From assembly GCF_027594825.1 (NCBI RefSeq), contig NZ_CP088930.1, positions 558,001-622,000 of the forward strand: a DNA stretch of 64,000 bases, read 5' to 3'. Under the pieces are notes generated by a model. That model worked only from the letters and a program-made list of their open reading frames with translations, made no database searches and was not told the origin of the DNA. The stretch is from Serratia liquefaciens. Its GTDB lineage: Bacteria; Pseudomonadota; Gammaproteobacteria; Enterobacterales; Enterobacteriaceae. Every line of letters starts with the position of its first letter. Within the stretch, counting starts at the first letter, position 1. Positions 1-64,000 of the stretch are shown piece by piece. The translations under genes were made by a program, and so were the position numbers.

Positions 1-1
1 C

Positions 2-478
2 CGCGCCCGTGAGGTTATCTATGGTGCCCCGCTGAAATATGTCGGCGTATTCTGCGACGCGCAGGTAGAGACCCTGGTTAAGACCGTCGAACGTCTGGGG
101 CTGAAAGCGGTGCAACTGCACGGGTCGGAAGATCAGGCCTATATCAGCGCCCTGCGCGCCGAACTGCCTGCCGAGTGCCAGATTTGGAAAGCATTGAGCG
201 TAAAAGACCATTTACCGCAGCGCGATTTGCAGCACGTTGACCGTTATCTGCTGGATAACGGCGCGGGCGGCACCGGCCAGCGTTTCGACTGGTCGGTATT
301 GCACGGCGAAAACCTGGAAAACGTGATGCTGGCCGGTGGCCTCGGCGCAGACAACTGTGTTGACGCAGCCAAACTCGGCTGCGCCGGTCTGGACTTTAAT
401 TCCGGCGTTGAGAGCCAGCCCGGCATTAAGGATCCTGCCCGCCTGGCGGCGGTGTTCCAGACCCTGCGCGCTTACTAA
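2..478 (+). CDS. trpC: Indole-3-glycerol phosphate synthase / phosphoribosylanthranilate isomerase, 3' part only
   Basis: The open frame runs in from the window edge and stops at 478, so only the C-terminal isomerase (TrpF) domain of the fused enterobacterial TrpC(F) enzyme is visible. This domain converts N-(5'-phosphoribosyl)anthranilate into CdRP in tryptophan synthesis. Visible are the conserved VQLHG strand, the GGLGADN phosphate loop and the closing LDFNSGVES and PGIKD motifs, in the order seen in E. coli TrpC. The gene is followed 31 bases later by trpB in the same direction, as in the trp operon. The synthase half lies outside the window. Confidence 0.97.
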   Translation, partial: RAREVIYGAPLKYVGVFCDAQVETLVKTVERLGLKAVQLHGSEDQAYISALRAELPAECQIWKALSVKDHLPQRDLQHVDRYLLDNGAGGTGQRFDWSVLHGENLENVMLAGGLGADNCVDAAKLGCAGLDFNSGVESQPGIKDPARLAAVFQTLRAY

Positions 479-509
479 ATATGATTAACGGATAATAACG
501 GGAACTATA

Positions 510-1700
510 ATGACGCTGCTTAACCCCTACTTCGGCGAATTTGGTGGCCAATATGTGCCGCAGATTCTGATGCCGGCCTTAAAACAACTGGAAGAAGCCT
601 TTGTCAGCGCCCAGCGCGACCCGGAATTCCAGGCTGAATTTATCGACCTGTTGAAAAACTACGCCGGTCGTCCAACCGCCCTGACGCTGTGCAAAAACCT
701 CACTGCCGGTACCAAAACCAAGCTGTATCTGAAACGTGAAGATCTGCTGCACGGTGGCGCGCACAAAACTAACCAGGTATTGGGTCAGGCGCTGTTGGCC
801 AAGCGCATGGGAAAAACCGAAATCATCGCCGAGACCGGTGCCGGTCAGCACGGCGTTGCTTCCGCGCTGGCCTGTGCCCTGCTCGGCCTGAAGTGCCGCA
901 TTTATATGGGCGCCAAAGATATCGAGCGCCAGTCACCCAACGTCTTCCGCATGCGCCTGATGGGAGCGGAAGTGATCCCGGTTCACAGCGGCTCCTCCAC
1001 GCTGAAAGATGCCTGTAACGAAGCGCTGCGCGACTGGTCTGGCAGCTACGAAATCGCCCACTACATGCTGGGTACCGCTGCGGGTCCGCACCCTTACCCC
1101 ACTATCGTGCGTGAATTCCAGCGCATGATTGGCGAAGAAACCAAAGCACAGATGATGGAACGCGAAGGCCGTCTGCCGGACGCGGTTCTGGCCTGCGTTG
1201 GCGGTGGCTCCAACGCCATCGGCATGTTTGCCGACTTTATCGATGACACCAGCGTCGGCCTGATCGGCGTCGAGCCTGCCGGTCTGGGTATTGAAACCGG
1301 TCAGCACGGCGCACCACTCAAGCACGGCCACGTGGGCATCTATTTCGGCATGAAAGCGCCGATGATGCAGACGTCAGAAGGCCAGATCGAAGAATCCTAC
1401 TCGATTTCCGCCGGGCTGGATTTCCCCTCTGTAGGGCCACAGCACGCCTATCTGAGCAGCATCGGCCGGGCTGAATACGTGTCCATTACCGATGACGAAG
1501 CGCTGGACGCGTTCAAAGCGCTATCGCGTAGCGAAGGAATTATCCCGGCGCTGGAGTCTTCCCATGCTCTGGCGCACGCGCTGAAAATGATCCGTGAAAC
1601 GCCGCAAAAAGAACAGATTCTGGTGGTTAACCTGTCCGGCCGCGGCGACAAAGACATATTTACCGTTCACGACATTCTGAAAGCACGGGGAGAAATCTGA
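510..1700 (+). CDS. trpB: Tryptophan synthase beta subunit
   Basis: Pyridoxal-phosphate enzyme that condenses indole, channelled from the alpha subunit, with L-serine to give tryptophan. The 396 residues match the usual length (about 397). The PLP lysine is K86 in GGAHKTNQ, the catalytic glutamate is E108 in AETGAGQHG, and the phosphate-binding loop GGGSN is at 231-235. It sits between trpC and trpA. Its stop codon overlaps the trpA start by one base (TGATG), which implies translational coupling and equal amounts of the two subunits of the alpha2-beta2 complex. Nothing unusual is seen. Confidence 0.98.
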
Positions 1701-2506
1701 TGGAACGTTACCAACAACTGTTCAACCGCCTGGCAGATAAGAAAGAAGGCGCGTTCGTCCCGTTCGTTACCCTCGGCGATCCGAACCCGGCGCTTTCACT
1801 GCAGATCGTCGATACCCTGGTGGAAGCCGGTGCCGACGCGCTGGAACTGGGCATTCCGTTTTCCGATCCGCTGGCCGACGGCCCGACCATTCAAAGTGCT
1901 GCGCTGCGCGCCTTCGCTTCAGGCGTGACGCCAACCCAGTGCTTCGAAATGCTGGCGGCAATTCGCCAGAAACACCCGACTATTCCTATCGGCCTGCTGA
2001 TGTACGCCAATCTGGTGTTCCATAAAGGCATCGATGCCTTTTACCAACGCTGCGCCGAAGTCGGTGTTGATTCGGTGCTGATTGCCGACGTGCCCTACGA
2101 AGAGTCCGCTCCCTTCCGCGCAGCGGCAACGCGCCATGGTATCGCCCCTATCTTTATCTGCCCGCCAAATGCAGACGACGATTTACTGCGTGAGATTGCC
2201 TCACACGGCCGGGGTTACACCTACCTGTTATCACGTGCAGGCGTAACAGGTACCGAGAGCCGCGCCCAGTTACCGCTCCACCATCTGGTCAGCAAATTGC
2301 GTGAATACCATGCGGCACCGCCGCTGCAAGGGTTTGGCATTTCCGAGCCGGCGCAGGTACGCGATGCGTTGCAGGCCGGCGCGGCCGGCGCGATATCCGG
2401 TTCGGCTATCGTAAAAATTATCGAGCAGAATCAAGCCAATCCGACAGAAATGCTGGCGAAACTGGCGAGTTTTACTCGTGAAATGAAAGCGGCTACCCGA
2501 GCGTAA
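1700..2506 (+). CDS. trpA: Tryptophan synthase alpha subunit
   Basis: TIM-barrel subunit that cleaves indole-3-glycerol phosphate to indole and glyceraldehyde 3-phosphate. Both catalytic acids are at the E. coli positions: E49 in ELGIPF and D60 in DPLADGPT. The 268-residue length is typical. Its ATG uses the last base of the trpB stop codon. It is the last gene of the trp operon here and is followed by a GC-rich hairpin. Confidence 0.98.
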
Positions 2507-2515
2507 AACACCCAC

Positions 2516-2540
2516 GGCGGGCGCAGCGCATGCGTCCGCC
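2516..2540 (+). terminator. Putative end-of-operon hairpin after trpA
   Basis: GGCGGGCGCA and TGCGTCCGCC form a 10-bp stem with one G-T pair around a 5-nt loop, starting 10 bases after the trpA stop. The following tract (CTTGTTTCCC) is only weakly T-rich, so it may be an incomplete intrinsic terminator or a site where 3' trimming stops. Confidence 0.5.
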
Positions 2541-2720
2541 GGTAACATCTTGTTTCCCCTCAAAGTTGTGCAATTTTTTTACTTCTAAAGTTTGAACAAA
2601 CCCCATTTTTGACTCACACTTAGCGTTGCGCGTCGGGCATTTCTTTTTTAGGGGTGCGCTACGTCTTCAGGTGAAAACCCGAATGTAGTTTCAACAATAA
2701 CATTGCATGGAGAGTAATTT

Positions 2721-3035
2721 ATGAAGCTATTTAAAACCCTTTCGGTCTTATGCATGGCTGCCGTTGTGGCATTCGCAGTGAGTGCCTGCGCGCCAACAGC
2801 GAAATCTGAAGGGACTGGCGGTTATATTGATGACACGGTAGTGACGACCAAGGTTAAGTCAGCGCTGCTGGCGGATAAAACCATCAAATCTACCGAAATC
2901 AGCGTCGAGACCTTTAAAGGTCGTGTGCAATTGAGCGGCTTTGTTACCTCGAGCGCCGATGCCAACCGTGCAGTGCAGGTAACTCGTGGCGTAGCGGGTG
3001 TGAAATCCGTCGAGAACGTCATGCAGATCAAGTAA
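2721..3035 (+). CDS. BON-domain outer-membrane lipoprotein
   Basis: A 104-residue protein with a lipoprotein signal peptide: basic start, hydrophobic core, then lipobox V20-S21-A22-C23. The +2 residue is alanine, not aspartate, so outer-membrane sorting is expected. Residues about 35-104 are a single BON domain (TTKVKSALLAD, VETFKGRVQLSGFV, VAGVKSVEN). OsmY and DolP have two BON copies, so this is a shorter relative. BON domains bind phospholipid surfaces, and many such proteins are induced by osmotic or envelope stress. GGAGAG lies 7-8 bases before the start. It is monocistronic, between the trp operon and convergent ompW. The exact role is unknown. Confidence 0.85.
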   Translation: MKLFKTLSVLCMAAVVAFAVSACAPTAKSEGTGGYIDDTVVTTKVKSALLADKTIKSTEISVETFKGRVQLSGFVTSSADANRAVQVTRGVAGVKSVENVMQIK

Positions 3036-3041
3036 AAAAAC

Positions 3042-3062
3042 GGAGGCGCTATATGCGCCTCC
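3042..3062. terminator. Terminator between the BON lipoprotein gene and ompW
   Basis: A perfect 8-bp stem (GGAGGCGC / GCGCCTCC) with loop TATAT lies between convergent genes. A run of seven A precedes it on the plus strand. Read from ompW on the minus strand this is a classic hairpin plus U tract. On the plus strand the T tract is poor. Confidence 0.8.
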
Positions 3063-3076
3063 CTGTTCCACAGCTA

Positions 3077-3721
3077 TCAGAAACGATAACCAGCCCCGAA
3101 CATGAACACCCATGGATCCAAGCGAGTGTCGATACTGTGGTGATTACCGGCCGCATCGTCAAAGCGCGTTTTGGTTTCGATGTTCATCCACCAGACTGAC
3201 ATGTTCAGCATCCAGTGCTCATCCAGGTTGTAATCCAGCCCCGCCTGCGCGGCTACGCCCCAGGAGTCTTTCAAACTCAGGTTGCTCAACCCGGCATCTT
3301 TGCCGTTGTCGTTGAATTTTTCATCGAAGAAGGTGGTGTAGTTAACCCCCACGCCCAGATACGGACGCAGTTTGTCCTGCTTGTCGCCAAAGTAATACTG
3401 CGCCATCAGGCTCGGCGGTAAGTCGTGCACCGTAGCGATATCACCGTTCACCGCAGAACCGTTCAGGCCTACTTTATGGCGGAACGGCGTAGCAGCCAGC
3501 AGTTCGACACCAATATTGTCCGTGACCATATAGCCGAAGGTCAGGCCAAGCTGGGTATTATTATTGGCGCTGAATGAGCCCTGCCCGAGGACATCATCCG
3601 ATCCGGCATTTGGTCGTACGGTCGCAGAACCTGCACGGAAAAGAAAATCACCTGCCTGATGCGCACTTGCCAACATAGGGGCCATCATCGCCGCCAATAC
3701 CACCAGAGTTGTCTTTTTCAT
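3077..3721 (-). CDS. ompW: Outer-membrane protein OmpW
   Basis: Eight-stranded beta-barrel porin-like protein of the OmpW family, linked to passage of small hydrophobic compounds and to stress survival. I chose the ATG at 3721 (MKKTTLVV) because it starts a normal 20-residue signal peptide cleaved before HQAGDF. An in-frame ATG at 3748 adds a non-signal extension. The mature protein keeps the family blocks RAGSATVRP, NNTQLGLTFGYM, NIGVELLAATPFRHK and LDPWVFMFGAGYRF, and ends in the aromatic residue needed for barrel assembly. Length 214. A perfect FNR-type box lies about 145 bases upstream, consistent with oxygen regulation of ompW in E. coli. Confidence 0.95.
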   Translation of the reverse strand: MKKTTLVVLAAMMAPMLASAHQAGDFLFRAGSATVRPNAGSDDVLGQGSFSANNNTQLGLTFGYMVTDNIGVELLAATPFRHKVGLNGSAVNGDIATVHDLPPSLMAQYYFGDKQDKLRPYLGVGVNYTTFFDEKFNDNGKDAGLSNLSLKDSWGVAAQAGLDYNLDEHWMLNMSVWWMNIETKTRFDDAAGNHHSIDTRLDPWVFMFGAGYRF

Positions 3722-3865
3722 TGTCCATTCCATTTGTGTGGTTATCATCCAGGGGGAATATACCTACTTACGGGTATTTATGATCCCATCGAGATCACAT
3801 CTTATGTGTAAAAATTTTAATTCCTACTAAAAACAAGGTTACCTAAGAGGCTAATAAATCGAGAA

Positions 3866-3879
3866 TTGATCTGAATCAA
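3866..3879. promoter_or_regulatory. FNR-type binding box
   Basis: TTGAT-CTGA-ATCAA is an exact match to the FNR consensus TTGAT-N4-ATCAA. It lies in the divergent region between ompW (minus) and the CxxCxxCC protein gene (plus). ompW is an FNR target in E. coli, so ompW is the likelier target. The transcription start was not identified. Confidence 0.75.
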
Positions 3880-4004
3880 AAAACGCTTTTTGTTGCAAAT
3901 TATTTACATGTTTAAATTCCAGTTGCTAAAAAAAACGCCGCTGCGTAATTTCATCTTCCGTGTTGGTTTTGGTTGGTGTCGTAAGGAGTCGGCGGGCAAT
4001 CAAG

Positions 4005-4445
4005 ATGAGCGAAATTCAAAATCCCTGTGTCAGCTGCGGCGCATGCTGCGGCTATTTTCGAGTGTCATTCTATTGGGCCGAAGCGGATGATGGCGGCGGC
4101 GTGGTTCCTTTATCCCTTACCGAGCCGTTAACCCCCTTCCTGCGCTGTATGCAGGGGACCAACAGCAAGTCCCCACGCTGCACCGCACTCGACGGTGAAA
4201 TCGGCAAAGCGGTTTCCTGTTCTATTTATCTTAATCGCCCCAGCCCCTGCCGTGAGTTCGATCAGTCGGGAGAGAATGGCCTGCGTAATGAAGCGTGTGA
4301 CCGCGCTCGCGAACGTTATGGCCTGCCGCCATTGCCGGTTCCTCTACCGCTGCCTTTGCCGAACGAGAGGATCGACGAAGAAATAGCCGTAGTGCAATTC
4401 GCGGGGTGCCACAGCGACGTGGAACAGGGTACAATCGCCCACTGA
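4005..4445 (+). CDS. YkgJ-family cysteine cluster protein
   Basis: A 146-residue protein with the CxxCxxCC signature at residues 8-15 (C8, C11, C14, C15) and further cysteines in [20 protein letters not shown] and the C-terminal region. This places it in the putative Zn/Fe-chelating UPF0153/YkgJ family (PF03692), whose biochemical role is not settled. The start is put at 4005 because homology begins there. The AAGGAG at 3982-3987 is rather far (about 17 bases), so an unrecognised upstream start is possible. The segment after residue 100 is proline-rich ([13 protein letters not shown]). It is divergent from ompW and shares the FNR-box region. Confidence 0.8.
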
Positions 4446-4484
4446 TTTTGATTTATCTCTGTTTCTCGATGCCAAGGAGTCTGC

Positions 4485-5237
4485 ATGCCCATCACGGCCA
4501 ACACGTTGTACCGTGACAGTTTTAATTTTTTCCGTAACCAACTGGCCAGTATCCTGATACTGGCGCTGTTGACCGCGTTCATCTCTGTGCTGCTCAATCA
4601 GGTTTTCAGCCCTGACATCGAGCAGTTGAAGATCCTGAGCGCAACGGAAGGTGACTTTGCTGCATCCGCCGGTATGGGGATCCAGGAAATCATTCAACAA
4701 ATGACGCCTGAGCAGCAGATGGTGTTATTGAAGGTATCAGCCGCCGCCACTTTCTCCGCGTTAGTGGGTAACGTGCTGCTGGTCGGCGGGATGTTGACGC
4801 TGGTTCGCCTGGTTTCTCAGGGGCAACGCCTGAGCGCCCTGCGCGCTATCGGGGCTTCCGCACCGGAACTTCCGCGTTTGCTGCTGCTGCTGTTTATTTG
4901 CACGCTGCTGATCCAGCTGGGCCTGACGCTGTTTGTCGTGCCGGGTGTGATTATGGCGATCGCCTTCTCGCTGGCACCGGTGATCACCACCGCCGACAAG
5001 AAAGGCGTATTCGCTTCGATCAAACTGAGCTGCAAACTGGCTTTCGCCAATGCGCGCGTGATTGTTCCGGCAATGATGCTGTGGCTGGCGGCCAAGCTGC
5101 TGGTGCTGTTTATGGTGAGCCACCTGTCGGTGCTGACCCCGAACGTCGCCAGCGTGGTGCTGACGGCGCTGAGCAACCTGGTTTCCGCCCTGTTGCTGAT
5201 TTACCTGTTCCGCCTGTATATGCTGCTGCGCAGCTAA
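4485..5237 (+). CDS. yciC: Inner-membrane protein YciC (UPF0259)
   Basis: Polytopic membrane protein of 250 residues, close to the E. coli length, with about five or six hydrophobic segments (around 20-40, 85-110, 120-160, 190-215, 225-248). It starts with the family motif [17 protein letters not shown]. The function is not established. yciC, yciB and yciA are adjacent in E. coli next to ompW and tonB. Here a SulP transporter gene on the opposite strand separates yciC from yciB. Confidence 0.9.
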
Positions 5238-5255
5238 TCTTGCGATAGGCTGCAA

Positions 5256-5281
5256 AAAAGGCACGCTTCGGCGTGCCTTTT
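5256..5281. terminator. Bidirectional terminator between yciC and the SulP gene
   Basis: AAGGCACGC-TTCG-GCGTGCCTT, a stem with a stable TTCG loop, is flanked by A6 on the left and TTTT on the right. It can therefore terminate the two convergent transcripts. Confidence 0.85.
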
Positions 5282-5284
5282 GGT

Positions 5285-6988
5285 TTATGGGATGGTGGGC
5301 GGCTCCGCCTGCTCCTTGCTTTGGATCAGCTTCAGCGCCAGGTACAAATCCGGTACCAGTATTAACTCCCGATCGCGCCCCACCCGGTTGATGCGGAACC
5401 AGCGCGTCAGTTCGGTTCGTCTTCCCGCCAACACCAGCTTAACGTTACGCTGTAACAAGTCACGCTTCAGTTCATCGATTGCCGCCAATACGCTGATGTC
5501 GGCGTGGGTAAAGCTGGCAACGGCGTCCACCACCACCCAACGCGGCTGAAACGGCGTGCCATCGACCAGGTTCAGGATCCGCCGTTTGAAATACGCCACG
5601 TTGAAATAGGTCAGCGGCGAGTTGAAACGGTACATCATCACGCCAGGTACCGCCTTGATGCCGTTATTGTTGCCCATCGAGTGGATCATGCCTTCGTCAT
5701 TGACGCCCAACAGCTGCTCCGTCGGGCGGAATACCGTGCGCAAGAACTGCATTAGCCCCAGTAACACCGCCAGACCAATGCCGCTGATCACCCCCACCAG
5801 CAGTACACAAAGGAAGGTAAACATCGCCAACCTGAAGGCCTGCGCATTGCGACGCCGCATGATCCAGATGCCGCGAATATCCAACAGCGACCAGGCGGCG
5901 TACATCAGTACCACCCCCAGCCCTGCCACCGGAATAAATTGCAACGGAGCCATCAGGAACAGCAATACGAAGGCAATCACCCCTGCCGCGATGATCGAAA
6001 CCAGCTGACTCTTGCCACCGTTGGCGTCATTGACAGCCGTGCGCGAATCCGCCCCGCTGATGGCAAACCCCTGCGATAACGCCGAAACAATATTCACCAG
6101 TCCCAGTGCCCGGAATTCCGCGTCTGCATTCACCTCATAACCGTTCTTGGCGGCAAAGCTGCGGGCGGTCAGCATCATGCTGACGAAGCTCACGACCGCC
6201 AGGTTAAGCGCCGGGATCACCATATCGCGCAGCAAACCCGGCTGGAAATCCGGCCACTGCACTATCGGCAATACGCCGCTAAAACCGCCTACCGTCACTA
6301 CGCCGTGCTGCTGCAGCCCACCCGCCCAGGTAACAAAGGTCGCCAAAACGATGGCAAACAGCGGCGCCGGCCAGTTAGGCCGCCACTTTTTGAACCCGAG
6401 CAACGTAACCAGGGTCAGCAGTGAAACCGCCATGGTCAAGACATCGCTGTGCATCAGATTGCTAGGTAAAGCATAGATTCGCTCAATCAACTGTGCCGGA
6501 TGCACGCCAAAGCCGAGCACTTTGCCAATCTGATCGACCATGATGGTAATTGCCACACCGTTGAGCAGCCCACTGAGTATCGGCCGGGAGAGCAAGTCGG
6601 CAAGCGCCCCCAGTTTGAAACGACTGGCCAACAGACACCAGGCGCCCATCATCGCCGTCATCATGATGGTAAGCTGCCAGTGGCGCTCCATATTGCCCGC
6701 CGCCAGCGGCGTCACCACCGCGGCAATGACCGCGCAGGTTGCGGCATCCGGCCCGACAATCAGCTGGCGTGAAGAACCGAAAAAGGCATAGGCAACCATC
6801 GGCAAAATACAGGAGTAAAGCCCCACTACCGGGCTAACCCCGGCCAATTCGGCATAGGCAATTGCCACCGGCAATGCTACGGCGGCAACGGAAAGGCCGG
6901 CACGAATGTCCGGTTTAAGCCAACTGCGTTGATACCCTAATAAATGCGTCAAACCGGGCGTTAGCGCCTGGAGAGATTTCCACTGCAT
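5285..6988 (-). CDS. SulP-family anion transporter with STAS domain
   Basis: A 567-residue permease with roughly a dozen hydrophobic segments (about 25-400) carrying SulP features (ALPVAIAYAELAGVSPVVGLYSC, FGSSRQLIVGPDAA), followed by a C-terminal STAS domain (about 450-545) with WVVVDAVASFTHADISVL. SulP proteins move sulfate, bicarbonate or dicarboxylates. The substrate cannot be read from sequence, and it differs clearly from E. coli DauA. The start at 6988 (MQWKSLQ) was preferred over 7117, because the extra 43 residues look untranslated and an AGG lies just before this ATG. It interrupts the conserved yciC-yciB order. Confidence 0.88.
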   Translation of the reverse strand: MQWKSLQALTPGLTHLLGYQRSWLKPDIRAGLSVAAVALPVAIAYAELAGVSPVVGLYSCILPMVAYAFFGSSRQLIVGPDAATCAVIAAVVTPLAAGNMERHWQLTIMMTAMMGAWCLLASRFKLGALADLLSRPILSGLLNGVAITIMVDQIGKVLGFGVHPAQLIERIYALPSNLMHSDVLTMAVSLLTLVTLLGFKKWRPNWPAPLFAIVLATFVTWAGGLQQHGVVTVGGFSGVLPIVQWPDFQPGLLRDMVIPALNLAVVSFVSMMLTARSFAAKNGYEVNADAEFRALGLVNIVSALSQGFAISGADSRTAVNDANGGKSQLVSIIAAGVIAFVLLFLMAPLQFIPVAGLGVVLMYAAWSLLDIRGIWIMRRRNAQAFRLAMFTFLCVLLVGVISGIGLAVLLGLMQFLRTVFRPTEQLLGVNDEGMIHSMGNNNGIKAVPGVMMYRFNSPLTYFNVAYFKRRILNLVDGTPFQPRWVVVDAVASFTHADISVLAAIDELKRDLLQRNVKLVLAGRRTELTRWFRINRVGRDRELILVPDLYLALKLIQSKEQAEPPTIP

Positions 6989-7222
6989 AACCTGTTTTCC
7001 GTTATAAATTATCCGGCTATTATTGGGCATATCATGCGATGCCAATGCCGCGCTGGCAATCCACCCGCCGCGAACTCGCGACCTCAATCGTAAGTTTATG
7101 CAAATTCCTGCTTTCACGGCGGAAATCCGCTGGCCAAACGCCGATAATCAGCGCTTCCCAGCGGTACACAGAACCCGCCAAATCCGGTATAGTCGGCCGA
7201 TGAACAGATGATGGATTGATTT

Positions 7223-7762
7223 ATGAAGCAGTTTCTTGATTTCCTCCCGCTAATTGTCTTTTTTGCATTTTATAAGCTCTACGATATTTACGTGGCTTCT
7301 GGCGCACTGATTGTCGCCACCGCCCTGGCGCTGGTGTTCACCTGGTTCAAATACCGCAAAATCGAGAAGATGACGCTGATCACCTTCCTGATGGTGCTGG
7401 TGTTCGGCACCCTGACGTTGGTGTTCCATAACGATTTGTTTATCAAATGGAAAGTAACGATCATCTACACGCTGTTCGCGCTGGCACTGCTGATCAGTCA
7501 ACTGGTACTCAAGAAGCCGTTGGTGCAGCGGATGCTGGGAAAAGAGCTGACACTGCCGGATAAAGTCTGGAACAACCTTAATCTGGCCTGGGCAGTGTTC
7601 TTCCTGGTCTGCGGCCTGGCGAACATCTACGTCGCTTTCTGGCTGCCTCAAAGCGTTTGGGTCAACTTCAAAGTGTTCGGCCTGACGGCGCTGACGCTGG
7701 TATTTACCTTGCTCAGCGGCGTTTATATTTATCGGCACATGCCGGAAGAACAGAAAAAATAG
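7223..7762 (+). CDS. yciB: Inner-membrane protein YciB (intracellular septation protein A)
   Basis: A 179-residue protein, the E. coli length, with five hydrophobic helices and the family start [19 protein letters not shown]. Work in E. coli and Shigella links YciB to cell-envelope synthesis and septation, through interaction with elongation and division proteins. It is followed 75 bases later by yciA in the same direction, as in E. coli. Confidence 0.95.
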
Positions 7763-7837
7763 TTACAAAATTGTTAATGCCCGTAGTGCTTGCTACGGGC
7801 AGTATAGTGAAATCCCTTCTTTGATAAGCAGACAGCT

Positions 7838-8266
7838 ATGACTCAACAACGACCTTTACCCAGTGGCGAAATGGTGCTGCGCACGCTGGCGATGCCGGCA
7901 GATACCAATGCCAACGGTGATATTTTTGGCGGCTGGCTGATGTCGCAGATGGATATCGGCGGCGCTATTCAGGCAAAAGAAATTGCCGAGGGGCGCGTAG
8001 TAACAGTACGCGTCGATGGTATGACCTTCCTGAAACCTGTCGCCGTGGGTGATGTGGTATGTTGCTATGCGCACTGTATCCGTACCGGCCGCAGCTCTAT
8101 CACCATCAATATCGAAGTGTGGGTCAAGAAAGTGTCCTCCGCCCCGATAGGCCAGCGTTACCGCGCAACCGAGGCAGTATTTACCTATGTCGCGGTGGAC
8201 GACGAAGGCAATTCACGAGCCCTGCCCGACGGCAAAATGAATTTCCGTGTAGGTTTCGACGAATAA
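7838..8266 (+). CDS. yciA: Acyl-CoA thioesterase YciA
   Basis: A hotdog-fold thioesterase of 142 residues that hydrolyses acyl-CoAs of varied chain length in the cytoplasm. The family motif NANGDIFGGWLMSQMD holds the catalytic Asp, followed by VTVRVDGMTFLKPVAVGDVV. In E. coli tonB follows directly; here a 3.7-kb insertion intervenes. A strong terminator closes the unit. Confidence 0.95.
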   Translation: MTQQRPLPSGEMVLRTLAMPADTNANGDIFGGWLMSQMDIGGAIQAKEIAEGRVVTVRVDGMTFLKPVAVGDVVCCYAHCIRTGRSSITINIEVWVKKVSSAPIGQRYRATEAVFTYVAVDDEGNSRALPDGKMNFRVGFDE

Positions 8267-8294
8267 GCCGTAGCGACAAAATTCGTTTTCAATT

Positions 8295-8322
8295 AGCCCG
8301 ATGCCCCCATCGGGCTTTTTTA
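8295..8322 (+). terminator. Intrinsic terminator after yciA
   Basis: AGCCCGATG-CCCC-CATCGGGCT is a perfect 9-bp stem followed by TTTTTATT, starting 28 bases after the yciA stop. Confidence 0.92.
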
Positions 8323-8396
8323 TTGCCGCAGGTTAATCATCAAGTTTCAATAACGCCTTTTGGCGGTTAAAGGCCTGTATCTTGATTTTGCTTGTG

Positions 8397-8427
8397 TATA
8401 ATCAACCGGGTACCCTCACGACGAGGG
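8397..8427 (+). promoter_or_regulatory. Candidate promoter and 5' hairpin of the LacI-type gene
   Basis: A consensus -10 hexamer TATAAT (8397-8402) lies about 110 bases before the regulator start. A convincing -35 at 17-bp spacing is missing. Just downstream, CCCTC-ACGAC-GAGGG (8413-8427) would fold at the very 5' end of the transcript. The remainder of the leader to 8513 shows nothing I recognise. Confidence 0.4.
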
Positions 8428-8513
8428 ACACCCGAGTCGGCCTATCGGTATCTTGGTCAGTGCTCCGCCTATCAATTCATCTTGTGGCATAAAATTGAGG
8501 TTATAAGTAGAGA

Positions 8514-9539
8514 ATGGCTACCCTTAAAGACGTTGCACTCCATGCCGGTGTCTCTGTAACGACCGTATCTAATTTTATTAATAATAAAAAAAAGCTAAAA
8601 GATGATACCCGGCAGAACATTCTGGAAGCCATTCAGGCTACCGGCTACCGACACAATGCCTTGGCCGCCTCACTCAAGAAAAACGCCGCCAGTTTAAAAA
8701 GCATTGGCATCATTTCGATCGTCGACCAAAACCCCTTTTTCTCCGAGCTGTTCTTCAAGCTGGAAAATGAATGCTTCAAGCAGGACTTTACCGTTATCTC
8801 CTGCTTCCGCCATGCCGATAAAGAGGATTTGCACACCTACATTAATTTAATGTCTGGCCGCGTGGACGGCATCATCCTCATCTCGTTGAAACGTGACAAG
8901 ATTGATACCGTAATCAAACAGATCCATGCGGTGCCGGTGGTGGCTATCGCTTTCGATATCGGTGATGTGATGAGTTTGTGCGGAGGGACAGAGTTCAATT
9001 TACATAATGAGACTGGCGGCTACATAGCCGGAAGGTTCTTGCTGTCCAAAGGCCACAAAAAAATTGCCTGTGTTACCGGCCCCAAAGCGTTAAAGACCAC
9101 GACAAACCGTATCGCCGGTCTGAAAAAAGCTCTGGGGGAATTTAACCTGCCTGAAGATTCTGTCGACTATATCGAAGGAAACTACACCTATCAGAGCGGC
9201 GTTGAGGCCATGTATCAGCTTTTTTCCTCCGCGGCGCTACCAACGGCCATTATATGTCACAACGATTTAATGGCCATTGGCGTACAAAATGCGGCGAACG
9301 AGCTGGGCCTGAAGATCCCCAGAGAGCTTTCAGTCATGGGCTATGATGATATAGAAATGTCCCTGTTGTCTTTCCCGTCACTCACGACGGTTCGCATTCC
9401 GTTGGACGACATTGCTTCCCAGGCCCTGGAAGGGCTGACCATGAAAATGTCCACCCCAGGGAGTAAAGCCATCATATCCATAACGCCCAGCCTGGCTGTC
9501 CGGGGATCGGTCAGTGAGCCCGTCGATTTCGGCAAGTAG
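8514..9539 (+). CDS. LacI-family transcriptional regulator
   Basis: A 341-residue regulator: N-terminal helix-turn-helix (about 1-24, TLKDVALHAGVSVTTVSNF), hinge, then a periplasmic-binding-protein-like effector domain (about 60-330) with the usual GYDDIEMSLLSFPSLTTVRIP segment. It is convergent with, and almost touching, the nucleoside hydrolase gene, so it most likely controls the permease/hydrolase operon. Candidate palindromic operators lie upstream of that operon, at 11749 and 11943. A purine or pyrimidine nucleoside is the likely inducer by context only. Confidence 0.9.
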   Translation: MATLKDVALHAGVSVTTVSNFINNKKKLKDDTRQNILEAIQATGYRHNALAASLKKNAASLKSIGIISIVDQNPFFSELFFKLENECFKQDFTVISCFRHADKEDLHTYINLMSGRVDGIILISLKRDKIDTVIKQIHAVPVVAIAFDIGDVMSLCGGTEFNLHNETGGYIAGRFLLSKGHKKIACVTGPKALKTTTNRIAGLKKALGEFNLPEDSVDYIEGNYTYQSGVEAMYQLFSSAALPTAIICHNDLMAIGVQNAANELGLKIPRELSVMGYDDIEMSLLSFPSLTTVRIPLDDIASQALEGLTMKMSTPGSKAIISITPSLAVRGSVSEPVDFGK

Positions 9540-9549
9540 ATTACAGAAA

Positions 9550-10518
9550 CTAAAGGGCCCCTCTCTCCACCATCGTCGCCATATAAAGGTCAAGCACCCC
9601 CTGGTGATTAACCTGAACGCAAACACGTTGCTTCGGTTTCCCACTCCACTCATCAATCGGATAACGTTTCACCCCCTCTTTAAGCAGGGTATGTCCGATG
9701 GCGGGCCCTTCGGTAATGACCCGTATCGCGCCGACTTTGACGTCGAACAGCTCAGGGGCAATCGCATAGGCAATGGCCGAAGAGTCGTGCACATAAAACC
9801 CTTCCATACCCACTTCCCGTTGGTGAAAATCAGCATAAAAACGCGTTATGCGATAAATGAACTCACCGTAGCGTGTTGAATCCAAGCGTAGTCGATCAAT
9901 ATATTCGCTGGTCATTACCGTTTGCTGAGTAACGTCCAGCCCAACGACAGTCACCGGCCAGTTAGTGGTCATCACTTTGTCGGCCGCATGCGGGTCGCCG
10001 ATGATATTGGCTTCCGCAAAGGGGGTCACATTGCCGCTATGGCCGTTATGACCAAATGCCCCGCCCATGATAATCACCTCTTTGACCAGACCGGCAATGC
10101 TGGGGTCCTTTTCAACCGCCAGGGCCAGATTGGTCAGCCTGCCTACGGCGATAAGCGTGATTTCGCCAGGATGGGCTTTTAGGGTGTCGATAATATAATC
10201 ATGGGCCGCTCGCTTATCGATGCCCTGATAATCCCCTGCGGGGATATCGATATCGCCCAAACCATTGTGCCCATGCACAAAGGTGGTTGGCTCACCTGCC
10301 GCGACAACCAGCGGGGTATCTGCGCCCATGGCGACATCCGCTGTCAGACCAAATTTCTGCTTGATATACAACGCATTTCTTGTGGCATTCTCGATAGTGG
10401 CATTGCCAAAAACCGTGGTGATCCCCACCAGTTCTATCTGCTCGCTGGCATGCGCCAGCAGTATCGCCATGCTGTCATCAATACCGGGGTCCGTATCAAA
10501 AATGACTTTTTTCTTCAT
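9550..10518 (-). CDS. Nucleoside hydrolase (IunH family)
   Basis: A 322-residue hydrolase of the inosine-uridine-preferring family, which splits nucleosides into base and ribose. The calcium-binding signature is DTDPGIDD at residues 8-15 (D10, D14 and D15 are the expected ligands). HGHNGLGD, the MGGAFGHNGHSGN segment with Ala-Glu-Asn ligands (PFAEANI) and the late YVHDSSAIAYA motif with the metal Asp are present. Its ATG overlaps the permease stop codon by four bases (ATGA), so the two are co-translated. Substrate preference cannot be decided. The protein ends only 10 bases from the convergent regulator gene. Confidence 0.92.
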   Translation of the reverse strand: MKKKVIFDTDPGIDDSMAILLAHASEQIELVGITTVFGNATIENATRNALYIKQKFGLTADVAMGADTPLVVAAGEPTTFVHGHNGLGDIDIPAGDYQGIDKRAAHDYIIDTLKAHPGEITLIAVGRLTNLALAVEKDPSIAGLVKEVIIMGGAFGHNGHSGNVTPFAEANIIGDPHAADKVMTTNWPVTVVGLDVTQQTVMTSEYIDRLRLDSTRYGEFIYRITRFYADFHQREVGMEGFYVHDSSAIAYAIAPELFDVKVGAIRVITEGPAIGHTLLKEGVKRYPIDEWSGKPKQRVCVQVNHQGVLDLYMATMVERGAL

Positions 10519-11732
10519 GAATATATTTCCTTTGTGGATTTGGTGTTTTCAATCTTCTCAAGCAGCAGACAGGCAACGATGGCCATACACACGGTGGTAA
10601 AGCCCAGCGCCGTCATCAACATCGCACTGGCCACGCCGAACCTTTCGACTATGGCGGCAGACAAGGCCGGTGAAACCGTGCTGCCGACCGTCCCGCACGT
10701 CAGTAAGAAGGTGACCAGCACCGCCGGGGAATTCTTAACCTGTTGCGAGCCAACGGAAATGCCTAATTTATAAACGCACGAGGTCAGGAAACCGAAGCCG
10801 AGGGTGAGGGTCAGGAACACTTTCGGACTGGGGGTCATGCTTAAGTAAAAGGTCAGCACAATGGCGATGAGAGAGACTGCCACCAGCATTTTCCGCGCCG
10901 GGATCCTGTTCACCAGGACGGCCGCGGTGATCAAACCAAACACGGATGGCCCCCAATAGTTGCCTACGGCCGCACCGGACTGCGCCGCTGACAAACCAAA
11001 CGCCTGCTGCAGATAGCTGGGCGACCAGGTCAGGAAAGTGCTCTGGGCGAACAGATAGACACAGAGCGCGAACCCCATTAAAACCACTCTGGGAGTCATG
11101 ATCTCTCGGAAGTTAAAACCACGATTATTGGCGTTAGCATCACCATCGCGGCTTTCGGCCAGGTCCTCTTTGGGATAGCGCAAAACAAAGGTGCTGATAA
11201 ACACCAGCGCGGCAATCACGCCCGCCAATCCGTAGGCGGTGGTCCATTGCATATTGGCGGCGACGATCATCGTCGCCATCGAGGGAAAGATAAAACCGGA
11301 GGCGCTAAAAGCACAATCAGTGGCGATAAAGGCAGAAGCGCGTTTGTTTTCGTTGAAAACCTTGGATATCAGCACCGCGCCGCCCGACAAGCCGGTGCCG
11401 CAGCAGGTGCCCAGAATAAAAAGATAGCCTGAGACGACAAACGGATTTCTGACATCCAGAAACACCAACGCGGCCAGCACAATCAGAAAAATGGCGTAGG
11501 TGATGCGCAGGATGTGGCGGATCTCAAATCGGGAATACACCGCCATCGAAATGAACGTTCCCAAAAGAGTGCCGCCGGTCAGGTAAGAAAACATCGCTGC
11601 GGCGTCCGTGATGCCCATACCCAGATAGACAGACATCGGTTTAATGACAATGCCTATCTGAGTGAGGAGACCGGCCATCACCATATAGGTCATAAATGAG
11701 ACAGACAGTAAGGTGGCTTGGTAAGAACTCAT
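10515..11732 (-). CDS. MFS transporter, TsgA-like; probable nucleoside permease
   Basis: A 12-helix major-facilitator protein of 405 residues. Alignment from memory shows TsgA-like blocks (ATDCAFSASGFIFPS, VGSQQVKNSP, LLTCGTVGS). It is the first gene of a two-gene operon with a nucleoside hydrolase, so import of a nucleoside-like substrate is a reasonable inference; TsgA itself has no firmly assigned substrate. Upstream lie a CRP-like site and two operator-like repeats. Confidence 0.82.
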   Translation of the reverse strand: MSSYQATLLSVSFMTYMVMAGLLTQIGIVIKPMSVYLGMGITDAAAMFSYLTGGTLLGTFISMAVYSRFEIRHILRITYAIFLIVLAALVFLDVRNPFVVSGYLFILGTCCGTGLSGGAVLISKVFNENKRASAFIATDCAFSASGFIFPSMATMIVAANMQWTTAYGLAGVIAALVFISTFVLRYPKEDLAESRDGDANANNRGFNFREIMTPRVVLMGFALCVYLFAQSTFLTWSPSYLQQAFGLSAAQSGAAVGNYWGPSVFGLITAAVLVNRIPARKMLVAVSLIAIVLTFYLSMTPSPKVFLTLTLGFGFLTSCVYKLGISVGSQQVKNSPAVLVTFLLTCGTVGSTVSPALSAAIVERFGVASAMLMTALGFTTVCMAIVACLLLEKIENTKSTKEIYS

Positions 11733-11748
11733 GGTTTTCCCCGAAAAG

Positions 11749-11762
11749 GTTTAACGTTACAC
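11749..11762. promoter_or_regulatory. Candidate LacI-family operator 1
   Basis: GTTTAACGTTACAC contains the perfect palindrome TAACGTTA with a central CG, typical of LacI-family operators. It ends 17 bases from the permease start, where a bound repressor would block transcription or early elongation. A near copy lies at 11943-11956. Confidence 0.55.
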
Positions 11763-11795
11763 CATTTTATTTTGTTTTATGTGACGACAAGTTGA

Positions 11796-11811
11796 AGTGA
11801 TCGGGTTCACA
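11796..11811. promoter_or_regulatory. CRP-like site
   Basis: AGTGA-TCGGGT-TCACA matches the TGTGA-N6-TCACA consensus at 9 of 10 positions, 64-79 bases before the permease start. This fits catabolite control of nucleoside scavenging. Confidence 0.6.
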
Positions 11812-11942
11812 ATTAAGTTAAATGAGCGTTAATGTTGCGTGAAGTGAGATAACGATCGGCTTTTGCTCAGAATGTGAGGATAGGATGTGAGTTTGACTCT
11901 CAAAGGCAGTGAGCCAGGTTTTATATAGCAGAACTCATTAAG

Positions 11943-11956
11943 GTTTATCGTTACAC
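11943..11956. promoter_or_regulatory. Candidate LacI-family operator 2
   Basis: GTTTATCGTTACAC matches operator 1 at 13 of 14 positions, with flanks AAGG and C(A/T)TTTT also shared. The centres are about 194 bp apart, which would allow loop formation. The rest of the 11733-12067 gap shows no further gene. Confidence 0.5.
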
Positions 11957-12015
11957 CTTTTAGTGTTAATAAGGCGTATTGCCGAAGGAAGGTACGCATA
12001 CTGAATTTCAGACAG

Positions 12016-12041
12016 CAAAAAGGGCCGCCGAAGCGACCCTT
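12016..12041 (-). terminator. Terminator of tonB
   Basis: Read on the minus strand, AAGGGTCGC-TTCG-GCGGCCCTT followed by TTT forms a TTCG-capped hairpin with one G-T pair, 27 bases after the tonB stop. Confidence 0.85.
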
Positions 12042-12067
12042 GTCTTTAATTAACCCTAACCTGCCGG

Positions 12068-12844
<777 letters not shown>

Positions 12845-12850
12845 TTAAAT

Positions 12851-12869
12851 GCAAATAGCAATCATATTC
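12851..12869. promoter_or_regulatory. Possible Fur box upstream of tonB
   Basis: On the minus strand GAATATGATTGCTATTTGC matches the 19-bp Fur consensus at about 11 positions and lies 37-55 bases before the tonB start. tonB is iron-regulated by Fur in enterobacteria. The match is moderate. Confidence 0.45.
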
Positions 12870-13010
12870 AATAACGAATGGCAAACTATCGCTCTAATCG
12901 TCGTTATTCATCGCTAAAACCTGCAAACTCATGGGGATATTAACCTTTCATTTGCCTTTTCACTGAGGCTTTTACACGCTTCATTAACCTGATTTACCGC
13001 CGCCAAAACC

Positions 13011-13032
13011 AAAAAACCCGCCGTAGCGGGTT
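13011..13032 (-). terminator. Terminator of queH
   Basis: On the minus strand AACCCGC-TACG-GCGGGTT followed by TTTT. It lies 20 bases past the queH stop, after an exact second copy of the last 12 bases of the gene (GATGAAGAATAA). Confidence 0.85.
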
Positions 13033-13051
13033 ATTCTTCATCAATGTGGCG

Positions 13052-13705
13052 TTATTCTTCATCGCCGTAATACAGCACGCCCAGTTTGATCAGCGGTCGG
13101 CCCTGAGCTTTGCGGTGCAGGTTGGTGTCACGAAGTGAATAAACGCACCCACAATACTCCTGCTGGTAGAAGCGCTCACGCTTGCTGATGTCGATCATTC
13201 GCGACGCGCCGCCTTTTTTACGCCAGTTGTAATCCCAATACTCGAGATCCGGATATTTTTCTGCCGCACGCACGCCACAGTCGGTGATTTGCTGCATGTT
13301 CTTCCAGCGCGAGATGCCCAGCGAACTGGAGATGGTGTCATAACCATTTTCGTGCGCATACAGCGCGGTACGTTCGAAACGCATGTCGAAGCACATGGTG
13401 CAACGGATGCCGCGCTCGGGTTCATGCTCCATCCCTTTGGCGCGGGCAAACCAGTTATCGGTATCGTAATCGGCGTCAATAATGGGGACGCCGTGCTGCT
13501 CGGCAAAACGGATGTTCTCGTCTTTGCGCAGCAGATATTCCTTTTGCGGATGGATGTTCGGGTTATAGAAGAAAATGGCGTACTCGATACCGGAGGCCTG
13601 AATGGCTTCCATCACCTCACCGGAACAGGGAGCACAGCAGGAGTGCAGCAGCAGTTTGCTTTTGCCCTCAGGCAAGTTGAGTTTCTCTCTAACCAGTTCC
13701 GTCAT
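13052..13705 (-). CDS. queH: Epoxyqueuosine reductase QueH
   Basis: Catalyses the last step of queuosine tRNA modification, reducing epoxyqueuosine to queuosine. It is the cobalamin-independent enzyme, non-homologous to QueG (DUF208 family). In this 217-residue protein the expected iron-sulfur ligands are visible: C23-C24 in HSCCAPC, and C102 and C105 in [10 protein letters not shown]. The C-terminal C185-x-C187 pair (YCGC) fits the redox disulfide. It is inserted between tonB and yciI, which are neighbours in E. coli, and transcribed in the same direction as tonB. Confidence 0.92.
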
Positions 13706-13885
13706 TTCTCTACCTCACAAACCTTGTCCAATGAATCACGCGGCCGCACTATACGAATAAACACTAGCGGCTTCAAGGCATAAGCGCCAGCCGTGGCTAA
13801 ATTCCAGCGGGCGGGCATTCCCTTGTTTCGTCTTTTGCGTTACTTTAAATTTACCGTTCTATAGCAATGATTTTAAAGGTGAAAC

Positions 13886-14182
13886 ATGCTGTATCTGATC
13901 TACGCGCAAGACGTCCCCAACTCACTGGAAAACCGCCTGTCGGTACGCCCTGCGCACCTGGCGCGCCTGCAGACTCTTCGTGATGAAGGCCGTTTGGTGG
14001 TTGCCGGCCCCAACCCCGCCATCGACAGCAACGATCCGGGCAGCGCCGGTTTCAGCGGCTCCACCGTTATTGCAGAGTTCGCCTCGCTGGCGGACGCACA
14101 AGCCTGGGCGGAACAAGATCCCTACGTCGCAGCTGGAGTTTATGCCGATGTGACGGTAAAACCCTTCAAACAAGTGTTCTAA
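13886..14182 (+). CDS. yciI: YciI-like protein
   Basis: A 98-residue protein of the YciI/YCII family, a ferredoxin-like fold with a conserved His-Asp pair thought to be catalytic. The start [20 protein letters not shown] and the length match E. coli YciI, which also lies beside tonB. No biological substrate is known. In E. coli cls follows; here a 4.2-kb insertion separates them. Confidence 0.93.
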
Positions 14183-14189
14183 CTTTAAT

Positions 14190-14223
14190 GACAACCCGCT
14201 GCTTTTTCGCCGCGGTGGGTTGT
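14190..14223 (+). terminator. Weak hairpin after yciI
   Basis: ACAACCC and GGGTTGT bracket a 20-nt apical part that can pair further (GC..GC). There is no real T tract after it, so terminator function is uncertain. Confidence 0.35.
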
Positions 14224-14300
14224 TAACACTGGCAGAGCGAGCGACACCAATAGGGAAGTTTGATTTTAGCCATTTAGCATCCACCCGTTAAATCGCAGAC

Positions 14301-14329
14301 AAAAAAAAGCCAGCACGGAGTGGCTGGCT
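14301..14329 (-). terminator. Orphan minus-strand terminator
   Basis: On the minus strand AGCCAGC, an 8-nt loop and GCTGGCT are followed by eight T. This is a textbook intrinsic terminator, yet the nearest annotated minus-strand gene ends at 14863, with a plus-strand gene between. The 14183-14525 gap holds no other feature. Confidence 0.65.
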
Positions 14330-14525
14330 AAAGGGTTCTTCGAGGGATATCTTGTTCGATAAACATACTCCCTTCGCCGCTGAATTCGCCATCTATCGGT
14401 GCAATAGGCAAAGCCTGAACCGCTTATTTTTAGCCCCCGCGTGGAAACTTCACTTCTCTGACCTACACTTTAGCCGTAGTCAATACTTGGACTTTTCCCT
14501 CTTGCTCTGTGTAAAAGGAACAGCG

Positions 14526-14789
14526 ATGAAAGCAACCAAATATCTGCTGGCAGTACTGGCATTCACCTCCTTCTCTTCCATGGCCGCCATTGAAATCACC
14601 AAGGAAGAAGCGGCAAAGCATACCGAAATTGGCCCAGTCACCATTTCGCAAGACGGTGATGATACCGTCGGTATCGATCACGCAAGACTGTCCAAAGCGG
14701 TGGATGAAAAAGGCGGGAAATACTATGTCATTATCGGCCGCGAAGGGAAAACCTCCTTCGAAACCATCAATGCCGTGGCCTACAAATAA
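14526..14789 (+). CDS. DUF1471 (YdgH/BhsA/McbA family) small periplasmic protein
   Basis: An 87-residue secreted protein: signal peptide (about 1-20, MKATKYLLAVLAFTSFSSMA) and one DUF1471 domain (IGPVTISQDGDDTVGIDHARLS, KYYVIIGREGKTSFETINAVAYK). Family members are envelope stress and biofilm-modulating proteins. The start at 14526 was chosen over an in-frame ATG at 14352, because it gives a proper signal peptide and has AAAGGA 7 bases upstream. It stands alone between yciI and the tetR gene. Confidence 0.88.
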   Translation: MKATKYLLAVLAFTSFSSMAAIEITKEEAAKHTEIGPVTISQDGDDTVGIDHARLSKAVDEKGGKYYVIIGREGKTSFETINAVAYK

Positions 14790-14862
14790 CGCCTGAAAAC
14801 TTAAGTGACGTATTAACGCGGCGGTAACTCAGGCCGCGTTAATCCTGATCCACTAAAAAGGT

Positions 14863-15417
14863 TCAGCGACTCTCGGCGTTTTGCAATATCAATGCCTGCA
14901 TATCCGCAAACATGGCATCCCACTCCGCCGGGTCAATCTCCATCAAGCCAAAGTAACGCAGCATAAATGCCCCTTCGGTGGCCAAAAATGCCAGCCGCGC
15001 GCGCTTGCCTTCCTCAGTGGCTAAATCCAGTCCGGCGATCCGACTACGGTACCATTCACGCGTGCTGTCCAGATGCTCCGGCGTTTGGATCAAGGTTGCC
15101 ATCAGCCCCGCCGCCTTGGCGCTGGAGGCCTGATCGGAGCTCCTGGTTGCCTGTAGATGCGCCTTAACAGTCGTGCTGGCCGAGGGATTTTCGCCGGCAA
15201 TCTCGTCGAAGACTCGTTCATAGGCCTTCCCCCAGCGATCGAACATCGCATCAATCAGCGCGTCTTTGCTGCCAAAACAATACTGCACCCCACCTTTGGA
15301 AATCCCCATGGCCCTGGCGACGGAGTCAATGGTCAGCCCGGCGGCGCCCTGCGTGGCGACAATCTCTTCGGCCACGTCCAGAACCTTGTCACGATCGATG
15401 CTGCGTTGACGTCCCAT
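14863..15417 (-). CDS. TetR-family repressor, SmvR-like
   Basis: A 184-residue regulator: N-terminal helix-turn-helix (about 28-55, LTIDSVARAMGISKGGVQYCFGSKDAL) and a C-terminal ligand-binding helix bundle. It is divergent from an SmvA-like efflux gene, the arrangement of smvR-smvA in Klebsiella and relatives, where SmvR represses the cationic-biocide pump. A perfect 10-bp palindrome CATACGTATG lies 22 bases before its start in the shared promoter region. Confidence 0.88.
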   Translation of the reverse strand: MGRQRSIDRDKVLDVAEEIVATQGAAGLTIDSVARAMGISKGGVQYCFGSKDALIDAMFDRWGKAYERVFDEIAGENPSASTTVKAHLQATRSSDQASSAKAAGLMATLIQTPEHLDSTREWYRSRIAGLDLATEEGKRARLAFLATEGAFMLRYFGLMEIDPAEWDAMFADMQALILQNAESR

Positions 15418-15438
15418 TGAGAAACCCTCTTTTCAATA

Positions 15439-15448
15439 CATACGTATG
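15439..15448. promoter_or_regulatory. Candidate TetR operator
   Basis: CATACGTATG is a perfect palindrome in the tetR/smvA-like divergent region, followed by TATATATTAC and AGTATACC. This suits autorepression and control of the pump. Exact operator limits are not determined. Confidence 0.5.
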
Positions 15449-15539
15449 GATATATATTACGCCAGTATACCACCCGGCAATCCCGAGCGGTAACCTGAAA
15501 GCCACGCACCCGCGTCGCTTGTTTTTTTGGAATAATATT

Positions 15540-17012
15540 ATGCACGTAAACAACCGCTGGTTGATCCTGGCAATGATTTCCAGCGCGCTATTTTTGATTA
15601 TTATCGACATGACGGTACTTTACACCGCCTTGCCACGGCTGACCCTGGCGCTGGATGCCAGCGCCTCGCAAAAATTATGGATCATCAATGCCTACCCACT
15701 GGTGGTCGCCGGTTTGCTGCCCGGTGCCGGCATGTTGAGCGATCGCCTCGGCCACAAGCGGTTGTTTATTGCCGGGTTGCCGGTATTTGCCGTCGCCTCT
15801 CTTTGTGCGGCCTTTTCTCCCTCGGCCGAATGGCTGATCGCCGCCCGCGTCTTCCTTGCGGTAGGTGCCGCGATGATGATGCCGGCTACCCTGTCCATTG
15901 TCCGTCATGTCTTTACTGATGAGCGTGAGCGCGCGCTGGCGATTGGTATCTGGGCGGCAGTGGCCTCTGGCGGAGCTGCCATTGGGCCGGTGGTTGGCGG
16001 CGTGCTGCTGGAGTATTTCTGGTGGGGCTCGGTGTTTTTGATCAACGTTCCCGTGGTGATGGTGGTGCTCCCCTTAGCTTGGCGGTTGATCCCCCACTGT
16101 GGCGGTGAAAATAAGTCGCCTTACGACATCATCGGCTCAGTGCAAATCATGGCCGGTCTGGTGGGCTGCATTTATGCATTGAAGGAGTTAAGCAAGGCGT
16201 CCCCCTCCTTTAGCGCAATGGCCATTGCCGCTGCTGTCGGCATTTTCTCGCTTTGGCGGTTTGTTCGCCGCCAACGGCAGTCCCGCAGCCCGATGATAGA
16301 CTTCACATTGTTTAAAAATCGGCTGTTCGCCGGCGGCGTCGGGGTGGCGCTGGTGTCGATGATCGCGTTGGTCGGAGTGGAACTGGTGCTGACTCAGCGG
16401 CTGCAACTGGTACTCGAACTTAGTCCGTTGCAGGCCGCACTGTTTATTCTGCCCATTCCGCTGGCCTCAGCGCTGGCTGGCCCCATGGCCGGTTTGCTGC
16501 TGCCGCGCTACGGCGAGCGCAGCATGATCCTCGGCGGCTTTATCCTGACCGGCCTAGGCATCGCCGGCCTGGCCCTGCTTTACCAGAGCAGCCTGGTGCT
16601 GCAGCTGATTTGCCTGTTCATCGCCGGTTTTGGTTTGGGGGGCGTGATTACGGCAGCCTCCACCGCCATCATGCTAAATGCCCCGGAAGAAAAATCCGGT
16701 ATGGCCGCGTCGATCGAGGATGTGTCCTATGAGTTGGGCGGCGTTCTGGGTATCACACTGCTCGGCGGGTTGATGACCGCCATTTATAGCCACAGTCTGG
16801 AACTGCCGGCGAGCCTGCCGGTGAGTGATATCGCCTACGACAGTATCGACGAAGCCCTGCGGCTGGCCGCCAATCTGGCTGCCGATCAGGCAGAGCAGCT
16901 TAAACAACTGGCGCGGCTGGCATTCGACCGCGCGTTTATCGTCGTGTTGATTGCGGCCGCTGTATTGATGGCACTGGGCGCCGGCGTGGCAAAAATGGCA
17001 TTGCGCAAGTAA
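15540..17012 (+). CDS. smvA: MFS efflux pump, SmvA-like (DHA2, 14 helices)
   Basis: A 490-residue drug:H+ antiporter of the 14-helix DHA2 group. The family signature GPVVGGVLLEYFWWGSVFLINVP (helix 5 motif C) and the SmvA-like opening with ID-x-TVL and LWIINAYPLVVAGLLPGAG are present. SmvA exports methyl viologen, acriflavine and cationic biocides in Salmonella and Klebsiella. The name rests on similarity and on the divergent TetR neighbour, so substrate is inferred. The start at 15540 (MHVNNRWL) begins at the first transmembrane helix. An upstream in-frame ATG at 15417 would overlap the regulator start. Confidence 0.78.
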   Translation: MHVNNRWLILAMISSALFLIIIDMTVLYTALPRLTLALDASASQKLWIINAYPLVVAGLLPGAGMLSDRLGHKRLFIAGLPVFAVASLCAAFSPSAEWLIAARVFLAVGAAMMMPATLSIVRHVFTDERERALAIGIWAAVASGGAAIGPVVGGVLLEYFWWGSVFLINVPVVMVVLPLAWRLIPHCGGENKSPYDIIGSVQIMAGLVGCIYALKELSKASPSFSAMAIAAAVGIFSLWRFVRRQRQSRSPMIDFTLFKNRLFAGGVGVALVSMIALVGVELVLTQRLQLVLELSPLQAALFILPIPLASALAGPMAGLLLPRYGERSMILGGFILTGLGIAGLALLYQSSLVLQLICLFIAGFGLGGVITAASTAIMLNAPEEKSGMAASIEDVSYELGGVLGITLLGGLMTAIYSHSLELPASLPVSDIAYDSIDEALRLAANLAADQAEQLKQLARLAFDRAFIVVLIAAAVLMALGAGVAKMALRK

Positions 17013-17074
17013 TGGTCGAAAGCTGCTGTTGTTGTTAACGCATTCTGCTTAAACTGATTTGGCAATTTGCTTCG

Positions 17075-17145
17075 CGGATTTATCGATATTGGTTTTGACG
17101 ATGGCATTGATGCTTTTGATCGTCTTTAACCCTGCGATAAATCCG
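17075..17145. repeat. Nested inverted repeats upstream of dps
   Basis: Three nested stems: CGGATTTATCG (17075-17085) with CGATAAATCCG (17135-17145), GACGAT (17097) with ATCGTC (17119), and GCAT-TG-ATGC (17104-17113). The structure ends 63 bases before the dps start. No T tract follows, so it is not an obvious terminator for the efflux gene. Confidence 0.6.
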
Positions 17146-17208
17146 GTTACTGTGTTTGTTATGGATATTGTGTAAATCATCGAATCAAATAATCAGGAGA
17201 AGATTATT

Positions 17209-17700
17209 ATGGCAACGACGAAGAAAGCAGCGAAAAACCATATCGGCCTGGACAGCAAACAATCGGCAAAACTCTCGGAAGCCCTGAATGCGCTGCTGGC
17301 GAATTATCAGGTGCTGTATATGAACGTACGCGGCTACCACTGGAACATCTCCGGTCCGCACTTCTTTGAGCTGCACGTCAAATTTGAAGAAACTTATAAC
17401 GATCTGCTGACCAAGGTCGATGAACTGGCGGAGCGTATTTTGACCCTGGGTTCGCAGCCTCGCCATGCCTTCAGCGATTACCTGAAAACTTCCGACATCA
17501 AGGAAGACACCAACGTCACCGACGATAAAGGCACGCTAAGCGGTTTATTGCACGGCTATTCGGTGCTGCTGCAACAGCAGCGTGAACTGCTGACGCTGGC
17601 CGCCGATGCCGGTGATGAAGGGACAGCTTCATTGATGAGCGATTACATCAAAGAGCAGGAAAAACAGGTGTGGATGCTTAACGCCTACCTGGGAAAATAA
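17209..17700 (+). CDS. dps: Dps-family ferritin-like DNA-protection protein
   Basis: Forms dodecamers that oxidise and store iron and shield DNA in starvation and oxidative stress. In the 163 residues the ferroxidase set is complete at Dps spacing: H44 and H56 with E60, D71 and E75 (E. coli H51, H63, D67, D78, E82). The lysine-rich N-terminal tail (KKAAKN) suits DNA binding. A good ribosome site CAGGAG lies 9-10 bases upstream. It is more divergent than an E. coli Dps orthologue would be, so it may be a second Dps paralogue of the genome. Strong hairpins flank it on both sides. Confidence 0.93.
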   Translation: MATTKKAAKNHIGLDSKQSAKLSEALNALLANYQVLYMNVRGYHWNISGPHFFELHVKFEETYNDLLTKVDELAERILTLGSQPRHAFSDYLKTSDIKEDTNVTDDKGTLSGLLHGYSVLLQQQRELLTLAADAGDEGTASLMSDYIKEQEKQVWMLNAYLGK

Positions 17701-17720
17701 TCCCAACCTGTGCTAACAAA

Positions 17721-17740
17721 ACAGTCCCCTCAGGGACTGT
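17721..17740. repeat. 20-nt hairpin, copy 1
   Basis: ACAGTCCCCTCAGGGACTGT, a perfect 8-bp stem with a CTCA loop, 21 bases after the dps stop. There is no T tract. An identical copy is at 17882-17901. Confidence 0.85.
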
Positions 17741-17803
17741 TAGGCCGTTGACAAACATATAATGTTTGGCGGCAGCCGCTAAAGATTTTGAAAATAAATC
17801 AGG

Positions 17804-17871
17804 AAAATCAATTTATTGATTTTCGGCTGATAACACAAAGGGGGAAAAACCACGCTTTTCTCCCCCTTTGT
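17804..17871. repeat. Two further strong hairpins between the repeated copies
   Basis: AAAATCAA-TTTA-TTGATTTT (17804-17823), then ACAAAGGGGG / CCCCCTTTGT (17835-17871), a perfect 10-bp stem. The 17741-17881 interval has no plausible open frame and may be a structured RNA. Confidence 0.6.
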
Positions 17872-17881
17872 CAATAATCTG

Positions 17882-17909
17882 ACAGTCCCCTCAGGGACTG
17901 TTTTCGTTT
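17882..17909 (+). terminator. 20-nt hairpin, copy 2, with T tract
   Basis: The same 20 bases as 17721-17740, here followed by TTTCGTTTT, so it can act as an intrinsic terminator for plus-strand RNA (dps readthrough or an independent small RNA). Confidence 0.75.
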
Positions 17910-18085
17910 TACCACTCGTACGACACCACAAACAGCAACGAACGTCGGTGCTGATCGTCCAGGCGACGCCGCACCCGAATGATATGCCGATTGCTGCATG
18001 ACTGGCGTTCCAACCAGCGATGCCTGCGGCGCTGGCTCTGCCGCAACATCCGCCAGCGGCCCACTTCGTTTCTACTGCGTCTCAT
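17909..18085 (-). CDS. yciY: Small basic protein YciY
   Basis: A 58-residue, arginine-rich protein. Residues [16 protein letters not shown] and the SLLF segment near the end match E. coli YciY (57 residues), which also lies beside cls. The start at 18085 is preferred over 18100 because homology begins there; neither has a strong ribosome site. Function unknown. It is divergent from clsA. Confidence 0.8.
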
Positions 18086-18338
18086 CGTTTCGTTACTCAT
18101 TCGTCAAAAGCCAACGGCGGGCATTATAGCCCTTTCGCCGTGCGATCCAAGCCACAACTTGCCGTATTTCACTCTGTTTCGGTGGCGCGACTGGCAGCTT
18201 AAAATGCTCTTTTTGTTTACAGCAAGTCCCTTAAGACAATCATATTTTTGCAACATAAGCGCGGAGAAAAGGTTTCCCCTTTACCATTCTGTGCGTACAC
18301 TCATCGTTGGTGGTTTGCGAACGGGATTTTTCGCCTTT

Positions 18339-19799
18339 ATGACAACATTTTATACCGTAATCAGTTGGCTCATGGTGTTTGGTTACTGGCTGCTTATCGC
18401 CGGTGTGACCCTGCGTATTCTGATGAAACGCCGAGCCGTACCTTCTGCGATGGCCTGGCTGCTGGTTATCTACATTCTGCCGCTGTTCGGTATTGTGGCT
18501 TATTTATCTTTTGGCGAATTGCACCTGGGCAAGCGCCGCGCCGAACGCGCCAAGGCCATGTGGCCCTCTACCGCACGCTGGCTGAGCGAATTGAAAGAGA
18601 GCCAGCGGATCTTCGCCACGGAGTACAGTGAGGTCGCCAGACCCCTGTTCCAACTGTGCGATCGCCGTCAGGGTATTGATGGGGTCAAAGGTAACCAACT
18701 CCAGCTGCTCACCACCACCGACTCGACGCTGAAAGCGCTGATCCGCGATATTGAGCTGGCTCGTCATAATATAGAGATGGTGTTTTATATCTGGCAGCCC
18801 GGCGGGCTGGTGGATCAGGTCGCCGAGTCGCTGATGGCCGCTGCGCGCCGCGGCGTACACTGCCGACTGTTACTGGATTCTGCCGGCAGCCTGCAGTTTT
18901 TCCGCAGCCCCTATCCCGGCATGATGCGCAATGCCGGTATCGAAGTCGTGGAGGCGCTTAAGGTCAACCTGTTCCGCGTGTTCCTGCGTCGAATGGATTT
19001 GCGCCAGCACCGCAAGGTGGTGCTGATCGACAACTATATTGCCTACACCGGCAGCATGAACATGGTAGACCCGCGCTATTTCAAACAGGATGCCGGCGTC
19101 GGCCAATGGATCGATTTGATGGCGCGCATGGAAGGCCCGGTCGCCAGTACCATGGGGATCGTTTATGCCTGCGATTGGGAGATTGAAACCGGTAAACGTA
19201 TTCTGCCGCCGCCGCCGGACGTCAATATCATGCCGTTCGAACAGGAAAGCGGCCACACCATCCAGGTTATCGCTTCCGGCCCCGGCTTCCCTGAAGAGAT
19301 GATCCACCAGGCGCTGCTGACGGCCGTTTACTCTGCGCGCGAACAGCTGATCATGACCACGCCTTACTTTGTGCCAAGCGACGACCTGCTGCATGCTATC
19401 TGCACCGCCGCCCTGCGCGGGGTGGAAGTCAGCATTATTGTCCCACGCGACAACGACTCGACGATGGTACGCTGGGCCAGCCGCTCATTCTTCTCCGAAC
19501 TGCTGGAAGCTGGCGTGCGGATCTATCAGTTCGAAGGCGGTCTGCTGCATACCAAAAGCGTGTTGGTCGACGGTCAGCTCAGCCTGGTGGGTACGGTGAA
19601 CCTGGACATGCGCAGCCTGTGGCTGAACTTCGAAATCACGCTGGTGATCGACGATGACGGTTTCGGCAGCGATCTGGCCTGTGTGCAGGATGATTACATT
19701 GCCCGTTCGCAGTTGCTGAACGCCCAGGAGTGGCAGAAACGGCCATTCTGGCATCGGATTGTCGAGCGCCTGTTCTACTTTTTCAGCCCGCTGCTATAA
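18339..19799 (+). CDS. clsA: Cardiolipin synthase A
   Basis: Inner-membrane phospholipase-D-superfamily enzyme that condenses two phosphatidylglycerols to cardiolipin and glycerol. 486 residues, exactly the E. coli length: two N-terminal membrane helices, then two HKD motifs, HRKVVLID and HTKSVLVD, each followed by the G-S/T-x-N element (GSMN, GTVN). The frame is open upstream to 17979, but that extension has no homology and runs antisense to yciY. The start at 18339 begins [11 protein letters not shown], as in the family. Confidence 0.96.
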
Positions 19800-19855
19800 A
19801 TGCCGCAGCGGGCATGGTTTAATAACGCCAAATCATTTGTGATCGGGATTTAATT

Positions 19856-20179
19856 ATGGATTTGAATAACCGCCTTACTGAAGACGAAACGCTGGAACAG
19901 GCTTACGACATCTTTCTGGAACTGGCCGGCGACAATCTGGATCCGGCGGATATTCTGCTGTTCAATCTGCAGTTTGAGGAGCGCGGTGGCGCAGAACTGT
20001 ATGACCCTGCGGAAGACTGGTCGGAACATGTGGATTTTGACCTGAACCCGGATTTCTTTGCCGAGGTAGTGATTGGCCTGGCTGACAGCGATGGCGAGCC
20101 GATCAATGACGTTTTTGCCCGCGTACTGCTCTGCCGCGAGAAAGACCACAAGCTTTGCCATATCCTGTGGAAAGAGTAA
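19856..20179 (+). CDS. yciU: YciU family protein (UPF0263)
   Basis: A very acidic 107-residue cytoplasmic protein, nearly identical in plan to E. coli YciU ([48 protein letters not shown]). No function is proved; the acidic surface suggested a DNA-mimic role for the family. It follows clsA in both genomes. In E. coli oppF comes next; here 7.2 kb are inserted. Confidence 0.93.
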
Positions 20180-20196
20180 CCTTTTGATACCCATAT

Positions 20197-20227
20197 AACC
20201 CTGTCGGTCATCGCGACCGGCAGGGTT
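20197..20227 (+). terminator. Hairpin between yciU and the DeoR-type gene
   Basis: AACCCTGTCGGTC-ATCGC-GACCGGCAGGGTT is a 13-bp stem with one G-T pair, between convergent genes. The following T tract is short, so the strength is uncertain. Confidence 0.65.
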
Positions 20228-20237
20228 GCTTAGCCCC

Positions 20238-21014
20238 TCAGGCCACAATCACCTGGAGATTTGCCGGGAAAACCAGGTTCTTCAGTTTCTTCTCCGGATC
20301 GCTGGTCACCAGCCACGAGATATCTTTTAACTCTGCCACCAGCCCTGTCGCATGGTTATTCAACTTGTGTCCATCGGCAAGGACAATGGTTTTGTTGCTG
20401 TTTTTGATCATCTGACGGGCAATGGCGGCCTCGTTCAAATCCTGATCCATCACCCCTGCCTTTGGGCTCACTGCCCCGGCGCCGATGACCGCATAATCCG
20501 CATAGAAAGCGCTGATCCCCTGCAATGCCACCGGGCCAATGCACTCCATTTTCGACAGGCCGAACTGCCCGCCAATCAGGATCAGGTTAATCGTTGAATT
20601 ATCATGGAACAGGTTGGCGATCACCGGAGAATTGGTGATGACGGTAAGCTGGTTAATCCCGGCAATCTGCTTGGCAAATTCCAGCGTCGTGGTCCCGAAG
20701 TCGATAAAAAGCGAGTCCCCTGGCTTGATCAATTCGGCCGCTTTAATGGCAATGGCCTTTTTGTCATCCTCGGCCAGTCTGGCCCGCTGATTAAACTCCA
20801 GCTCAAACCCATATTGAGCAATGACCGCCCCGCCATGGATTTTCTTGATGTGTTTCAGCTCTTCAAGCTTATTCAGGTCTCTGCGGATGGTTTCCTGCGA
20901 GACATTAAAGTCATCAGCCAACTCATTGACGAACACCTGCCCACTATTTTTCAACTTCTCGAGAATGATGTTCCTTCGTTCTAATGCGTTTGAGTAATCC
21001 ATCTTCTGATCCAT
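20238..21014 (-). CDS. DeoR-family transcriptional regulator
   Basis: A 258-residue regulator with an N-terminal winged helix (about 8-65; VFVNELADDFNVSQETIRRDLNKLE is the recognition part) and a DeoR C-terminal sensor domain (DFGTTTLEFAKQI, VITNSPVIANLF, LADGHKLN), which usually binds a phosphorylated sugar or polyol. Overall plan is that of GlpR. It is divergent from the kinase/permease operon and probably controls it and the flavoprotein operon. The 21015-21306 gap holds repeated AACCACA heptamers and two palindromes. Confidence 0.9.
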   Translation of the reverse strand: MDQKMDYSNALERRNIILEKLKNSGQVFVNELADDFNVSQETIRRDLNKLEELKHIKKIHGGAVIAQYGFELEFNQRARLAEDDKKAIAIKAAELIKPGDSLFIDFGTTTLEFAKQIAGINQLTVITNSPVIANLFHDNSTINLILIGGQFGLSKMECIGPVALQGISAFYADYAVIGAGAVSPKAGVMDQDLNEAAIARQMIKNSNKTIVLADGHKLNNHATGLVAELKDISWLVTSDPEKKLKNLVFPANLQVIVA

Positions 21015-21067
21015 TATGTTGTCTTTAGCATTATAAAAAGTGTGGGTTTAGATGACGTTTTAATTGC

Positions 21068-21089
21068 TTGGTAGACAATTGTTTACCAA
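21068..21089. promoter_or_regulatory. 22-bp near-perfect palindrome
   Basis: The left arm TTGGTAGACAA and right arm TTGTTTACCAA are complementary except for one pair. It lies 54 bases upstream of the DeoR-type gene and is a strong candidate operator or autoregulatory site. Confidence 0.5.
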
Positions 21090-21134
21090 CTCCTCACGTG
21101 AAGCAACCGCCTATTTCACTTTTCACAGGGCAAA

Positions 21135-21161
21135 AACCACAACAACCACAGCATAACCACA
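21135..21161. repeat. AACCACA heptamer array, kinase side
   Basis: AACCACA occurs at 21135, 21144 and 21155, spaced 9 and 11 bases, with a further copy at 21281-21287. The same heptamer is clustered upstream of the flavoprotein operon. Confidence 0.65.
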
Positions 21162-21189
21162 CTGTCAGAAGTTAAAACCAAGACATTGG

Positions 21190-21213
21190 TCACAATTAAA
21201 TCGAAAATTGTGA
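21190..21213. promoter_or_regulatory. Inverted repeat before the kinase operon
   Basis: TCACAATT and AATTGTGA form a perfect 8+8 inverted repeat around 8 bases. It is close to the kinase promoter and could be an operator; it is not a canonical CRP site because the half-sites face the wrong way. Confidence 0.45.
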
Positions 21214-21306
21214 GTTTGATGTTGATTTAATGTGTAGTAATGATACTAAATAATATAAACGGGCACAATGACAACATCTAAACCACAAAATAGACCTGAG
21301 GGCTTT

Positions 21307-22749
21307 ATGCTGAATCAACGCTATGCAGCCATTGACCAAGGAACAACAGGAACACGCGTCGTGGTGTTCGGCGAGGATGGAAAACATTTTTCCCCCGCCG
21401 CCATCGCGCACAAACAATTAACGCCCAATCCTGGTTGGGTTGAACACGATCCCATGGAGATCCTGCGCAATATTCGCACCTGTCTTAGCCAGTGTGGGGT
21501 GGTGGATGCCATCGGTCTGGCGCATCAGGGCGAGAGCGTCGTCGCCTGGGATGCCCAGAGCGGCCTGCCGCTCTATAACGCCATTATTTGGCAGGATCAG
21601 CGTACAGGATCCGTCATTCGTCAGTTGCGCAATGAAGGTATGGAAGAAACCGTTCGGGCAAAAACCGGCCTGCCGCTGGATACCTATTTCTCCGGGAGCA
21701 AACTGGGCTGGATCATGCGCAATGTGCCTGGCGCCCGTGAACTCTCCCGTCGAGGCCACCTGCGGCTCGGCACCATGGACAGTTTTTTCATGTTCCACCT
21801 GTGCGGTACCCACGCCACGGATTACAACTCGGCCTCAAGGACCTCGCTGTTCAATATTCATACTCTGCAATGGGACGAGGAACTGTGTCGACTTTTTGGC
21901 GTCCCGATCGATGCCTTGCCTGAAATTCGCGACAATACCGGTCACTTTGGCGACGTAAACTGTGCCGGTAATACCACGCCACTGACGGCCTGTATCGTCG
22001 ATCAGTTTGCCGGCACCTATGGACATGGTTGTCTGCAACCTGGCCAGATGAAAATCACCTTCGGCACCGGCGCATTTTTGCAATCGATTACCGGCACCAA
22101 GGTTCCTGACTCACAGGGCTCGGGGCTGCTGCCGACGCTGTGCTGGAAATTACCGGGCGAGCCCCCGCTCTATGGCCTGGATGGCGGCGTCTATAACGCG
22201 GCATCGGCCATTAACTGGGCCAAAAAGATTGGCTTGTACAGCGATATCGAGGAGTTCTCCGATTTCCCTGAAGAACCGGCTATCGCTCGCGGGTTGGCTT
22301 TTATCCCGGCACTTTCCGGCTTGGGCTGCCCCTATTGGGATCGCTCGGCCGCCGGGTTATGGGCCGGGCTGTCGCTGGAAACCGAACGCAAAGACATGCT
22401 GCAGTCCATTCTTGAAGGGATCGCCATGCGCTCGGCCGAGGTGATCTTCGCCATGGACAAAGTTCGCCCGATCGGCGACACCATCTCCGTGGACGGCGGC
22501 TTGTCGGCGAACCTCTACTTTAAGCAGTTCCTTGCCAGCCTGATCCAAAAGCGCATCGTTACCCCTGCCAACCGGGAAATTACCGCCCAGGGCGTCGCCT
22601 TATTGGCCCGCAAGGGGTTAGGCAATACCCACCCCATGAACATCAGAACACAACAAACAACCACCGAGCCTGCGGAACGCGATCTGTCACCTTATTTTGC
22701 AAAATATAAGGACATTATTTCCCGTTCCCGCAACCTGCGCGGCGAATAA
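21307..22749 (+). CDS. FGGY-family carbohydrate kinase, glycerol-kinase-like
   Basis: An ATP-dependent kinase of 480 residues in the FGGY fold. It is close to GlpK over its length: DQGTTGTR at 10-17 (phosphate 1), PGWVEHDPMEI, YNAIIWQDQRT, YFSGSKLGWI, ASRTSLFNIHT, FGTGAFL and a late VDGGLSAN. Of the GlpK substrate residues, E76, W95, Y127 and D232 are kept, but the Arg of GlpK NQRET is G75 here (HQGES). That Arg contacts a glycerol hydroxyl, so the substrate may differ from glycerol. The start at 21307 follows GAGG at 5 bases; an upstream ATG at 21268 lacks a good site. Followed after 23 bases by the EutH-like gene. Confidence 0.88.
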   Translation: MLNQRYAAIDQGTTGTRVVVFGEDGKHFSPAAIAHKQLTPNPGWVEHDPMEILRNIRTCLSQCGVVDAIGLAHQGESVVAWDAQSGLPLYNAIIWQDQRTGSVIRQLRNEGMEETVRAKTGLPLDTYFSGSKLGWIMRNVPGARELSRRGHLRLGTMDSFFMFHLCGTHATDYNSASRTSLFNIHTLQWDEELCRLFGVPIDALPEIRDNTGHFGDVNCAGNTTPLTACIVDQFAGTYGHGCLQPGQMKITFGTGAFLQSITGTKVPDSQGSGLLPTLCWKLPGEPPLYGLDGGVYNAASAINWAKKIGLYSDIEEFSDFPEEPAIARGLAFIPALSGLGCPYWDRSAAGLWAGLSLETERKDMLQSILEGIAMRSAEVIFAMDKVRPIGDTISVDGGLSANLYFKQFLASLIQKRIVTPANREITAQGVALLARKGLGNTHPMNIRTQQTTTEPAERDLSPYFAKYKDIISRSRNLRGE

Positions 22750-22772
22750 ATAATAAGAAAGTGGAGGCAATT

Positions 22773-24020
22773 ATGTCCGAGATTGGCAACATCATTATCT
22801 ATATCATTATGGCCGGAACCCTGCTTGGTGCCATGGCATCGGTGGTCAAACCCGAAAGCGGCTTAGGCAAAGAGTTCGTCAATGGCATTCATTCCATTGG
22901 CCCGGTCTTTCTGGCCCAGGCCGGCATTATGGCGGCAATCCCCATTCTGTCCTACGTCATTACCTACACCGTTGGCCCCCTGTTCCAATCTATGGGATCG
23001 GATGCGTCCATTGCCGCCCTGTCGATTATCGCCGTTGATATGGGCGGCTATCAGTTGGCGGACGCCATTGCCGCCAACCGCGACCAATGGATCACGGCCA
23101 TGCTGATTGGCTACACCTCCGGGGCCAGCATCGTTTATTTAATTCCGGTCGGCCTGGTCATGCTGCAACAAAAAGACCACAAATATCTGGCGCTGGGTGC
23201 CATGGCGGGCTTAATCAGCATCCCGTTTGGCGTGCTGATATCATTGATGATCATCACGCTTAATAATATTCCGGTACGGGATATCATCTCTACGGCGTCC
23301 CCCGCCAACCATTATTTAAGCATCGACTTTTTCAATGCCTTGCAACTGCTTTCCCCGCTGTTCGTCTTTTGTATCCTGCTGGCATTAGGGCTGAAATACC
23401 GCACGCTCTGGATGGTAAAATGCTTCCTGTTCTTCGGTAAGATTATGGATGCCTTTATCAAAATGGTGCTGGCTGCCTGCATCATTGAGCACTTCACCGG
23501 GGTCTTTAGCAAAGTCTTTGGCGGCTGGGTGTTCGATCCGCTTTTCGCCGACGAAAAAGAACTGTATCGGGCGATTGAGATTGCCGGCTATATCGGCATC
23601 ATGCTGGCGGGGACCTTCCCGATTTGCTACCTGTTCCAAAAATATTGCCAGCGCCCGATGAAGTTTATCGGTCGACAGCTTCGGCTCACGGATGCCGGGG
23701 CCATCGGCATGGTCATGGTGCTGGCCAACATCATTGCCGTTTATCACCTGTTCAAAGATATGCGCGCCCGTGACAAAGTGCTGTGCGTGGCCTTTGGTAT
23801 CTGCGCCCAGGCGACCTTAGGCGACCACTTGGCCTTTACCGCCAACTTCCAGCCCACCCTGGTCCTGCCGATTATGGTCGGCAAATTCCTTGCCGGCGCC
23901 ATTGCCGTAACCATCGCAATCTTTATTTCCGTACCGGAGGCGCAACGGATGGAGCAACGCGACGAGCTCGAAGAGGCGGCGGCGCAAAGCGCCAGGCCAA
24001 GCGTTCCTCTGACAGTTTAA
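22773..24020 (+). CDS. EutH-like membrane permease
   Basis: A 415-residue protein with about ten hydrophobic segments. The pattern follows ethanolamine permease EutH: DMGGYQLADAIA, YLIPVGLVML, HKYLALGAMAGLISIPFG, a later AIEIAGYIGIMLAGTFP, AGAIGMVMVLANIIA and LGDHLAFTANFQP near the end. EutH proteins transport ethanolamine. No eut enzymes are present; the partner is a kinase, so the substrate may be another small alcohol or amino alcohol. GGAGG lies 6 bases before the chosen ATG. The last 30 residues are a polar tail. Confidence 0.83.
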   Translation: MSEIGNIIIYIIMAGTLLGAMASVVKPESGLGKEFVNGIHSIGPVFLAQAGIMAAIPILSYVITYTVGPLFQSMGSDASIAALSIIAVDMGGYQLADAIAANRDQWITAMLIGYTSGASIVYLIPVGLVMLQQKDHKYLALGAMAGLISIPFGVLISLMIITLNNIPVRDIISTASPANHYLSIDFFNALQLLSPLFVFCILLALGLKYRTLWMVKCFLFFGKIMDAFIKMVLAACIIEHFTGVFSKVFGGWVFDPLFADEKELYRAIEIAGYIGIMLAGTFPICYLFQKYCQRPMKFIGRQLRLTDAGAIGMVMVLANIIAVYHLFKDMRARDKVLCVAFGICAQATLGDHLAFTANFQPTLVLPIMVGKFLAGAIAVTIAIFISVPEAQRMEQRDELEEAAAQSARPSVPLTV

Positions 24021-24088
24021 TTCCCTGATTATCCCCCGCCGTGCCTGGCCACCAGGCACGGCTTTCTTTTAAGCCTATGAGGTTTTCC

Positions 24089-24445
24089 ATGCGTAAGATA
24101 TTCCTTGCCTGCCCCTACAGCCATAGCGATGAAAACGTAGTACAAGAGCGTTTTCTCGCCTGCAACAGGGTTGCCGCCAACATCATCGAGGCAGGCCATG
24201 CGGTTTTCAGCCAGGTCACGATGTCGCACCCGATTAATTTGCAGCTGCAAAACACCGATAAAACAGCGATTGGCAAAATGTGGGCGCCGGTAGACGCACT
24301 GTTTTTAGCCATGATGGAAGAGTTGATTATTTTGGATCTTCCCGGTTGGGATAAAAGCGCAGGCATTAAACGAGAGATTGAGTTTTATCAGTCGCGCAAT
24401 CAACGCGTAAGCCTGTGGTCCGAGGTTGAACACGAATTCAAATAG
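24089..24445 (+). CDS. DUF1937 protein, nucleoside-deoxyribosyltransferase-like fold
   Basis: A 118-residue cytoplasmic protein. The motifs FLACPYSHSDENVVQERF, AANIIEAGHAVFSQVT and the later LIILDLPGWDKSAGIKREIEF resemble the small DUF1937/DUF4406 group, related to nucleoside 2-deoxyribosyltransferases. It is third in the kinase operon, 68 bases after the permease, with GAGG 7 bases before its ATG. Its contribution to the pathway is unknown; it could clear a side product or act on a nucleotide-linked intermediate. Confidence 0.78.
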   Translation: MRKIFLACPYSHSDENVVQERFLACNRVAANIIEAGHAVFSQVTMSHPINLQLQNTDKTAIGKMWAPVDALFLAMMEELIILDLPGWDKSAGIKREIEFYQSRNQRVSLWSEVEHEFK

Positions 24446-24469
24446 CTCGCTGAGGTACCAGAATAAACT

Positions 24470-24491
24470 AAGCCTGCATATGCAGGCTTTT
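24470..24491. terminator. Terminator between the kinase operon and flavoprotein operon
   Basis: AAGCCTGC-ATAT-GCAGGCTT, a perfect 8-bp stem followed by TT on the plus strand, lies between convergent operons. Confidence 0.8.
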
Positions 24492-24515
24492 CACTTGGCT
24501 GGATGGGGAATAGCG

Positions 24516-25733
24516 CTATCGGGCAATCACGGTCAGTTGACTGTCCGGGGTCACGCCAGAGATATCGATATTTTTCAGAAGAATACGGCGTTCAGGCAAA
24601 CAGCGGTGTGTTCCGCGATAAAGCTCCTTTTCGCCATCGCGCACGATAATCTCGCCTTTATGGTAACGGTTAACACGGACGTTGAGCGTGACGCAACCCG
24701 CAGCCTGCGCTGAGACGGAAACCCGATTTGGCGCAGCAAGACGGAATACTTCATCCAGTTGAATGGCAACATTGAATCGCGGCGCGTCATCCTGTTGCAG
24801 AGATTGCGCAACCTTCTGGCCTACGCGCAACCCTTCCTGGTAACACTGATCCCCCATATCGGCTGGGTGGGTCATATTGCCTGCGACATAATAGTCCGGA
24901 TCGGAACAGCGACCATGCTGATCGAACCATGGGCGGCCAGTCTCAGGCTCATAGGCCAAATGGCTGTTACGGATCAGCGTGTACTCGCCGGTAAAGCGTC
25001 CGGTAAAGATGATGCTGTCGCAGGCCAGCCGTTGTGAGCTGCCGTCTGCGGCGGTAAATTCGATGCTTTCCACCCGCTCGCCGCCATTGATTTGAGTGAC
25101 ATGCGCACCCAGATGGAGTTTAACCCCCATAAGACGGGCATATAGCGCGGCCACGCGGAACGCCGTTGGCCGGGTGTTTTCATCGATCATAGCCAGCGCC
25201 TTGATGCCCGCATTGCGCAGCGTCCAGATCGTGGAAAAACTGACCAACTCAGACCCGATGATCACCGGCTTAATGCCCGGCTTGAGTTTTTTCAGATAGA
25301 TAAACTGCTGTAACGCACCAGCAGTCAAAACCCCCTGAGGCCTGACGCCACTGACCAGCCTGGCGTGGCGCGGCGTTTCGCGCACGCCCGTGGCAATAAT
25401 CACACGTTTGGCATGCAAGGTTTCAAGGCCCCGATCGCCAGAGATGATCACCTCACCGCCGGGCTTGATATTTACCACCGTGGTGCCGGTTCTGATTTCA
25501 CAATGGTTTTCCACCAGGCTCAGGATGCGTTCGGCCCAGAGGTGCCCTTTCATCGGCCGGTGAAAAGTCTGCAGGCCGAACGTCGGATGACGGCAATGGC
25601 GCGGTACGCCGCCCGCCTGCTTTTCCCTTTCCAACAGCAGAACGCGGTTTACGCCTTCATCCCATAAAGCGCGGGCGGCGGCCAAACCGGCCGGCCCGGC
25701 ACCAATAATAATCACGTCATATGACTGACTCAT
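24516..25733 (-). CDS. NAD(P)/FAD-dependent oxidoreductase
   Basis: A 405-residue flavoprotein. The FAD dinucleotide motif is GAGPAG at 11-16 (VIIIGAGPAGLAAARAL), with ATGVRETPRHARLVSG (ATG motif) near 115 and a second nucleotide domain at about 155-260. The second domain lacks a clean GxGxxG (IIGSELVSF), so NAD(P) use is uncertain. The last 80 residues form a separate beta-rich part. Its ATG overlaps the upstream flavoprotein stop (ATGA), so the two are co-made, as with the paired flavoproteins of GlpA/GlpB-like and opine or hydrogen-cyanide-synthase-like complexes. Confidence 0.85.
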   Translation of the reverse strand: MSQSYDVIIIGAGPAGLAAARALWDEGVNRVLLLEREKQAGGVPRHCRHPTFGLQTFHRPMKGHLWAERILSLVENHCEIRTGTTVVNIKPGGEVIISGDRGLETLHAKRVIIATGVRETPRHARLVSGVRPQGVLTAGALQQFIYLKKLKPGIKPVIIGSELVSFSTIWTLRNAGIKALAMIDENTRPTAFRVAALYARLMGVKLHLGAHVTQINGGERVESIEFTAADGSSQRLACDSIIFTGRFTGEYTLIRNSHLAYEPETGRPWFDQHGRCSDPDYYVAGNMTHPADMGDQCYQEGLRVGQKVAQSLQQDDAPRFNVAIQLDEVFRLAAPNRVSVSAQAAGCVTLNVRVNRYHKGEIIVRDGEKELYRGTHRCLPERRILLKNIDISGVTPDSQLTVIAR

Positions 25734-27127
25734 TCCACCCTCCCAACAACCAGAGTGTTGTCCAAACGATCGCCCACGATTTCGGCCACCTGATTACTGC
25801 AGAAAAAGCCGTTGCAGCGTCCCATCATGACGCGGGTGCGGCGACGCAAACCACCGATACACTCAGGCGGAACCGCCGAGTGGAATGCCGCCTCCAGCTC
25901 GCGCCGTGTGACTAATTCACAATGACACACGATGCCGCCATTGCCCGAACAGGTATAATCGCGCGGCTGATAATCAGACAGCATCGGCATCACCGGCCAC
26001 TGGAATTCAGCGGGCGGTTGATGCGTAAATAGCGGGTTGAAATGGTCGCGATAAAGCGTTTCTACATGGGCGGCAATCCCCAACGCAGCGGTCAGCCCGG
26101 TGGAGCGGATCCCTCCTACGCTGATCCAATTTTCCTGCGGGTAGTGATAAATTCGATACTCTTTCTTTTCCGTTGCCGGCCGTAGCCCGGCGTAGGTGGC
26201 GGTCACGCTGTATTGCGTCAATGTCGGCAACATCCGACTGCCTTTTTCAATCAGCCCTTTAAGCACCGACTCATCGACATCGGCCCGGTTGCGATCGGTT
26301 TGCTCTTCAGCCGTCGGACCCAGGATCATATTGCCGAAAATGGTTCGACACAGCAGCACGCCTTTGGTGGTGGGCGTCGGAACCGGCAGGATAATGGCAT
26401 TGATATCTGCCGCAGCGGCTTTGTCATAGACCAGAAACTGCCCTTTCCTTGGGCGGATTTCATAATCCGGTTTGCGCCACAGGCCATCAACCAGGTCGCC
26501 ATGGTTACCCGCACAGTTGATCACCAGCCGAGTGCGCACGCTGCCCTGGTCGGTCTGCAATAGCCAACCTTGCTCGTCGCGCGTCGCCTTGGTCACTTCG
26601 CAGTTAAAACGGTATGCCCCACCGTGCATCACCGCCTGCGTAACGTAAGCGAGTGGTGCGCTCCAGGGATCGATGACATATTCGCCCGGAACCCATACTC
26701 CACCCAGCGCGCCATCCGCCAGTTTTGGCTCACGCAGATAAACTTCGGCGGCCGAAATCTGCACCACGTCCGTCACCCCATTTTCATGGGCCTGTTTCAC
26801 GATGCCAGGCAGCGCCGCGAGCTGTTCTTCGTTCCAGGCCACCACGATGGCCGTGGTTTGCAACAGCGGGAGGTTCATCTTTTCCCGGATTGCCAGATAC
26901 TCGTCGTAACCCGCCTGCATGCATTGCAGTTCCAGGCTTCCCGTCGGCGCATCAAAACCGGTATGGAGGATCGCGCTGTTGGCTTTGCTAGCACCGGACA
27001 AGATATCGCCGCCTCGCTCCAGCAATAGCGTTTTCGCGCCCATCAGGGTGAAACGTCGGAAAACGGCGCATCCCACTACGCCGCCCCCGATAACTACCAC
27101 ATCAACATTTTCATTTAGCTGTGTCAT
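25730..27127 (-). CDS. FAD-dependent dehydrogenase with BFD-type [2Fe-2S] domain, GlpA-like
   Basis: A 465-residue protein of the DAO/GlpA family. FAD motif GGGVVG at 14-19, glycerol-3-phosphate-dehydrogenase-like SGASKANSAILHTGFDA, and LRPATEKKEYRIY and ISVGGIRSTGLTAALGI near 350-380. A C-terminal bacterioferritin-associated-ferredoxin-like domain has C401-x-C403 and C438-x4-C443. Such enzymes oxidise a phosphorylated polyol or hydroxy acid and pass electrons to iron-sulfur partners. The start at 27127 (MTQLNENVDVVVIGGG) follows GGTGAG; 27232 would add a spurious hydrophobic extension. Probably acts on the product of the kinase encoded nearby. Confidence 0.86.
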   Translation of the reverse strand: MTQLNENVDVVVIGGGVVGCAVFRRFTLMGAKTLLLERGGDILSGASKANSAILHTGFDAPTGSLELQCMQAGYDEYLAIREKMNLPLLQTTAIVVAWNEEQLAALPGIVKQAHENGVTDVVQISAAEVYLREPKLADGALGGVWVPGEYVIDPWSAPLAYVTQAVMHGGAYRFNCEVTKATRDEQGWLLQTDQGSVRTRLVINCAGNHGDLVDGLWRKPDYEIRPRKGQFLVYDKAAAADINAIILPVPTPTTKGVLLCRTIFGNMILGPTAEEQTDRNRADVDESVLKGLIEKGSRMLPTLTQYSVTATYAGLRPATEKKEYRIYHYPQENWISVGGIRSTGLTAALGIAAHVETLYRDHFNPLFTHQPPAEFQWPVMPMLSDYQPRDYTCSGNGGIVCHCELVTRRELEAAFHSAVPPECIGGLRRRTRVMMGRCNGFFCSNQVAEIVGDRLDNTLVVGRVE

Positions 27128-27161
27128 ACGCGTTTTCTCACCACCAAACATGTGATAATAA

Positions 27162-27206
27162 AACCACACAAACCACACCATTACAACATTAAAACCACAA
27201 ACCAGA
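27162..27206. repeat. AACCACA heptamer array, flavoprotein side
   Basis: AACCACA at 27162, 27171 and 27193, and the variant AACCAGA at 27200, 35-80 bases upstream of the flavoprotein start. Related TGTGG elements on the other strand lie near 27317 and 27340. The 27128-27355 region contains no other feature. Confidence 0.65.
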
Positions 27207-27355
27207 ATCACAAAGGCCACAGTAAAAATCATGTAAAAATAGAATTACCCATTGAATTTGATTTATTATTTTTAAATAAACACGCTGAGTTTCCTTTTTT
27301 AGCCGGGGGAGTAATTTGTGGCTTTTGTTGGTTTTGCGTTGTGGCGGGAATGCCA

Positions 27356-27387
27356 TAAAAAAAGGGTTCATGCAAACATGAACCCTT
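27356..27387 (-). terminator. Terminator of the opp operon
   Basis: On the minus strand AAGGGTTCATG-TTTG-CATGAACCCTT followed by TTTTT: a perfect 11-bp stem, 30 bases after the oppF stop. Confidence 0.95.
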
Positions 27388-27416
27388 CAGGCAACAAAAT
27401 GGAATGAAATGACCGT

Positions 27417-28418
27417 TTACAGCGGATCGACCTTCAGACAGGACACGGCATGGCGGAAGCTGCCTTCCAGCAGCGGACGCGTCTTGGCACATTCCGGCCC
27501 GGCGATCGGGCAGCGGGTGCGGAACACGCAGCCAGAAGGCGGATTGATCGGCGAAGGCAGTTCCCCTTCCAGTAACTGGATCTGCTTTTCCTTCTCCTTG
27601 TCCGGGTCCGGGATCGGCACCGCCGACATCAACGCCTTGGTGTAAGGATGTTGCGGATTGTGGTACACCTCATCATAAGTCCCCAGCTCCACCGCATGGC
27701 CCAGATACATCACCAACACACGGTCGGAGATGTGTTTGACCACCGCCAGATCGTGGGCGATAAAGATCAGCGACAGGCCCATTTCACGCTGCAGTTGCTG
27801 CAGCAGGTTCACCACCTGCGCCTGAATCGACACGTCCAGCGCCGAGACCGGTTCATCACAGATCACCAACTTGGGTTCGAGGATCAAGGCGCGTGCAATC
27901 CCAATACGCTGACACTGACCGCCAGAGAACTCATGCGGATAGCGGTTGATCAGGTTAGGCAGCAGGCCAACCTTCAGCATCATCGCCTTTACCTTGTCTT
28001 TCACTTCCTGACGCGGCATTTTTGGGTAATAGGTGCGCAGCGGTTCCGCGATGATTTCACCGATGGTCATACGCGGGTTCAGCGAGGCCAGCGGATCCTG
28101 GAAGATCATCTGGATGTCGCTGCGGGTTTTGCGCCAGTCGACGTCGCTCATGCCAAGCAAATCTTTACCCAACCAGGCCACGCGTCCACTGGTGGCTTTC
28201 ACCAGGCCGATAATGGCACGGGCAAACGTCGATTTTCCACAGCCGGACTCGCCGACCACGCCCAGGGTTTCCCCTTCGAACAGGCGCAGCGTCACACCGT
28301 CAACGGCTTTGAGCGTTTTCGGCGGCTGCCAGAACCACTGTTTGTCATCATGAATGTCGAAGTGCACTTTCAAATCGGCCACTTCGAGCAACACTTTCTT
28401 GTCGGTTACCGCTGTCAT
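27417..28418 (-). CDS. oppF: Oligopeptide ABC transporter ATP-binding protein OppF
   Basis: One of the two cytoplasmic ATPases powering peptide import. The 333 residues hold Walker [10 protein letters not shown], signature [15 protein letters not shown], Walker [13 protein letters not shown] and a C-terminal oligopeptide-transporter domain with the cysteine motif [14 protein letters not shown], which binds an iron-sulfur cluster in relatives. It is the last gene of oppABCDF and its ATG overlaps the oppD stop (ATGA). Confidence 0.96.
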
Positions 28419-29431
28419 ACCAACGCCTCCACTGGTTTAAAGCAGGCGCGCAGGCGCCCTTCACCAAACTGCTCCAATGGCGGAGCGCTCGAGCATTGCG
28501 CCATCGCGTACGCACAACGCGGTTGGAACGGACAGCCTTTCGGCAGGCGCAGCAGGTTCGGCGGGTTGCCGGGAATGGTCATCAGCGCCTCGCCTTCGGC
28601 ATCCAGACGCGGTACCGCATTCAGCAAACCAATGGAATAAGGATGGCTCGGGTGATAGAACACATCCCGCGCGCTGCCGTACTCCATGGTACGCCCGGCA
28701 TACATCACCAACACCTTATTACAGATACCGGCCACAACGCCCAGGTCGTGGGTGATCATGATGATCGCGGTATTGAACTCACGTTTCAGTTCGTTCAACA
28801 GCGTCATGATCTGCGCCTGTACCGTCACATCCAATGCGGTGGTAGGTTCATCGGCAATCAGCAGCTTGGGCCGGCACAGCAGTGCCATGGCGATCATTAC
28901 GCGCTGGCGCATCCCGCCGGAAAACTCATGCGGGTACATGCGCATGCGCTTGCGTGCTTCCGGCATTTTGACCGCATCGAGCATGCGAACCGACTCTTCG
29001 AAGGCTTCGCTTTTGCTCATGTTTTTATGCAGCATCAGCACTTCCATCAGCTGCTCGCCAACGCGCATATAAGGATTGAGCGAGGTCATCGGGTCCTGGA
29101 AGATCATCGAAATTTCTTCCGCCCGCAGCTTGTTGAGCTGTTTTTCCGGCAGGTTGAGGATCTCACGGCCGTTAAATTTGGCCGAACCGCCAATGCGACC
29201 ATTGCTGGCCAGCAGTCCCATCAACGCGAAGGCGGTCTGGGATTTGCCGGAGCCGGATTCGCCTACGATACCCAGCGTTTCACCGGCGCGCAGATCAAAA
29301 TTCAGATCGTTCACTGCCGTCACATCACCATCCGGAGTGCCGAAGGTCACGCGCAGATCTTTTACATCCAGCAACAGCGACGGCTTCACGGTGCCGGCGG
29401 TTTGCAACTGCGGATTTTCAATGGTGCTCAT
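28415..29431 (-). CDS. oppD: Oligopeptide ABC transporter ATP-binding protein OppD
   Basis: Partner ATPase of OppF. 338 residues with Walker [10 protein letters not shown], signature [15 protein letters not shown], Walker [14 protein letters not shown]-loop MITHDLGVV and the C-terminal cysteine motif [14 protein letters not shown]. It follows oppC by 11 bases. Confidence 0.96.
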
Positions 29432-29442
29432 GATTGCACTCC

Positions 29443-30351
29443 TTAACGATCTTTCGGGTCGAGGGCGTCACGCAGGCCATCGCCGATAAAGTTGAAACAA
29501 AACAGAGTGACAACCAGGAAACCCGCCGGGAACAGCAGCAACCACGGTGAAACTTCCATCGAGTTGGCGCCATCGCTCAGCAATGCCCCCCAACTGCTTA
29601 ACGGCTCTTGCGTCCCCAGCCCCAGGAAGCTGAGGAAAGATTCGAACAGGATCATGCTCGGCACCAGCAATGAGGCGTAAACCACCACCACACCCAGCAC
29701 GTTCGGCACGATATGGCGCAGCACGATGTTGCGGCTCGAAACCCCGCACACCAACGCCGCTTCGATAAATTCTTTACGCTTCAGGCTCAGGGTTTGACCA
29801 CGCACGATACGCGCCATATCCAGCCACGACACCATGCCGATAGCGACAAAGATCAGCAGGATATTCTGCCCGAAGAAGGTCACCAGCAGGATCACGAAGA
29901 ACATGAACGGGAAGGAGTTGAGGATCTCCAGCAGACGCATCATCACCGAGTCGATTTTACCGCCCAGGTAACCGGACATTGCACCGTACAGGGTACCGAC
30001 AATCACCGCCACCAGCGCAGCCGACACGCCGACCATCAGCGAGATACGCCCGCCAATCGCTACGCGCACCAGCAGATCGCGGCCCGATGAGTCCGTACCG
30101 AAGTAGTGTGCCGATTCGAGACTTGGCGCGGCCGACATCATCGCCCAATCGGTATCGTCATAGGCAAACTGCGACAGCCAGGGCGCCACAATCACAAACA
30201 GGGTAATCAAAGCCAATACGAACAGGCTGCTGAGCGCCGCCCGGTTGTGCACAAAGCGGCGACGGGCATCCTGCCACAGGCTGCGTCCTTCCACTTCGAG
30301 CTTCTCGCTGAAGTGCTCCAGAGCCTCGCTGTTCTTTTTCGTCAACATCAT
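29443..30351 (-). CDS. oppC: Oligopeptide ABC transporter permease OppC
   Basis: Inner-membrane channel subunit of 302 residues, the E. coli length. It has an N-terminal cytoplasmic part ([20 protein letters not shown]), six predicted helices and the ABC-permease coupling loop [21 protein letters not shown] that docks on the ATPases. The C-terminal [16 protein letters not shown] is the family hallmark. Located between oppB (14 bases) and oppD. Confidence 0.96.
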
Positions 30352-30365
30352 TTGCGTGCTCCAGC

Positions 30366-31286
30366 TTAATAACGAATTTTTGGATCGATAACGGCATACA
30401 GCACGTCCACGATCGCGTTAAACAGGATAGTCAGAGCGCCAACCAGAATGGTCAGACTCAATACCAAAGAGTAGTCGCGGTTAAGCGCGCCGTTAACAAA
30501 CAGCTGGCCGATACCCGGCAGGCCGTAAATGGTTTCGATAACCATAGACCCCGTGATGATGCCGACAAACGCCGGGCCCATATAGGAAAGCACGGGCAAT
30601 AACGCAGGCTTCAACGCATGGCGCAATATAATGCGGCGCATAGGCAAACCTTTGGCGCGCGCGGTACGGATAAAGTTGGAATGCAGCACTTCAATCATCG
30701 AGCCACGCGTGATACGGGCGATACTGGCGATATAGGCCAACGACAGCGCCACCATTGGCAGGATGATAAATTTCGGTGCCCCGCCGTTCCAACCCCCACC
30801 CGGCAGCCATTTCAGCGTGATGGCGAAGATCAACACCAGTAACGGCGCCACCACGAAACTGGGGATCACCACCCCGGTCATGGCAAAGCCCATCACCGTG
30901 TAGTCCCATTTGGTATTTTGATTCAGTGCAGCCACCACACCAGCGCTAACACCCAGGATCACCGCCAGCAAAAATGCGGCCAGACCCAGCTTGGCAGAGA
31001 CCGGGAATGAAGCAGCCACCAGATCGTTGACCGAATAATCTTTGTATTTGAATGAAGGACCAAAATCGCCCTGCGACAGCTGGGCCAGATAATGGCCGTA
31101 CTGTTTCCAGATAGGATCGTTCAAATGGTATTTGGCTTCGATGTTGGCCATCACTTCCGGCGGCAACGCGCGTTCGCCGGTAAATGGGCTGCCGGGCGCC
31201 AGGCGCATCATAAAGAATGAGATGGTGATCAGAATAAATAGCGTCGGGATCGCTTCCAATAAGCGACGAAATATAAATTTAAGCAT
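30366..31286 (-). CDS. oppB: Oligopeptide ABC transporter permease OppB
   Basis: Second channel subunit, 306 residues and six helices. The start MLKFIFRRLLEAIPTLFILI and coupling loop NFIRTARAKGLPMRRIILRHAL are as in the family, as is the closing NAIVDVLYAVIDPKIRY. Separated from oppA by a GC-rich hairpin that probably lowers expression relative to the binding protein. Confidence 0.96.
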   Translation of the reverse strand: MLKFIFRRLLEAIPTLFILITISFFMMRLAPGSPFTGERALPPEVMANIEAKYHLNDPIWKQYGHYLAQLSQGDFGPSFKYKDYSVNDLVAASFPVSAKLGLAAFLLAVILGVSAGVVAALNQNTKWDYTVMGFAMTGVVIPSFVVAPLLVLIFAITLKWLPGGGWNGGAPKFIILPMVALSLAYIASIARITRGSMIEVLHSNFIRTARAKGLPMRRIILRHALKPALLPVLSYMGPAFVGIITGSMVIETIYGLPGIGQLFVNGALNRDYSLVLSLTILVGALTILFNAIVDVLYAVIDPKIRY

Positions 31287-31337
31287 TGCCCTAACCCTGT
31301 GTTGCAGCCTGATAACGGCTTATTATTCACAACATAG

Positions 31338-31359
31338 GCCGGCGGTTAACACCGCCGGC
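31338..31359 (-). terminator. oppA-oppB intercistronic hairpin
   Basis: GCCGGCGGT and ACCGCCGGC form a perfect 9-bp stem around 4 nt, 11 bases after the oppA stop. No T tract follows on the minus strand, so partial termination or 3'-end protection of oppA mRNA is likelier than full termination. Confidence 0.7.
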
Positions 31360-31369
31360 ACTTACCGTA

Positions 31370-33007
31370 TCAATGCTTGATGATGTACAGGTTTTTATCG
31401 TACACGTTATCAAGCGGGTCTTTACCGGTGTAACCCCCAACATAAGGTTTCACCAGACGGGCATTCACGTAGTAATAAACCGGAACGATGGCAGAATCTT
31501 TATCCAGCTGAACTTCGGCCTTCTGATACAGCTCGGCACGTTCTTCTTTGGTTTTCGCCGTCAGCACGTTGGCCATCAGCTTGTCGAACTCGGCGCTCTT
31601 ATAGTGCGGGGTGTTACTGCTGCTGTCAGACAGCATCATGTTCAGGAACGAGCTAGGTTCGTTGTAGTCCGCACACCAGCCGGCACGCGCAACGTCGTAG
31701 GTCCCCTGATGACGGGTATCCAGGAAGGTTTTCCACTCCTGGTTCACCAGCTTGACATCCACACCCAGGTTTTTCTTCCAGATGGAGGCCGCGGCGATTG
31801 CCAGCTTCTTATGCAGATCTGAAGTGTTGTACAGCAGTGAGAAAGTCAGCGGTTTGCCTGGGCCATAGCCTGCATCGGCCAGCAGTTTTTTCGCCACTTC
31901 ATTACGTTTTTCTTGCGTCCAGCTGAACCACTCAGGTGGGGTCAGTTTGGCGCCGTCGGTGTATGGCGGTGTGAAGCTGTAAGCCGGCAGATCGCCCTGG
32001 TTTTTTACTTTGTTGGTGATGATGTCGCGGTCCAGACCCAGTTTCAGTGCTTCACGTACGCGTGCATCGGTAAATGGCGCTTTCTGGTTGTTGATTTCGT
32101 AGTAGTAGGTACACAGATAAGGATCTACGTGAACCTCTTTCGGGATCTCTTTTTTCAACTTCTGGAACAGTTCGATCGGCATGTTGTTATAGGTCATGTC
32201 GATTTCGCCGGTGCGGTAGCGGTTAACGTCGGTCACTTCCGAAGAAATTGGCAGGAAGGTCACTTTGTTAATGATGGTTTTCGCGTTATCCCAATATTCC
32301 GGGTTACGTTCCAGTACGATGCGTTCGTTAACCACCCAATCTTTCAGTTTGTAAGCACCGTTGCTGACGTAGTTGGCCGGCAAGGTCCACTTTTCGCCAA
32401 ACTTCTCGACGGCTTCTTTATATACCGGCTTCATCGCATAGTGCGGGGTCATTTCAACCAGGTAAGGCACCGGCTCGGTCAGGGTCACCTGGAAGGTATG
32501 GTCATCAATGGCTTTCACGCCCAGGGTAGATTTATCTTTCTTCCCGGCGATGACGTCATCCACGTTTTCTACGTGGGCATATTGCAGATAGCTGGCATAA
32601 GGTGATGCGGTTTTCGGATCAACCACGCGCTGCCAGCTATACACGAAATCTTGCGCCGTGACCGGCTTGCCGTTCGACCATTTTGCGTCTTTACGCAGAT
32701 GGAAGGTCCAGACTTTAAAATCTTTGTTATCCCAGCTTTCCGCGACGCCAGGGACAATGGAACCATCCGGGCTGTTGTTGGCCAGGCCTTCCATCAGATC
32801 GCGCGTTACGTTGTTTTCAGGTACGCCTTCGATTTTATGCGGGTCGAGCGATTGCACTTCCGAACCGTTGTTCTTAACGATCTCTTGTTTGTCCGCCAGT
32901 TGCACGCCCGCCGGCACGACAGCCGCAAAAGCACTTCCGGTTGCTGTGATACCCAGCGCGGCAATGATGCCGGCCGCAAGGATGGTTTTTTTCGTGATGT
33001 TGGTCAT
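31370..33007 (-). CDS. oppA: Periplasmic oligopeptide-binding protein OppA (oppB-proximal copy)
   Basis: Binds peptides of 2-5 residues and delivers them to OppBCDF. 545 residues with a signal peptide of about 28 residues ending GSAFA before AVVPAGVQLA, then the family-5 solute-binding fold: EVQSLDPHKIEGVPENNVTRDL, WTFHLRKDAKWSNGKPVTAQDFVYSW, and the Asp-rich late motif RAGWCADYNEPSSFLNM that contacts the ligand backbone. A second, clearly homologous oppA of identical length lies just upstream. Confidence 0.96.
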   Translation of the reverse strand: MTNITKKTILAAGIIAALGITATGSAFAAVVPAGVQLADKQEIVKNNGSEVQSLDPHKIEGVPENNVTRDLMEGLANNSPDGSIVPGVAESWDNKDFKVWTFHLRKDAKWSNGKPVTAQDFVYSWQRVVDPKTASPYASYLQYAHVENVDDVIAGKKDKSTLGVKAIDDHTFQVTLTEPVPYLVEMTPHYAMKPVYKEAVEKFGEKWTLPANYVSNGAYKLKDWVVNERIVLERNPEYWDNAKTIINKVTFLPISSEVTDVNRYRTGEIDMTYNNMPIELFQKLKKEIPKEVHVDPYLCTYYYEINNQKAPFTDARVREALKLGLDRDIITNKVKNQGDLPAYSFTPPYTDGAKLTPPEWFSWTQEKRNEVAKKLLADAGYGPGKPLTFSLLYNTSDLHKKLAIAAASIWKKNLGVDVKLVNQEWKTFLDTRHQGTYDVARAGWCADYNEPSSFLNMMLSDSSSNTPHYKSAEFDKLMANVLTAKTKEERAELYQKAEVQLDKDSAIVPVYYYVNARLVKPYVGGYTGKDPLDNVYDKNLYIIKH

Positions 33008-33118
33008 GTGTATACTCCAGTTTTTATTATCACAGGCTCATCGTGGAGCCTGCGTTGCCCGTGAGCGGACCTTGTTATACCGGCTGCCGCTGAACGAATA
33101 CGGCAGGCGGCCTTCCCT

Positions 33119-33152
33119 GTATTACTCCACCGCTGATGGCGTGGCGTAATAC
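33119..33152 (-). terminator. Hairpin between the two oppA copies
   Basis: GTATTAC-x-CCAC / GTGG-x-GTAATAC arms around a short loop lie directly after the distal oppA stop. There is no T tract, so it may reduce readthrough or stabilise the 3' end. Confidence 0.5.
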
Positions 33153-33158
33153 CCCTCG

Positions 33159-34796
33159 TTACTGCTTGATGATGTACAGATTTTTCACATCGGTGTAGTC
33201 CAGCGGATCCTTACCGGTAAAGCCGCCCACCGACGGTCTGATAAGGCGAGCGCTGACGCGGTAATACACCGGAATCAACGCCGAATCTTTATCCAACTGA
33301 GCTTCTGCCTGCTGATAAAGGGCGGCGCGTGCAGCCTCGTCCGGCGCTTTTAGCGTGCCGGCCATCAGGGCGTCAAACGCCGGGCTCTTGTAGAAAATGG
33401 TGTTGATGCTGCTGTTGGAAAGCACCAGATTGAGGAATGCGCTCGGCTCGTTATAGTCACCGCACCAGGTAGCGCGCGCCACGTCGTACTGCCCCTGATG
33501 GCGACTTTCAAGCGAGGTTTTCCACTCCTGGTTGCGTAGCGTCACCTCAGCACCGAGGTTTTTCTTCCACATCGAAGCGGCGGCAATGGCCTGCTGCTTA
33601 TTTTGATCGGAGGTGTTGTACAGCAGCGTGAACTTAAGCGGTTTGCTGGCGCTGAAACCGGCTTGCTCCAGCAGCTTCCTGGCCTCGGCATTGCGCTGTT
33701 CCTGGCTCCAACTCGCCCATGCCGGCGCAGTGAATTTGGCGCCTTCGGTAAAGGTTGGGGTGAAACTGAACGCCGGGATCTGCCCCTGGCCCATGATTTT
33801 GTTGGCGATAATGTCACGGTCCAGCGTCAGTTTCACGGCAGCGCGAACCCGCGGATCGGTAAAGGGCGCACGCTGGTTGTTAATCTCGTAATAAAAGGTG
33901 CACAGATAAGGGTTAACGTGCAGTTGCTCAGGGATCTCTTTCTTCATCTTCGCGAACAGGTTCGGCGGGATGGCGCTGTTGGTGATATCAATTTCACCGC
34001 TGCGGAAGCGGTTAACGTCGCTGACCTCGGAGGCGATCGGCAAGAACGTCGCCTTATCGATCACCGTTTTCTTGTTGTTCCAATAGCTCGCGCTGCGTTC
34101 AAGCACAATGCGCTCATTCACTACCCAATCCTTCAAGCGATAGGCCCCGTTGCCAACATAGTTTGCTGGCAACGTCCATTTGTCGCCAAACTTCTCGATC
34201 ACCGAACGTTTTACCGGTTTCAGCGAGGTGTGGCTCAGCATGCTGATGAAGTAAGGTACCGGTTCGCTCAGCGTGACCTGCAGCGTTTTATCATCGATGG
34301 CTTTAATGCCCAGGCTTTGCGGCCCTTTCTTGCCGGTCAGGATATCGTCGATATTTTCAATTTTGGCGTACTGCAGATAGCTGGCGTAAGGCGAGCCGGT
34401 TTTCGGATCGGCCAGGCGCTGCCAGCTATAAACGAAGTCCTGTGCGGTCACCGGGGAGCCATCACTCCATACCGCGTCCGGGCGCAGGTGAAAAGTCCAG
34501 GTTTTGAAATCCTGGTTTTCCCATTGGGCTGCCGTCGCCGGTACCACATGCCCATTGGCATCGGTGCTGACCAGCCCTTCCAACAGGTTAAGAATAATAT
34601 TACTTTCCGGTATCCCTTCGACCTTATGCGGATCCAACGAAGCCACTTCCGTGCCGTTGTTAATTACAATGCTCTGCTGTTGAGCCAATTGCACTCCGGC
34701 CGGAACGTCGGCCGCCTGAGCAGAATATACGGCGCTGATACTCAGCAAGCCGGCAATGAACATAGCTAATGGAGTGCGCTTTCGGGTTTGCTGCAT
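33159..34796 (-). CDS. oppA: Periplasmic oligopeptide-binding protein, OppA paralogue (promoter-proximal)
   Basis: A second 545-residue OppA with its own signal peptide (MQQTRKRTPLAMFIAGLL.. ending AQAA before DVPAGVQLA). It shares most motifs with the other copy (VASLDPHKVEG, WTFHLRPDAVWSDGSPVTAQD, RATWCGDYNEPSAFLNL), but differs in side-chain-facing stretches (for example SINTIFYKSPAFDAL versus SNTPHYKSAEFDKL). This points to an old tandem duplication with diverging peptide preference. AAGGAG lies 8-9 bases before its ATG. It is the first gene of the transcription unit. Confidence 0.94.
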   Translation of the reverse strand: MQQTRKRTPLAMFIAGLLSISAVYSAQAADVPAGVQLAQQQSIVINNGTEVASLDPHKVEGIPESNIILNLLEGLVSTDANGHVVPATAAQWENQDFKTWTFHLRPDAVWSDGSPVTAQDFVYSWQRLADPKTGSPYASYLQYAKIENIDDILTGKKGPQSLGIKAIDDKTLQVTLSEPVPYFISMLSHTSLKPVKRSVIEKFGDKWTLPANYVGNGAYRLKDWVVNERIVLERSASYWNNKKTVIDKATFLPIASEVSDVNRFRSGEIDITNSAIPPNLFAKMKKEIPEQLHVNPYLCTFYYEINNQRAPFTDPRVRAAVKLTLDRDIIANKIMGQGQIPAFSFTPTFTEGAKFTAPAWASWSQEQRNAEARKLLEQAGFSASKPLKFTLLYNTSDQNKQQAIAAASMWKKNLGAEVTLRNQEWKTSLESRHQGQYDVARATWCGDYNEPSAFLNLVLSNSSINTIFYKSPAFDALMAGTLKAPDEAARAALYQQAEAQLDKDSALIPVYYRVSARLIRPSVGGFTGKDPLDYTDVKNLYIIKQ

Positions 34797-35486
34797 GGTC
34801 GAGGCTCCTTTTCACCAACAAGCATTGCTTATCGATATTCGTGAAGTATTTATAAGAATTCTAAATAAACAGACACCAGCAAAAATCATTCCCACTTTGA
34901 CGACGCAGCCGCGTTAATTGCGCGTAGAAAGTTGCTCGGAAATTAGCAGAAGGCAAATTCCATAGCCAATAATTTTTACAGAAATGTTAAGCAATTCTCT
35001 TTTATTGCATCAAGCCCGATCTGTACCCCTCGGACGAGGGTGACAGTTACACGATATAAAACACTGATTTTAATCAGGTAAAATAAAACAAGCCTTGCCC
35101 TGGCGGCGCACTGCAAGCTGACACAGCAGACAAAGAAACATTCAGTTAACAAAGCGGCCGTTCAAAGAACAAACACCTGCTTATGTGCGGTTAATCACTA
35201 ATAACACCTGGATGAAAGCGAGACAAGCCCTACAGAATGATGTGATTAAATTAACAGCGAATTTGATGTTAGGAGGGGGAAAAAGGGCAATAACTGGGGA
35301 AGATAAGGGGTAAAAACAACGCTTAGCGTTTTATTGAGCAACAAATTGAGATTTATGCCACATACTGGTGCAAGTGAATAAAATTCATTCATATTGCGCA
35401 CTATATTAATGCGAACCAATAATTGATTTTAATTTTTAAAATTAATTTGAGTCGTGAATCGCCCTATTCACGACTCGGTCGCCGGA
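34797..35486 (-). promoter_or_regulatory. Long AT-rich leader/promoter region of the opp operon
   Basis: 690 bases without a credible gene. It is A/T rich near 35200-35450 and must hold the opp promoter. A small hairpin CCCTC-GGAC-GAGGG is at 35027-35040. In E. coli oppA has a long leader subject to Lrp and the GcvB small RNA; I could not place those sites here. Confidence 0.5.
35443..35476 (-). terminator. Terminator of ychE
   Basis: GAGTCGTGAAT / ATTCACGACTC is a perfect 11-bp stem with a 6-nt loop, followed on the minus strand by an A/T-rich tract. Confidence 0.8.
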
Positions 35487-36131
35487 TTACAACAGACCCG
35501 GGAATATGGCCTTAATGCCGGTAACGATAAATTCGATACCTAAAGCCATCAGCAACAACCCCATGATTCGGGTGATGACGTTAATGCCGGTTTGCCCCAA
35601 TAAACGAACCAATAAAGGCGCGGCGCGGAACAATAGCCAGCAACAAAAGGCAAAGAGCGCGATCGCCAGGGTAAAACCCAACAGGTTTTGCCAGCTATGA
35701 TAGCGGGAACTCCAGACAATGGTGGAACTGATGGCACCCGGTCCGGCCATCAGTGGCAATGCCAGGGGCACTACGCCGATGCTTTCACGGATTGCGCTCT
35801 CCGATTTTTCCTGTTTGTTCTGTTTGTCTTCCCCCAGTTTGCCGCTGATCATCGACATCGCAATGGTGACCACCAGGATGCCGCCGGCAATGCGGAACGA
35901 GTCAATGGAGATGCCGAACATGCGCAAAATCCCCTCCCCCAAAAACAGCGAGGTCCAGAGGATTATGGCCACCGACAGGTTGGCGGTCAGGTTAGTTTTA
36001 TTGCGCCCCGCCGCCGCCTGATAGCTGGTCATGCTGATAAATACTGGCAAAATGCCTACCGGGTTCACCAGCGCAAACAGGCCGACAAAAAATTTAATGT
36101 AGCCGGAAAAATCCAACAGAGATTGGCCCAC
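35487..36131 (-). CDS. ychE: MarC-family inner-membrane protein YchE
   Basis: A 214-residue protein with six predicted helices (FFVGLFALVNPVGILPVFISM, SVAIILW, FRIAGGILVVTIAMSMISG, PLALPLMAGPGAISSTIVW and two more). It starts with GTG at 36131, supported by GGAG at 6-7 bases and by the family length. Function unknown; MarC proteins were once linked to antibiotic resistance without proof. It lies between oppA and adhE, as in E. coli. Confidence 0.93.
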   Translation of the reverse strand: MGQSLLDFSGYIKFFVGLFALVNPVGILPVFISMTSYQAAAGRNKTNLTANLSVAIILWTSLFLGEGILRMFGISIDSFRIAGGILVVTIAMSMISGKLGEDKQNKQEKSESAIRESIGVVPLALPLMAGPGAISSTIVWSSRYHSWQNLLGFTLAIALFAFCCWLLFRAAPLLVRLLGQTGINVITRIMGLLLMALGIEFIVTGIKAIFPGLL

Positions 36132-36655
36132 AAATGACTCCGCTTTAATAGCTTTAAAAGTGACACTGCCTACGCGCGCTAATGTAATGGAATTGCCACG
36201 GGTAATCCATTGGTCATGACCGGGATTTTTATCTATTAATGTGGTAAATAATAAAATAACTCACCACTGTTAATGCAATGTACGGTTTATGATTTTTTAT
36301 GTTAGAAAAAGTGCCAGGCATCGCAGTTATCAAGAATGATTCTCAAAAACCTTGGCTGAATGGTGTCAGCATGCGATTTTTTTGATTTAAATCACATAAT
36401 CACTACCCAAGAGTAGTTAAGCTCTTAGTCGTAGTCAGGGAGTAGAACAGGTTAAGGAAAAAGTGGCATCTCTGTTCGGCCCGCTGTCTTCTCCTGCTGA
36501 AGCATCGGGTAAAGCTCTTTAAGCAAATCAGCAACATGCAGCACAAAAAGATGGGAAACCTTTGTTTTTAAAACAGCATTTTCCACCGATCTGTCTATAC
36601 TAGTTGCTCGCACGGCTGATTTACTGAAAGAGTTTAACATTATCAGGAGAGCATT
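36132..36655 (+). promoter_or_regulatory. adhE promoter region
   Basis: 524 bases without a gene between divergent ychE and adhE. At 36382-36395 TTGAT-TTAA-ATCAC is a one-mismatch FNR box. A long leader is usual for adhE, whose expression is raised without oxygen and tuned by the NADH level. The open frame at 36452-36640 on the minus strand has no gene-like features. Confidence 0.5.
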
Positions 36656-39328
36656 ATGGCTGTAACAAATGTCGCTGAACTGAACGAGCTAGTTGCACGT
36701 GTCAAAAAAGCCCAGCGCGAATATGCCAACTTCACTCAAGAGCAAGTTGATAAAATTTTCCGCGCTGCTGCCCTCGCCGCTGCCGATGCCCGTATTCCTC
36801 TGGCTAAAATGGCCGTTGAAGAATCCGGTATGGGTATCGTTGAAGATAAAGTGATCAAGAACCACTTCGCATCCGAGTTTATCTACAACGCCTATAAAGA
36901 TGAAAAAACCTGCGGTATCCTGTCTGAAGACGATACTTTCGGTACCATCACCATCGCCGAACCTATCGGCCTGATTTGCGGTATCGTACCCACCACCAAC
37001 CCAACTTCCACGGCGATTTTCAAAGCGTTAATCAGCCTGAAAACCCGTAACGGCATTATCTTCTCTCCGCACCCTCGTGCGAAAAACGCCACCAACAAAG
37101 CGGCAGATATCGTGCTGCAGGCAGCGATTGCCGCCGGTGCACCAAAAGACATCGTCGGCTGGATCGATCAGCCTACCGTTGAACTGTCCAACCAGCTGAT
37201 GCACCACCCTGACATCAACCTGATCCTGGCCACCGGTGGCCCAGGCATGGTTAAAGCGGCCTACAGCTCCGGCAAACCGGCCATCGGCGTGGGTGCAGGT
37301 AATACCCCGGTGGTGGTTGACGAAACGGCGGATATCAAACGCGTCGTGGCCTCTATTCTGATGTCTAAAACCTTCGACAGCGGTGTGATTTGCGCCTCTG
37401 AGCAATCCGTCATCGTGGTTGACTCCATCTATGATGCGGTGCGCGAACGTTTCGCTTCCCATGGCGGCTACATGCTGCAGGGTAAAGAACTGAAAGCCGT
37501 GCAGGACATCATCCTGAAAAACGGCGGTCTGAATGCGGCTATCGTCGGTCAGTCTGCACCGAAAATCGCTGAAATGGCAGGCATCAAAGTTCCGGCAAGC
37601 ACCAAGGTGCTGATCGGTGAAGTGAAGCTGGTCGATGAGTCAGAACCTTTCGCTCACGAAAAGCTGTCGCCAACGCTGGCCATGTATCGCGCCAAAGACT
37701 TTGAAGACGCGGTCAGCAAAGCGGAAAAACTGGTCGCCATGGGCGGTATCGGTCACACCTCTTGCCTGTACACCGACCAGGATAATCAGCCGGAACGCGT
37801 AGCCTTCTTCGGCGACAAGATGAAAACCGCGCGTATCCTGATCAACACCCCTGCTTCTCAGGGTGGTATCGGCGACCTGTACAACTTCAAACTCGCTCCG
37901 TCTCTGACGCTGGGCTGCGGTTCCTGGGGCGGTAACTCCATCTCTGAAAACGTCGGTCCAAAACACCTGATCAACAAGAAAACTGTAGCGAAGCGAGCAG
38001 AAAACATGTTGTGGCATAAACTTCCGAAATCAATCTACTTCCGCCGTGGCTCACTGCCAATCGCGCTGGAAGAAGTAGCGACCGACGGGGCAAAACGCGC
38101 CTTCATTGTGACCGACCGCTACCTGTTCAACAACGGCTATGCAGACCAGATCACTTCCGTTCTGAAGTCACACGGCATTGAAACCGAAGTGTTCTTCGAG
38201 GTTGAAGCGGATCCAACGCTGTCCATCGTTCGTAAAGGCGCTGAACAGATGAACTCCTTCAAGCCAGACGTGATCATCGCACTGGGCGGCGGTTCACCGA
38301 TGGATGCTGCGAAGATCATGTGGGTCCTGTACGAACATCCGGAAACCCACTTCGAAGACCTGGCGCTGCGCTTTATGGATATCCGTAAACGTATCTACAA
38401 GTTCCCGAAAATGGGAGTGAAGGCAAAAATGATTGCCGTCACCACCACTTCAGGCACCGGTTCAGAAGTTACGCCATTTGCGGTAGTGACCGACGACGTG
38501 ACCGGTCAGAAATACCCACTGGCAGATTACGCATTGACTCCTGACATGGCGATCGTTGACGCCAACCTGGTCATGAACATGCCGAAATCCCTGTGCGCCT
38601 TCGGTGGCCTGGATGCGGTAACTCACGCGCTGGAAGCTTATGTTTCAGTCCTGGCGAACGAATACTCCGACGGTCAGGCGCTGCAAGCGTTGAAACTGCT
38701 GAAAGAGTATCTGCCAGCAAGCTATAAAGAAGGCGCCAAGAACCCGGTAGCCCGTGAGCGCGTGCACAATGCCGCAACCATCGCCGGTATCGCGTTCGCC
38801 AACGCCTTCCTGGGGGTTTGCCACTCAATGGCCCACAAACTGGGCTCCGAGTTCCATATCCCACACGGTTTGGCCAACGCCATGCTGATCTCCAACGTCA
38901 TTCGTTATAACGCGAACGACAACCCGACCAAACAAACGGCTTTCAGCCAGTACGACCGCCCACAAGCACGTCGCCGCTACGCTGAAATCGCTGACCACCT
39001 CGGCCTGAGCGCACCGGGCGACCGTACCGCACAGAAAATCGAGAAGTTGCTGACCTGGTTGGACGAGATCAAGGCCGAACTGGGCATCCCTGCTTCAATC
39101 CGCGAAGCCGGCGTGCTGGAAGCCGATTTCCTGGCGAAAGTAGACAAGCTGTCTGAAGACGCCTTTGACGACCAGTGTACCGGTGCTAACCCACGTTATC
39201 CGCTGATTGCTGAACTCAAGCAAATCATGCTGGATACCTTCTACGGCCGTAAATTCAGCGAAGCGGTTGACGAAGAGGTTTTGGTCGCACCGGTTGCCGC
39301 CAAGACGGTAAAGAAGACCAAAAAATAA
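36656..39328 (+). CDS. adhE: Bifunctional acetaldehyde-CoA / alcohol dehydrogenase AdhE
   Basis: Converts acetyl-CoA to ethanol through acetaldehyde in fermentation and assembles into long spirosomes. 890 residues: an N-terminal aldehyde dehydrogenase domain (about 1-440) with catalytic Cys in SGVICASEQS, a linker, then an iron-dependent alcohol dehydrogenase domain (about 450-870) with GGGSPMDAAK and metal-binding histidines in HSMAHKLGSEFHIPHG. Strong ribosome site CAGGAG 8 bases upstream. Confidence 0.98.
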   Translation: MAVTNVAELNELVARVKKAQREYANFTQEQVDKIFRAAALAAADARIPLAKMAVEESGMGIVEDKVIKNHFASEFIYNAYKDEKTCGILSEDDTFGTITIAEPIGLICGIVPTTNPTSTAIFKALISLKTRNGIIFSPHPRAKNATNKAADIVLQAAIAAGAPKDIVGWIDQPTVELSNQLMHHPDINLILATGGPGMVKAAYSSGKPAIGVGAGNTPVVVDETADIKRVVASILMSKTFDSGVICASEQSVIVVDSIYDAVRERFASHGGYMLQGKELKAVQDIILKNGGLNAAIVGQSAPKIAEMAGIKVPASTKVLIGEVKLVDESEPFAHEKLSPTLAMYRAKDFEDAVSKAEKLVAMGGIGHTSCLYTDQDNQPERVAFFGDKMKTARILINTPASQGGIGDLYNFKLAPSLTLGCGSWGGNSISENVGPKHLINKKTVAKRAENMLWHKLPKSIYFRRGSLPIALEEVATDGAKRAFIVTDRYLFNNGYADQITSVLKSHGIETEVFFEVEADPTLSIVRKGAEQMNSFKPDVIIALGGGSPMDAAKIMWVLYEHPETHFEDLALRFMDIRKRIYKFPKMGVKAKMIAVTTTSGTGSEVTPFAVVTDDVTGQKYPLADYALTPDMAIVDANLVMNMPKSLCAFGGLDAVTHALEAYVSVLANEYSDGQALQALKLLKEYLPASYKEGAKNPVARERVHNAATIAGIAFANAFLGVCHSMAHKLGSEFHIPHGLANAMLISNVIRYNANDNPTKQTAFSQYDRPQARRRYAEIADHLGLSAPGDRTAQKIEKLLTWLDEIKAELGIPASIREAGVLEADFLAKVDKLSEDAFDDQCTGANPRYPLIAELKQIMLDTFYGRKFSEAVDEEVLVAPVAAKTVKKTKK

Positions 39329-39350
39329 CGGTTCATTGAATTGAGCCAAC

Positions 39351-39377
39351 AAAAAACCGCCGAAAGGCGGTTTTTTT
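39351..39377. terminator. Terminator between adhE and tdk
   Basis: AAAACCGCC-GAAA-GGCGGTTTT with GNRA loop, six A before and seven T after, so it works for both convergent genes. Confidence 0.93.
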
Positions 39378-39458
39378 ATGCGGCAGAGTCCATTCATCAA
39401 TCCGCCTTGAGCAATAGCGACAAAACGCGCTACAAGGCTCTCTGTTGCGCGCTGGAGG

Positions 39459-40043
39459 CTACTCCAATGCCTCTATCGCTTCCTTGTAATGTTTGCGGCA
39501 GACGGAGACGTAGCTTTCGTTACCACCAATCACCACCTGTTCACCGGCATGCATCGCCTTCCCGCTCTCATCGAGTCGCAGCACCATATTCGCCTTACGC
39601 CCGCAGTGGCAAATGGTTTTCAACTCCACCAATTTGTCTGCCCAGGCCAGCAAATATTGACTGCCAATAAACAGTTCACCCAGGAAGTCGGTACGCAAGC
39701 CGTAACACAGCACCGGAATATCCAGCTGATCGACAACATCGCACAATTGCTCGACCTGCTGTTTCGTCAGGAACTGACTTTCATCCAGCAGAACGCAGTG
39801 TACAGGCTGCTGCTGATGTTCCTGCGCAATCATCGCAAAGAGCATCGAGTCATTATTATACAGCTGTGCCTGGGAAGACAGGCCGATCCGCGAGCTCACC
39901 TTACCCACGCCAAAACGGTGATCTATTTCAGCGGTAAACACCAGTGTACGCATACCACGTTCTTGATAATTATATGAAGATTGCAACAGCGCGGTAGATT
40001 TCCCTGCATTCATAGCAGAGTAATAAAAATAAAGTTGAGCCAT
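39459..40043 (-). CDS. tdk: Thymidine kinase
   Basis: Phosphorylates thymidine in pyrimidine salvage. 194 residues: P-loop SAMNAGKST at 9-17, DESQFL with the catalytic Glu, and zinc cysteines in ICHCGRKA and VCRKH. The start at 40043 (MAQLYFYY) begins at the first conserved strand, while the open frame upstream to 40106 has no homology. Same neighbours (adhE, hns) as in E. coli. Confidence 0.95.
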
Positions 40044-40675
40044 GGGCCCGCTACTCCAATGGTATAAGAAATATTCAGCGGTTGATTCAGCAGCCAAGTG
40101 TACCATAAGGCGACAACCGGCTTACACCACCGGATTAATCAATATCCTGCCCAGACGAATACCAGACTTTCAAATGAAACATTCCGTTCTGCTCACATAG
40201 GGCTTTAACATCTATTTACAGGATGGTTTCTGCCTGTCATCACATTTAATTACTACTAATGATTAGCGCCCGGCATTAATGGTTATGCCAATGCTGTGAC
40301 ACGCCCCTGCAACAGAGGCCGGTGCGTAAGATTAAATCTATTAACCCCACCGGGCGTTGCGCCTGAGTATTTAATGACATAAAACAGCCCAGGGTACAGT
40401 TCTTGACGATATCTTTACTCATATACCCCTATTGTTTACAGTGTTGGCAGACTAAAACACGTGATTTAACCCACAGAATTCAGAGTAATATTGATATAAA
40501 ACACAATTATAACTTAGTCATGAATGCCTTTGTGGCGCAGCAAACATACCGTGGCTGTAGAAAATTTGACTTAAAAATGGAGGTTGTAATACTTATCTCC
40601 CCTGCCTATATTAGCCCGAGAGTTCTGATTAGGTCTTTTAAAAGGTAAATTTGAGCGTTCCTTTCAATTTGGCTA
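40044..40675 (+). promoter_or_regulatory. AT-rich hns upstream region
   Basis: About 630 bases between divergent tdk and hns with no convincing gene. It is A/T rich, particularly 40380-40680, which suits H-NS autorepression and Fis control known for hns. A 81-codon open frame at 40403-40648 lacks a ribosome site and recognisable features. Confidence 0.45.
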
Positions 40676-40704
40676 TTGCAGAAAAGAAAAGAGCACTCTA
40701 TTAT
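40676..40704 (+). promoter_or_regulatory. hns: hns promoter
   Basis: -35 TTGCAG (40676-40681), 17-bp spacer, -10 TATTAT (40699-40704). The start would be near 40711, giving a leader of about 35 bases, similar to E. coli hns. Confidence 0.7.
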
Positions 40705-40745
40705 TATCCAGACGCCCCCCACCAATATAATTTGAGACTAGGACA

Positions 40746-41153
40746 ATGAGCGAAGCATTAAAGATTTTGAACAACATCCGTACTCTCCGCGCTCAGGCAA
40801 GAGAATGCAGCCTGGAAACGCTGGAAGAGATGCTTGAAAAACTGGAAGTTGTTGTGAACGAACGTCGCGAAGAAGACAGCCAGGCTCAAGCAGAAGTTGA
40901 AGAACGCACCCGTAAACTGCAGCAATATCGTGAAATGCTGATTGCTGACGGTATTGATCCAAATGAACTGCTGCAAACTATGGCTGCAACTAAAGCCGCT
41001 GGTAAAGCTAAACGTGCAGCACGTCCGGCTAAATACCAATATAAAGATGAAAACGGTGAACTGAAAACCTGGACTGGCCAGGGCCGTACTCCAGCAGTGA
41101 TTAAGAAAGCTATCGAAGAGCAAGGTAAATCTCTGGACGATTTCCTGCTGTAA
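40746..41153 (+). CDS. hns: Nucleoid-associated protein H-NS
   Basis: Silences AT-rich and horizontally acquired genes and shapes the nucleoid. 135 residues: an N-terminal coiled-coil oligomerisation region (about 1-80, rich in Glu/Arg heptads), a flexible Ala/Lys linker and a C-terminal DNA-binding domain with the AT-hook-like TGQGRTP loop. The sequence [20 protein letters not shown] is typical. Codon use is that of a highly expressed gene. Confidence 0.98.
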
Positions 41154-41173
41154 TAGCATTCCAGTTACATGTT

Positions 41174-41199
41174 AAAAAGGCTCCCAAGGGAGCCTTTTT
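41174..41199 (+). terminator. Terminator of hns
   Basis: AAAAAGGCTCCC-AA-GGGAGCCTTTTT, 20 bases past the stop. Confidence 0.93.
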
Positions 41200-41314
41200 G
41201 TTATGCTTATTTTCACGCTGCTTAGAACCTTCGTTCGGCTTTGCGTAATTATCCTAATGGGCGGCTTCGTTAATCCGCTATCTAACGGCTGAGTCCCTAC
41301 GGTTTTCCAAAGCA

Positions 41315-41337
41315 TAAAAAAGGGGCCTGAGCCCCTT
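41315..41337 (-). terminator. Terminator of the ugd-epimerase unit
   Basis: On the minus strand AAGGGGC-TCAG-GCCCCTT followed by TTTT, 22 bases after the epimerase stop. Confidence 0.88.
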
Positions 41338-41359
41338 ATTGCATTAACGCACTGCTCAA

Positions 41360-42370
41360 TTACTGAGCTTTATAAAATGATTTATACCATTCAACAAAGC
41401 GTTTCACGCCTTCTTCAACGCTGGTTTCCGGCTTGAATCCAATCACGCGATAGAGCTCTGCGGTATCGGCACTGGTATCTAACACGTCGCCAGGTTGCAT
41501 AGGCAGCATATTTTTACGCGCTTCGATCCCCAACGCCTGTTCCAGCGCACTGATATATTTCATCAGCTTCACCGGGCTGCTGTTGCCGATATTATAGACA
41601 TGGTATGGGGCAGAACTGGTCGCCGGCGATCCCTGCTCTACCGTCCAGTCAGCATTTGGCTGAGGAATAACCGCCTGCAAGCGGACAATAGCCTCGGCAA
41701 TATCGTCGATGTAGGTAAAGTCACGGTGCATCTCGCCGTGGTTATATACATCAATACTGTCACCCGCCAATATGGCCTTGGTGAATTTGAACAGCGCCAT
41801 ATCTGGACGCCCCCACGGGCCATAGACGGTAAAGAAACGCAGGCCGGTGGTTGGGAGACCATATAGGTGAGAGTAGCTGTGCGACATCAACTCATTGGCT
41901 TTCTTGGTTGCCGCATACAATGATATCGGGTGGTCGACCGAATCTTCAGTCGCAAATGGCAGCTTTCGATTCAGACCATATACCGAGCTGGAAGAAGCAT
42001 ATAACAGATGCTCGACTTTATTGTGTCGGCAGCCTTCCAGCACGTTTAAATGCCCAATAAGATTCGAGTCCGCATACGCCAGAGGATTTTCCAGCGAATA
42101 ACGCACCCCGGCCTGCGCACCCAGATGGATTACCCGCTGAAACTGGTGCTCGGCGAACAGCTGCGCCATCCCTTCTCGATCGGCCAAATCCAGCTTAATA
42201 AACCGGAAGGCAGGCTTATCCGCCAGCAGATCAAGACGGGCCATTTTCAGACCCACATCATAATAATCATTCAGGTTGTCGATACCGACAACCTGATGAC
42301 CTGCGGCCAACAAACGCTCAGCAGTATGATAACCAATAAAGCCTGCCGCGCCTGTAACCAGGAATTTCAT
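41360..42370 (-). CDS. uge: UDP-glucuronate/galacturonate 4-epimerase
   Basis: Extended short-chain dehydrogenase of 336 residues that interconverts UDP-glucuronate and UDP-galacturonate for capsule or lipopolysaccharide. Rossmann motif GAAGFIG at 7-13; catalytic Ser and YxxxK in SSSSVYGLN and SLYAATKKANE; family signature RFFTVYGPWGRPDMALFKF. Closest in memory to Klebsiella Uge. The start at 42370 follows AGGG at 8 bases. It lies 9 bases behind ugd, whose product supplies its substrate. Inserted between hns and galU relative to E. coli. Confidence 0.9.
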   Translation of the reverse strand: MKFLVTGAAGFIGYHTAERLLAAGHQVVGIDNLNDYYDVGLKMARLDLLADKPAFRFIKLDLADREGMAQLFAEHQFQRVIHLGAQAGVRYSLENPLAYADSNLIGHLNVLEGCRHNKVEHLLYASSSSVYGLNRKLPFATEDSVDHPISLYAATKKANELMSHSYSHLYGLPTTGLRFFTVYGPWGRPDMALFKFTKAILAGDSIDVYNHGEMHRDFTYIDDIAEAIVRLQAVIPQPNADWTVEQGSPATSSAPYHVYNIGNSSPVKLMKYISALEQALGIEARKNMLPMQPGDVLDTSADTAELYRVIGFKPETSVEEGVKRFVEWYKSFYKAQ

Positions 42371-42379
42371 AGTCAACCC

Positions 42380-43723
42380 TTAAATAACCGGCTGAATGGA
42401 CGCACCGCGACCAATCGCATAATAAGTAAAGCCTCGGCTTTCCAGACGCTCTGGATCAAACAGGTTGCGGCCATCAAAGATCACTGGCTGCTTCAGCGCA
42501 CCCTTAATCACATCGAAATCCGGCGCACGGAAGTTCTGCCACTCGGTACAGATAACCAAAGCATCAGCGCCATGCAACGCCGCTTCTTTGGTCCCTACCA
42601 GCTTCAGGTCATCACGTTGGCCGTAGATACGTTGCACTTCATTCATTGCTTCAGGATCGTAAGCCTGAACGATAGCGCCCGCTTCCCACAACTGCTCCAT
42701 CAACACACGGCTGGAGGCTTCGCGCATATCGTCGGTGTTCGGTTTGAATGCCAAGCCCCATAACGCAAAGGTTTTGCCTTTCAGGTCTTCACCGAAATGA
42801 TGTTTGATAAATTTGGTCAGCTTATACTTCTGCTGATAGTTGACCTGCTCTACGGCCTGCAACAGTTTTGGCTGGTAACCAATATGTTCCGCAGTACGGA
42901 TCAGCGCCTGAACGTCTTTCGGGAAGCAGGAGCCGCCGTAACCGCAGCCTGGATAGATAAAGTGATAACCGATACGGGAATCTGAACCGATACCCTGGCG
43001 CACTTTCTCAATATCTGCCCCCAGCATTTCGGCCAGGTTAGACATTTCGTTCATAAAGCTGATTTTGGTCGCCAGCATGCAGTTGGCGGCATATTTGGTC
43101 AACTCGGCACTGCGAATATCCATCATGATCATGCGATCGTGATTGCGGTTAAACGGTTCGTACAGTTCACGGATTGGTTCGATCACATCTTTGTTATCGG
43201 TACCGATAACGATGCGCTCAGGACGCATGCAGTCTGCTACCGCCGCCCCTTCCTTCAAAAATTCCGGATTGGAAACCACATCGAAAGGCACTTTGCTGCC
43301 ACGTTTTTGCAGGGTTTCTTCCATCACCTGGCGGACTTTATCTGCAGTACCGACCGGCACGGTAGATTTGTCGATCACCACTTTGTGTTCGGTCATGTGT
43401 TCCGCGATGGTACGCGCAACGGCAGTCACATATTTCAGGTCGGCAGAACCGTCTTCATCCGGCGGCGTCCCCACCGCGATAAACTGAATGGTACCATGCG
43501 CCACCCCAGCTTTAGCATCGGTGGTAAAATGCAGGCGGCCGGCTTCATAGTTCTGCTGAACCAACGGCGTTAAGCCAGGCTCAAAAATAGGGATATTCCC
43601 TTTCTTCAGGTTTTCGACTTTACGTTCGTCTATATCAATACACATAACGTCGTGGCCGACTTCAGCCAACACCGCAGCCTGCACCAGGCCAACATAGCCA
43701 ATACCAAAAACTGTTACTTTCAT
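42380..43723 (-). CDS. ugd: UDP-glucose 6-dehydrogenase
   Basis: Oxidises UDP-glucose to UDP-glucuronate with two NAD+. 447 residues: GIGYVGL NAD motif at 7-13, [15 protein letters not shown] [15 protein letters not shown], the substrate segment [16 protein letters not shown], and catalytic Cys in [12 protein letters not shown]. It is preceded by galU, which makes its substrate, so galU-ugd-uge form a short UDP-sugar pathway. UDP-glucuronate feeds capsule, colanic-type polymers or lipid A aminoarabinose. Confidence 0.96.
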
Positions 43724-43766
43724 GGGAAAATCCTAGTTTTTCAAATTAAGACGAAAGATAAATAAA

Positions 43767-44684
43767 TTATTCTTTATCAGCGGCCAGTAACTGATTCAAC
43801 CACTGCGTAAAATCTTTGCCAAGTGCAGGATGCCGCATGCCGTATTCGACAAACGCCTGCATGTAACCCAGCTTATTGCCGCAGTCATGGCTGATCCCTT
43901 TCAGGTGATAGGCTTCAACCGTTTCTTGCTGCATCAGCATTTCAATGCTGTCAGTGAGCTGGATTTCATTGCCGGCGCCTGGAGGCGTTTTCGACAGCAG
44001 CGGCCAAATGTCGGCAGAAAGCACGTAGCGCCCTACAATCGCCAGATCGGAAGGTGCTTCGTCCGGCGATGGCTTTTCGACGACGCTGACCATCGGTGCA
44101 CTTTCACCCGGCTGCAGTTCATAGCCTTTGCAGTCGGCTACGCCGTAATTACCGACATCTTTGTGCGGTACGGGTTCAACCATGATCTGGCTGATGCCGG
44201 TTTGTTCAAACCGTTGCAGCATTTCGTGCAAGTTGTCTTTTTTAAGATCGGCGCTGTACTCATCAAGGATCACGTCAGGTAAAATCACGGCCACCGGCTC
44301 GTCACCCACCAGCGGATAGGCACACATAATGGCGTGCCCCAGCCCTTTGGCGACGCCCTGACGCACCTGCATCACGGTCACGCCCTTTGGACAGATGGAC
44401 TGAACTTCGTCCAGCAACTGACGCTTAACGCGCTTTTCCAGCATCGCTTCCAATTCAAAGCTGGTATCGAAATGGTTTTCGATCGAATTCTTGGAGGAAT
44501 GGGTAACCAGCACAATCTCGTTAATCCCTGCAGCAATACATTCATTAACCACGTATTGGATCAGGGGTTTGTCGACCAGCGGCAGCATTTCTTTTGGAAT
44601 GGCTTTTGTCGCCGGTAACATCCGTGTTCCCAAGCCTGCAACCGGGATCACAGCCTTTCTGACTTTACGATTTACAGCAGGCAT
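43767..44684 (-). CDS. galU: UTP-glucose-1-phosphate uridylyltransferase
   Basis: Makes UDP-glucose from UTP and glucose 1-phosphate. 305 residues with the nucleotide-binding [19 protein letters not shown] near 17-35, [26 protein letters not shown] and [24 protein letters not shown] lies just before the ATG. In E. coli hns is adjacent; here ugd and the epimerase intervene in the same direction. Confidence 0.97.
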
Positions 44685-44880
44685 TATTTCCTCTCTTAAT
44701 AGCGCTCACTTTATGAGCTTTTCGCCATATAAAAACCTTCGGAGTATACCAGCTTATGACTGTCTGGCATTAACCGCAGCACAAATAGAAAGAATTTAGG
44801 ACAATTACCCAAGGGGTTAACTGAGGTAAAAATAATCACGTCAAATATCTGGATTTCAAATACTATTTCGGTCGTTGGGA

Positions 44881-45894
44881 TTATTCGGCACTGAGCATCA
44901 ACCGCAGTCGCCCACCTGAGCCCCAGACCTGGCACTGCCAGGCAGCGCAGTGTTGACTGATTTGATTCATGTACGTCGCACCCAGCGTGCCAAGCGGCAC
45001 GCCGTTGCTCAATTGAATTTGATTGTCGCCGGTATTTACATTGGCATGCAGGCCAGCGGAGACCAGGATCAGGTTCTTATATTCGGCGTGGTAATAACCC
45101 ACCAGCAGTGGGAATTGCCCTTCCAACCGGCCCTGACGTAATAATTGATTAACTTGTTTTAACAATGCGCTCATTTGCGGCAGCCTTTGACGCTGATTCG
45201 CTAAATGATCCTGCAATAATCCATTAAATAAAGCTCGCAACAGTAACGCCGCCAATACGCCATTATCCCCTGCACGCGTCACATCCAGACAATAGAAAGC
45301 CAGATCTTTATCCGACAGCGCCGCAATATCCAGCACTAGCCCGGGGTTTTCTCCGGTGGTCAATTGCCGATAATTAATCCGGCAATGGGCAACGGTCTGC
45401 TGCACCGGGGGTTGTAACTGCTTGAGCAGCTTCACCGCTTCGGAAGGGTTTTTACTCAGCGCGTCCCAGTCCTGTAACAGCTCGACTTCTTCAATCGCTG
45501 GGGAAGTGAACATATTGGGATACAGGCAACCCAGCACCGCCTCTCGCAGACGATTAAGATCGGTCACCGGCTTTAACAGCACGTCCTGCACGCCTAACCG
45601 CAGCATTTTGGCGATATCGGCCATTTTATCGGTCGCCGATATCACCAACACCGGAATTTGCACGCCCTGCAGGCGCAGATGCTCGACAAACTCTATCCCG
45701 TCCATTTCCGGCATTGCCAGATCACACAGGATTAAATCCGGGTGAACGTCATCCACCAGGCTCAAGGCCAGCAAACCATTGGGCGCCTCACTGGTTTCTG
45801 CTCCCAACGATTTCAGATAGCCAACAAGCACCGAACGAAAAACCAGTTCGTCCTCGACCACCAAAATGCGCTTGTCAGTCAATGGTAATGCCAT
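44881..45894 (-). CDS. rssB: Response-regulator adaptor RssB
   Basis: Delivers the stationary-phase sigma factor RpoS to the ClpXP protease. 337 residues, exactly the E. coli length: receiver domain (about 8-125) with phosphoacceptor D58 in LCDLAMPEMDG and Lys in VLLKPV, then a degenerate PP2C-like effector domain (PGLVLDIAALSDKDLAFYCLDVTRAG). The start at 45894 follows GAGG at 8 bases; longer in-frame starts at 45918 and 45945 are less likely. Confidence 0.95.
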   Translation of the reverse strand: MALPLTDKRILVVEDELVFRSVLVGYLKSLGAETSEAPNGLLALSLVDDVHPDLILCDLAMPEMDGIEFVEHLRLQGVQIPVLVISATDKMADIAKMLRLGVQDVLLKPVTDLNRLREAVLGCLYPNMFTSPAIEEVELLQDWDALSKNPSEAVKLLKQLQPPVQQTVAHCRINYRQLTTGENPGLVLDIAALSDKDLAFYCLDVTRAGDNGVLAALLLRALFNGLLQDHLANQRQRLPQMSALLKQVNQLLRQGRLEGQFPLLVGYYHAEYKNLILVSAGLHANVNTGDNQIQLSNGVPLGTLGATYMNQISQHCAAWQCQVWGSGGRLRLMLSAE

Positions 45895-45999
45895 CAGCCG
45901 TGCCTCTTCCCTTTCCATAGTGTAATAGTGGCTCAAAAAGGCCATTTATGCTTGCCGGAAATTTTTCCAACGGTGGGGTATTCTCCCGAGAACCGGCGA

Positions 46000-46905
46000 T
46001 TATTTGTTTTTTATCAACGGCAATAGCATGTCGATCTGTTTTTCCACCGCCAGTTTTCCGGCGGCTATCGCCTCATCGGCGCGATGGAAATCCAGCGTCG
46101 AAATCTGAGGACAATAAGGTTGAATCAACACATCAGGCGGATCGCCGGCCATGCGGTTGCGTTTCAGGCGATTTTCCAGAACCTGGATCGACGTCCCCAT
46201 GATCTCCATCGCCGTAGGCGTGAAGTTGGGCTTTCTGGTGGTCATTTTGCTGATGCGTTCCCTTAAGCGCCCCCGCCAGTTGCGGGCAGGAAGATCTTGC
46301 GGCGCCTCCACATCGTGATTGCGCACCGAGAATAAGTCCTGCTGCATTAAATGAGCATCATGCTGCAAATCGACGGCGATGACGATGTCGGCTCCCAATG
46401 CCCTGGTCAATGAAATCGGCACAGGATTCACCACTGCGCCATCCACCAGCCAATAGCCATCAAACCAGACAGGTGCCAACAGGCCCGGCATGCTGCACGA
46501 CGCACGAACCGCCTGATGAATATCGCCCTCCGTCAACCACAGCTCGCGTCCGGTACTGAGATTGGTTGCCACGGCGCCGAATTTGAGTGAGCACTCGGCG
46601 ATATCATCGATCTTCAGCAATTGCCCCACCGCGTTGAAAACCCGTTCGCCGCGTAGCAATCCGCCCCGCTGCCAGGACAAGTCCATCAACCGGATCACGT
46701 CCCAATAGCTGAACGAACGTACCCAGGTTTCCATGGCAGGCAAACGGTGGCTGGCAAAAGCGGCCCCCACCAGGGCGCCCACCGAGCAACCCGCTACTAT
46801 ATCGACTTCAACGCCCAATTTCTTTAGCGCGTTGATCACGCCGATATGCGCCCACCCTTTCGCCGAACCCGCGCCCAATGCCAATCCAATCTTTATTTTT
46901 CGCAT
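46000..46905 (-). CDS. rssA: Patatin-like protein RssA
   Basis: A 301-residue patatin-like phospholipase-fold protein. Oxyanion GAGSAKG, nucleophile in GCSVG (GxSxG), and catalytic Asp in VDGAVVNPVPIS. The C-terminal QVLENRLKRNRMAGDPPDVLIQP is characteristic of RssA. It is co-directional with rssB, 105 bases away, as in E. coli; in Serratia marcescens the name rssA/rssB is also used for an unrelated swarming system, which this is not. The start at 46905 (MRKIKIGLAL) matches the family. Confidence 0.93.
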   Translation of the reverse strand: MRKIKIGLALGAGSAKGWAHIGVINALKKLGVEVDIVAGCSVGALVGAAFASHRLPAMETWVRSFSYWDVIRLMDLSWQRGGLLRGERVFNAVGQLLKIDDIAECSLKFGAVATNLSTGRELWLTEGDIHQAVRASCSMPGLLAPVWFDGYWLVDGAVVNPVPISLTRALGADIVIAVDLQHDAHLMQQDLFSVRNHDVEAPQDLPARNWRGRLRERISKMTTRKPNFTPTAMEIMGTSIQVLENRLKRNRMAGDPPDVLIQPYCPQISTLDFHRADEAIAAGKLAVEKQIDMLLPLIKNK

Positions 46906-47048
46906 ACTTTCCGCCCTTTGCCCGGTGAATTGTATCAATGACGCTGTCAGCGTAGATTGTCACGATCGAATAATGTTAGGTAACATATGCGCTAAATTTC
47001 TTTCGGCATCGGCCCGTTCCTCAGGTTCCGGCCATTTTAGGAGTCACC

Positions 47049-47513
47049 TTGTCCGAATTATGCCCCTGCGGCGGCGGAGTGGAGTATAGCGCATGCTGCG
47101 AGCCCTACATCAACGGCAGCCAAACGCCATCAACCCCCGGACAGTTAATGCGCTCGCGCTTTAGCGCTTACGTAAAACACAACGTGGATTATCTGATTGC
47201 TACCTGGCACCCCGACTGCCACGCGGCGGAATGGCGAAACGGGATCGTCGACAGTTTCAAAGACACCGAATGGCTCGGCCTGACGGTGGTAGAAGAAAAA
47301 CCGGGCCATGAGGCCAATGAAGGTTTTGTCGAATTCATTGCCCGTTTTATCGATGGCGGCACCGGCGAGCAAAGGGCAATGCACGAACGCTCGCGCTTCC
47401 TTCAGCTTGGCCAACGCTGGTATTATATTGACGGAACCAAACCTCAGCCTGGCAGAAATGCCATTTGCCCATGCGGCTCAGGAAAAAAATATAAAAAGTG
47501 CTGCGGGCGTTAA
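47049..47513 (+). CDS. ychJ: YchJ, SEC-C motif protein
   Basis: A 154-residue protein with a zinc-binding SEC-C motif at each end: CPCGGGVEYSACC at the N-terminus and CPCGSGKKYKKCC at the C-terminus, around an NTF2-like middle domain (LMRSRFSAYVKHNVDYLIATWHP). Function unknown. It begins with TTG at 47049, supported by GGAG 6-7 bases upstream and by family alignment from residue 1. Divergent from rssA. Confidence 0.92.
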   Translation: MSELCPCGGGVEYSACCEPYINGSQTPSTPGQLMRSRFSAYVKHNVDYLIATWHPDCHAAEWRNGIVDSFKDTEWLGLTVVEEKPGHEANEGFVEFIARFIDGGTGEQRAMHERSRFLQLGQRWYYIDGTKPQPGRNAICPCGSGKKYKKCCGR

Positions 47514-47624
47514 GCCGGCAGTCACCGTGCCCAAGAGATTTCAGGCGATGGCCTGAAAACGAAAGCAATAAAATTCTCGCCTGCGCAGACAGGACATACC
47601 GTATCAGACAGGATCCTCATCCCC

Positions 47625-48473
47625 ATGCCACACCAAAATGTACAAAGAAAAGTTTTGCGCACCATTTGCCCGGATGCCAAAGGCCTAATCGCCAAGATCA
47701 CCAATATTTGCTACAAGCATGAGCTCAACATTGTTCAGAACAACGAGTTCGTCGATCACCGCACCGGTCGTTTCTTTATGCGTACCGAGTTGGAAGGCAT
47801 TTTCAACGACACCACGTTGCTGGCTGATCTCGACAGCGCGCTGCCGGCAGGCTCGGTGCGTGAACTGCATAATTCCGGCCGCCGCCGCATTGTCGTGCTG
47901 GTGACCAAAGAAGCACATTGCCTGGGCGATCTGCTGATGAAAAGCGCCTACGGCGGCCTGGACGTGGAGATTGCGGCGGTTATCGGTAACCACGATACGC
48001 TGCAAACGCTGGTAGAGCGCTTTGATATTCCGTTCCATCTGGTCAGCCATGAAGGTCTGACTCGCGATCAGCACGATCAGAAAATGATGGCCCAGATCGA
48101 CCAATATCAGCCGGACTACGTGGTACTGGCCAAATATATGCGTGTGCTGACGCCGGCGTTTGTACAGCACTATCCGAACCAGGTGATCAATATCCACCAT
48201 TCCTTCCTGCCGGCCTTTATCGGCGCAAGACCTTATCATCAGGCTTACGAGCGCGGTGTGAAAATCATCGGTGCCACGGCCCACTATGTTAACGATAATC
48301 TGGATGAAGGCCCGATCATCATGCAGGACGTGATCCACGTCGATCACACCTATTCTGCCGAAGATATGATGCGTGCCGGACGTGACGTTGAGAAAAATGC
48401 CCTCAGCCGTGCGCTCTACCACGTGTTGGCGCAACGAGTATTTGTGTACGGCAACCGGACGGTTATTCTGTAA
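47625..48473 (+). CDS. purU: Formyltetrahydrofolate deformylase
   Basis: Hydrolyses 10-formyl-THF to THF and formate, balancing one-carbon units and feeding formate to PurT. 282 residues: N-terminal ACT domain (about 8-85), then a formyltransferase-like catalytic domain with INIHHSFLPAF (catalytic His), GARPYHQAYERGVKIIGATAHYV and DEGPIIMQD. Lies just upstream of the tRNA-Tyr genes, as in E. coli. Confidence 0.96.
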   Translation: MPHQNVQRKVLRTICPDAKGLIAKITNICYKHELNIVQNNEFVDHRTGRFFMRTELEGIFNDTTLLADLDSALPAGSVRELHNSGRRRIVVLVTKEAHCLGDLLMKSAYGGLDVEIAAVIGNHDTLQTLVERFDIPFHLVSHEGLTRDQHDQKMMAQIDQYQPDYVVLAKYMRVLTPAFVQHYPNQVINIHHSFLPAFIGARPYHQAYERGVKIIGATAHYVNDNLDEGPIIMQDVIHVDHTYSAEDMMRAGRDVEKNALSRALYHVLAQRVFVYGNRTVIL

Positions 48474-48560
48474 TTGCTCAATAAAGCGGTGCCTTTCGTT
48501 CAGGGATGCACCGCCACGGGCAAAAAATCGGCAAACGATTCATTTTCTGCATTTCAATAC

Positions 48561-48588
48561 TTTACACGCCCGCTTCATTTGATATGAT
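48561..48588 (+). promoter_or_regulatory. tyrT: tRNA-Tyr promoter with stringent discriminator
   Basis: -35 TTTACA (48561), 16-bp spacer, -10 TATGAT (48583-48588), then GCGCCCCGC. This matches E. coli tyrT, whose GC-rich discriminator makes it sensitive to ppGpp. The leader before the first tRNA is about 36 bases. Confidence 0.88.
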
Positions 48589-48631
48589 GCGCCCCGCTTA
48601 CCGAGACAGACGTTTCGCAAGCAAGGCCAGT

Positions 48632-48716
<85 letters not shown>

Positions 48717-48777
48717 TCTTCTCTCTGTTGATGAGTGCACAGCGAAAGCTGAAGTCACTTAAAACACTGAGGGGGAA

Positions 48778-48886
48778 GATGAGAAGCTTCGCCAAGGTTC
48801 GAGTCTCACGCAGTGAGACAACGCGCTTTAGCGCGGCCCGCAGGGTGAGGAACGAAGAGACGAATAATCCTTCCCCCACCACCATC
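48778..48886 (+). repeat. rtT-like repeat 1
   Basis: A 109-nt unit beginning GATGAGAAGCTTCG, with a T-arm-like AGGTTCGAGTC, hairpins GTCTCAC-GCA-GTGAGAC and CGCGC-TTTA-GCGCG, and ending in TAATCCTTCCCCCACCACCATC, of which AATCCTTCCCCCACCACCATC copies the tRNA 3' end and flank. The second unit at 49130-49238 is the same length and largely identical. Confidence 0.88.
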
Positions 48887-48980
48887 TTCTCTCTGTAAAG
48901 AGTGAAGACGCAGTAAAGAAGCCGGCCAGGTTTCTTCCGGATAAAACCGGAACTACAATGTATAAAACCATGAATACCAT

Positions 48981-49065
<85 letters not shown>

Positions 49066-49129
49066 TCCTTGTATATCCCTCAGAAACAAACCAAACCTGA
49101 AAGTCCCAATATCACTCCTTAGCGGGAGG

Positions 49130-49238
49130 GATGAGAAGCTTCGACTAGGTTCGAGTCTCACACAGTGAGACAACGCGCTTTAGCGCGGCCCGCAGGGTGA
49201 GTCGCGCAGCGACGAGTAATCCTTCCCCCACCACCATC
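49130..49238 (+). repeat. rtT-like repeat 2
   Basis: Second 109-nt unit with the same T-arm-like segment and the same two hairpins (GTCTCAC-ACA-GTGAGAC and CGCGC-TTTA-GCGCG). It ends in the tRNA-Tyr 3' end plus ATCCTTGT, the flank found after tRNA copy 2. Confidence 0.88.
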
Positions 49239-49387
49239 CTTGTCTATTCCCTAGCATCAAATCAATCCTTAGCACTCCGATATCTCATTTATCAATTTCC
49301 TTAATCTTTCTGCACGTCCTCAACTTGAACTCCGACCAACAATTCGCTATACCACTGGCTTCTTTAATGCAGTAAGGAAAAAAGTGC

Positions 49388-49960
49388 ATGCGTAACAATA
49401 TCTGCGTTTTTTGCGGCGCCAGCGAAGGCGTTAACCCTGCCTATGCCGAGAATGCACGGCAACTGGGCCAGACACTTGCCGCCCAAGGCCGACGCTTGAT
49501 CTACGGCGGCGGGAAAAAAGGGTTGATGGGCATTGTGGCAGATGCCGTACTTGCCGCCGGTGGCGAAGCGGTGGGTATCATTCCTGAACGATTGGTTGAA
49601 GCAGAAACTGCGCACCGTGGCCTGACCGAGCTGGAGGTGGTCCCTGACATGCACACCCGCAAGGCGCGTATGGCGGCCCTAGCTGACGGTTTTATCGCCC
49701 TGCCGGGCGGCATAGGAACTCTGGAAGAGCTGTTTGAAATCTGGACCTGGGGTCAGATTGGCTATCACAGCAAACCGGTAGGCCTGCTCGACGTGAACGG
49801 TTTCTACCGCCCGCTAAACAATTTCCTGCAGCACGTGGCCGATCAAGGCTTTATGCGTCATGATTATCTCGGCACCATGCACATCAGCGAATCCGCACAA
49901 ACCTTGCTGCAACAATTCGACGACTATCAGCCCAAAAATTACGACCGCTGGGCGAAATAA
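49388..49960 (+). CDS. LOG-family protein (TIGR00730)
   Basis: A 190-residue Rossmann-fold protein of the LOG family, whose members release adenine or cytokinin bases from nucleoside 5'-monophosphates. Motifs: VFCGASEGVNPAY, YGGGKKGLMG (nucleotide-binding), MHTRKARM and PGGIGTLEELFEIWTW with the catalytic Glu. AAGGAAAAAA lies just upstream. The physiological substrate in enterobacteria is not established for this short type. Confidence 0.9.
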   Translation: MRNNICVFCGASEGVNPAYAENARQLGQTLAAQGRRLIYGGGKKGLMGIVADAVLAAGGEAVGIIPERLVEAETAHRGLTELEVVPDMHTRKARMAALADGFIALPGGIGTLEELFEIWTWGQIGYHSKPVGLLDVNGFYRPLNNFLQHVADQGFMRHDYLGTMHISESAQTLLQQFDDYQPKNYDRWAK

Positions 49961-50062
49961 CCCGGCTTGCCAGCGGCGGTCATTGCCGCTGGCCCACGTT
50001 ACATTTCCGGCCAAACTCTGCTACTATCTCAACACATTTTTCTCGTATAAACGGCACCGCTC

Positions 50063-50869
50063 ATGAAGTTTGTCTCTTTTAATATCAATGGACTGCGCGC
50101 GCGTCCGCACCAACTGGCCGCAATTATCGAGCAGCACCAACCCGACGTGATCGGTCTGCAAGAAACAAAAGTTCACGATGATATGTTTCCGCTGGAAGAC
50201 GTGAGCCAGTACGGCTATCACGTGTTCTATCACGGGCAAAAAGGCCATTACGGCGTAGCGCTGCTGACCAAAGAAAAGCCGCTGGCCGTTCGCCGGGGTT
50301 TCCCTACCGATGAAGAAGACGCCCAGCGCCGCATCATCATGGCCGACCTGGCTACGCCGCAAGGCACCCTGACGGTAATCAACGGCTACTTCCCACAGGG
50401 TGAAAGCCGTGACCATCCGATCAAATTCCCTGCCAAAACGCGCTTCTATCAGGATCTGCAAAACTACCTTGAGCAGCAGATGTCAGTAGACTCACCGGTG
50501 TTGGTGATGGGTGACGTCAATATCAGTCCAAGCGATTACGATATCGGTATCGGTGAAGAGAGCCGCAAGCGCTGGTTGCGCACCGGTAAATGCTCTTTCC
50601 TGCCGGAAGAACGTGAATGGATGGATCGCCTGATGAACTGGGGCCTGGTGGATACCTATCGCCACGCCAATCCAGAGCGCAACGATCAGTTCTCATGGTT
50701 CGACTACCGTTCGCGTGGCTTTGATGAAAACCGCGGCCTGCGTATCGATCTGCTGTTAGCCAGCACGCCACTGGCCGCGCGTTGTATCGCGACCGGCATC
50801 GATTATGAGATCCGCGGGATGGAGAAGCCATCGGATCACGCACCGGTCTGGGCGGAATTCTCGCTGTAA
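50063..50869 (+). CDS. xthA: Exodeoxyribonuclease III
   Basis: Main AP endonuclease and 3'-phosphatase/exonuclease of base-excision repair. 268 residues, the E. coli length: metal-binding E34 in [22 protein letters not shown] with the catalytic Asp and Asn, IDLLLAS and the terminal SDHAPVW with catalytic His. Confidence 0.97.
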
Positions 50870-50876
50870 TTAATCC

Positions 50877-50899
50877 AACCCCGGCCCTGCCGGGGTTTC
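50877..50899 (+). terminator. Terminator after xthA
   Basis: AACCCCGGC-CCT-GCCGGGGTT then TCTCTCT. It ends 15 bases before the nudG start, so nudG is either expressed from its own promoter or by readthrough. Confidence 0.78.
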
Positions 50900-50913
50900 T
50901 CTCTGTGGTAAAG

Positions 50914-51315
50914 ATGAAAATTATCGATGTCGTCGCCGCCATCATCGAAAAGAATGGCAAAATTTTACTGGCACAACGCGATGCCGACAGCGATCAGGCC
51001 GGCCTGTGGGAATTTCCCGGCGGAAAAGTGGAACCCGGCGAAAGTCAGCCTCAAGCCCTGGCGCGTGAACTGGATGAAGAGTTGGGAATAGTGGCCAGCG
51101 TCGGCGATTACGTCGCCAGTAATCCGTGGCAGCAAACTGAGCGGGTGATTAGGTTACATGCCTGGCGTGTCGAGGCATTCAGTGGCGAATTGCAGAACCG
51201 CTGCCATGCCGACTTTGTTTGGGTAACGCCGGAGCAGGCGTTTGACTATCCGCTGGCTCCGGCCGACGTACCGCTGCTGGCCGCGTATATTGCCAGTTTA
51301 GCGTCAGAAGCCTGA
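50914..51315 (+). CDS. nudG: Nudix pyrophosphohydrolase NudG (CTP / oxidised dCTP)
   Basis: A 133-residue MutT relative that hydrolyses pyrimidine (d)NTPs, including oxidised cytosine forms. The Nudix box GGKVEPGESQPQALARELDEELGI is complete apart from the usual Leu for Val change (RELDEELG). The start at 50914 (MKIIDVV) fits E. coli NudG. It has a poor ribosome site overlapping the xthA terminator tail. Convergent with ynjH. Confidence 0.92.
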   Translation: MKIIDVVAAIIEKNGKILLAQRDADSDQAGLWEFPGGKVEPGESQPQALARELDEELGIVASVGDYVASNPWQQTERVIRLHAWRVEAFSGELQNRCHADFVWVTPEQAFDYPLAPADVPLLAAYIASLASEA

Positions 51316-51333
51316 GCCGCTGACGTTACCGCG

Positions 51334-51627
51334 TCACTTCTTCAGGCGGATCCAGATCAACGGATTAGTTCCCACCACGTTGGGGTCGCGCACGCACTGC
51401 AGCACTTCCCCTTCCACCTTCAGTACCGCCCCTTCAGAATAGTTTTGATCCTGATAAATGCAGCAGCGGCTGCAAGGTTGCACGGCAGGTTGAGCCGCCG
51501 CGCTTTTCGCCGCGCCCCAAATTTCCGGCGATACCGGCACCACCACGTCCACATCGCCACGGTTGGCCATGACCGCAGACGAAAATAACAGTGCGCCAGT
51601 GGTCAGCATCAGTAAGGCGTAATTCAT
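51334..51627 (-). CDS. ynjH: DUF1496 protein YnjH
   Basis: A 97-residue probable periplasmic protein: signal peptide (about 1-21, ends SSAVMA) and a DUF1496 domain with three cysteines ([16 protein letters not shown]) and [12 protein letters not shown]. Function unknown. Its ATG overlaps the topB stop (ATGA), so it is co-translated with topB. Confidence 0.88.
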
Positions 51628-53549
51628 TCGCTCTTCTCCCGCGCCTTGCCGGCGCTCTTCTTGCGTTTTTTTGCCCCGGAGGAAGGTGGCGGCGGCAACC
51701 CGCGAAACGCCATACTCGCCCGGCTCTGCTTGGCCTGATAAATCAGCTCCTGCAAAGTCCCCACCAGAGGTTGCATAAAGTCCTGATAGCGACAGGATTT
51801 CTCACTGATTTGCGTCAGCGTAGCCTCCCAGTTCGCCGTCATATCCGGACGGGCAGCAATATCCGGCAGCGAATGGATCAACGCCCGACCGGTTTCACTG
51901 GAATGAATATAACGCCCTTTCTTATACAAAAACGCCCGCTTGAACAGTAACTCAATAATGCCTGCGCGCGTGGCCTCGGTCCCTAAACCATCGGTCGCTC
52001 GCAGGATTTTCTTTAGCGCTTTATCCTGAACAAAACGTGCAATACCTGTCATGGCGGAAAGCAGGCTGGCATCGGTGAATGGGCGCGGCGGCTGCGTCTG
52101 ACGCTCAACCACTTCACCGCGTTCGCACAACAGTTCGTCATCCTTCGCCACCACCGGTAACGGTGCGCCTTCGTTTTCTTCATCGCGCTCTTTGCTGCCC
52201 AAGAGTGTGCGCCACCCGGCTTCAGCCAGGAAGCGTGCCTTGGCGATAAACTTGCCTCCGGCGATATCCAGCTCAATGACGCATTTGCGGAACATGGCGT
52301 CCGGGCAAAACTGCATCAGGTACTGTCGGGCAACCAGCCCATAAACGTTCAGTTCGTCCTGACTGAGGCTGACCTTGCTGGCACGTGCGGTGGGAATAAT
52401 TGCGTGGTGAGCATCCACCTTCTTGTCATCCCAGCAACGGTTACGACGATCGCTGTCGATCACCGGCTGCGGGTAAAGATCCGGTTGATGAACACTGATG
52501 GCGTTCAACACCGAATGGCGCCCGGCGAAATGCTCTTCCGGTAGATAGCGGCAATCAGAACGCGGATAAGTGATTAACTTATGGGTTTCGTACAGGCGCT
52601 GACAGACATCGAGCACCTGCTGCGCACTCAGGTTAAAGCGTTTGGAAGCTTCGATCTGCAAAGTCGACAATGAAAACGGCAGCGGAGCGGTATCTGATTC
52701 CCGTTTATCATTATAGGAGGTGACCAGCGCTGGTTGGCCCTCGATGCGCTTGAGCACGTGCTCCGCCAAAGGCCGGTGCAGCAGACGCCCTTCCTCATCC
52801 TGATAGGGTTCGCAGGAGTCGCTGGGTTGCCACAGGGCGACGAATCGCTCCTCTTTCGGCGTCACGATGTGCGCTTTCACTTCGAAGAAGTCTTTCGACA
52901 CAAAGTTTTCGATATCTTCGTCCCGTCGCACTACCAGCCCCAATACCGGCGTTTGTACCCGCCCGACGGACAACACGCCGTCATAACCGGCATTGCGCCC
53001 CAAAATGGTGTAGGCGCGGGTCATGTTGATGCCATACAGCCAGTCAGCGCGGGAACGTGCCAGGGCGGAAACACACAGAGGAATAAAATCGCGGTTATCA
53101 CGTAACCGTTCAATGGCGCGTTCCACCGCCTGCGGGTTGAGATCGTTGATCAGGCAGCGGCGTACGCTTTGACGTTTTTCCGGCGTCAACGCCAGATAGT
53201 CGAGCACCTCGTCCACCAGCAGTTGCCCTTCGCGATCCGGGTCACCTGCGTGCACCACCTCATCGGCCTCATGCAGCAGTTTTTTGATCGCATTAAGCTG
53301 TTTGCTTACCGACGGGCGGGGCTGCAACTGCCACTTTTCAGGGATGATCGGCAAGTCCGCCAGCGACCATCGCGCATAGCGACTGTCATAGGCATCCGGT
53401 TGCGCCTGTTCCAATAAGTGTCCCACGCACCAGGTCACCACATCATTGTTACCACAGGCGATAAATCCGTCACCGCGGCGGTGCGGTTTAGGGAGTACGT
53501 CGACAATGGCGCGCGCCAAACTCGGTTTTTCGGCAATAAACAGTCGCAT
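51624..53549 (-). CDS. topB: DNA topoisomerase III
   Basis: Type IA topoisomerase that decatenates replication intermediates. 641 residues: N-terminal TOPRIM domain ([35 protein letters not shown]), core with [17 protein letters not shown] and active-site Tyr in [11 protein letters not shown], and a short basic C-terminus ([17 protein letters not shown]) in place of zinc fingers. It follows selU by a one-base overlap, so a selD-selU-topB-ynjH unit is likely. Confidence 0.96.
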
Positions 53550-54667
53550 TATTCACCGTTATTCTGGCTGTACGTCATCAGGAATTCTCTTACTTCAGCA
53601 TAATTCCCGCGGAACACAATCCGCTGGGATTTTTTTTCCAATTGATAGTGATACATCGGATCATAGTAGTGCTGCAACAACGGCACCAGCCACTCCTGAT
53701 GCGCGTCACTATTACCGCCGGCATATTGACGCTGTAACGCCCATTCCAGGCTCTGCGTCAGCTGCTGAAAACGCTCCAGGCCCAAGCGACGGCGAATGGC
53801 AAACAGGCCGTGGTGCAAATACTCGTCGTATTTCTGCCAGCCCAGCTCCGCCCCCAAAGCCTGCTCAAACGCCAGACGCATGCGATCGATATATTCATGC
53901 TGCAACCGTGCCAGACGCACCTCGAAAGGATCGTCGATAACGGCCACCGGCGCCTGCTGCATGCGGGTGAAAATGGGCAGCGGCAGATTGTTGCTGCCGA
54001 TAATGCGCCCTTCGTCCTCCAGCACCCAACGGCGGCAGCCACCATGCTGTTTTTTCAGCAATAACACAGCCAGACGATTCTCAAAATCAATCTGTCCGCT
54101 TTGTGCCACCAGCGTTCGGCCAAAAGATGAACCGCGATGCCGCGCCGCGCCTTCCAGATCGATACCTTCGGCCAGCTCATTGACCAACACCGTTTTGCCG
54201 CTGCCGGTATTGCCGCCGATCAGCACCATCGGCAGTTCGGCGCTTTGTTCCAACGTGGTCAGCAAGAACTGCCGCAGCGCCTTGTAGCCGCCTACAATGC
54301 GCGGATAGTCCACTCCAGCCTCATGCAGCCATTGCTGCACCAGTTGCGAACGCAAGCCTCCGCGAAAACAGTAGAGGTAACCTTCCGGCCATTGCGCGCA
54401 TTGCGCCAGCCACGCCGCCGTGCGCTCCTCGCGCAATCGGCCGTTAACCAGGCTGTGGCCCAGAGCAATCGCTGCCTGCTGCCCCTGCTGTTTGTAACAG
54501 GTGCCCACCGCCTGCCGTTCATCGTCGTTCATCAACGGCAGGTTTACCGCATTGGCGAAAGCGCCCTGCTGAAACTCAACCGGCGCACGCACATCAATCA
54601 GCGGGATATCCTGCAAAAAAATGCGCCGATAGTCTTGGGTATCCGCCCGAGCCAACGTAACAGACAC
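53549..54667 (-). CDS. selU: tRNA 2-selenouridine synthase
   Basis: Replaces sulfur by selenium in the wobble 2-thiouridine of several tRNAs using selenophosphate (also named MnmH/YbbB). 372 residues: N-terminal rhodanese domain with catalytic C100 in [12 protein letters not shown], then a P-loop domain [13 protein letters not shown]. It starts with GTG, sharing one base with the selD stop (TAGTG on the minus strand); selD supplies its selenium donor. Confidence 0.93.
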
Positions 54668-55710
54668 TACACAACCTCGATCAGCGGCTTGCCCGCAACG
54701 GCCGTATGCAGTTCACCAATAGCCTGAAACTGAATGCCGTGACGTTCGGCAATTGCCTGAACCTGCTGTTCCGCTTCCGGTAATACCGCCAGCAGCAAGC
54801 CACCAGAGGTCTGCGGATCGCACAGCAATTGCCGCTGCAGGCTGGTCATTTCACCGACCAGATGGCCGTAACTTTCGAAGTTGCGCCCGGTACCGCCCGG
54901 CACGCAGCCTTCGGCAATATAGCGCTCGATGTCCGGCAATTTTGGCACCTGCTCAAACCAAACCGTCGCCTGCAACCCCGACCCCTGGCAAACCTCACTC
55001 AGGTGGCCCAGCAGGCCGAAACCGGTCACGTCGGTCATCGCCGTTACGCCTTCCACATCGGCAAAATCCGCGCCCGGTTTATTCAGTTGGCACATAACTT
55101 CGGTCGCCAGGCCTTCATGCTCAGGGCGTAATTGACTTTTTTTCTCGGCGGTGGTCAGCACGCCGATGCCCAGGGGCTTGGTCAGGAACAGGCGGGCTCC
55201 GGCCTGGGCCGCGCTGTTCTTCTTCACCCGGTAGGTATTGACGATACCGGTAACCGCCAGGCCAAAAATAGGTTCAGGAGCATCGATAGAATGGCCGCCG
55301 GCCAACGCGATCCCCGCCTGTTGACAGGCGTAGCGCCCACCGTCTATCACCTGTTGCGCCACTTCCGGCGGCAGCTTGGCTATCGGCCAACCCAGAATGG
55401 CAATCGCCATGATCGGTTTCCCGCCCATGGCATAGACGTCGCTGATCGCATTGGTTGCCGCGATGCGGCCGAAGTCGAACGGGTTATCGACGATAGGCAT
55501 AAAGAAATCGGTAGTGCTGATAATGCCAACGCCGTTGCCGATGTCATACACCGCAGCATCGTCACGGGTTTCATTGCCCACCAGCAAACGCGGATCGACA
55601 AACTTCTCCCGCTCGCTGTGCAGAATAGTTTCGAGAACTTTCGGTGAGATTTTACAACCGCAGCCTGCGCCATGGCTGTACTGGGTTAAACGGATCGCTG
55701 GCGATGTCAT
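54667..55710 (-). CDS. selD: Selenophosphate synthetase
   Basis: Makes selenophosphate from selenide and ATP. 347 residues, the E. coli length, with catalytic C17 and K20 in GAGCGCK and the DDAAVYD and GGHSIDAPE motifs. The start at 55710 follows GGAG at 7 bases, while the upstream ATG at 55740 lacks homology. The residue at position 17 is Cys, encoded normally, not selenocysteine. Confidence 0.96.
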
Positions 55711-55777
55711 ATACCACTCCCTTCGGTTAACGGCATTCAAGATATCATAGGGTAGCGCTTGCCGAGGGGAATGGTAA

Positions 55778-55809
55778 GAGCAGGCTGTCGATAAGCGAAC
55801 AGCCTGCTC
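55778..55809 (-). terminator. Hairpin downstream of ydjA
   Basis: GAGCAGGCTGT / ACAGCCTGCTC is a perfect 11-bp stem around 10 nt, 58 bases after the ydjA stop; only two T follow on the minus strand. Confidence 0.6.
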
Positions 55810-55866
55810 AGAAACAACACAGAATGGCGGGATTTAACTCATTTTTGCCGCAACCTGCGCCTGCGT

Positions 55867-56418
55867 TTAGAAATAGCTGACGAAAGGCGTGCTGTCAGGG
55901 GCGACAACTTTGGTGGCGGCTTTCAACTGAGGAGTACCCAAATACAGGAAACCCACAATTTCGTCCTGCTCGCGGCAGCCAAAGGCTTCGCGAACCAGAG
56001 GATGTTCGGTCCAAGCACCGGTACGCCAGATGCCGTTGAAACCTTGCGCCAGCGCGGCCATCTGCATCGCCTGCACCGCACAACCGGCAGAAACCACCTG
56101 CTCCCAGCGCGGCACCTTGGTTTCTTCGGTGCAATGCGCCACCACGGTGATGATCAGTGGTGCGCGGAACGGGGCTTTTGTCGCCTTTTCAATGGCCGCT
56201 TCGTCCATATCGTCCTGCTTTGCAGCAGCTTGTAACAATTGGCTGAAGCGCTCCAGGCCCTGGTTTTCAATCATTATAAAACGCCATGGCTGCAATGCGC
56301 CGTGGTCAGGTGCCCGCAGGCCCGCGTTGATGATATTTTGACGAGCCTCATTGGCGGGCGCAGGCTCGGCGAGGCGTGAGGCCGAACGGCGATTCAATAA
56401 AAGATCCAGTGCATCCAT
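55867..56418 (-). CDS. ydjA: Nitroreductase-family flavoprotein YdjA
   Basis: Small FMN-dependent oxidoreductase of 183 residues. FMN-binding [12 protein letters not shown] near the N-terminus, [13 protein letters not shown] and the later GFNGIWRTG and LGTP motifs. It is an unusually short nitroreductase; a physiological substrate is not known. Located between selD and sppA, as in E. coli. Confidence 0.93.
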
Positions 56419-56578
56419 CGTAAACTCCTGATAACAATTTTCATTACGATCACGTTAACATAGCTAAACGGCGAGTGACAGCGTCGGTAATACCCTCTGT
56501 GACACACGATTTAAAGCTGACATTTCCTCGGCCGCTCATTAGGATAGCGGAACATTCTCGACTCTTGCTGGAGAGCAC

Positions 56579-58435
56579 ATGCGCACATTGTGGCAAATCA
56601 TTGCCGGCGTTTTCAGGTGGACATGGCGTCTGCTGAACTTTATCAGGGAACTGATCCTTAATCTGTTCCTGGTGTTGCTGATCCTGGTTGGGGTCGGTAT
56701 TTATCTTTCATTCCAGAGCGCAACCACCCCTGCCGTTGCTACTCGCGGCGCGTTACTGGTGGACCTGAGCGGCGTGGTCGTTGACCAACCCTCGATGAAC
56801 AACAAAGTGCGCCAATGGGGTCGTGAACTGCTGGGTGCGTCCAGTAACCGTCTGCAGGAAAACTCCCTGTTTGACGTGGTTGACAGCATCCGCAAAGCCA
56901 AGGACGACAAAAACATTACCGGCATGGTATTGCAGTTAAATGATTTTGCCGGCGCCGATCAGCCTTCGCTGCAATACATGGGCAAGGCGCTGCGGGAATT
57001 CCGCGACAGCGGGAAACCGATTTTCGCCATTGGCGACAGCTATAACCAGACGCAATACTATCTGGCCAGCTACGCCAACAAGGTTTATCTGTCACCGCAG
57101 GGCGCCGTCGATCTGCACGGTTTCGCCACCAACAATCTTTACTACAAATCCCTGTTGGAGAAACTCAAGGTCACCACCAATATCTTCCGGGTGGGCACCT
57201 ATAAATCTGCGGTAGAACCGCTGATCCGTGACGATATGTCACCGGCCGCCCGTGAGGCCGACAGCCGCTGGATTGGCGGGCTGTGGCAGAACTACCTGGA
57301 TACCGTAGCCGCCAACCGTCAGATCACTGCGCAGCAACTGTTCCCGGGCGCGGCGGGCGTACTCACTGGCTTGCAGGCCGCCGGTGGCGATACCGCAAAA
57401 TATGCGCTGGACAATAAGCTGGTGGATGAGCTGGCTTCACGCACCGTGATCGAGAACCAACTGATCAAGACTTTCGGTTGGGACAAGCAGGCGAACGATT
57501 TCAACGCCACCAGCATCTATGACTATCAGCCGAAAGCGGCGCCGGATCAGGGAGGCAAAATTGCCGTGATCTTCGCCAACGGCGCGATCATGGATGGCCC
57601 GCAGACGCCAGGCACCGTTGGGGGTGACACCACCGCCGCGGAACTGCGTCAGGCAAGACTGGATCCGGCGATCAAAGCGGTTATCTTCCGGGTTAACAGC
57701 CCTGGGGGCAGCGTCAGCGCTTCTGAAGTGATCCGTTCCGAACTGGCCGCAGTACGCGCCGCCGGAAAACCAGTGGTGGTTTCCATGGGCGGTATGGCGG
57801 CATCGGGCGGCTATTGGGTCTCTACGCCGGCGGACTACATCATCGCCAGCCCGAGCACCCTCACCGGTTCTATCGGCATCTTCGGGGTGATCAACACCTA
57901 CGAACAGACGCTGGACAGCATTGGCGTGCATACCGACGGTGTGGCCACCTCGCCGCTGGCGGATCTGGCGGTAACCAAGGCGCTGCCGCCAGAGTTCTCG
58001 CAGATGATGCAGCTGAACATCGAGAAAGGTTATCAAAACTTTATCGATCTGGTCGCCAAAGCCCGCAAAATGACGCCGCAGCAGGTTGATCAAATTGCTC
58101 AGGGGCACGTGTGGTTGGGCAGCGATGCCAAAACCAACGGTCTGGTCGATCAGCTGGGCGATTTTGACGACGCGGTGAAAAAAGCGGCCGAACTGGCGCA
58201 GTTGAAACAATGGCAGCTTAACTGGTTTGTCGATTCGCCAAGCCTGACCGACATGGTGCTAAGCCAGTTTGGCGTGTCTATTCACGCCATGCTGCCGGCA
58301 GCCATTCAGTCAATGCTGCCTGCGCCGCTGGCCTCAGTCGCCATGGCGGTGAAAGAACAGCCGGGTTTGTTCAATAACCTGAACGATCCGCAAAACCGCT
58401 ATGCCATCTGTTTGACCTGCGGAGAAGTCCGCTAA
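56579..58435 (+). CDS. sppA: Signal peptide peptidase SppA (protease IV)
   Basis: Membrane-anchored Ser-Lys protease that degrades cleaved signal peptides. 618 residues: N-terminal transmembrane anchor (about 25-48), two tandem S49 domains; the general-base Lys in [10 protein letters not shown] (about 209) lies in the first and the nucleophile Ser in [10 protein letters not shown] (about 409) in the second. Confidence 0.96.
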
Positions 58436-58448
58436 CAAATTAATCCTC

Positions 58449-58474
58449 AGCCCGGCACCCGCCGGGCTTTTTTT
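58449..58474 (+). terminator. Terminator of sppA
   Basis: AGCCCGGC-ACCC-GCCGGGCT followed by TTTTTT. Confidence 0.95.
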
Positions 58475-58528
58475 CTGCGCTTATCCCCCTATAATTCAGC
58501 CCATCATATTTCTGTTAAAACAATGACC

Positions 58529-59545
58529 ATGCAAAAGAAATCGATTTACGTCGCTTACACCGGCGGTACCATCGGCATGCAACGCTCTGATCACGGCTAC
58601 ATTCCGGTGTCCGGTCACCTGCAGCGCCAACTGGCCTTGATGCCTGAGTTTCACCGGCCGGAGATGCCGGACTTCACCATTCATGAATATGCGCCGCTGA
58701 TCGACTCCTCCGACATGACGCCGGAAGACTGGCAGCATATCGCCGACGACATCAAACAGAATTACCACCTCTATGATGGTTTCGTGATCCTGCACGGTAC
58801 CGACACCATGGCCTTCACCGCTTCGGCGCTGTCGTTCATGCTGGAAAACCTGGCCAAGCCGGTGATCGTCACCGGTTCGCAAATCCCACTGGCTGAACTG
58901 CGTTCCGACGGTCAAACCAACCTGCTCAACGCGCTGTACCTGGCCGCCAACCATCCGGTGAATGAAGTCAGCCTGTTCTTCAACAACAAACTGTTCCGCG
59001 GCAACCGCACCACCAAGGCGCACGCTGACGGTTTCGACGCCTTTGCCTCGCCTAACCTGCCACCGCTGCTGGAAGCCGGGATCCACATCCGTCGCCAGAA
59101 CGGTATCGATAGCCCGGTCTGCAACGGTGAGCTGAAAGTGCATGACATCACTCCCCAGCCGATCGGTGTGGTGACGATTTACCCAGGGATTTCCGGCGCG
59201 GTGGTGCGCAACTTTTTGCTGCAACCGGTGAAAGCCTTGATCCTGCGTTCTTACGGCGTGGGCAACGCACCGCAAAAAGCGGAGCTGGTTGATGAATTGC
59301 GCGACGCTTCCGAACGCGGCATTGTGGTTGTGAACCTGACCCAGTGCATATCCGGCCGGGTGAATATGGAAGGCTACGCCACCGGCAACGCGCTGGCCCA
59401 TGCCGGGGTCATCAGCGGTTTTGACATGACGGTCGAGGCCGCCTTGACCAAGCTGCATTATCTGCTGAGCCAACCGCTGACGCCGGCGCAAATCCGCAGC
59501 CAGATGCAGCAAGATCTGCGCGGCGAACTGAGCATCAGCGGTTAA
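58529..59545 (+). CDS. ansA: Type I (cytoplasmic) L-asparaginase
   Basis: Hydrolyses asparagine to aspartate and ammonia. 338 residues with both catalytic threonines in YTGGTIG (about 11-14) and HGTDTMAF (about 91), and SYGVGNAP. There is a clear -10 (TATAAT at 58490-58495) but no good ribosome site; ATG at 58523 is an alternative two codons upstream. Followed by pncA 24 bases later. Confidence 0.95.
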   Translation: MQKKSIYVAYTGGTIGMQRSDHGYIPVSGHLQRQLALMPEFHRPEMPDFTIHEYAPLIDSSDMTPEDWQHIADDIKQNYHLYDGFVILHGTDTMAFTASALSFMLENLAKPVIVTGSQIPLAELRSDGQTNLLNALYLAANHPVNEVSLFFNNKLFRGNRTTKAHADGFDAFASPNLPPLLEAGIHIRRQNGIDSPVCNGELKVHDITPQPIGVVTIYPGISGAVVRNFLLQPVKALILRSYGVGNAPQKAELVDELRDASERGIVVVNLTQCISGRVNMEGYATGNALAHAGVISGFDMTVEAALTKLHYLLSQPLTPAQIRSQMQQDLRGELSISG

Positions 59546-59569
59546 CCCCCCCTTTACGACGGAGTCGCG

Positions 59570-60202
59570 ATGAAAACAGCCCTGCTGCTAATCGATTTGC
59601 AAAACGATTTTTGCCCCAACGGCGCATTGGCGGTAACAGACGGCGACGCCGTGATCGCCGTAGCCAATCGGGCAATAGAGGCCTGCAACGCGCGGGGCGA
59701 GCCCGTGGTCGCTAGCCAGGACTGGCATCCTGCCAATCACCGTAGCTTTGCGGTAAACGCCAATGCACAGGTGGGTACGCTGGGTGAACTGGAGGGGTTG
59801 CCGCAGGTGTGGTGGCCGGTGCACTGCGTTCAGGAAAGCCCAGGTGCCGAGCTTCATCCGCAATTAAACCAACGGGATATCGTCGCCGTATTCCGCAAAG
59901 GTCAAAATACGGATATCGACAGCTACAGCGCCTTCTTCGACAACGGACATCGCTCGCGTACCGAGTTGGACCGCTGGTTGAAAGCTCATGACGTGAGCCA
60001 TTTGGCCGTGATGGGGCTGGCAACCGACTACTGCGTCAAGTTCAGCGTCCTGGATGCGCTCGCGCTGGGGTATCAGACTTCGGTAATTACCGACGGCTGT
60101 CGCGGCGTTAATTTGCAACCTGGCGACAGTCAGGAAGCCCTTCAGGCCATGCAGCAGGCTGGTGCAGAGCTCGTTACCCTGTCACAATTCATCGAACGAT
60201 AA
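59570..60202 (+). CDS. pncA: Nicotinamidase
   Basis: Converts nicotinamide to nicotinate in NAD salvage and activates pyrazinamide. 210 residues with the catalytic triad D9, K110, C155 (LLIDLQNDF, FRKGQ, GLATDYCV) and metal ligands D51, H53, H85 (SQDWHP, PVHCVQ). ACGGAG precedes the ATG. Confidence 0.95.
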   Translation: MKTALLLIDLQNDFCPNGALAVTDGDAVIAVANRAIEACNARGEPVVASQDWHPANHRSFAVNANAQVGTLGELEGLPQVWWPVHCVQESPGAELHPQLNQRDIVAVFRKGQNTDIDSYSAFFDNGHRSRTELDRWLKAHDVSHLAVMGLATDYCVKFSVLDALALGYQTSVITDGCRGVNLQPGDSQEALQAMQQAGAELVTLSQFIER

Positions 60203-60356
60203 TGCGTCGGGTGCTGATGGCACCCACCCATTCCCCCACCGACAAATCTCGACATCGCTCACATTCCGACCATTCTCCTGTGATGACATCTTGTTCGCGT
60301 GCAGCACATTTGCTGTTATGACCGCTGATGCCTTGGCATCAATCAGTTATACGCAT

Positions 60357-60421
60357 CCGGGGCCCATTGAGCCCGGCTTTATGTTACCGCCTGAGGCGGT
60401 TTCGGGTCGGCCTTGCCGACC
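60357..60421 (+). promoter_or_regulatory. Three successive hairpins in the chitinase leader
   Basis: CCGGG..CCCGG (60357-60376), ACCGCC-TGA-GGCGGT (60386-60400) and GGTCGGC-CTT-GCCGACC (60405-60421). The last stem ends directly against AAAGGAG of the chitinase ribosome site. Confidence 0.6.
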
Positions 60422-60433
60422 AAAGGAGATAAC

Positions 60434-61714
60434 ATGGTTTTCACCCGTAAACTGCTGCCTTTGCTGGTCGCGGTGCAGTTTGGTATGGCTGGTGCCGGCA
60501 TGGCACACGCCGCCTCTTACCTCTCCGTCGGCTATTTCAACGGCGGGGGTGACGTTACCGCCGGTCCAGGCGGCGATATCAACAAGCTGGACGTCACGCA
60601 AATCACTCACCTCAATTACTCCTTCGGCCTGATCTACAACGATGAGAAAGAGGAATCCAATCCGGCGCTAAAAGACCCGGCTCGCCTGCACCAGATTTAT
60701 CTGTCACCCAAGGTGATGGCCGATCTGAAGCTGCTGCCGGTGTTGCGTAGACAGAATCCTGAGTTGAAAGTGCTGCTGTCCGTCGGCGGTTGGGGGGCTC
60801 GCGGTTTTTCTGGTGCGGCGGCAACGCCAGAGAGCCGGAGCGTATTTATCCGTTCGGTGCTGGACGTCATCAAGCAGTACCAACTGGACGGCATCGATCT
60901 CGACTGGGAGTATCCGGTTAACGGTGCCTGGGGGCTGGTCGAAAGCCAACCGGCGGATCGGGCCAACTTCACCGTGCTGCTGAAAGAACTGCATAGCGCC
61001 CTGAATAAAAATAAATTGCTGACCATCGCCGTAGGCGCCAACGTCAAAAGTCCGCAGGAATGGGTGGACGTCAAAGGTATTGCGCCCTACCTCGATTATA
61101 TCAATCTGATGACCTACGACATGGCGTACGGCACGCAATATTTCAACTCCAATCTGTATGATTCCAAACAATGGCCGACCGTCGCGGCGGCCGATCGTTA
61201 CAGTGCCAATTTTGTCGTGGATAATTATTTGGCCGCCGGATTAAAACCGGCGCAGCTAAATCTGGGCATCGGTTTTTATGGTCGGGTCCCCAAACGCGCC
61301 ACTGAGCCCGGCATCGACTGGGACAAAGCCGACGCGGCGAAAAACCCTGTCACCCAGCCCTATTTCACCGCCCGCGAAACCGCCGTCTTCAAATCACTGG
61401 GGTTGGATCTGACCAAGGACAGCTATTTCAAATATAACGATATCGTCAGCAAGCTGTTAAACGATCCACAGCGGCGCTTCAGCGCCCATTGGGACAGCGA
61501 TGCCCAGGTTCCGTATCTGACGATGAAATCCGCCGAGGGCAAGCCCTTATTCGCCATTTCGTACGAGAACCCGCGCTCGGTTGAGCTGAAGGCTGATTAC
61601 ATCAAGAACAAGGGATTGGGGGGTGCGATGTTCTGGGAATATGGCGCAGACGACAATAACCGACTCGCGCATCAACTGGCGGAATCGCTGGGGATCAACG
61701 GCGGGAAAGGCTAA
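60434..61714 (+). CDS. Secreted family-18 chitinase, ChiD-like
   Basis: Hydrolyses chitin or chito-oligosaccharides after export. 426 residues: signal peptide (about 1-26, cleaved AHA before ASYLSVG), then a single GH18 barrel with the DGIDLDWEY motif at 152-160 (D155, D157, catalytic proton donor E159), SVGGWG, YINLMTYDM and MFWEYGADD. There is no carbohydrate-binding module, so it resembles the compact ChiD of Serratia rather than ChiA, ChiB or ChiC; the name is tentative. It follows AAAGGAG at 6-8 bases and sits between pncA and yeaC, where E. coli has no such gene. Confidence 0.9.
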   Translation: MVFTRKLLPLLVAVQFGMAGAGMAHAASYLSVGYFNGGGDVTAGPGGDINKLDVTQITHLNYSFGLIYNDEKEESNPALKDPARLHQIYLSPKVMADLKLLPVLRRQNPELKVLLSVGGWGARGFSGAAATPESRSVFIRSVLDVIKQYQLDGIDLDWEYPVNGAWGLVESQPADRANFTVLLKELHSALNKNKLLTIAVGANVKSPQEWVDVKGIAPYLDYINLMTYDMAYGTQYFNSNLYDSKQWPTVAAADRYSANFVVDNYLAAGLKPAQLNLGIGFYGRVPKRATEPGIDWDKADAAKNPVTQPYFTARETAVFKSLGLDLTKDSYFKYNDIVSKLLNDPQRRFSAHWDSDAQVPYLTMKSAEGKPLFAISYENPRSVELKADYIKNKGLGGAMFWEYGADDNNRLAHQLAESLGINGGKG

Positions 61715-61752
61715 ACCCACGGGGCGATGTCAGTATCGCCCCGTTATTCGAT

Positions 61753-62028
61753 TTACTGCGGTTTCAGCTTGGCAAGAGGTTCAGCCATAAACTGCTGTTT
61801 CAGCTCTTGCTTGCTCTTCATCACAATCTGGCCGTCGGTGCCGATGCTCATATGTTGCGGATCGGCATTGTGCAACGACTGCCATAACATGACCGCCTGC
61901 AGGCTGTTTTCTTTCTGTTCCGGGGTCAGCGCTACGCCGTCCGGCCATTTGCCCAGCTCAACGGCCAATACCAGCCGTTGATAGATTTCCGGCGTCATGG
62001 CGGCAATCAGGTCTTTCACATCCATCAA
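61753..62028 (-). CDS. yeaC: DUF1315 protein YeaC
   Basis: A 91-residue cytoplasmic protein of unknown function. The motif MTPEIYQRLVLAVELGKWPDGVALTPEQKEN matches E. coli YeaC, which also adjoins msrB. Probably transcribed with msrB, 62 bases upstream. Confidence 0.9.
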   Translation of the reverse strand: MMDVKDLIAAMTPEIYQRLVLAVELGKWPDGVALTPEQKENSLQAVMLWQSLHNADPQHMSIGTDGQIVMKSKQELKQQFMAEPLAKLKPQ

Positions 62029-62090
62029 GGCCTTTCCTCACTCGTGCAAGAATAATTAGCTGAATCGTTTTTTCTAACTCAACGCCGGGT

Positions 62091-62504
62091 TTAGCCTGCG
62101 GTTTTCTCACCGTTCTCACCGTCGGTAAAACTGAGCGACGCCGAGTTAACGCAAAAACGCTCGCCGGTCGGCTGCGGACCGTCGGGGAAGACGTGGCCCA
62201 AATGCGCGTCGCAGTGGCCACAGCGGATCTCAACGCGATGCATATTATGTGAATTATCATCAAGATAACGAATAGCATCGTCGGATACCGGCTGATAGAA
62301 GCTCGGCCAGCCGCACCCGGAGTCATACTTGCTGTCGGAGTAGAACAGCGGGTGGTTGCAGCACAGGCAATGGTACACGCCCTCGCGTTTGTTGTGCAGC
62401 AATTTGCCGGAATACGGCGCCTCGGTACCACGTTCCTGAGTCACATAACGTTGGATTTCATTCAGTTCCGTGGCCGGATGGTCAGGGGTTGTCTCTTTAG
62501 CCAT
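62091..62504 (-). CDS. msrB: Peptide-methionine (R)-S-oxide reductase
   Basis: Repairs the R form of oxidised methionine. 137 residues as in E. coli: zinc cysteines C46, C49, C95, C98 (YHCLCCN, RCGHCD), GCGWPSF and catalytic C118 in RFCVNSASL. The start at 62504 (MAKETTPD) was chosen over 62561. It is divergent from gapA. Confidence 0.96.
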
Positions 62505-62628
62505 TTGTGCGATTCTCTGAATGTGGATAATGTCAACGAAAACAATGAGTAATAATAACAAAAAATTAACAACACTGCAGCGCTTTTTGGCCTAAACTGT
62601 AGCCCATAAAGGTCACGTCGCGGCAATA

Positions 62629-62644
62629 TGTGATACCGATCACA
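62629..62644. promoter_or_regulatory. Perfect CRP site between msrB and gapA
   Basis: TGTGA-TACCGA-TCACA is an exact consensus match. It is 209 bases before gapA and 125 bases before msrB. A further gapA promoter similar to E. coli (TTGACG at 62782, TAATTT at 62804) lies nearer the gene. The rest of the 348-bp gap shows nothing else. Confidence 0.85.
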
Positions 62645-62840
62645 TATCTTATATGGACTGACTTTATACTTGGCGGTTTGACCCCATATTACGGATGAGG
62701 CCGAACGCAAACGGAACGTGCAATAAGCGCTCAAACCAGGCTGCGAGGTTTGATTTGCAGCAAGTATTGACACGATTCCGCTTGACGCTTGGTAAGGTTT
62801 TTGTAATTTTACAGGCAACCTTTTATTCACTAACAAATAG

Positions 62841-63848
<1,008 letters not shown>

Positions 63849-63872
63849 TGGATTGATGCCAAGCTGATGATG

Positions 63873-63901
63873 AGGGCGACATTTTTGTCGCCCTTTTTTT
63901 G
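63873..63901 (+). terminator. Terminator of gapA
   Basis: AGGGCGACA-TTTT-TGTCGCCCT followed by TTTTTT. Confidence 0.95.
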
Positions 63902-63928
63902 TTTCTACGGCGAACAAAAGGCCAACCG

Positions 63929-64000
63929 ATGAACGAAAAAATTTTCACCCTACCCGTTACTCAGCAAATTTCTCCTTATATCAGCCAACGTCAGCTCGAA
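63929..64000 (+). CDS. yeaD: YeaD, glucose-6-phosphate 1-epimerase, 5' part only
   Basis: Only the first 24 codons are inside the window. The start MNEKIFTLPVTQQISPYISQ follows the opening of E. coli YeaD (aldose-1-epimerase family), which also lies immediately after gapA. Confidence 0.75.
   Translation, partial: MNEKIFTLPVTQQISPYISQRQLE

Follow-up and report, generated by a model that had tools for sequence, protein, structure and literature searches.

A conserved kinase–flavoprotein gene set with a EutH-family permease in Serratia liquefaciens, a candidate pathway for small amino alcohols

Introduction

In the Serratia genome the interval between yciU and oppF holds genes for a DeoR regulator, an FGGY kinase, a EutH permease, a DUF1937 protein, a DAO flavoprotein with a [2Fe-2S] domain and its Pyr_redox partner, raising the question of which compound these six proteins would together import and degrade. 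We addressed this question starting from a window of 64,000 nucleotides of Serratia liquefaciens DNA. A literature search returned no description of this gene set or of a system built from it.

Results

A six-gene block between yciU and oppF

Open reading frames and profile matches recovered all six genes that a first-pass annotation of this DNA had placed between yciU and oppF (Table 1). The kinase, EutH and DUF1937 genes converge with the DAO and Pyr_redox genes, the latter two overlapping by four bases (25730–25733), and the regulator (DeoRC, 151.8 bits) is divergent from the kinase. The tabulated starts of the kinase, EutH, DUF1937 and DAO genes were refined from homologue lengths. The block had also been said to be missing from this site in E. 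coli, and indeed oppF and yciU lie 52 bases apart in K-12, while a megablast search of the E. coli collection returned no record matching the block. The window falls within the liquefaciens/proteamaculans group of Serratia; the locus nearest to it, L032, belongs to a genome named S. liquefaciens, with EutH 99% identical.

Table 1 Features of the block, in window coordinates.
Feature	Position	Strand	Remarks
DeoR/GlpR-type transcriptional regulator	20238..21014	(-)	divergent from kinase gene; Pfam DeoRC + HTH_DeoR
Candidate operator	21190..21213	(.)	inverted repeat TCACAATT-N8-AATTGTGA; between DeoR and kinase genes
FGGY kinase	21307..22749	(+)	start refined; longest ORF opens 21268
EutH-family permease	22773..24020	(+)	NCBIfam NF011668 subgroup; ORF with GTG start opens 22761
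Hairpin	24038..24062	(+)	11 pairs (9 G-C), T-rich tail; between EutH and DUF1937
DUF1937 protein	24089..24445	(+)	ORF with GTG start opens 24041
Pyr_redox flavoprotein	24516..25733	(-)	partner of DAO protein
GlpA/type 2 GlpO-like DAO flavoprotein	25730..27127	(-)	C-terminal BFD [2Fe-2S] domain; ORF can open from 27232
Terminator-like hairpin	27361..27388	(-)	12 pairs + T run; 3' of oppF, ahead of DAO gene; consensus match only

The inverted repeat, a weak candidate for an operator, has one match in the window at up to three mismatches. Of 36 upstream regions, both sides of a shared spacer being counted, 4 carry a repeat of its type, all of them in L032 or L033. The hairpin between EutH and DUF1937 is a possible attenuator. 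Terminator-like sites in the region occurred at chance level (9 found versus 9.7 expected), and no sigma-70-like site was found ahead of any gene of the block.

The kinase and both flavoproteins form a conserved core

Among 50 named loci of the EutH clade, the Pyr_redox gene was present at all 50, the kinase and DAO genes at 49 each, DeoR at 44 and DUF1937 at 41, this conserved set being reshuffled into five recurrent gene orders. None of the 30 loci with EutH relatives outside the clade carried this kinase, DAO protein or Pyr_redox partner; DeoR-type genes occurred at 7 of them. Across 295 genomes of the same family, the EutH clade was found in 14 and the kinase in 15 (Fisher p = 4.7e-23, relatedness ignored), and the kinase directly adjoined EutH in 14/14 clade-positive genomes, so that the conserved co-occurrence called for by the first-pass annotation was observed. 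Random neighbours of the kinase were likewise not seen, since both flavoprotein genes adjoin it at 59 of 60 kinase loci (49 named, 9 plasmid, L152 and L153); at the one remaining locus, L059, on a contig of 5.3 kb, the Pyr_redox partner alone is present. L152 has the core genes without EutH or an obvious substitute transporter, and L079 has EutH and the flavoproteins without the kinase.

Kinase, EutH, DUF1937 and the two flavoproteins had been proposed as one five-gene set; their association stood, whereas EutH as an essential member did not, as TRAP or amino-acid permease genes are found in other clusters. The core of the set is the kinase with the DAO and Pyr_redox flavoproteins, mostly accompanied by DeoR. 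Besides Serratia, the set occurs in Pseudomonas, Providencia and rhizobia. In P. aeruginosa, where it presumably corresponds to PA1487–PA1492, the current annotation names one glycerol kinase, two oxidoreductases, EutH and one DUF protein.

Transporters and chemoreceptors

EutH of the block exceeded the cut-offs of both PF04346 (369.3 versus 25) and NF011668 (691.7 versus 575) and is the sole EutH match in the Serratia genome. EutB and EutC were absent from the locus stretches of all 50 EutH-clade loci; outside the clade EutB was present at 12/30 and EutC at 13/30 loci, and other EutHs there adjoin choline-kinase-like enzymes. Six related clusters carry a TRAP transporter in place of EutH, with a DctP protein 61–65% identical to PDB 4UAB (Csal_0678), whose structure was solved with ethanolamine (PMC12410723), and two carry an amino-acid permease.

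Two Pseudomonas loci, L109 and L061, encode a chemoreceptor whose best PDB match is CqsR. CqsR binds ethanolamine, L-alaninol and serinol, ethanolamine most tightly and serinol most weakly of the three (15.9 µM), accepts small alpha-amino substituents (methyl and hydroxymethyl, for example), and bonds serinol through W138. Of eight CqsR contacts, the L109 receptor keeps six (F123 to Y, W138 to N) and that of L061 seven (W138 to F; by eye). The earlier guess of an amino-alcohol substrate is supported by the TRAP binding protein and the chemoreceptor, by the gene neighbourhoods of related EutHs and by the kinase pocket described below.

The kinase pocket differs from that of glycerol kinase

The kinase matched FGGY_N and FGGY_C (185.8 and 89.8 bits), scored below the NCBIfam GlpK equivalog cut-off (TIGR01311, 428.2 versus 590.35 bits), and yielded a model for which the best 50 listed folds were glycerol kinases. 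Arg83, Glu84, Tyr135, Asp245 and Phe270 are specificity-determining positions, identical among GlpK clusters (PMC3245297). This signature is broken in the clade kinases at Arg83, which is Gly in 59/59 versus Arg in 31/31 GlpKs, the other four residues being kept in 59/59. The loop near the pocket is also changed (E303D in 54/59, F307Y in 58/59). In PfGK, Arg83 forms a salt bridge with Glu306, which may be equivalent to E. coli Glu303. In a FastTree phylogeny rooted on one paralogue, and leaving out FGGY matches 36–40% identical to E. coli GlpK (G302, G332, G336), the 59 clade kinases and the 31 GlpKs formed separate monophyletic groups (0.964 and 0.976), and by its sequence the kinase is placed as a sister clade of glycerol kinase.

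The flavoproteins and DUF1937

The DAO protein matched DAO (185 bits) and Fer2_BFD (27.3, cut-off 26), in agreement with its earlier description as a GlpA-like FAD dehydrogenase with a BFD [2Fe-2S] domain, and scored below the equivalog cut-offs for type 2 GlpO (NF033460, 200.1 versus 460) and GlpA (TIGR03377, 118 versus 552.8). Residues at GlpO H51, K258, R320 and S348 are kept in 57, 57, 58 and 58 of 58 DAO proteins, L079 being the sole exception at H51 and K258; we take K258, R320 and S348 to be functional positions. His51 of GlpO has been proposed as the base for the C2-hydroxyl (PMC10726252). The BFD cysteines of the window protein (CxC..CxxxxC) are spaced within one residue of those of E. 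coli GlpA, whereas the active site resembles type 2 GlpO (K258, S348), E. coli GlpA aligning D and R.

The partner protein (Pyr_redox_2, 76.9 bits) has the sarcosine oxidase alpha family as best NCBIfam match, far under the cut-off, and is fused to DAO-BFD in L077. By analogy with the suggestion for GlpA–GlpB, the [2Fe-2S] domain may feed this flavoprotein partner, not a separate ferredoxin. A DAO-fold subunit adjoining a second flavoprotein gene is likewise found in GlpABC and GlpTk-NOX-MOX (available text of PMC11962113); judging by position and annotation, no gene for a third subunit was seen between or next to the core genes in the window and the annotated plasmid clusters. DUF1937 (123.9 bits) has a solved relative, 1T1J of P. 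aeruginosa, in the N-(deoxy)ribosyltransferase-like superfamily.

Discussion

The predicted genes and their conserved co-occurrence can be read from the sequences, as can the change in the kinase pocket, the differing transporters and, in some clusters, the amino-alcohol-type chemoreceptor and TRAP protein; we infer the substrate class, substrate, reactions, product and regulation. Tentatively, at a little short of an even chance, the block would serve to degrade a small 2-amino alcohol, with serinol as the likeliest substrate, by a route leading through serinol phosphate to dihydroxyacetone phosphate (DHAP) and NH3. Serinol (2-amino-1,3-propanediol) is glycerol with an amine at C2, or ethanolamine with a hydroxymethyl arm. 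EutH would import it, and the GlpK-like kinase would phosphorylate one hydroxymethyl group. The DAO flavoprotein, acting together with the Pyr_redox protein and the [2Fe-2S] domain, would then oxidise C2 of serinol phosphate, and hydrolysis of the imine would release ammonia and DHAP, which could enter gluconeogenesis or glycolysis without an extra enzyme. DeoR would repress until the phosphorylated intermediate is present, and DUF1937 would have an accessory role.

FBPase genes at two loci (L034, L127), with an aldolase at L127, point to a triose phosphate product; the L034 genome has another FBPase elsewhere. Human enzymes slowly transaminate DHAP to serinol phosphate (PMC9283133), placing the two one step apart. 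Several observations count against serinol: FBPase occurs at 2 and aldolase (class II query only) at 1 of 61 system loci scanned (50 clade, 9 plasmid, L152 and L153), the kept His51 equivalent would fit a C2 alcohol at least as well as a C2 amine, and the evidence from TRAP and CqsR suits ethanolamine and alaninol no less than serinol. The L109 receptor has Asn at the serinol-bonding Trp, the chemoreceptor is found in 2/50 loci, and the TRAP genes belong to clusters other than those with EutH. In addition, a TRIS-degrading Pseudomonas strain, which may or may not carry the cassette, did not grow on serinol (available text of PMC10848231).

Ethanolamine itself, turned into phosphoethanolamine and oxidised at the carbon bearing the amine, with glycolaldehyde phosphate and ammonia as products, would suit the TRAP protein's identity to an ethanolamine-binding protein, the ligand order of CqsR and the EutB and EutC genes beside EutHs outside the clade. 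We nevertheless consider it unlikely: nearly all tested glycerol and glycerol-3-phosphate site residues are kept in kinase and dehydrogenase, the neighbouring FBPase and aldolase fit a three-carbon product, and the cassette has no conserved enzyme for a C2 phosphate. In Chelatococcus, moreover, EutB and EutC adjoin the gene set, so that an ethanolamine role would be redundant.

Another amine resembling glycerol, either 3-amino-1,2-propanediol (isoserinol) or L-alaninol, would be no better a prospect; its amine would take the place of Arg83, and oxidation by DAO would be at C2 or the C–N bond. Gly at position 83 with Glu84 kept would suit an ammonium group in the pocket, the GlpO-type His51 would suit oxidation of a C2-OH, and L-alaninol is a CqsR ligand; the products, however, aminoacetone phosphate and acetol phosphate, need further enzymes, none of which is conserved in the gene-cluster table, and the substituents tolerated by CqsR fit serinol and alaninol better than isoserinol.

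Improbable in our view is a second glycerol catabolic set, with isozymes of GlpK and glycerol-3-phosphate dehydrogenase and EutH as an unrelated neighbour. The nearest relatives of kinase and DAO protein are indeed glycerol kinase and type 2 GlpO, this route too would yield a triose phosphate, and PA1487 is listed among several putative glycerol kinases (available text of PMC8151288). Against this stand the absence of Arg83 throughout the clade, the invariable adjacency of EutH in the clade-positive family genomes, a true GlpK in the Serratia genome (87% identical to E. coli GlpK), and the transporters seen, namely EutH, the 4UAB-type TRAP and the amino-acid permease (glpF query left out). Equally improbable is a larger opine- or amide-like glyceryl- or serinol-amine conjugate, phosphorylated and then cleaved at C–N by the flavoproteins with DUF1937 performing an N-glycosidic step, for although the sarcosine oxidase and N-(deoxy)ribosyltransferase kinships, an octopine-dehydrogenase-like gene at L079 and amino-acid-type ABC transporter genes in or near L035, L036 and L041 would fit, the ABC transporter and octopine-dehydrogenase-like genes are not conserved from locus to locus, and EutH and the 4UAB-type TRAP are by kinship carriers of small amino alcohols.

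Returning to serinol, the set shares with glpFK/glpD an FGGY kinase followed by a FAD dehydrogenase, a DeoR/GlpR-family regulator and, at two loci, an FBPase neighbour recalling E. coli glpX beside glpK; it differs in Gly for Arg83, two flavoprotein genes, DUF1937 and its transporters. With eut operons it has EutH in common, carrying a kinase and flavoproteins in place of the ammonia lyase. C. jejuni makes serinol phosphate via a DHAP aminotransferase. This metabolite is shared with capsule biosynthesis (available text of PMC13276843), a biosynthetic route versus the catabolic one proposed here. The Pseudomonas TRIS cluster (taoAB, tupA) also serves amino-polyol catabolism, but uses GMC and aldehyde dehydrogenases, and the word 'kinase' is absent from the available text (PMC10848231). 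We consider it possible, though short of probable, that the set is an undescribed, patchily distributed serinol pathway in which a glycerol-3-phosphate dehydrogenase gave rise to a FAD amine dehydrogenase, the transporters are interchangeable and DUF1937 is a dedicated component; with the same reserve, a glycerol pathway might have been re-aimed at an amine analogue via one invariant kinase substitution.

Serinol and ethanolamine are present as amides in the C. jejuni capsule (available text of PMC12409886), and therefore natural sources exist. The invariant Arg83-to-Gly exchange offers a clean case for studying the evolution of enzyme specificity. If the proposal is true, DUF1937 would gain a pathway, amino-alcohol use would connect directly to triose phosphates with no ammonia lyase involved, and a testable function would be assigned to neglected genes of Pseudomonas (among them the P. 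aeruginosa set), Providencia, Serratia and rhizobia.

A six-gene block between yciU and oppF

The first-pass annotation had proposed a catabolic gene block between yciU and oppF that is absent from this site in E. coli. The block is real, with six genes lying between these two neighbours, and is missing from the site in E. coli K-12, where oppF adjoins yciU; a megablast search of the E. coli collection gave no match to it. The proposal as a whole stands, and more firmly than originally put, as the block represents a conserved and apparently so far undescribed cassette. The host belongs to the liquefaciens group of Serratia, the closest named locus being from S. liquefaciens (EutH 99%).

Genes and candidate signal of the block (window positions)
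Feature	Position	Strand	Remark
DeoR regulator	20238-21014	-	
FGGY kinase	21307-22749	+	
EutH	22773-24020	+	
G+C-rich hairpin with T-rich tail, EutH/DUF1937 gap	24038-24062		consensus match only
DUF1937	24089-24445	+	
Pyr_redox flavoprotein	24516-25733	-	
DAO flavoprotein with BFD [2Fe-2S] domain	25730-27127	-	

The hairpin behind EutH is a possible partial terminator within the operon. A further terminator-like hairpin separates oppF from the DAO gene, so that the DAO–Pyr_redox pair may be transcribed apart from opp, with such sites being not above chance in the region. The sigma-70-like sites were also near chance (8 in the scan, 5.8 expected), none of the eight preceding a block gene, and Rfam yielded nothing at the gathering threshold within 19800-27600. 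An operator common to all loci was rejected, the inverted repeat being limited to the two closest Serratia loci, as was a foreign base composition, with a G+C content of 50–58% for the block versus 47–60% for the flanks.

Conservation and rearrangement of the cassette

With EutH sequences aligned as the query, we scanned the genome collection; the analysis covers the 80 best among its 208 confirmed loci, of which 50 (L032–L080 and L109) carry an EutH with at least 60% identity to that of the window, hereafter the clade, and the remaining 30 one of 49–54%. The search for conserved co-occurrence, based on tblastn with bit-score limits of our own choice, bore out the gene association of the first-pass annotation: the clade loci contained the kinase in 49/50, DAO in 49/50, Pyr_redox in 50/50, DeoR in 44/50 and DUF1937 in 41/50 cases, versus 0/30 outside loci for each of kinase, DAO and Pyr_redox of the cassette type and 7/30 for DeoR. 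In nine clade loci at least one gene was not found, five on sequences shorter than 10 kb (L059, L060, L073, L077, L078), two on about 13 kb (L062, L068) and two on longer ones (L036, L079). Five gene orders recur, in 11, 9, 9, 7 and 5 loci, comprising a Providencia/Pragia type, that of the window, two mainly from Pseudomonas and one from S. marcescens; as the genes stay together despite this reshuffling, they likely work together. Pseudomonas protegens FD6 (L064) is one of the carriers. Fusions were observed as well: DAO, BFD and Pyr_redox form a single 764 aa protein in L077, with an ORF of equal length in L078, and a P. aeruginosa protein cluster (P0045, 48 members) is an EutH–DUF1937 fusion of 549 aa.

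Among 295 genomes sampled from the family, the clade EutH occurred in 14 and the kinase in 15, both being present and adjacent by coordinates in 14, and 28 other genomes contained only an EutH of 31–34% identity. The fifteenth kinase genome (G086, locus L152) carries the other five genes of the block but no EutH. Across the class, the kinase was present in only 2 of 369 sampled genomes, the window's own among them, so the set is sparse and patchy. Another genome of the genus (G025, L006) has one in-frame TGA in EutH, reflecting either gene decay or a sequencing error. In Candidatus Adiutrix (L079), EutH, DAO and the Pyr_redox partner occur without the kinase; behind them lie genes for a regulator of the RpiR type and for an octopine-dehydrogenase-like protein, as well as TRAP genes.

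DUF1937 matched six plasmid records, all six being kinase records too; it starts at most 50 bases from the kinase match in four (Ensifer, Roseateles, Sinorhizobium, Agrobacterium) and lies past EutH in the same cluster in the other two (P. aeruginosa). Across the phylum, only two of 398 genomes contained it: besides that of the window, G384, in which no core gene (kinase, DAO or Pyr_redox) was found within the surrounding 17 kb (L154). DUF1937 proteins of the same kind, with 64–71% identity, occur in Rhodococcus, Mycolicibacterium and Nocardia (clusters P0181, P0206, P0218, P0230).

In searches of the open literature, we found no description of the set under EutH/FGGY, DUF1937, PA1487–PA1492 or serinol catabolism in Pseudomonas, and no tested function for the set in the consulted papers that name PA1487–PA1492 genes. 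The tags PA1487–PA1491 presumably denote the P. aeruginosa copy, in agreement with the gene order in locus L135 and the PA1492/1T1J link. PA1487 is listed among putative glycerol kinases (PMC8151288), PA1490 is a predicted motility-related regulator (PMC8041468), PA1492/1T1J is described as uncharacterised (PMC7308715), and PA1489–PA1502 share one figure of a paper that takes PA1498–PA1502 as the allantoin-linked cluster (PMC8637920).

Kinase and dehydrogenase active sites

By sequence and predicted fold, the nearest relatives of the kinase are glycerol kinases, and the tree places it in a clade of its own apart from the true glycerol kinases (GlpK); the model (pLDDT 78.8) confirms the glycerol kinase fold and nothing more. 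We compared 59 kinases (the window's, those of 49 named loci and nine from plasmids, some closely related) with 31 GlpKs (E. coli and 30 loci, including the window genome's own GlpK). The GlpK specificity signature consists of Arg83, Glu84, Tyr135, Asp245 and Phe270, identical across GlpK clusters (PMC3245297), and in the P. falciparum structure Arg83 bonds the glycerol hydroxyls (PMC2680290). Among the contacts tested, D10, E84, W103, Y135, D245, Q246 and F270 are identical in 59/59 kinases, with the position of Arg83 being Gly in all 59 and Arg in 31/31 GlpKs. The predicted pocket is thus a glycerol-like site minus one charged contact, as would be expected if a positively charged group stands in for a hydroxyl.

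The best solved relative of DAO by sequence is the glycerophosphate oxidase (GlpO) 4x9m. Equivalents of GlpO His51, the proposed base (PMC10726252), Lys258, Arg320 and Ser348 are present in 57, 57, 58 and 58 of 58 DAO proteins, respectively, that of L079 being the sole one without the first two. In its BFD cysteines, DAO is similar to E. coli GlpA, whose cluster is thought to hand electrons to GlpB (PMC11962113). Together, DAO and Pyr_redox would form a two-flavin dehydrogenase acting on a glycerol-3-phosphate analogue.

Alternative transporters and chemoreceptors

Kinase matches were obtained on 12 plasmid records, nine of which were read. The transporter is EutH in the P. aeruginosa cluster, an amino-acid permease in those of Agrobacterium and 'Roseateles', and a TRAP system in Paracoccus, Neorhizobium, Chelatococcus, Tistrella and Rhizobium (detected by similarity in Neorhizobium and Rhizobium); the Roseomonas cluster has ABC genes nearby with no clear partner. 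Six TRAP binding proteins (L128, L129, L130, L132, L133 and the gammaproteobacterial L153) share 61–65% identity with the chain of PDB 4uab/4xf5. The 4XF5 structure, of the same sequence as 4UAB, contains 2-amino-1-propanol. The 4UAB protein, Csal_0678, was solved with ethanolamine gripped by Glu220 (PMC12410723), which by numbering probably corresponds to the GxTE glutamate present in all six. Because EutB was found next to just one of the six clusters (L130), the simplest reading for the other five is that the TRAP system supplies the cassette. At the edge of the Paracoccus cluster (L128) lie genes for an aldehyde dehydrogenase and a protein of the glutamine synthetase family, which may route ethanolamine through gamma-glutamylation.

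Two Pseudomonas loci contain a chemoreceptor inside the cluster; in L109 its gene separates the kinase from a GltP-like gene, and in L061 it follows immediately behind the kinase. Both sensor domains gave CqsR as the first PDB match (E about 1e-18), a protein whose structures contain ethanolamine, L-alaninol and serinol (PMC12410723). Compared over eight published ligand contacts, a more specific test than the amine motif of PMC10104139, L109 keeps six (W105, W151, Y169, D171, T196, D198; F123 is Tyr and W138 Asn) and L061, in an alignment read by eye, seven (W138 is Phe).

A 2-amino alcohol as candidate substrate

The outside EutH loci have EutB nearby in 12/30 and EutC in 13/30. A second EutH cassette, present in 11/30 (L082, L083, L087, L091, L092, L096, L101, L102, L108, L110, L111), encodes choline/ethanolamine-kinase-like and DAO-FAO_M-GCV_T (dimethylglycine-dehydrogenase-like) proteins, both in each locus, with domains read in L087 and L101 and the other loci assigned by similarity. 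It resembles a separate route in which a kinase acts ahead of a flavoprotein, perhaps on an N-methylated amino alcohol. In a further 3/30 (L084, L099, L100; two Neobacillus, one Fonticella), EutH lies near a LicA/LicC-like choline kinase and nucleotidyltransferase, suggesting amino-alcohol import for CDP-activated head groups.

These contexts, the TRAP protein, the chemoreceptors and the kinase pocket are four lines that point to a small 2-amino alcohol. Among the alternatives, plain glycerol isozymes are disfavoured by the loss of Arg83, and a classical eut system was rejected, EutB and EutC not being found near clade EutHs; by these tests, the cassette falls outside both the GlpK and the eut systems.

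Two loci bear on the product. In Agrobacterium HAMBI 105, the same-strand gene run extends into a class II aldolase and an FBPase, and in Ca. Pantoea deserta, whose genome has two FBPases, one lies between DUF1937 and Pyr_redox, similar to glpX adjoining glpK among the E. coli glycerol genes. The two cassette FBPases are only 33% identical, so their recruitments look independent. Such neighbours would suit a triose phosphate product. Neither ethanolamine nor alaninol gives a triose phosphate. Isoserinol could lead to glyceraldehyde 3-phosphate only if its terminal C–N is oxidised. Serinol, the most likely substrate, would be phosphorylated and then oxidised once at C2 to triose phosphate and ammonia; however, the FBPase clue is limited to 2/61 loci, a His base fits an alcohol, and serinol is bound weakest among the three CqsR ligands. 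Serinol phosphate arises by DHAP transamination (PMC9283133) and is used to build capsule amides (PMC13276843). In its predicted activities, the cassette would work like glycerol catabolism redirected to an amino alcohol.
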